Origin: a virus
Strand: one strand, 5' to 3'
IMG/VR virus record: IMGVR_UViG_3300036652_000073
Location: 1-20,949 of that record
DNA length: 20,949 bases
Below, piece by piece: positions 1 through 20,949 of this stretch. Both the position numbers and the translations under genes were made by a program. Position 1 is the stretch's first letter; every line of letters starts with the position of its first letter. The notes below the pieces were generated by a model. The model had not been told where the DNA came from. It ran no database searches and saw only the letters and a list, made by a program, of their open reading frames with translations.

Positions 1-340
1 AAGCGATCAGCGATACATTCTTCGGGATATCCTGGCTCGATTGCAGACCTTTCAGCAATTGCTGGTGAGTCTTCTCGCTGAATGCCAAGTCCATCGCTGC
101 CAAGATGATGCTCTTGTACATCTCTTGGTATTGCGGACCGATTTTCTGCTCGACACCAGTTTCAATCTGATTGAGCGTAGGATTTTGCAGATTGCTACCG
201 GGATTCTCCACACCTTGAGGAACAGCAGGTGCAGCAGCACCCGATGCATCAGGAGCAGTTGGTGCGCCATCTTGCGGCATAGCTGCTGGAGCCGCTTGAG
301 CGGCTGGAGGTTGCATTGCACTGGATACTAGACCGGCCAT
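1..340 (-). CDS. Virion-associated protein, N-terminal part (runs off the window)
   Basis: The open frame starts at ATG 340-338 and continues to the window edge, giving 113 residues with the C-terminus missing. The start is well supported: AAAGGAGG lies about 6 bases upstream, and the preceding gene stops 2 bases before the ATG. The N-terminus begins MAGLVSSAMQPPAAQ and is rich in Ala, Pro and Gln to about residue 40, then becomes a charged amphipathic region containing QIETGVEQKIGPQYQEMY. No domain is recognised. It is the last gene seen of a late operon whose previous members look like internal virion proteins, so a virion or DNA-ejection role is inferred from position only. Its opening (GLVSS) resembles that of the 337-residue gene upstream (GLVSG), which may be coincidence. 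A longer-looking open frame at 52-321 on the same strand is out of frame with this gene and is not real. Confidence 0.75.
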   Translation of the reverse strand, partial: MAGLVSSAMQPPAAQAAPAAMPQDGAPTAPDASGAAAPAVPQGVENPGSNLQNPTLNQIETGVEQKIGPQYQEMYKSIILAAMDLAFSEKTHQQLLKGLQSSQDIPKNVSLIA

Positions 341-342
341 GT

Positions 343-1212
343 TCAGCCTCCTTTAGTCGAATTTGCCACAAGACCGGACTTGAAAGAAATCGTCGGCATG
401 GCATTGGCGTTCTTCACGCTATCATTGTACTTTTGCTGGGCGAGCGCTTGGGCCTGCTTTTCGAGGTCAAGCTTTTGCGATGCTGACCAACCATTGAACA
501 GACCGCCTACAGCCGATCCGCCAGCTTGGAACAGAGTCGTATTAACGCGGGTCTTGTTATCCGGCGACAGCTTGTTATACCAGTCGGCGATTGATTGTCC
601 GAGGCTTGGCTTGGAAACGCCAAACGCTGATCCGGCCGCATCGCCGCCGCCATTGGCAATAGCCCACTTTTCGGCAGCAGCATCCTCGCCAATGCCAGTT
701 GCGGCAGGCGCAGCGGCAGAGGTTGATACTCCAGCAGCTTGACCAGCATCACCAGCGAGATTTGCGGTTGGGTCAAACCCGCTAGCTAAGCCGCTCGATG
801 GCGTTGCAGCAGCCCCGATGCCTTCGGATGCGCCAATAGCAGTATCCGCAGCCGTATTAGCAGCGCCAGCGAAGCTATCAGCCGTGACCTGTTCAGCAGC
901 ATCGGTCGCCACGTTTGCACCAGCGTCAGCAGTCGCTTGACTAGCGGCATCAGACCACAGCGATTCACCGCCAGCCTCCGCAGCACCAACAGCGCCAGAG
1001 CCGGCAGCGCTGAATGCCCCATAGGCCGCAGCGCCAAGCGAAGCAGCGCCGCCGCCGATACTGAGCACCTTACCGATGCTCGTTAGCTCTTTGCTCTTGG
1101 TTACTGTGCCAACAACGGTCATGGCAATGCCCACATATGTGACCGCTGTGGCGATGGCTGCTACCGTGCCTACCTCTGCCGCAACGATGACGGCCGAAAT
1201 TACGAAGCTCAA
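343..1212 (-). CDS. Ala/Gly-rich membrane-active virion protein (putative internal/ejection protein)
   Basis: This 289-residue protein begins at a TTG codon (1212-1210) that overlaps the stop of the cupin-like gene as TTGA. The start is supported by a strong AAGGGGAAG at 1217-1225; the next in-frame Met is about 30 residues in and has no such site. Residues 1-40 are hydrophobic (VISAVIVAAEVGTVAAIATA, then YVGIAMTVVGTV), followed by an Ala/Gly/Ser-rich stretch to about residue 190 and a more polar C-terminal third. Such composition is common in phage internal virion proteins that insert in the host membrane during DNA ejection. That role is inferred; no conserved domain is recognised. Its final codons carry the ribosome-binding site of the next gene. 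A small tail or lysis membrane protein is less likely given the length and position. Confidence 0.75.
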   Translation of the reverse strand: MSFVISAVIVAAEVGTVAAIATAVTYVGIAMTVVGTVTKSKELTSIGKVLSIGGGAASLGAAAYGAFSAAGSGAVGAAEAGGESLWSDAASQATADAGANVATDAAEQVTADSFAGAANTAADTAIGASEGIGAAATPSSGLASGFDPTANLAGDAGQAAGVSTSAAAPAATGIGEDAAAEKWAIANGGGDAAGSAFGVSKPSLGQSIADWYNKLSPDNKTRVNTTLFQAGGSAVGGLFNGWSASQKLDLEKQAQALAQQKYNDSVKNANAMPTISFKSGLVANSTKGG

Positions 1213-1670
1213 AATTCTTCCCCTTCTATTTGCAGCGCTTCAGTGAAAGCAAGATATTCCTGCTCGCTGTTGCATGTGAATTTCGCGGTGATTTCCGCCA
1301 CGTCGGTCAAGTCGGTTGCGAGGATCGTCGTCCAGACCACATCAGTGAGCATCTTGCCTACGCGCTTGGTGCCAGGCGGCGACCAGAACTGAGCTGGCGC
1401 AACAAGGTGCTTTGGCCCATCCTCCGCGATAATCAGCAACTCACCAGAAACAAGTAGGTTGAAGTTCTGGTACTTGTGAATCGCACCAGTCATCTCCACG
1501 CCAGCCGGAACGCGGATGGTTCGTGCATAGCCACCCGGGAAAAAGTTATGTTCAACAGGGATTTCAACCTGCGGCTTCTTCAACTGCTCGCGCTCAAAGT
1601 CCAGAACGCGAACACGCATATCCGCAGCGCTGATCGGTGAAGCGCCTACGATGGTAGCAAGTTCCGTCAT
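1209..1670 (-). CDS. Cupin-like small virion-operon protein
   Basis: This 153-residue protein starts at ATG 1670, overlapping the stop of the DUF4214 gene as ATGA. The central part (about residues 40-120) looks like a single-domain cupin/jelly-roll: HNFFPGGYARTIRVPAG, then Ile-His-Lys before a hydrophobic strand, a Gly-Glu turn (SGELLI) and a Pro-Gly motif (WSPPGTKR). In metal cupins two motifs supply His and Glu; here only scattered His residues (H41, H65 and H88 approximately) are present, so metal binding is uncertain. No signal peptide or membrane segment is seen. It lies between two presumed internal virion protein genes and is translationally coupled to both. A structural or chaperone role for these neighbours is possible but not shown. 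Fold call moderate, function unknown. Confidence 0.78.
   Translation of the reverse strand: MTELATIVGASPISAADMRVRVLDFEREQLKKPQVEIPVEHNFFPGGYARTIRVPAGVEMTGAIHKYQNFNLLVSGELLIIAEDGPKHLVAPAQFWSPPGTKRVGKMLTDVVWTTILATDLTDVAEITAKFTCNSEQEYLAFTEALQIEGEEF
1217..1225 (-). promoter_or_regulatory. Ribosome-binding site deciding the TTG start at 1212
   Basis: The minus strand reads AAGGGGAAG here, with the AGGGG core 7 bases before TTG 1212-1210. No comparable site precedes the next in-frame ATG, so the TTG is taken as the start. The site lies inside the last codons of the upstream cupin-like gene. Confidence 0.6.
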
Positions 1671-2680
1671 TGAATCGCCTCATCAGGAACCGCATCAGGC
1701 TTCGGAGCGGTCGCCGCTGGTGGAATTTGCTGGAAATACTTGGTCAAGTCCAGCCCTGCGCCGGAAATGTCGTTGAACGTCGCCAGCGACTCGTTCATGA
1801 TGGCGATCAGGTTATTGACTGCGGTCTGCTTGGCTGCGGCATCCAGCTTGTCATTTGCCTGAACCTGCGCAATCGATGCCATGAGTTGCGAAGTCGCATT
1901 TGCTGCCGACGTATTCGCTTGCAGCAGTTGGCTGTTCTTCGACACGATATTTTGCAGATCGGTCTTGGTCTTCGCGTCCAGACTACCAAGCGCCAATTGC
2001 GTATTGGCGTTGAGCTGCGCAATAGCTTGTTGCGAAGCATTGGTACTATTTTGCAGCGCCTGCTGGCTGTTCGCCGTCTTGTCTTGCAGATCAAATTGAT
2101 TCTGTGCAGAAGCATTGAACTGGCTTGCTGTGTTCTCTGCGGCTGCATTGGTCAGCGCAACATTGTTGTAGGTCTGCGCGTCCTGCTGGGCAACTGGCAG
2201 CGCCTTATCCAGTACAGCGGCTTGTGCAGCGGAACCGGCAATGCTTGAATTAATCAAGCCGCGCTTGGATGCGTCCTGCTGCGCCTGAGCGATGGCGCGA
2301 GCATTGATCTGGCTGTTAGGGTCGGTCAGGCCCGCAAGTTGCCCCTGCACGGTCTGTTGGCCCGGATCAACCTTTACTTGAGTTGCATAGTATTGCTTTG
2401 CACCGCTGATAGCATTCTGCTTGTCGTGCAGCGTCTTATATTCCTGGCTGTTGACAAACTCGTTCTTGATATCGTCCAGCGTGCGACCACTTTGCAACTG
2501 CTTATTGTAGTAGTCGATACCGGCCGTCTCCGCATCACGGTTCAGGTTCGTCTTATACAGATTCTGAATCACTGACGTGTAATCGACAGGCTTACCAGCC
2601 GAATTGACATTGGCAGCGGTCGGATCTGTCGTATTCGTAGTGTTTGTGGCCCCGGATACTAGCCCTTGCGTGGTTGCCAT
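1667..2680 (-). CDS. DUF4214-containing virion protein (putative internal virion protein)
   Basis: This 337-residue protein starts at ATG 2680 with TAGGAG about 9 bases upstream. Residues 34-83 fit the DUF4214 pattern: VIQNLYKTNLNRDAETAGI, then a Tyr-Tyr, QLQSGRTLDDI and a Phe-x-x-Ser-x-Glu-Tyr ending. DUF4214 occurs in extracellular, calcium-binding and some phage structural proteins. Residues about 115-305 are rich in Gln, Ala, Asn and Ser with heptad-like spacing, predicting a long helical or coiled-coil body. No signal peptide is present. The gene opens the block downstream of the lysis cassette and overlaps the next gene by ATGA. An internal virion or tail-associated role is inferred from composition and position; it is not an enzyme that I recognise. 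Confidence 0.8.
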   Translation of the reverse strand: MATTQGLVSGATNTTNTTDPTAANVNSAGKPVDYTSVIQNLYKTNLNRDAETAGIDYYNKQLQSGRTLDDIKNEFVNSQEYKTLHDKQNAISGAKQYYATQVKVDPGQQTVQGQLAGLTDPNSQINARAIAQAQQDASKRGLINSSIAGSAAQAAVLDKALPVAQQDAQTYNNVALTNAAAENTASQFNASAQNQFDLQDKTANSQQALQNSTNASQQAIAQLNANTQLALGSLDAKTKTDLQNIVSKNSQLLQANTSAANATSQLMASIAQVQANDKLDAAAKQTAVNNLIAIMNESLATFNDISGAGLDLTKYFQQIPPAATAPKPDAVPDEAIQ

Positions 2681-2749
2681 GTAATCGGCTCCTAATTTTG
2701 TTGATACTTTATGCTCGTTATTTTAGCATTATGCACGGCAATATTGCGG

Positions 2750-3217
2750 CTATTTAGGCCAAGCATCCGTTAAGGTTTTGGAATCGCTGGCGTGTCGGTC
2801 AGCCTTCTCAGCCAATTCTCTATATCTTCCTTGGCACTCTGCGAGTACAGTTGCGAGGGTTGAGGTTGAGTTACGGAGGGCTTCGACGGTAGCGCTGGGC
2901 ACGCCGTTGCGGATGGTGCCAAGGGCGTCGCGCAGCCCGAGAGAAGCAGCATTGCCACCAGCAGCAACAGTACGTAGAGTTTGTTCACGTTCATTCCCCT
3001 TAGATAAAGCATCATCACGTTGGACGCGCAATTCATCCTCTCGGATTTTTGCGGCATCTTTTGCTTCTTGTAGTTTTTGGGCATATTCGGCGCGCACTTC
3101 GTTTCGGCCAATATCTCGCTCATGCTCAAGAAATTCATGCACTCCCCAGCAAATGCCAGCAATCAAGGCCAGCCCAGCAACAATTTCTGCCACTCGGAGA
3201 TAGGCTAATGGATTCAC
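2750..3217 (-). CDS. Rz: Rz-like i-spanin (inner-membrane spanin subunit)
   Basis: This 155-residue protein starts at GTG 3217 within a GTGA overlap with the holin stop. There is no other Met in the frame, so GTG is the only usual start. Residues 12-30 form one N-terminal membrane anchor (IVAGLALIAGICWGVHEF), followed by a charged coiled coil at about 35-85 (ERDIGRNEVRAEYAQKLQEA), and a periplasmic C-terminal helix ending ADRHASDSKTLTDAW. This is the classical Rz architecture: anchored in the inner membrane, it pairs with the outer-membrane lipoprotein Rz1 across the periplasm to fuse the membranes in the last step of lysis. The strongest support is the Rz1 lipoprotein encoded inside this gene in another frame. 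Position after lysozyme and holin is typical. Confidence 0.9.
   Translation of the reverse strand: MNPLAYLRVAEIVAGLALIAGICWGVHEFLEHERDIGRNEVRAEYAQKLQEAKDAAKIREDELRVQRDDALSKGNEREQTLRTVAAGGNAASLGLRDALGTIRNGVPSATVEALRNSTSTLATVLAECQGRYRELAEKADRHASDSKTLTDAWPK
2770..2994 (-). CDS. Rz1: Rz1-like o-spanin lipoprotein, nested within Rz
   Basis: The gene lies wholly inside Rz in another frame. The ATG at 2994 has AGGGGA just upstream; a longer open frame extends to 3162 but lacks a signal sequence and is rejected. The 74-residue product has a lipoprotein signal: MNVNK, a Leu-rich core (LYVLLLLVAMLLL) and the lipobox LLSGC with the lipidated Cys at residue 21. The mature 54 residues are Pro-rich (PLAPSATACPALPSKPSVTQ) and end in a short amphipathic helix, as expected of o-spanins. 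It would sit in the inner leaflet of the outer membrane and bind the Rz C-terminus. The pair indicates a host with an outer membrane. Confidence 0.9.
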   Translation of the reverse strand: MNVNKLYVLLLLVAMLLLSGCATPLAPSATACPALPSKPSVTQPQPSQLYSQSAKEDIENWLRRLTDTPAIPKP

Positions 3218-3570
3218 GGTTTAGTTACCTCTGTGGCTTGCTGAACAACAGTTGTACTGCTGGTGATGGCCGACATGTCGTTTTTCCCGAATACCATTTT
3301 TGCCACCAGTGGGCCAACCCAAGCGCCAAGCCACAGGCCGAATACGCTGGAGTCGAGCTTGCCCTTGATTTGCATGTCCACAATAACCCACGTCGAGACG
3401 GCGAAGGCGATCATGAACACGGTGGCGATGCGGTCCACCTTGCCATCGACCATGATTAGGTCTAGACCATTAAAAGCCACGGCGTTGTTTCGGTGGAAGC
3501 GCCAAAAACTGATGACGACAAATGCCGCAACCACAGCCAGGATGACTAGCATCCACTCGTGCGGCGTCAT
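3214..3570 (-). CDS. Putative holin (three-transmembrane small protein)
   Basis: A 118-residue protein starting at ATG 3570, which overlaps the lysozyme stop as ATGA. The frame is open upstream to 3627, but that extension lies inside the lysozyme gene and adds an unlikely polar leader. Three hydrophobic segments are visible: about residues 6-24 (WMLVILAVVAAFVVISFW), 48-66 (IATVFMIAFAVSTWVIV) and 77-94 (FGLWLGAWVGPLVAKMVF), with a polar Ser/Thr/Val C-terminal tail. Size, three membrane spans and a place between lysozyme and Rz fit a class I holin that releases the cytoplasmic lysozyme. The order lysozyme-holin-Rz differs from lambda, where the holin comes first. I do not recognise the specific family, so holin is inferred from topology and context. 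Confidence 0.72.
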   Translation of the reverse strand: MTPHEWMLVILAVVAAFVVISFWRFHRNNAVAFNGLDLIMVDGKVDRIATVFMIAFAVSTWVIVDMQIKGKLDSSVFGLWLGAWVGPLVAKMVFGKNDMSAITSSTTVVQQATEVTKP

Positions 3571-4025
3571 CCCATCACCATCATTATGGATAACCGTTTT
3601 GCACGATCCCCGACTTGCGATGCCCAACGTGATGTAAGCATGCCGCGCGAAGCGGCAGCATAGTCGCCAGCTTTTACGGCGGCAAGCGTGTTTTTGAAGC
3701 CGAGTAGGCCAGCCACGCCTAGATTAAACGCCATGTTCAAAAGCGCCCGCTGGCGAGCATCCGATAAGCCGCGCCACCAAGGAATAGCAGCATCTAGTTC
3801 AGCCGTCTTAGCCTTAATGTCTGATAACAGTAAAGCTTCCGACTGGTTAGCAGTAATAGCCCCGCCATTCCGTAGATCAATTCCGAATGGGGCGGGATTC
3901 GCGCCTCTTTTGGGATCCAGTAAATGCCCCACTCCGATAGACCATAGGCCCATCGTGTCTAGGTATGCAGTCAGTTCCTCGCCCTCATCTCGGCGAAGTT
4001 CTGCAACTAGTAGATGCTCGTTCAT
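3567..4025 (-). CDS. T4-type lysozyme / endolysin (glycoside hydrolase family 24)
   Basis: This 152-residue enzyme (T4 lysozyme has 164) should cleave the MurNAc-GlcNAc bond of peptidoglycan. The N-terminus aligns without gaps with T4 lysozyme around its active site: LRRDEG gives the catalytic Glu at residue 14 (T4 E11), AYLDT gives Asp23 (T4 D20), and WSIGVGHLL places Ser29 where T4 has Thr26. Further family signatures are ALLNMAFNLG in the middle and SRWASQ followed by RAKR near the end. There is no signal peptide or SAR segment, so it should accumulate in the cytoplasm and depend on the adjacent holin. The start ATG overlaps the stop of the 56-residue upstream gene as ATGA. The C-terminus is shorter than in T4, ending soon after the RAKR helix. 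Confidence 0.93.
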   Translation of the reverse strand: MNEHLLVAELRRDEGEELTAYLDTMGLWSIGVGHLLDPKRGANPAPFGIDLRNGGAITANQSEALLLSDIKAKTAELDAAIPWWRGLSDARQRALLNMAFNLGVAGLLGFKNTLAAVKAGDYAAASRGMLTSRWASQVGDRAKRLSIMMVMG

Positions 4026-4192
4026 AGCGCTTCCTCGGGTCGGGTAGGGAATGCAGGAGTACCAGAAATTATTTCTTCGGCGGACGGCAACGGCAGATTT
4101 TGCGAGGTTAGCAGCTTCACGTCCTCAAGCTGCGCCATGATGTAGTCACGCACGGCACCGCGCCATGCGTTGAGCAGATCCCAATTAATCAT
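4022..4192 (-). CDS. Small hypothetical protein upstream of lysozyme (56 aa)
   Basis: A 56-residue open frame begins at ATG 4192 (MINWDLLNAWRGAVRDYIM) and ends EEAL with a TGA overlapping the lysozyme ATG as ATGA. The tight overlap and the fact that it fills an otherwise empty 197-base interval between two genes support it as real. The upstream AAAAGATAACC is only a weak ribosome-binding site. The N-terminal half should be an amphipathic helix; the C-terminal half is Pro-rich and polar. There is no membrane segment or recognised domain. It might modulate lysis or belong to the fibre, but nothing in the sequence decides this. Confidence 0.6.
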   Translation of the reverse strand: MINWDLLNAWRGAVRDYIMAQLEDVKLLTSQNLPLPSAEEIISGTPAFPTRPEEAL

Positions 4193-4222
4193 GGTTATCT
4201 TTTCATTCTGAAAGCTATTTCA

Positions 4223-4429
4223 CTACGGCTCAACATGCGGACCAAGCGGCATCCCATCAACATAATCAAAAATCTCAGCAGGACTAAACGCATTTTTAGG
4301 TATGTCAGCGCCGATATCATTTTCTGCAAAGTGCGCTCTCCAACGGTCCTCCATGTCTTCGATGTCATAGTAAGGCCCGAATGTATAGGCTTGATTAAAT
4401 TCATTGCCATAAAAAACTAAAACCTTCAT
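4223..4429 (-). CDS. Small acidic hypothetical protein after the tail fibre (68 aa)
   Basis: A 68-residue frame starts at ATG 4429, overlapping the tail-fibre stop as ATGA, and ends 30 bases before the next small gene. The product begins MKVLVFYGNEFNQAYTFG and is acidic, with an amphipathic helix (DIEDMEDRWRAHFAEND) and a Pro-rich end. No domain, signal or membrane segment is recognised. Position directly behind a fibre gene is where tail-fibre assembly chaperones often lie, but no similarity to the known chaperone families is apparent. It shares the low GC of the fibre gene, suggesting both were acquired together. A frame at 4195-4410 on the same strand is a shadow. Confidence 0.65.
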   Translation of the reverse strand: MKVLVFYGNEFNQAYTFGPYYDIEDMEDRWRAHFAENDIGADIPKNAFSPAEIFDYVDGMPLGPHVEP

Positions 4430-6876
4430 ACAAGCCTCACTTTCTGAATTTCAACTGTTAAGTTGCCACGATTGTATGAAAGCCAAGACTCTGAATTGGT
4501 TGAGCCTCGGCCACTATTAGACATAGATGAGATTATTGTGGCTGGCCGAACCGATGGCGTCAACGAGGCATCACTAATCCTCATGCTTGGCTTTGCACCA
4601 TCTGAAACACTTATGGCATGCGTTTTTGTTGGGTTACTGCTATTTGCCATAAGCAGCCCGGGCGTGAATATTTGCCTAGGATATGTAAGATCAGGGGCTA
4701 CAATCCCACTAGTGTATGCAGAAATACCACTGCTACGATAAATCTTTGCCAATGCGAAAGTTGAAGCAGTAACAGCGAAATTGTAAAGTACAGTACCGGA
4801 TGCATCGGATTGAGTGAACAGGTGTCCGCCTGAATATTCCGCAACATAGGTTACAGCGGCTGAGCTTCCCATATTTAATGAATAGGCAGTGCCGACTAAT
4901 GTCGGGACACCAGCTACATCATTAAATGCCGTGAATGATCCAGGATTTGCACCAGCAGCAATCACCATCGGATTAGTATTTGATTGGTCATTGGATAATG
5001 CAATACTAAAAGGCGATGTGATCCCTGTGCTAAGTTGAGTGCTGAATGCGGCAGTGGTGCCAGATACAGTAATGATTGAAATCCTGACCTGCGTATTTAC
5101 AAATGCAACTATGCAATTGCCAAGTAAGGATCTACGAACATAGCATGCGGTCGATGTTGCCGTCAGACTAGCGAGAGCACCAACAGTAATTGCTGTTCCA
5201 GAAATCGTAGCAGCTTTAGCACTAACAAATGTCGCCGCACTTAGCATATAGACAAAAAGAACTGTTGTTGGGTTGTAAGAAAAAGAGCATGCGGAATAAA
5301 TAGAACCGCTAGAGCCAGTGAAGATATTTGTAACAGAGCCTGAGGTTACTGTAGTTCCAGATATTGTCATTGCTACGGCCTCTACCCGTTGCTGGTTCCT
5401 AAAACCAGCAACGTATGAGGCTCCATAGGCCTGGATATCCATCACGCGGTAAAGCGTGTCACTAAATGTAATCGCGGATGGCGCTCCGCTAGTAATCGAT
5501 GTCCCGCTAATAGTGATGCAGATTGCTTGTCCAGCGGCGGCATCGTCACATGAAACTATAAGAACTTTGTCAGATCCTACCAACAGACATCCAACACGAT
5601 CAACAGTTATTGAATTGCTTGCAATGCCTATTGAAGACCTTAACAATGCAGAAGTACCAAATGATCTTGTTGATGAATCATACACAACAGCGTGAATAGA
5701 GCTTGAATAAGCCACAACAAGTGTCCTAGTTGCGCTCAAAGTTATTGCTTTTGCAAAACCAGTAACAGATGCTGATGTTGATAAAACAGTAGTTGTATTT
5801 ACAGTACCCAATACTTCAGTGCCGAATATATCTACATTAGACATTCCCCAAACACCGGATGGCGTAGCTGTACTCATCAATTCAGCAGTAGTCGTCACGC
5901 CCGGTGGCAGGAACCCAATAATATTTCCGCCTGAGTCTTTTATCATCAATGACGCAGAATTTGTAGCATCCTCAATGTTTGAAATATCATACTTGGTTCC
6001 AGCGGTGATAGTAGTAGCATCAGGGAGGATTACAGAAAGTCCGTTAGCCTGAGGCGTCAGACCTTGGACATTAGGGCTAGAAACAGTAAGGGTTAAATCG
6101 GCACTAATAGTACCGTAATTAGCCCCCGATGAAATGCCAGTTTGCAGAGTTGGGCCTGAAAGACTTACGGTCCAGTTTGATGCAGCCCCAGAGCCTTGTG
6201 TAAGGGTCACATTGATCGTCATCACTCCAGTTATAGGATTGTATGCCGTGATGTCGCCATAGTTCCAGTTGGTCGGACTGCCAGTAATAGCCTGCTTGAC
6301 GCTCATGCCAACAACAAATGCCTTACCAGGCTGAACAGTGATCGTAGTTGGGCCAGTTGCCACTGTATCAGAAGTAGTGCTAGTTGCAGAAGTGCCTGGA
6401 GCGTTTAGTGCAGTCTGCGCACTTGCTGCCGCTGCTGCCGCTGCGGCTTGTGCTGCGGCTGTCGAATTTGCTTCGTACTGAAACCAACCATTTTCAAAAT
6501 CATAACGAAGAGTTATGAATTGATCTTTTACAAAGTCATTAGCACCAACTGGAGTTCCATCGAACGAACGTACTTGTTTAAGTGGGAAACTTCCAGCCAA
6601 AATGGTTGTAGCACCAACAGCGCTATTACCAGCGCGGACAATAAGCTCTAAGCCATCCGTCAAATCAGTTATATTCTGATCGAGCGCGGCTATTACTAAT
6701 GAGCTTGGCGTACCGGTATCATCGTAAAAATTACTCTGACCACCTGCAATATCAGATGGGTTGGGTAATTTATCGAATGCTTGCTGGATCAGCAAAGATT
6801 CGTTTCGAGAAACAGCGGAGGATGCTCGGCTTAATGGCGCTGGGTTTCCCGATGCGGTGTAGTATTGATTAGACAA
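4426..6876 (-). CDS. Tail fibre / receptor-binding protein with predicted beta-propeller
   Basis: This 816-residue protein starts at TTG 6876, two bases after the hub-gene stop, with GGAG 8 bases upstream. No Met occurs before about residue 190, and the encoded N-terminus (MSNQYYTASGNPAPLSRASS, then Phe-Asp-Lys-Leu-Pro) is the kind shared by many podovirus fibres for attachment to the virion. Residues 139-158 are a poly-Ala/Gln helix. Residues 170-350 are Thr/Ser/Gly-rich beta structure. Residues about 375-715 contain some seven repeats of about 50 residues; the clearest carry ISGTSIT (456), ISGTTVT (505), ISGTAIT (558) and VSGTTAA (604), suggesting a seven-bladed propeller that probably binds the receptor. 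The C-terminal 100 residues are Ser-rich. Low GC marks it as exchanged separately from its neighbours. Binding specificity cannot be told. Confidence 0.82.
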   Translation of the reverse strand: MSNQYYTASGNPAPLSRASSAVSRNESLLIQQAFDKLPNPSDIAGGQSNFYDDTGTPSSLVIAALDQNITDLTDGLELIVRAGNSAVGATTILAGSFPLKQVRSFDGTPVGANDFVKDQFITLRYDFENGWFQYEANSTAAAQAAAAAAAASAQTALNAPGTSATSTTSDTVATGPTTITVQPGKAFVVGMSVKQAITGSPTNWNYGDITAYNPITGVMTINVTLTQGSGAASNWTVSLSGPTLQTGISSGANYGTISADLTLTVSSPNVQGLTPQANGLSVILPDATTITAGTKYDISNIEDATNSASLMIKDSGGNIIGFLPPGVTTTAELMSTATPSGVWGMSNVDIFGTEVLGTVNTTTVLSTSASVTGFAKAITLSATRTLVVAYSSSIHAVVYDSSTRSFGTSALLRSSIGIASNSITVDRVGCLLVGSDKVLIVSCDDAAAGQAICITISGTSITSGAPSAITFSDTLYRVMDIQAYGASYVAGFRNQQRVEAVAMTISGTTVTSGSVTNIFTGSSGSIYSACSFSYNPTTVLFVYMLSAATFVSAKAATISGTAITVGALASLTATSTACYVRRSLLGNCIVAFVNTQVRISIITVSGTTAAFSTQLSTGITSPFSIALSNDQSNTNPMVIAAGANPGSFTAFNDVAGVPTLVGTAYSLNMGSSAAVTYVAEYSGGHLFTQSDASGTVLYNFAVTASTFALAKIYRSSGISAYTSGIVAPDLTYPRQIFTPGLLMANSSNPTKTHAISVSDGAKPSMRISDASLTPSVRPATIISSMSNSGRGSTNSESWLSYNRGNLTVEIQKVRLV

Positions 6877-6878
6877 AA

Positions 6879-9197
6879 TCAGCGCTCCAGACGGTTAATG
6901 ATATAGTTGATGATTGCTGACGACAGCGTGTAACTCTCGTCAATGGCGTTGTCGCTGTAGATGAGCAAGCCGATATTGCGGCCATTACCAGGCGTATCGA
7001 TGACGTATTCCTGTACAACCGGGCTATCCCAGTTGAAGGTGTCCCATATTGCTTGATCCCAATAGCCGCCCGTGCCGACTAGCGTTGAAAGCGTGCTGAT
7101 GCCAGAAGCTGACTCAGGCCCAGCATAGGAGAGGTCATAGCCGACATTGACCTGAGCGATGCCATCGCAAGCGGCTTGCAGGATCGCGCGCTTGTAGTGC
7201 TTGCGTGAACGTGGCGTCTTACTGCTGTTGAACGACATAATGAGGTGGGCCGGAATGTTGTCGCCATCAAGGCTAGTCCCTCGGTCCAACTCGTACACGA
7301 AACCATCTGACCCAGCAGCAAACAATCGCTCGATGCCGCTCGCATCCACCACTGAATCAACAGTGTTGATGTACATGCCGTCTTGGCTGTAGGTGAATGG
7401 CATGATTGCTTGTGCTATACCAGATCCAACACCATCGGTTTGTGCCGTTTCGGTGATGTAGATGATTAATCCTGTGCCATCGGAGAAGAACAGTCGATAC
7501 TGGTTCTTGCTACGCACGATGCATGACGCTTTGCATAGGCCGCGCTTAGCGTCAATGAAAGGCTGCACAAGGCGCGTCAAGGTGGACGACTGGAAGTTGC
7601 CGAAAGCTTGGCTTGAGTTGATCTGCACAACGCCCTTGGTATCCAGATAGTAGGCATAGCCGATATTCTGCGAGCTATAAGCCTGCGCGCCGGCATCGGG
7701 GGATTGCTCGATCATCTGCAAGTCGGCAGTGCTCGTACCGTATAGGATGAATGTCTTGTGCTGCGAGAATACCGCAAGAGCGCCAACTTGTTGATTGCCA
7801 AGCTGAGGCAACAACCCGGTGCAGGTGTCGCCAATCGAAAGCTCAGCGGCTCCGGTCAGCGCGGTCCATGCGTAAGGATCGCCAATGCTTGATAGTTGGA
7901 TGGATGCGCCGATGCTCACCACCATCATGTTTTTCCAGACTGCCAAGAACTTAGGTGCGTCTGGAATCGCTCCGGTACGGATCGGAACAAGCCGCGTTCC
8001 ATCGAATTCAAACAGGAAATTGACGCCATCGCAGCCGTACATGCGATAGGTCGCGCTCGTGCCTGAGAAGTTGTTGTTGTCGAATACGAAGCGGCCACCC
8101 GGAGCAAGTGCAATCGCCGTGTCAGCCGTCAACGAGTTGACCGTGGCTTTGCCTGAGACAGATAGCGCCTCGTTTGGGGTAAATGCACCAGTAACAGTAT
8201 CGAACACGATAGAGCCGACCGGCGCGGTATTCCATGTTCCGGTACGCAGTAGCACACGCTTTGCGACAGCCAGCGCGCCAGAGGTAACGCCGGTCACCAC
8301 GTCGCCTTCGGTAATCTCGGTCGCCACCAGATAGGCGGTATGCGTGCCTGATTGAGTACCAGTGGTATTGATTGCGGTACCGCCAGAGGTCAGGGCTAGA
8401 TTGAACGTGTTGGCCGTCACGCCGACAACGTAATAGGCCACGCCCGGGGATAACCCAGTTGGGAGCAAGCCAGTAGTGCTCAAAGTTACTTGCTGACCAT
8501 TTGCCAGTTGATTGCCGGTCCATGTGATGACGCCAGGCGATGCAATCGTGATCGTCACCGTAGACGAACGCTGCTTAAATTGGATTTCTCGCCCGAAAGC
8601 TACAGCAACCCAGCCAGCAGCGCTAGACTTATACATTAAGCATGACGTTCCTGCGTCATTATCGCGGAATGCATATAAAGAGCCATTGTAGTATTTAACA
8701 CCGCGCACCGGCCCAGTTCCAGGTACTTCCGTGATTAGCGAACGATAACTATTAGAAGCAAGAGAACGATATACAGCATGGCTATATGGTGAGGATGCCG
8801 CGTTAATAATTACAGTCTTCAGAGAACCCATAGGATCACCTGATACTGTAAAGCTTTCTTCGACAAATATGCCAGAAACTCGCGTAACAACAAATTGAGA
8901 AGAATCTACTATGCTCAATACAACGGCAGTTGCGCCGGACGTTACTCCTGTAATTGTGTCGCCAGCTGCCAACATACCGCTGATAATACCGTTCGCAATA
9001 TAGTAGCTTGATGAACTTGGAGACTGACGACCATCATATCGCTCAAAGCCCTTCATGCGCGAGTAGCCGCCATAGATAGAAGGCTCAAAGTTATTGCAGT
9101 CAATCGCCATCCCTGGGGGAATGGTGAGCGCAGGCGAGACGAGGTTTAGCCCGCCCTGCATTGCAAAATACTCAGTCTGGATACGTGGACTAGGCAA
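6879..9197 (-). CDS. Large tail hub / nozzle protein (tail tubular protein B-like)
   Basis: This 772-residue protein starts at TTG 9197, supported by AGGGGG at 9203-9208 and by the N-terminal sequence PRIQTEYFAMQGGLNLVSPA before the first internal Met, which looks conserved in such proteins. It then shows NNFEPSIYGGYSRMKGFERY, a typical opening of podovirus tail hub proteins. Two copies of a small domain with a G-D-x-(I/V)-T-G-V-T-S-G-A core lie at residues 76-120 and 294-350. Between them (211-290) is a phage module with TWTGNQLANGQQVTLSTTGL and a YYVV strand. The C-terminal half (400-770) is beta-rich with propeller-like motifs (FILYGTS, NQYRLFFSDG). It directly follows the adaptor and precedes the fibre, the expected place of the protein closing the short tail. 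Assignment rests on context and pattern, not a named motif. Confidence 0.8.
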   Translation of the reverse strand: MPSPRIQTEYFAMQGGLNLVSPALTIPPGMAIDCNNFEPSIYGGYSRMKGFERYDGRQSPSSSSYYIANGIISGMLAAGDTITGVTSGATAVVLSIVDSSQFVVTRVSGIFVEESFTVSGDPMGSLKTVIINAASSPYSHAVYRSLASNSYRSLITEVPGTGPVRGVKYYNGSLYAFRDNDAGTSCLMYKSSAAGWVAVAFGREIQFKQRSSTVTITIASPGVITWTGNQLANGQQVTLSTTGLLPTGLSPGVAYYVVGVTANTFNLALTSGGTAINTTGTQSGTHTAYLVATEITEGDVVTGVTSGALAVAKRVLLRTGTWNTAPVGSIVFDTVTGAFTPNEALSVSGKATVNSLTADTAIALAPGGRFVFDNNNFSGTSATYRMYGCDGVNFLFEFDGTRLVPIRTGAIPDAPKFLAVWKNMMVVSIGASIQLSSIGDPYAWTALTGAAELSIGDTCTGLLPQLGNQQVGALAVFSQHKTFILYGTSTADLQMIEQSPDAGAQAYSSQNIGYAYYLDTKGVVQINSSQAFGNFQSSTLTRLVQPFIDAKRGLCKASCIVRSKNQYRLFFSDGTGLIIYITETAQTDGVGSGIAQAIMPFTYSQDGMYINTVDSVVDASGIERLFAAGSDGFVYELDRGTSLDGDNIPAHLIMSFNSSKTPRSRKHYKRAILQAACDGIAQVNVGYDLSYAGPESASGISTLSTLVGTGGYWDQAIWDTFNWDSPVVQEYVIDTPGNGRNIGLLIYSDNAIDESYTLSSAIINYIINRLER

Positions 9198-9882
9198 GTG
9201 CGCCCCCTGCTACCATTTCAGGCAACTGCGCAATCGTCAGGCGGCTGAGCATCTTGTTAAAATTCTCGGTGGAGGTTTGGCGAACGTAATCGTCCTGCTC
9301 ATACTCTCCGTAGTAGATCATCGCAAGGTACACAATTAGCATGTGAAAGCGGCTCGGCAATGATGGGACATCAGTGTCCGCCACCATCTGCGATGGCGTC
9401 TTGAAGTAGTCGCCGACGATGGTGTAATTTGAACTGTCAGGAATCTGACCCAGCGCAATCGACATATCAGGCGTCACCGTCACGTACAGCGGGCGCGCAT
9501 AGGACAGGCGCATGTTCCCGTACATATACGTGTCGCGGTAGTTGTTGTAGTCGATGAAGTTAAGGAAAATCTCGCTCGCCACGCCGACATCGGTATCGTA
9601 CGTGCGAAAGCTGCATACACTGGTGTTCATCAACCATTCCGCCAGGTCATTGATACCGGCCTCCTGCGCCGTGTAAGTAGCCTTCTGCGGAACAGTCGAA
9701 AACGAAACAGAGCCGCGCATCCAATCCCAATCCTCGCGCATCTCTTGGATGTTAAGCCATGCCTCGTTGATCCAATTAACCGCCCGCTTCATCTCGCCAG
9801 TCTGCCCAGCAACAGACACAGGCCCGTTACCAGACATGCCGCACTTCTCGACCAACTTTTGAGTTAAAGCGAGGAAGTTCAT
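9190..9882 (-). CDS. Head-tail adaptor (connector) protein
   Basis: This 230-residue protein begins MNFLALTQKLVEKCGMSG, followed by a helix with AVNWINEAWLNIQ and REDWDWMRG. That pattern is typical of the phage adaptor proteins that dock beneath the portal and start the tail (the role of gp11 in T7 or gp4 in P22). Middle strands contain YTAQEAGINDLAEW and a Tyr-rich segment (YNNYRDTYMYGNMRL); the C-terminal helices include PSRFHMLIVYLAMIYYGEYE, also characteristic. The start ATG lies four bases after the stop of the upstream gene. The last codons overlap the TTG start of the hub gene and carry its ribosome-binding site. It acts in virion assembly; no catalytic residues are expected. Quite sure of the family, less of the exact structural equivalent. 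Confidence 0.85.
   Translation of the reverse strand: MNFLALTQKLVEKCGMSGNGPVSVAGQTGEMKRAVNWINEAWLNIQEMREDWDWMRGSVSFSTVPQKATYTAQEAGINDLAEWLMNTSVCSFRTYDTDVGVASEIFLNFIDYNNYRDTYMYGNMRLSYARPLYVTVTPDMSIALGQIPDSSNYTIVGDYFKTPSQMVADTDVPSLPSRFHMLIVYLAMIYYGEYEQDDYVRQTSTENFNKMLSRLTIAQLPEMVAGGALA
9203..9208 (-). promoter_or_regulatory. Ribosome-binding site deciding the TTG start at 9197
   Basis: The minus strand reads AGGGGG here, 5 bases before TTG 9197-9195 and within the final codons of the adaptor gene. It supports TTG over the first internal ATG (9161), which would drop the conserved-looking PRIQTEYFA start. Confidence 0.6.
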
Positions 9883-9886
9883 TGTT

Positions 9887-10405
9887 TTATTGCTCCATCA
9901 AAATGCGACCAAACCACTCATGACCTTGCGGCGAATCTTGGAGGATCGACAGTGGATATTTTGTACTTGCAACGCGATCTGCCATGTTGTCTTCGCGGTT
10001 CTCATGCTTCACAACGCGAGTGCTCACGTTCTCCGACTTAGCACGCGCAAGAACTTCAACGTACTTACGGCGCGTTACCACAGTGGTTCCGATTGGCAAC
10101 CAGCCGCATTGCAGCCACTTGCCATTACGCAGGTGTTCAGCACCCTTGCCATTGACCCAGCATTGAACAGTCGTCGGAGCGTTCATCTCGCTTGACGGGC
10201 TGATACGGATCGTTACAGGCTCTTCCATGAACTTCAGCGCGGCGTGATACGCCTCGTCGCTATCTTCAAGGCCATCACTCAGCGCAATCAGTGTTTCGTT
10301 TTCTACTGGCAGGTCCAAGTTACGCGAGCCACGTTGACCGGTTTTTACGTCATCGCTATGGGATTCACGGCTGGATTTGATAACTTGGTTGTTCTTTGCG
10401 TCCAT
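9887..10405 (-). CDS. Hypothetical virion-operon protein (172 aa)
   Basis: A 172-residue protein from ATG 10405 with TAGGAG about 10 bases upstream; an intrinsic terminator lies just before that site. The N-terminal 60 residues are polar and probably disordered (SSRESHSDDVKTGQRGSR), followed by a compact domain with PVTIRISPS, VQCWVNGKG and a basic helix (RRKYVEVLARAKSENV). The end, HEWFGRILMEQ, is hydrophobic. No signal, membrane segment or named domain is seen. Between the head genes and the adaptor, it is likely to be a head-completion or minor virion protein, but that is inference. The TAA stop is 4 bases from the adaptor ATG, so the two are co-translated. Confidence 0.78.
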   Translation of the reverse strand: MDAKNNQVIKSSRESHSDDVKTGQRGSRNLDLPVENETLIALSDGLEDSDEAYHAALKFMEEPVTIRISPSSEMNAPTTVQCWVNGKGAEHLRNGKWLQCGWLPIGTTVVTRRKYVEVLARAKSENVSTRVVKHENREDNMADRVASTKYPLSILQDSPQGHEWFGRILMEQ

Positions 10406-10406
10406 T

Positions 10407-10479
10407 ATTCGACTACTCCTATTGAGGAAAGAAAAAGGCCGATCAAATGACCGGCCTTGGGGTACTACGATTCGACTAC
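10407..10479 (-). repeat. Intergenic module with repeated GTAGTCGAAT and GTAGTACCCC motifs (copy A)
   Basis: On the minus strand GTAGTCGAAT occurs at 10479-10470 and again at 10416-10407, and GTAGTACCCC at 10468-10459. The terminator hairpin sits between the two GTAGTCGAAT copies. The same GTAGTACCCC / hairpin / GTAGTCGAAT order recurs at 13522-13629. Confidence 0.55.
10429..10458 (-). terminator. Intrinsic terminator between the head block and the tail block
   Basis: On the minus strand a 10-bp stem (AAGGCCGGTC / GATCGGCCTT, one G-T pair) with loop ATTT is followed by TTTTTCTTTCC. It lies after the 165-residue gene (stop at 10484) and only about 24 bases before the next start codon (10405), leaving no room for a promoter in between. 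Confidence 0.85.
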
Positions 10480-10483
10480 GAAG

Positions 10484-10981
10484 TTATGCCGACTGAGGGC
10501 GATCTGGCAGCATGAAGATGTCTTGACGAGCGTAGGTAACGCCAGTCACTGCCGCCTGGTTGTTGGTGCCAAACGTCCAGGTTGCGACTGCTGGAACTGC
10601 TGCGGTTGCCGGGGCCAGACGCACAACTTGGTAGCCAAAAGCAGCCACGTTGTCAGGCAGGATCGGGAATTGCGGTGCGCGTACGATGTTGCCCGCGATG
10701 TCTTGCGGTTCAATGCTGCCCTGCGATACAACAACAGCACCAGCAGCATTCCAGCTGTACACGAACACGGATGCCGAACCGATTGGAATCGGACGGAATG
10801 CCAGTCCGGTAGTGCCGTCCAGAGTTGGCGCAGCGCTGTTGGTAACGGCTGCTTTCGAGTAGCCCTTACCCTTGATGCAATATTGGGTAGTATTGGCGGT
10901 GGTGAAGGTGGTAGTGGTGCCTGCCGCCAGACCAGCAACCGTAGTTGCGAAGGTCTGGGTCAAATTGCTCAGATCGTTCAT
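10484..10981 (-). CDS. Small virion protein (putative capsid decoration/head protein), related to its upstream neighbour
   Basis: This 165-residue protein starts at ATG 10981 with AAGGAA about 7 bases upstream, and 9 bases after the stop of the 175-residue gene. It is Ala/Thr/Val-rich and predicted to be mostly beta-strand. Features include TTFTTANTTQYCIKGKG, SVFVYSWNAAGAVVVSQG, and PQFPILPDNVAAFGYQVV. The last has the same F-P-x-L-P-x-x-x-A-x-x-G-(Y/F) pattern as the neighbouring protein (VKFPPLPPSQAMIGFIII), and both then show a Phe-x-x-Gly-Thr turn, so the two are probably diverged duplicates. Lying right after the major capsid gene and before a terminator, decoration or head-fibre proteins are the simplest guess. 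No enzymatic motif is present. Confidence 0.78.
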   Translation of the reverse strand: MNDLSNLTQTFATTVAGLAAGTTTTFTTANTTQYCIKGKGYSKAAVTNSAAPTLDGTTGLAFRPIPIGSASVFVYSWNAAGAVVVSQGSIEPQDIAGNIVRAPQFPILPDNVAAFGYQVVRLAPATAAVPAVATWTFGTNNQAAVTGVTYARQDIFMLPDRPQSA

Positions 10982-10990
10982 GATGGTTCC

Positions 10991-11518
10991 TTATCCATTG
11001 ACCAGAATGGTCGTGTCGAGTTGGCCGCCAGTCGTGCTGATGTAGGCCGTGTTTGGCGCAACGGTTGCATCGTCAAGCGCGGTAGTGCCGCCGACAAAGT
11101 TACCGGTGCCAGTTGGGTTGATGATGATGAAGCCGATCATCGCTTGTGAAGGTGGCAGAGGTGGGAACTTGACGCGGCCCAAAGTCATGCCAGCCGTACC
11201 CATAGCGCTAGTCAAATTGCCGTTCAGGTCGATGTAGAACCCGAAGACATTAAACGTGGCGTTTGCCACAGTGCCAACCAACGCCGGCATATCGGTTGCA
11301 GCAGCCTTAGATACAAGGATGCCGCGAGCGGATGCGTAGTAGGTTGTCGCGCCAGTCTTGACTGTCGGGCTAGCTGCACCCTTGATGACCAGACCAGCGG
11401 AGTTAAGCGACTGCGCCGAGATGCAGTGCGCCAAGGCACTGAAAATCGTACGCAATGGCTGGCGGTCGCGCTCACTTGCGATGCCGCCTTGGAGGATTTG
11501 CGAAATGCTGCCGTCCAT
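10991..11518 (-). CDS. Small virion protein downstream of the capsid gene (putative head decoration protein)
   Basis: A 175-residue protein starting at ATG 11518 with AAGGAG about 7 bases upstream. The N-terminal 40 residues are helical (MDGSISQILQGG, then RTIFSALAHCISAQ); the rest is beta-rich with YYASARGILVSKAAAT, FNVFGFYIDLNGNL, VKFPPLPPSQAMIGFIII and FVGGTTALDDATV. The strand pattern in the last two is shared with the next gene. It directly follows the major capsid gene, separated by a GC-rich hairpin, and is in the same presumed transcription unit, so high expression and a head-surface position are plausible. It is not a known protease or scaffold. Structural role inferred from place and composition. 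Confidence 0.78.
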   Translation of the reverse strand: MDGSISQILQGGIASERDRQPLRTIFSALAHCISAQSLNSAGLVIKGAASPTVKTGATTYYASARGILVSKAAATDMPALVGTVANATFNVFGFYIDLNGNLTSAMGTAGMTLGRVKFPPLPPSQAMIGFIIINPTGTGNFVGGTTALDDATVAPNTAYISTTGGQLDTTILVNG

Positions 11519-11535
11519 GATTACTCCTTAAAGGT

Positions 11536-11555
11536 AGGCCGCAGTTAAGCGGCCC
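11536..11555 (-). terminator. GC-rich hairpin after the major capsid gene (weak terminator or attenuator)
   Basis: On the minus strand a 7-bp stem (GGGCCGC / GCGGCCT, one G-T pair) with a TTAACT loop lies between the capsid stop (11562) and the next ribosome-binding site. The following TACCTTTAA is a poor T tract, so termination would be partial at best; it could instead protect the capsid message's 3' end. Confidence 0.45.
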
Positions 11556-11561
11556 TATGGA

Positions 11562-12623
11562 TTAGGCCAGCGTACGATTGCCAACGTTGCCCGTAAGCAG
11601 CCAACCGTCATTTTCCAGTAGCACAGCCTTGTACCAGATTGCGCCGTAGTAGCCGCGCTGACCGTGCGGATCGGACTTCGATTTATCGCCCGGCTTCAGC
11701 ATGGTCATATCCAGCGCCGACTTTCCGCGCAGAGCGATTTGCGACCATGCATCGGCGCCGCACAGGATGAACTGGTACACGTCGATGTTCGTGCCAGTGG
11801 TCGAGTAAAGACCGGTCCCGCCGACAGCAGCGCCCGCGTCTTGGATCGAAACGAACTCAGGCGAGGTGATGAAGCGGATTTTCTCGACCTTGCCGATTTC
11901 ATTTGGCATGGCTTGGCCGGTCGCGTACTTCTCGACTGGCACGAAGCCTGGCAGGTCACGAATGTCCGATTCCAGATCGGTGTGTCCGTACCAGATATAG
12001 CCAGCGGCAACAGCCGAGGTATCGTAGTTGGCCGATGCCTTCAGCATGGTGGTGATCGGCTTGGCGTGGTTAGCCATCAGCGAACGTACCATGCGGCGCA
12101 GCATGTTCAGGGTGATTGCGCCGTTGACGGTTGCGCGGTTCGTGCCGGTGCCGCCGTAGAACTGGTTGGTACCAGCACGCAGCGCGCCCCACACGATCAT
12201 TTCGTTGACCAGCGCTACACGCTCGCCGGTCTGTATCGCCATTTGCTCGGGAATATCATCCTCGTACATGTCGAAGGTCTGATCGGTGTAGCCATACAGG
12301 CAGTCGTACTGCTGCATGACAACCGTTATATCCATCGGAGTGATGGACTCAGGAGTGCCGGTAACGCCCTCTTGGGTCAGGTGAGCTTGCACCATCGCGT
12401 TAGAGCGGTCGCCGGTACCGTTGGCGAAAAACTGGTTGATGTTGGTGGCGGTAGCGCCGTATGGCAGCCAGCGACGTGCAACGTAGTTCTTGCTGGAGTT
12501 GCGCGGCAGTTGCTCCTGACGGCCGGCGCGAGCCAGGGTCTCTTGCGGTACTGCGTGCTTCAGCGTTTTGCCGGCGAATTTCTCCAACCGGCCCGAGGTC
12601 AAGCCGTATCCTTGCATGGTCAT
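11562..12623 (-). CDS. Major capsid protein, N4-gp56 family
   Basis: This 353-residue protein starts at ATG 12623 with AAAGGAAA about 8 bases upstream; a second Met two codons on is further from that site. The length and the order of motifs fit the N4-gp56 major capsid family: an N-terminal arm ending in a basic Arg/Lys segment (SKNYVARRWLPYG), then GVTGTPESITPMDITVVMQQ, YGYTDQTFDMYEDD, a helix with ERVALVNEMIVWGAL, GAITLNMLRRMVRSLMANHA, YIWYGHTDLESDIRDLPGFV, and the C-terminal SDPHGQRGYYGAIWYKAVLL. These build an HK97-type shell. No N-terminal cleavage peptide is evident and no protease gene is nearby. It follows the scaffold-like gene and is followed by two small head-protein candidates, a standard head block. 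Confidence 0.93.
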   Translation of the reverse strand: MTMQGYGLTSGRLEKFAGKTLKHAVPQETLARAGRQEQLPRNSSKNYVARRWLPYGATATNINQFFANGTGDRSNAMVQAHLTQEGVTGTPESITPMDITVVMQQYDCLYGYTDQTFDMYEDDIPEQMAIQTGERVALVNEMIVWGALRAGTNQFYGGTGTNRATVNGAITLNMLRRMVRSLMANHAKPITTMLKASANYDTSAVAAGYIWYGHTDLESDIRDLPGFVPVEKYATGQAMPNEIGKVEKIRFITSPEFVSIQDAGAAVGGTGLYSTTGTNIDVYQFILCGADAWSQIALRGKSALDMTMLKPGDKSKSDPHGQRGYYGAIWYKAVLLENDGWLLTGNVGNRTLA

Positions 12624-12644
12624 GATGTATTTCCTTTAAATGAT

Positions 12645-13523
12645 TTAAGAGTTGAAGCCGGCAGTAAATTCATCGACTTCAGATTGCCCGGTTCCGTGAC
12701 CGCCTGCGCCTTTAGGCGTGACAGCATCGGATAACCGGCTTTGGCGTGCTGCCGTCTGCTTCTGTGCTGCTTTGAAGTCCGAGATAACTTTCGAGATAAA
12801 GCGTGGGTCTTGGCTTTCCGCAAAAACGATGCCTTTACGATCCTTTTTGGAATCGATGGAATTGTCAGTGCGCCATTTGGTGAACTCTGGCGCATTGATG
12901 ACTTTTTCCCAGTCATCGTGCTCATCGGTTAGCGCGTCCTTAGCCATTTCGTAGCGGATCTGCTCGCGCAGCGCTTCGGAACCTGCTTTGAACTCAGCCC
13001 CGAAGATTTCCTTTGCCTTAGCCTCGTCAAACGCTGGCGCTGCGCTTGGCTGATCGCCAGTCCCGCGCACGTTCAACCTAGACAGTACGCGATTAACCCC
13101 GGCCATCTGCATTTCTGCAAGGTCGGGATAGCCTTCGTCCACCAGCTCTTTGAAATCCTCGATTGTCGCCAGGACTTTTTGCCCCGGCTCAGTAGATGCT
13201 TGCAAGCGGTCGATCATCTGCTTCATGCTGCCGTACTTGCCGTTCAGGGAATTCACCGCTTGGGAATGGGAGGTCTTCAATTCGTCAAGAGAAGCCGCCT
13301 GTGCCTTCAGCGATTCATATTCCTGCTTGGTGATCTGCGCGTATTCGGGCGGGGCTGGTTTCAGTTTGCCGGCCGGTTCTTGCGCAGACTGATCTGCTTG
13401 CGTGCTTTGTTCCGGGACTTGTTCGGGTGCCGCATCCTGCTTTTCTGGCGTTGTCGTCAGTTCGGTTGCGTCATCGTTAAAGCCTGCGTTGAAAGCGTCA
13501 TCTGCTGCGTTATCTACGTTCAT
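12645..13523 (-). CDS. Putative capsid scaffolding protein
   Basis: A 292-residue acidic protein starting at ATG 13523 with GAGG 7 bases upstream. It is rich in Ala, Gln, Glu, Asp and Lys: the first 60 residues are acidic and low-complexity (NAADDAFNAGFNDDATEL), residues 60-150 form a predicted coiled coil (QEYESLKAQAASLDELK), and the C-terminal part is helical and basic with FKAAQKQTAARQSRLSDA. Dimeric helical scaffolds with a basic C-terminal capsid-binding tail look like this, and the gene lies immediately upstream of the major capsid gene, the usual scaffold position. The end DEFTAGFNS partly echoes the FNAGFND near the start. No catalytic motif suggests a protease fused to it. Function inferred from composition and synteny. 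Confidence 0.82.
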   Translation of the reverse strand: MNVDNAADDAFNAGFNDDATELTTTPEKQDAAPEQVPEQSTQADQSAQEPAGKLKPAPPEYAQITKQEYESLKAQAASLDELKTSHSQAVNSLNGKYGSMKQMIDRLQASTEPGQKVLATIEDFKELVDEGYPDLAEMQMAGVNRVLSRLNVRGTGDQPSAAPAFDEAKAKEIFGAEFKAGSEALREQIRYEMAKDALTDEHDDWEKVINAPEFTKWRTDNSIDSKKDRKGIVFAESQDPRFISKVISDFKAAQKQTAARQSRLSDAVTPKGAGGHGTGQSEVDEFTAGFNS

Positions 13524-13629
13524 TCGACTACCTCACAAAAACAAAAAGCCCGCTTGCGCGAGCCGATTACACACCGGGCGTTGTCGTCTGGTGCAGTCTT
13601 TGCCGTCACTAAGGGCGGCGGGGTACTAC
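13522..13629 (-). repeat. Intergenic module with GTAGTACCCC and GTAGTCGAAT motifs (copy B)
   Basis: On the minus strand GTAGTACCCC lies at 13629-13620 and GTAGTCGAAT at 13531-13522, the latter running into the scaffold start codon, with a terminator hairpin between. The about 110 bases from 13524 to 13633 hold no open frame that I can support. It parallels copy A at 10407-10479. Confidence 0.55.
13537..13564 (-). terminator. Intrinsic terminator in front of the scaffold/capsid block
   Basis: The minus strand forms a 7-bp stem (GGCTCGC / GCGGGCT, two G-T pairs) closed by a GCAA tetraloop and followed by TTTTGTTTTTG. The T tract ends 13 bases before the scaffold ATG, so this hairpin is also the leader of that message. 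Confidence 0.78.
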
Positions 13630-13633
13630 AAAA

Positions 13634-13840
13634 TTAATCTACTATCGGGCGGTCATCAGCGAGGCCTAAGAACAGCTTTACCTCTGCGATTTGACCGCGA
13701 ATCTTAGCGCTTTTGCGTTCGTCTACGTCTTGCTCAAGCTGTTCGCGCAGGACGGCTAGGCGGCTGTCTAGGTGGCGCTTGATCTTGCCCCAAGTAGGGC
13801 TAACCAAGTCGCCTTCAGTCAGTTCAGCGCGTTCTATCAT
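13634..13840 (-). CDS. Small coiled-coil protein downstream of portal (68 aa)
   Basis: A 68-residue protein whose ATG (13840) overlaps the portal stop as ATGA. It begins MIERAELTEGDLVSPTWGKI and continues into a charged helix (KRHLDSRLAVLREQLEQDVD) and a second helix with KIRGQIAEVKLFLGLADD. Small proteins of this form, with an L-x-x-W-x-x-(I/L) opening and an (I/L)RGxIAExK motif, are frequent next to portal genes in podoviruses; their function is not established to my knowledge. Tight coupling to the portal and high charge suggest an assembly accessory. No DNA-binding or enzymatic motif is seen. Confidence 0.8.
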   Translation of the reverse strand: MIERAELTEGDLVSPTWGKIKRHLDSRLAVLREQLEQDVDERKSAKIRGQIAEVKLFLGLADDRPIVD

Positions 13841-16335
13841 GGTGTCTCGCTTGTGGACATTTCGTCACGCACCAAGCTTGGAGGACTCATGCGGACATCG
13901 TGCTCTTTGCTAGCTGCGTCAAGCGTGATGGCAAGGTTGGTTTCCTGTTCGGCCAATTCGCGCTTCGTCTGATCGCTAATGGTCGTCTTGGCAAGGTCAG
14001 TTTTTGCCGAGTCAAGCGATTCCTGCTGATCGGCTTGGATACGCGCTTGTTCCGACTGTTGCGCCGCTTGAAGTTCAAGCTGCTTAATCTCCAAATCAAT
14101 CTGCTTCATCTGCAAATCATGCTCGCGCTGCTTTTGCGCTTCGTCAGCAGCCCGAGCGGCAGCAGCTTCTTGCGCTTGCATGTCAATCTGCGCTTTTTGA
14201 AGGTCCGTTTGAGCCTTCAACTGTGCAATCTGAAGCGAGTTATCAGGCGCTTGTGGCTGGCCTTGTGGCGCCGCCTCTTGGCCCAGTTTCATGCCCTCGA
14301 TTTCCTTTGCAGACTCGGCGCGAATCTTCGCTACGGTTACGCTCGGGTCTTCAGGCGGTGGAGTTTCAGCTAGTTTCTGCTGTTCTTCTTCCGTGTATTG
14401 CATCGTGCGCGGATCAAGGCGCTTGGACTTCAGCCACTCAGTAAGCCAGCTTTTCGGATTGATGCCGAAGGCTGGATTTAGCACCATTTGCGTCATCATC
14501 GCCAATGTCTGATCCTGAATCGCACGCTCAACCAATGCCACAGAGCCGTGCGCGTTGATTTCCATGTCGCCTTTTTCATCATCAGGCACTTCTGGATCAA
14601 GCAACAGGTATTCGTAGAAGGCGCGAACAACTGGCTCGGTAATATGGTCATCGTAGGAATAGCCAATGCTGCGCAAGAGCGTGTTTGCATTGTTATTCTG
14701 AAGCTGTTGACCGCCTAAAGTTTCGGGCGTTGTAGGACCAGTCTGACCCTGCGAGATGAGCGGGATATTCGTTGCCTCTTCCGCCTGACGCTCGGCAAGC
14801 GCAATGATCTGATTCATCTGGTCGCCCACGTTCGGGATGACCACGGACATAAATGCGGTGCGCACGTCCTGATTAATAGCGTCAGGCTCTTTGAACCAAA
14901 TCTTGTTAGGGCGCAGCACCCAGTCATTGGCCTGTGCTGGCGTGATCGCCTGGCGGTCAATGATGATCTGCGGGCCGCACGACAGGCCAGCGTTATTCAA
15001 CAGGGCGCGAGTAGAAGCATTCAGCATGCGCTGCGGGCCGTTAAGCTGCTCGCCCACACCAACGCCAGCCCACGAACCAGCGCGGCGGCTCCAAGGCATT
15101 GCGTGGTATGGGAAGCTGCCAGACTCCAAAGGATTCAGCACAGCGCGGATAATCGAATCGTTGACCATCGTGACGATGCAATAGAACTCGTCAATTTCCT
15201 TGCCCATCTTGGCGGCAAGTTCCGAGTTGGCCGACTCCAAATCCTTGCGGGTCAGCGAGCCGTAGTAGTACCAGACACGGTAACGTTTTTTCTTGTCTTT
15301 CTCGGCGGGGTTGGCGCCTTCTTTATTGCATTTATCAGGACCTTCTTCGATAACTTTATCGATCTGATGACCGATGTAGTATTTTTCCTTTTTCAGCGCC
15401 TTGAGGCCACGCGTAGAAAGGAAGTCACACTCAAAAATTCCTTCGCCGTTATGGATATTCTCGCCGCAAGCTGGATCAGGGAACAGATTCCAAGGATCAA
15501 CCCACTTGGCAGAAGGAATTAGTTTCTCAACAATCTTGAGCTTGATGCCGCCATTGATCTTCTCAGCCGCCTGCGACTTCTTCAGGTCAGGGAATGGGCC
15601 TTTCAGCACGCCCACGCCAATACGCGCCGCATCATGAATAATCTTGCGATTTTCAGCGTGGTAATTGCACTCGACCATCCAATCATAGATGCGCGTTTCC
15701 GCACGTTTTGCACGGTCATCAGCCTCGTCCATGATTTCTTGGGCAAGGTCGCCAATGGTCATCGGCTCGACTGGCGGCTGTGCAGGCTGTTGCGGCGTTG
15801 CTGCGCCCATTGGTGCAGGCATTGCTGGTTGAGCGACTGGCGCTGCTTGTGGCTGGTCAGGCTGTGGCGCAACACTTTGCTGAACCGCAGCCGCCGCTGG
15901 CTTCATGATCGGCTTGCCATCAGGCGTCATCGCTGGGCGCTTGTCTTCCTTGTCGTCAACCAGTTCAGGAACTGGCGTAGGCGAGAAGGAAAAAGCCTTG
16001 TCGTCAATAGGCAGAAGGATTTCCGCCAGCTTGGCAGCGCCTGCATCAACGTAACGACTAGTCAGGCGAACAAAGACATTGGAGCGCGGATCATTGGCCT
16101 GATAAGTCGATTCAGCCGTGACACTTCCCTGCATGCTCGTAGGCTTGGCCCACATCGCGCTCTTGAATTCATGACGGTTCGCGTCATCAATGCCTAGATA
16201 AGCATCCTCGCAAGCCATCCAAACAGCCTCAATGCCCGAGCTTTTACGCGCATCAATATACTCACTACGCTTAGACGTGAAGACGCCGCTCAGAGCTTCC
16301 AACTTTTCGATTTGCTCTGCGGAGATAGGTTTCAT
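13837..16335 (-). CDS. Portal protein
   Basis: The dodecameric ring at one capsid vertex through which terminase pumps DNA and onto which the adaptor docks. I chose ATG 16335 (832 residues); a GTG two codons upstream (16341) is equally open, neither having a strong ribosome-binding site. The N-terminal body has DPRSNVFVRLTSRYVDAG and KLAEILLP. A Pro/Ala/Gln-rich insertion follows at about residues 135-190, then DEADDRAKRAETRIYDWMVE, the wing/stem region with YRVWYYYGSL and FPYHAMPWSRRAGSWAGVGV, the crown-proximal TLGGQQLQNNNANTLLRSIG and a helix with EPVVRAFYEYLLLD. About the last 175 residues are a Gln/Ala/Lys-rich coiled coil. At more than 830 residues it is long, near P22 portal (725) plus a barrel extension. 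Placement after packaging genes and before scaffold and capsid agrees. Confidence 0.9.
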   Translation of the reverse strand: MKPISAEQIEKLEALSGVFTSKRSEYIDARKSSGIEAVWMACEDAYLGIDDANRHEFKSAMWAKPTSMQGSVTAESTYQANDPRSNVFVRLTSRYVDAGAAKLAEILLPIDDKAFSFSPTPVPELVDDKEDKRPAMTPDGKPIMKPAAAAVQQSVAPQPDQPQAAPVAQPAMPAPMGAATPQQPAQPPVEPMTIGDLAQEIMDEADDRAKRAETRIYDWMVECNYHAENRKIIHDAARIGVGVLKGPFPDLKKSQAAEKINGGIKLKIVEKLIPSAKWVDPWNLFPDPACGENIHNGEGIFECDFLSTRGLKALKKEKYYIGHQIDKVIEEGPDKCNKEGANPAEKDKKKRYRVWYYYGSLTRKDLESANSELAAKMGKEIDEFYCIVTMVNDSIIRAVLNPLESGSFPYHAMPWSRRAGSWAGVGVGEQLNGPQRMLNASTRALLNNAGLSCGPQIIIDRQAITPAQANDWVLRPNKIWFKEPDAINQDVRTAFMSVVIPNVGDQMNQIIALAERQAEEATNIPLISQGQTGPTTPETLGGQQLQNNNANTLLRSIGYSYDDHITEPVVRAFYEYLLLDPEVPDDEKGDMEINAHGSVALVERAIQDQTLAMMTQMVLNPAFGINPKSWLTEWLKSKRLDPRTMQYTEEEQQKLAETPPPEDPSVTVAKIRAESAKEIEGMKLGQEAAPQGQPQAPDNSLQIAQLKAQTDLQKAQIDMQAQEAAAARAADEAQKQREHDLQMKQIDLEIKQLELQAAQQSEQARIQADQQESLDSAKTDLAKTTISDQTKRELAEQETNLAITLDAASKEHDVRMSPPSLVRDEMSTSETP

Positions 16336-16348
16336 GTTCACTTTATGG

Positions 16349-18787
16349 TTATGCCGCGTTAGGCGTGCCGTAATACCTGCGCGCCCATACAGCCACTTGC
16401 TCAGCCTGGGCAGCGCTTAGGACGGTAGGGTAATCAATCACGCGGTAGATGTAGCCATCGAACGGGAGGCTCAGCGCACTAGCTGCGTACCGGCCTCCCA
16501 TCGTCACTGTGTCCATGTTTGCTGGCTGGCCAGTAGAAGAGTTATATGCCGTGCTGCCGCCATCGAAATACAGCGTAACTGCTGTCGCCCCAACAGATGC
16601 CGGGTCGAATTCCATCACGGCCACATGCAGTGCTGCCGTGTTAAGGGCATTTGGTGCCTGCGCATCTGCCGTGGTGCCCGCTGCACTGCCACGACGCGCA
16701 GCGACATACGTTCCACCAATGCTAACCATGCCCTCGCGGTTCGTCGTGCTGTTTGCAGACCCCTGCGAGCGCTCAAACGCCTGCATGTTGGAGTTGACAG
16801 TGATCGGCTCGTACACAATGACAACTGTTCCGCCGTTAGCCTGCGCTGCGGTACCTTGCAAGAATTGAGATACCGTCTTGTCGAACTTAGCAGCAGAGCG
16901 GTTGTTGGGCCGCAAAATACGCGTTGGCGAGGTCGTCGTGCTGGCGTTAGCCAAAGTCAACGATCCGCCATCGGATGGCGTCACCGAATTGATATGCGGA
17001 GGCGACTGCCCATCAACCGACAGCGAGGCTAGCTTGTCAAAGTCCCACGAGTTGCGGATTGCTGGGGCTCCAGTCAGCACCGGCGCGGCTACACCTTGAT
17101 CCGCCGCGAAAGCGATCAACGATGCCGTCGATGTCGCCTGCTGCCCTACGCTGTTAGTGATCGTGATTGTCAGAGTGGTGTCGATGATGCCGGATGGCGT
17201 CCCGGTAATCAGGCCAGTGGAATCATCGTACGATAACCCGCCAGTCAACCCAGTTACGTTGAGGGTCTTCGCACGGTTGCCGTTGGCGTCAGAAACCAGC
17301 ACGCCACAGTCTGCCTGCGCATACAGGTCATAGCTGTACGGTACGCCGATTGTCGCAGGCGGCAGGCGATCTACCAGCATGTGCGGGCCGATGTTAATGA
17401 CCAGACGATATGGGATGCAGGCCGTTCCGGGAACCTTTGTGTATATGACTGGCATGATACGACCGGACTTGTTTTCAGGCGGCGTCTTGTTCGATGTAAA
17501 GGCTGGCGTGCCGCTAATAACTCGTGCTGATGCATCATAGGTCATACCAAGCGGTTGATTCCGGTATCCGCCTTGGTAATCTCCGCCAGGCTCATTCGAC
17601 TCTTGCGCCCATGATTCGATATCATCAGTAACAGCGCTCCCCCATAACGTTGTCGCACTAGGCAATGCGATGTTGATCGCAGCACCATAGTCAACGTTAT
17701 ACGTCTGCGATGCAACCTGCGGCTGATACAGCGTTCCTACGCTCGTCAAGATTGCGAAGTAATCGATGTCCATCACAGCACCAGCAGAGCCGGCAGCTAC
17801 CCAATCCGCATCTTGGTATGGGTCTGCTGGGAAGTCAGCTACGTGATTGGTAAGCAGAATGTAATGTGGGCGCGAGGTATCTGCTACTTGACCTGCTGGA
17901 AGCGAGCGAACATTATTAATCGCACCTGCGCCACCGCCAGATGCGATATTGCTGTAGAAATTGACAGAACCGTCCACAAGAACTTCGATACGGAACAAAT
18001 AATCTGTACCGCTCACATAACTAGCTTCTTGGGCTGTACCGGAATTGTTGGTGCTGCTGCCGCTGGTCCATGCGTACTTTTCAGGCGCGATTTTCAGACT
18101 AGTTGCTTCCCAATCCAGCTCAGTGCTTGTGAAGGAAGTCACCGATTTCATCTGCATCATCCAGAAAGTCGGATGCCAGCCGCGCATATTCACTTGCGAC
18201 TTCGTAAGCTTCATTTTGCAGTCAATGAAGAACGGGGCCATCACCACATGCGAAGTAGCGGTGTTAATCATGCCAGATGCGTTCGGCGTTGCACTTACAA
18301 AAGTGGCTCTTTCCGGCGTAGTCGCAGTACGTGTTTTCAACTGAAGTCGGCCACCAGCGATAGCGATCAGATCGCTAAAAGAAGCCATCGCAACGCCGCG
18401 ATTGACGTCATTGAAACCAGTATGCCCAGCATCAGCGTCATAACCCTTGAGGGCTAGGCCGCCAGAAGAATTCCCGCGAGGTCCGTTACCTGTCGCAAGG
18501 TTCATATATGCGCGCGTGGTCGAATATTTTCCTGCTGGATTACCTGGCGTGATGAAACTGATAGAGTTGAAATCATCGCCAGTTGTGGCGATATAGCTGC
18601 GCCCACCGTTGGTGTAAGTGCTACCCAGTGTGTAAGGGCCAATGGTCGGCGGAGGCCCGAGCACGGACTGGTACACACCAGCCACTTTGACATAGGCACC
18701 TTGGACCGCAGCATAAACGCTGTTCTTCTTCGCGGACAAGCCTACGATGGCGTTATATGCCCCAGCGTTCTTGGTAAGGATCGGCAT
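16349..18787 (-). CDS. Modular tail adhesin with GH16-like catalytic domain (putative depolymerase)
   Basis: This 812-residue protein starts at ATG 18787, three bases after the stop of the 61-residue gene, with only a weak ribosome-binding site, so translation is probably coupled. Residues 1-50 (AAVQGAYVKVAGVYQSVLGP) resemble phage virion-anchoring segments. Residues about 140-350 look like a beta-jelly-roll of the GH16/concanavalin class: FFIDCKMKLTKS, GWHPTFWMMQM (203-213) and ELDWE (223-227). The last matches the ExDxE active-site motif, with E223 as nucleophile and E227 as acid/base. Residues about 470-560 form a putative Ig (He-PIG) domain with IGVPYSYDLYA and GLSYDDSTGLITGTPSG. Residues about 575-812 resemble a LamG/lectin domain ending YPTVLSAAQAEQVAVWARRY. 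It could bind and cut a host polysaccharide; activity is inferred. A catalytically dead lectin is the main alternative. Confidence 0.78.
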   Translation of the reverse strand: MPILTKNAGAYNAIVGLSAKKNSVYAAVQGAYVKVAGVYQSVLGPPPTIGPYTLGSTYTNGGRSYIATTGDDFNSISFITPGNPAGKYSTTRAYMNLATGNGPRGNSSGGLALKGYDADAGHTGFNDVNRGVAMASFSDLIAIAGGRLQLKTRTATTPERATFVSATPNASGMINTATSHVVMAPFFIDCKMKLTKSQVNMRGWHPTFWMMQMKSVTSFTSTELDWEATSLKIAPEKYAWTSGSSTNNSGTAQEASYVSGTDYLFRIEVLVDGSVNFYSNIASGGGAGAINNVRSLPAGQVADTSRPHYILLTNHVADFPADPYQDADWVAAGSAGAVMDIDYFAILTSVGTLYQPQVASQTYNVDYGAAINIALPSATTLWGSAVTDDIESWAQESNEPGGDYQGGYRNQPLGMTYDASARVISGTPAFTSNKTPPENKSGRIMPVIYTKVPGTACIPYRLVINIGPHMLVDRLPPATIGVPYSYDLYAQADCGVLVSDANGNRAKTLNVTGLTGGLSYDDSTGLITGTPSGIIDTTLTITITNSVGQQATSTASLIAFAADQGVAAPVLTGAPAIRNSWDFDKLASLSVDGQSPPHINSVTPSDGGSLTLANASTTTSPTRILRPNNRSAAKFDKTVSQFLQGTAAQANGGTVVIVYEPITVNSNMQAFERSQGSANSTTNREGMVSIGGTYVAARRGSAAGTTADAQAPNALNTAALHVAVMEFDPASVGATAVTLYFDGGSTAYNSSTGQPANMDTVTMGGRYAASALSLPFDGYIYRVIDYPTVLSAAQAEQVAVWARRYYGTPNAA

Positions 18788-18790
18788 GAC

Positions 18791-18976
18791 TTAGGCGGTC
18801 TGAATGTAAATGGTGCCGTCAGGGTAGCCGTCGTTATTGGACGGCGCAGCGGAACTTACCACGACAATCAGGCTCTTGCCATTGCCAGGATTCAGCAGTC
18901 CGACGACCGCATTGGTGTTTGGGTCAGTCAGCAGGTTTATGTTGGCGACGCGCTGCAATACGTTTGGATTGCTCAT
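18791..18976 (-). CDS. Small virion-associated protein (61 aa)
   Basis: A 61-residue protein starting at ATG 18976 with AAGGAG about 6 bases upstream, a good start. It reads MSNPNVLQRVANINLLTDPN, then AVVGLLNPGNGKSLIVVVSS and ends DGTIYIQTA. The end (P-D-G-T-I-Y-I-Q) is a strand-turn-strand commonly found in tail-fibre and baseplate-type beta domains. There is no signal peptide or membrane segment. It lies between the exported fibre-like protein and the GH16-like adhesin, 3 bases from the latter, so it may be a small adaptor or cap for that adhesin. Function unknown. Confidence 0.75.
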   Translation of the reverse strand: MSNPNVLQRVANINLLTDPNTNAVVGLLNPGNGKSLIVVVSSAAPSNNDGYPDGTIYIQTA

Positions 18977-18985
18977 GATTTCTCC

Positions 18986-19978
18986 TTAACCCGCAGTCTG
19001 TTCGACGGCAGTAATGGTGAAGGTTCCGGCAGTCGCGCAGAGGATCATGCTTGCGCCGACTGGAAGGAAGATCGGAACTGGGTTGGTACTGTTCTGGGTC
19101 AGCAACAGGCCAAGGCCTACGGTCAGCGATTGCGTGTAATAGACGGTGCCAGTCGAGCAGGTCAGCGTGCCAGTACCCATGCGGACCTGTACCGTGCATG
19201 CGCTCGATGCTAGAACCTGCGTGGCGTTCTGGCATGCGTAGCTGGGGAAGATGATCGCCGCCTTGCTCGTATCGGTTGCTTGATAGCTGGTGCTGACTGC
19301 AAGCGTGCGGTTGCTCGGCTGGCTGAAGTTAAATGGCGATACAGCGGCAGGCGTTGGCACGTTCAGCGCGCCGGTAACGCCGTTGTAGGTCGCTGCGCCG
19401 CTGCCGGTAGTAGTCAGAGATACAGCGGGCGGAATCGATGGGAACGTAGCCGCCGTGCCATTGCCGCGCAGATACTCGCCGCTCGTGCCAGTTGGCGTAT
19501 TGAACTTGCCAGCGAGGCCAGTACCCAGCGCACTAGTGGTTGCATAGTTCGCCAGCGAGACATTGAGCGCGTACACGGACAGGTCAGGCTTGCCACTCAG
19601 GTCAGCATAAGCGCCAGAGAAGATGGTAGGCAGGCCCGACAGGTCAAGATACTGACCAGTCATGCCTACAGTAGCAATCGTAGGCTTGTTCAGGATCTGC
19701 GCGACGCCGCTCGATGCGTTCCAGTCGGAATTGACCTGTGGGCCGCTGCCCGATGCAGTCAGGACGCCGCTGACAATCGACAACCCCGAGCCGAGTGTTG
19801 CGTATGCTGGCAGGTTCGTACTGACGTTGTAGTAGACCAGGCCATCCGTTACAGTCGTCGGGATCACGCGGTTGATCGTGGTGTTGTCGAGCGTGTTGCG
19901 CTGCCCGATCACCAGATCGAGCGGACCAGCAAACGCCGACGATGCCGCGAACAGCAGCAGGGCAAAGAGTTTCTTCAT
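18986..19978 (-). CDS. Tail-fibre-like protein with Sec signal peptide
   Basis: I place the start at ATG 19978, overlapping the previous stop as TAATG, giving 330 residues; an ATG five codons upstream has no ribosome-binding site. Residues 1-17 form a textbook signal peptide: MKKLFALLLFAASSAFA, then Gly-Pro. The next 180 residues are typical of phage fibre shafts: SDWNASSGVAQILNKPTIAT, a Leu-Ser-Gly-Leu-Pro / Leu-Ser-Gly-Lys-Pro pair, and EYLRGNGTAATFPSIPP. The C-terminal third (NRTLAVSTSYQATD to TITAVEQTAG) resembles the common fibre-tip beta domain and carries four Cys (about 249, 261, 274, 314). A signal peptide is odd on a virion protein, which should be assembled in the cytoplasm; the Cys residues would suit disulfides in the periplasm. 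It may be a secreted or surface-anchored adhesin. Role uncertain. Confidence 0.78.
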   Translation of the reverse strand: MKKLFALLLFAASSAFAGPLDLVIGQRNTLDNTTINRVIPTTVTDGLVYYNVSTNLPAYATLGSGLSIVSGVLTASGSGPQVNSDWNASSGVAQILNKPTIATVGMTGQYLDLSGLPTIFSGAYADLSGKPDLSVYALNVSLANYATTSALGTGLAGKFNTPTGTSGEYLRGNGTAATFPSIPPAVSLTTTGSGAATYNGVTGALNVPTPAAVSPFNFSQPSNRTLAVSTSYQATDTSKAAIIFPSYACQNATQVLASSACTVQVRMGTGTLTCSTGTVYYTQSLTVGLGLLLTQNSTNPVPIFLPVGASMILCATAGTFTITAVEQTAG

Positions 19979-20325
19979 TAGATCACCATCCATGTGTTGT
20001 TAGCCGTGTACTCAAGCGTCATGCTCGCGCCGGTCAGCAGCGTGCCAGGGCTACCGAGGATAGTCGTTGCGCCATTGATGACTAGGTTGGTGATCGCGTT
20101 GCTGGTGACGATGCGTGCCTTGTCGCCAAGCTGCGGCGATGGCGGCATGGTAACGGTCAGGTTAAGCAGCGTACCGGCCGGCGTCAGGTTGACCGTGGAA
20201 TCAGTCGTGCCGCCCTGCATGGTTACTGTTGCGCCAGTCGTAGGCGATGCGCTGGCAACCTTTGGCGCTGCACGTTCTGCCGCAGCAGCCGCAGCCGCGC
20301 TAATGCTCGTGTTCACAATGGTCAT
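19978..20325 (-). CDS. Small beta-rich virion-associated protein (115 aa)
   Basis: A 115-residue protein whose ATG (20325) overlaps the previous stop as ATGA; its own stop overlaps the next ATG. The N-terminus has an Ala-rich helix (ISAAAAAAAERAAPKVASAS) followed by beta-strands with TVNLTPAGTLLNLTVTMPPS, PQLGDKARIV and ASMTLEYTANNTWMVI. The last segments resemble small beta-barrel modules found in trimeric tail fibres. No signal peptide is present. It sits in the cluster of fibre-like genes between terminase and portal and may trimerise with one of them. Function not known. Confidence 0.75.
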   Translation of the reverse strand: MTIVNTSISAAAAAAAERAAPKVASASPTTGATVTMQGGTTDSTVNLTPAGTLLNLTVTMPPSPQLGDKARIVTSNAITNLVINGATTILGSPGTLLTGASMTLEYTANNTWMVI

Positions 20326-20663
20326 CAGCGCACCCGGGCGAAGAATTGGCAGTCAGCAGCGCCAGCAGTCAGCGTAGGCGCGGTAGTCGAGTTGGCAACG
20401 TACAAGCCATTCGCAAAGTTCATGCCGTACACTCCGAAGTCAATGCTGAAGTTGGCAGCAGCAGCAACAGAGATGTTGAGCACAGGCGCAACACCATTTG
20501 CAGGAGCCGAAGCCGAATCATGCAACTGGATAAACTGCGCGGGGCCGCTGTTGTAACCGCTGATCCCATACAGAATCGTCGGCGAAACACTCACAACCTT
20601 ACCCGCAGCCAAAGCAGCTTGAGGCACATTGCGCGCCTGAACTCCAACAATCGTATCTGCCAT
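20325..20663 (-). CDS. Small beta-rich hypothetical virion protein (112 aa)
   Basis: A 112-residue protein starting at ATG 20663 with GGGGAAG about 4 bases upstream; the terminase terminator ends 12 bases before the ATG. It reads MADTIVGVQARNVPQAALAA, then ILYGISGYNSGPAQFIQLHD, APVLNISVAAAANFSIDFG and ANGLYVANSTTAPT. The Y-x-(I/L)-x-G-Y-N-S-G-x-x-Q-(F/Y)-(I/L)-(Q/H)-L-(H/F)-D pattern is seen in small phage proteins coded near tail or capsid genes, and is probably a jelly-roll-like domain. No signal peptide or catalytic motif. It opens the run of small genes after terminase. Structural role inferred. Confidence 0.78.
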   Translation of the reverse strand: MADTIVGVQARNVPQAALAAGKVVSVSPTILYGISGYNSGPAQFIQLHDSASAPANGVAPVLNISVAAAANFSIDFGVYGMNFANGLYVANSTTAPTLTAGAADCQFFARVR

Positions 20664-20675
20664 GACTTCCCCATT

Positions 20676-20698
20676 AAAAAAGCCGCTCAGAGGCGGCT
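20676..20698 (-). terminator. Intrinsic terminator after the large terminase gene
   Basis: The minus strand reads AGCCGC, loop CTCTGA, GCGGCT then a run of six T. The hairpin starts 7 bases after the terminase stop, and the T tract ends 12 bases before the next start codon with only a ribosome-binding site in between. Transcription of the next gene must therefore come through it. Confidence 0.88.
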
Positions 20699-20704
20699 GT
20701 GTTT

Positions 20705-20949
20705 CTATCCTAGGCCCATGCCTCGATCGTGAGGTATGAATACCTGCACGTCAGGGCGTTGCCATTCTTCGTCATTCGTCAACAGTTCAGCGGTTACGCC
20801 GAGATAGCGGAAGGCGTCCGAGTTGCTGACTAACATCCCGCCAGCAAAATAACAGTGGTGACGCTCAATCGTCAGATTGAATACCGGCTGTTTTTCTACG
20901 TCGAAGCGCCGCAGCTTTACAATTTGCGTGGCAGAACTTTGAACGATTT
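20705..20949 (-). CDS. terL: Large terminase subunit, C-terminal end, interrupted by an intein (partial)
   Basis: The frame enters the window open and stops at TAG 20705, giving 80 residues. The last 38 residues (from SDAFRYLGVTAELLTNDEEW to DRGMGLG) match the end of large terminase subunits, where the motif (A/S)-D-A-(F/L)-R-Y-L carries the final catalytic Asp of the RNase H-like nuclease that cuts concatemeric DNA. The 42 residues before it do not resemble terminase; they fit the C-terminal splicing region of an intein (separate entry). Splicing would join the upstream extein directly to Ser43 of the visible fragment and restore the nuclease motif. ATPase motifs and the N-terminal intein half are beyond the window edge. 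Position directly upstream of head genes supports terminase. Confidence 0.82.
   Translation of the reverse strand, partial: IVQSSATQIVKLRRFDVEKQPVFNLTIERHHCYFAGGMLVSNSDAFRYLGVTAELLTNDEEWQRPDVQVFIPHDRGMGLG
20822..20949 (-). other. Intein C-terminal splicing domain (Hint blocks F and G), partial
   Basis: The 42 visible residues end VFNLTIERHHCYFAGG then MLVSN, followed by Ser. This aligns residue for residue with intein block F (V-Y-D-L-x-V-E-x-x-H-x-[FY]-x-A-x-G) and block G (h-h-V-H-N followed by Ser, Thr or Cys). Asn42 is the cyclising residue and Ser43 the +1 nucleophile of the extein. The usual His before Asn is Ser here. The preceding IVKLRRFDVEKQP is the typical lead-in to block F. Block F His (second of the HH pair) is present. 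Blocks A and B and any homing endonuclease lie outside the window, so class and size are unknown. An intein remnant that no longer splices is possible. Confidence 0.82.

Follow-up and report, generated by a model that had tools for sequence, protein, structure and literature searches.

The window analysed in this study, a stretch of 20,949 nucleotides that makes up the entire public virus record IMGVR_UViG_3300036652_000073, ends inside an open reading frame that passes from an intein-like segment into the C-terminal motif of a large terminase subunit (TerL). The locus raises the question of whether the terminase gene (terL) of this phage is interrupted by a splicing intein and, if so, where the endonuclease expected in such an intein is encoded.

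An intein in the large terminase subunit

On the minus strand, positions 20947-20705 form a single open frame, which reads IVQSS...PVFNLTIERHHCYFAGGMLVSN/SDAFRYLGVTAELL... (slashes mark intein-extein junctions throughout). The family matches of this 80-aa piece alone are weak, with E=0.16 for Pfam Intein_splicing and E=9e-5 for the PHROG family "terminase large subunit", the latter at profile positions 744-783 of 799, near the C-terminus. Another contig from this phage, IMGVR_UViG_3300037069_000422 (hereafter L002), is 100% identical to window positions 16120-20949 (4,830 bp) and extends further (window position = 26948 - L002 position). In L002, positions 4009-6243 are an uninterrupted 744-aa ORF consisting of an N-extein of 384 aa, an intein of 322 aa and a C-extein of 38 aa (Table 1). 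The earlier note on this DNA, made from the window alone, had read intein blocks F and G running straight into SDAFRYLGV and had put the C-extein at about 38 residues; the complete ORF bears out this reading, and the C-extein is exactly 38 residues long. Upstream, the N-extein comprises the ATPase and the greater part of the nuclease domain of TerL, with matches to Pfam Terminase_3 (E=5e-39) and NCBIfam phage_term_2 (E=1e-45).

Table 1. Coordinates of the TerL, intein and HNH features in the window and in contig L002
Feature	Positions	Strand or frame	Basis
Intein, 322 aa	L002 5161-6126	TerL frame	Blocks A, B, F and G; stop-free
HNH gene, 215 aa, GTG start, own Shine-Dalgarno sequence	L002 5436-6083	-1 frame to TerL	Three-frame reading
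TerL C-extein SDAFRYLGV...GMGLG, 38 aa and stop	Window 20705..20821	-	Open frame; gapless match to CF63a TerL
C-terminal part of the intein, last 43 of 322 codons	Window 20822..20949	-	Same frame in L002; remainder at L002 5161-5998
Intein blocks F and G, PVFNLTIERHHCYFAGGMLVSN, catalytic Asn last	Window 20822..20887	-	Alignments A1/A2
3' end of the HNH endonuclease gene, ...KFCHANCKAAALRRRKTAGIQSDD and stop	Window 20865..20949	-, frame -1 to TerL	Three-frame reading

The splicing blocks A and B, which lie beyond the window, were found in L002 as CLPAGEMV (with Cys1) and TVTPNHRML (with the motif TPNH), and the intein ends with MLVSN/S, which provides the terminal Asn and a Ser at position +1. 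The whole L002 intein matched Pfam Intein_splicing with E=3e-8 and 34.0 bits, below the cut-off of 35.8; the intein of its relative L005 reached 51.3 in the same comparison and passed this cut-off as well as those of NCBIfam intein_Nterm and intein_Cterm. When joined, the exteins gave a gapless alignment with the TerL of Pseudomonas phage CF63a, which is free of an intein and 57% identical (LHDEYSHGSDMFRYVG; LHDEYSHG-SDMFRYVG), as the earlier note had expected of a spliced product. The two observations on which that note had let its intein depend, the presence of blocks A and B and the nature of the residues before SDAFRY, which could have been those of an ordinary terminase, thus both came out in favour of the intein.

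Structure prediction is consistent with this assignment. In the AlphaFold model of the L002 intein, residues 1-90 and about 284-322 mostly had pLDDT values of 85-97, and the stretch between them mostly 38-59. Foldseek searches with this model returned solved inteins, including Ssp DnaB (1mi8; TM 0.80 by target), gp41-1 and RecA. Across 26 inteins (alignments A1/A2), Tyr313, Ala315, Leu319, Ser321 and Asn322 are invariant, as is the block B His (alignment A2), and Cys1, the terminal Asn and a +1 Cys or Ser (Cys in 61 and Ser in 39) are present in every one of the 100 open loci whose ends are defined. The penultimate residue of the L002 intein is Ser, not His; over the 100 loci it is Ser in 52, His in 40 and another residue in 8. 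A penultimate His is usual in class 1 inteins but not obligatory. Given its Ser, the L002 intein could splice slowly or with impaired efficiency. Overall, the L002 insert has the features of a class-1-type intein and is predicted to splice. A group I or group II intron was rejected, since no Rfam match was obtained in L002 3900-6400 at E values up to 0.5 and the frame is open throughout, and a split intein or fractured gene was ruled out for L002 by the stop-free intein frame.

Position of the intein in the nuclease motif

In the G20c terminase, D294, D347 and D429, the last of these within H427-D428-D429, are essential ligands, and H427 and D428 assist (PMC5389553). Judged by the motif spacing relative to the G20c terminase, the residue three positions before the Asp of the DA motif would correspond to the third metal ligand, and the intein would sit directly after it. 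This residue is His in 63 and Asp in 9 of the intein set, an example being FPTKNVHDD/CADALSY. The earlier note had taken the Asp of SDAFRY itself as a catalytic metal ligand, which, according to the G20c ligands and the motif spacing, it probably is not. The insertion points are spread over a few residues of the one motif (SHG/SDAFRY, NH/CxDAxRY, HDD/CxDALxY and DA/CRYA). The unspliced precursor would have a broken nuclease site, and it is plausible that DNA packaging depends on splicing.

An endonuclease gene in a second reading frame

Between the splicing blocks of L002, no endonuclease is encoded in the TerL frame. The earlier note had expected an endonuclease within the intein, and an HNH endonuclease is indeed present there, but as a separate gene in the -1 frame whose product lies outside the intein polypeptide. 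The L002 HNH protein begins with HHIDHNKRNNAIENLE..., carries a C-terminal finger (CTIC...CHANC) and matches Pfam HNH_3 with E=8e-18 and 64.3 bits, the cut-off being 24.8. Directly before its GTG is GGAGGTGAATT, in which a Shine-Dalgarno sequence (GGAGG) overlaps a stop of the HNH frame. In a 28-row alignment, the His and Asn residues of the HNH motif are invariant and the zinc-finger residues are conserved. AlphaFold gave pLDDT values of 93-98 across most of the HNH and zinc-finger parts, and the best fold match in the PDB is I-HmuI, although this match is weak (E 0.29). In 10 loci, the stop codon of the HNH gene shares bases with the codon for the last Asn of the intein, so that codons of blocks F and G are read twice.

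The end and the length of the overprinted gene vary among loci. In 35 loci the HNH stop has the same position, which lies in block F, 55 nt ahead of the end of the intein; Leu-Thr codons (CTGAC) at this point would produce a TGA in the -1 frame. In L003, L005, L016, L022 and similar loci, with inteins of about 362-369 aa, the overprinted gene is longer, contains a second, degenerate HNH-like repeat and has an ATG that precedes the HNH domain by about 90 codons. The window also contains a second, well-known kind of nested gene, a spanin-like pair on the minus strand in which an Rz-like protein (2750-3217) and a short Rz1-like lipoprotein (2770-3162; MNVNKLYVLLLLVAMLLLSGC...) overlap in different frames.

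Distribution of the double-coded layout

Loci were collected by scans with the intein C-terminal end, the HINT N-terminal domain and the HNH protein alone, to which GenBank phages were added; the HNH scans were run with single proteins, the 26-row HNH alignment being too diverse for scanning. This yielded 107 distinct TerL inteins bearing this HNH family. The HNH is in the -1 frame with an open intein frame in 99 of the 107 and in the +1 frame with an open intein frame in two (L144, which is sound, and L232, which is doubtful), and the intein frame is broken in the remaining six, among them L051, which breaks at a run of N. No clear in-frame HNH was found in the core set of 107 inteins; L137 and L241 are candidates for inteins with in-frame, diverged HNHs. 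The +1 position of the HNH in L144 is apparently a separate frame switch.

Named carriers include Tetrasphaera phage TJE1, Rhodobacteraceae phage LS06-2018-MD07 and Acinetobacter phage Highwayman, all of which are annotated as terminase only; the records of TJE1 and Highwayman list one long "terminase large subunit" but no endonuclease. Other layouts were observed as well. In L041, L107, L180, L213 and L221, terL with the N-terminal intein part (IntN), an endonuclease ORF, and the C-terminal intein part (IntC) with the rest of terL and its own start codon follow as separate units, and these loci probably are natural split inteins. The nuclease of L041 is GIY-YIG-like and fused to the C-terminal part of the HNH family. 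In L093, L095, L097, L098, L099, L103 and L104, the N- and C-terminal intein parts are found in separate ORFs about 280-360 codons apart, and L093 has an ORF with a different HNH between them, which is the layout of a fractured gene.

Selection on the two frames

The number of stops expected in the overlap was estimated by permuting synonymous HNH codons within each locus. An intein-frame stop is absent from 101 of the 106 testable overlaps, compared with 7.5 expected, although the loci are related and their probabilities are not independent. The third frame, used as a control, is stop-free in none of the 106 loci and has 1600 stops where 1633 are expected. Among 69 representatives (clusters at 60% identity), 0 intein-frame stops were observed versus 165 expected, a zero that follows by definition in loci called open. 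Because the absence of stops in open loci is partly a matter of definition, the stop-free share of all 106 testable loci is the fair statistic. The five broken-frame loci have 51 intein-frame stops versus 45 expected, which is the level of chance, and several of them have separate IntC ORFs with start codons; the constraint to keep the frame open is gone in these loci, which could splice, if at all, only in trans.

Of the substitutions found in the overlap in 14 closer pairs, 561 are silent in the HNH and change the intein, and 188 are the reverse. These numbers indicate that it is the HNH product whose amino acids are under selection in the overlap, and that the intein frame is mainly kept open there. 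The comparisons thus establish, at the level of sequence, the architecture, the openness of both frames, the conservation of both products, the selection against stops and the protein-level selection on the HNH.

Translation of the HNH gene

A start codon follows the last HNH-frame stop in each of the 99 loci with a -1 HNH, and the best candidate is ATG in 87, GTG in 8 and TTG in 4. Shine-Dalgarno sequences of at least 5 bases precede it in 34% of loci, threefold the 10% found for control start codons; a recognisable one of at least 4 bases is missing in about a third of loci. A canonical -1 slippery heptamer (X XXY YYZ) occurs in the permitted stretch in 16 of the 99. Given the start codons in all 99 loci, the Shine-Dalgarno enrichment and the small number of heptamers, we prefer internal initiation as the way in which the HNH would be translated.

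Programmed -1 ribosomal frameshifting, by which the HNH would be made as a TerL-IntN-HNH fusion, is quite unlikely. It would agree with the HNH being exactly -1 in 99 of 101 open loci and with GGAGG lying upstream of TGGAAAAAG in L002, a placement loosely reminiscent of the dnaX arrangement. Besides the rarity of heptamers and the presence everywhere of a start codon, mostly ATG and with enriched Shine-Dalgarno sequences, frameshifting is disfavoured by the HNH-frame stop of L002, which overlaps the Shine-Dalgarno sequence just before the GTG, and by L144, which uses the +1 frame.

Proposed mechanism and alternative explanations

We propose that the element is very probably a splicing intein that carries an overprinted, separately translated homing endonuclease gene. 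The terL frame would encode a HINT splicing domain of about 90 N-terminal and 40 C-terminal residues, divided by a poorly structured linker of about 180 residues, and the -1 frame of the linker DNA and of some of the C-terminal splicing block would encode a complete HNH/zinc-finger endonuclease, which would start at an internal codon (the GTG behind GGAGG in L002) and stop shortly before the intein end. The precursor would splice itself, joining SHG to SDAFRY and thereby completing the TerL nuclease site, and the endonuclease, made separately from the same mRNA, would cut intein-free terL alleles, which would result in homing.

Three other explanations question the frame relation, the splicing or the homing in this proposal. 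That an ordinary in-frame HNH intein was thrown out of frame by sequencing or assembly errors, or by two recent compensating frameshifts, has a negligible probability. In-frame HNH inteins do exist, as the two candidates L137 and L241 illustrate, but the same -1 relation recurs in 99 distinct loci, which come from numerous metagenomes and from complete phage genomes, and both frames of the overlap have been under long-term selection; so many independent loci rule out a sequencing artefact. It is very improbable that the insert is retained without splicing, as an HNH insertion with a tolerated in-frame loop similar to that of ShiLan. An HNH likewise lies in the third frame of the ShiLan domain, which has a GTG start close to its beginning and ends in TAAC (PMC11855218), but the inserts described here have Cys1, the block B His, the Asn and the +1 Cys or Ser, all of them highly conserved, and the HINT fold recovered by AlphaFold and Foldseek, and an unspliced insertion would disrupt the terminase active site.

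The third alternative, to which we assign a low probability, is that the HNH serves mainly in DNA packaging together with the terminase instead of in homing, and that the intein is a carrier tying HNH expression to terL. Some HNH proteins are known to assist terminases (cited in a passage of PMC11855218), and a packaging function is conceivable for the same HNH family where it is free-standing next to intact terL, as in seven phages (PAE1, SN1, Poludnitsa, EauM-23, CL2, BP10 and Shemara). However, the GenBank phages with the most closely related TerL lack the intein, the insertion points within the one motif differ slightly, and the divergence of intein and extein is uncoupled, all of which is as expected of a mobile element. 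Thus, the inteins of L154 and L155 are 98.1% identical and their N-exteins 73.7%, and those of L004 and L005 92.3% and 81.2%, respectively. In the reverse case, L142 and L143 have N-exteins that are 96.7% identical and inteins that are only 76.6% identical at the same site, which suggests that one intein was replaced by another. In some pairs, the sequences show horizontal transfer. Acinetobacter phage BP10 was considered as the empty-site partner of Highwayman and dropped, its TerL being too distant to show the junction.

Origin and significance of the element

The overprinted homing endonuclease and its intein likely represent a widespread, undescribed class of phage mobile element, defined by a terminase intein at the nuclease motif, an independently translated -1 homing endonuclease and an open linker that is spliced out. 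Free-standing HNH genes near terL are a possible source of the nested gene. Free-standing HNH relatives were observed in L055, L056, L058, L059, L243, L244 and L246, beside an intein-free terL or, in BP10, upstream of terS. In the HNH tree, free and nested forms are interleaved, and the well-supported branches require three changes or more, although the bootstrap is rough and some "free" contig rows may be undetected inteins. The class may have arisen when free-standing HNH genes beside terL captured terL mini-inteins, and some lineages may then have become split inteins. The layout itself suggests such a path from a free-standing homing gene to an intein and to a split intein, and it provides a large, replicated natural experiment in gene overlap, into which the third-frame and split-intein controls are built.

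Comparison with known systems

Textbook accounts present an intein as a single polypeptide made up of a splicing domain and a homing domain. Here splicing and homing share DNA, not a reading frame, and so could be expressed, regulated and lost separately. Fractured genes or split inteins with a free-standing endonuclease, in which the intein frame is broken and splicing occurs in trans, were reportedly described by Dassa et al. in 2009. The elements of this study would share with them a separate endonuclease protein that is encoded between the intein halves; unlike in those split inteins, the intein frame stays open. No intein with an out-of-frame endonuclease was described in the literature searched, which did not cover the preprint of Gosselin et al. 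("Non-Canonical Architecture"; doi 10.1101/2025.01.02.630785), and this preprint may report similar inteins.

Canonical inteins consist of a HINT domain with a nested homing endonuclease domain (PMC6801210). They and the TerL inteins described here have in common the HINT domain and the endonuclease coding sequence between the splicing blocks, but the endonuclease of the latter is outside the intein polypeptide, in the -1 frame in 99 loci and in the +1 frame in L144. The TerL inteins of mycobacteriophages are competent in splicing, active as endonucleases and all situated in the ATPase domain, and often miss the penultimate His (PMC5050341; Kelley et al., 2016). The terminase host and the frequent loss of the penultimate His are shared with these inteins, whereas the position at the nuclease motif and the endonuclease in another frame are not.

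The nearest precedent is the ShiLan domain, described in 2025 as an out-of-frame HNH in an open insertion (PMC11855218). In its authors' own tests it lacked a splicing domain, and a ribosome-binding site was not detectable. Common to both are the third-frame HNH, the open frame of the host gene and the GTG start, and the stop of the ShiLan HNH may run into the final AAC codon (TAAC), just as the HNH stop and the last Asn codon overlap in the 10 loci mentioned above. The unexplained ShiLan insertions may be related to the element described here, which, unlike them, has a complete HINT domain, has Shine-Dalgarno sequences in many loci and resides in terminases of phages from diverse hosts.
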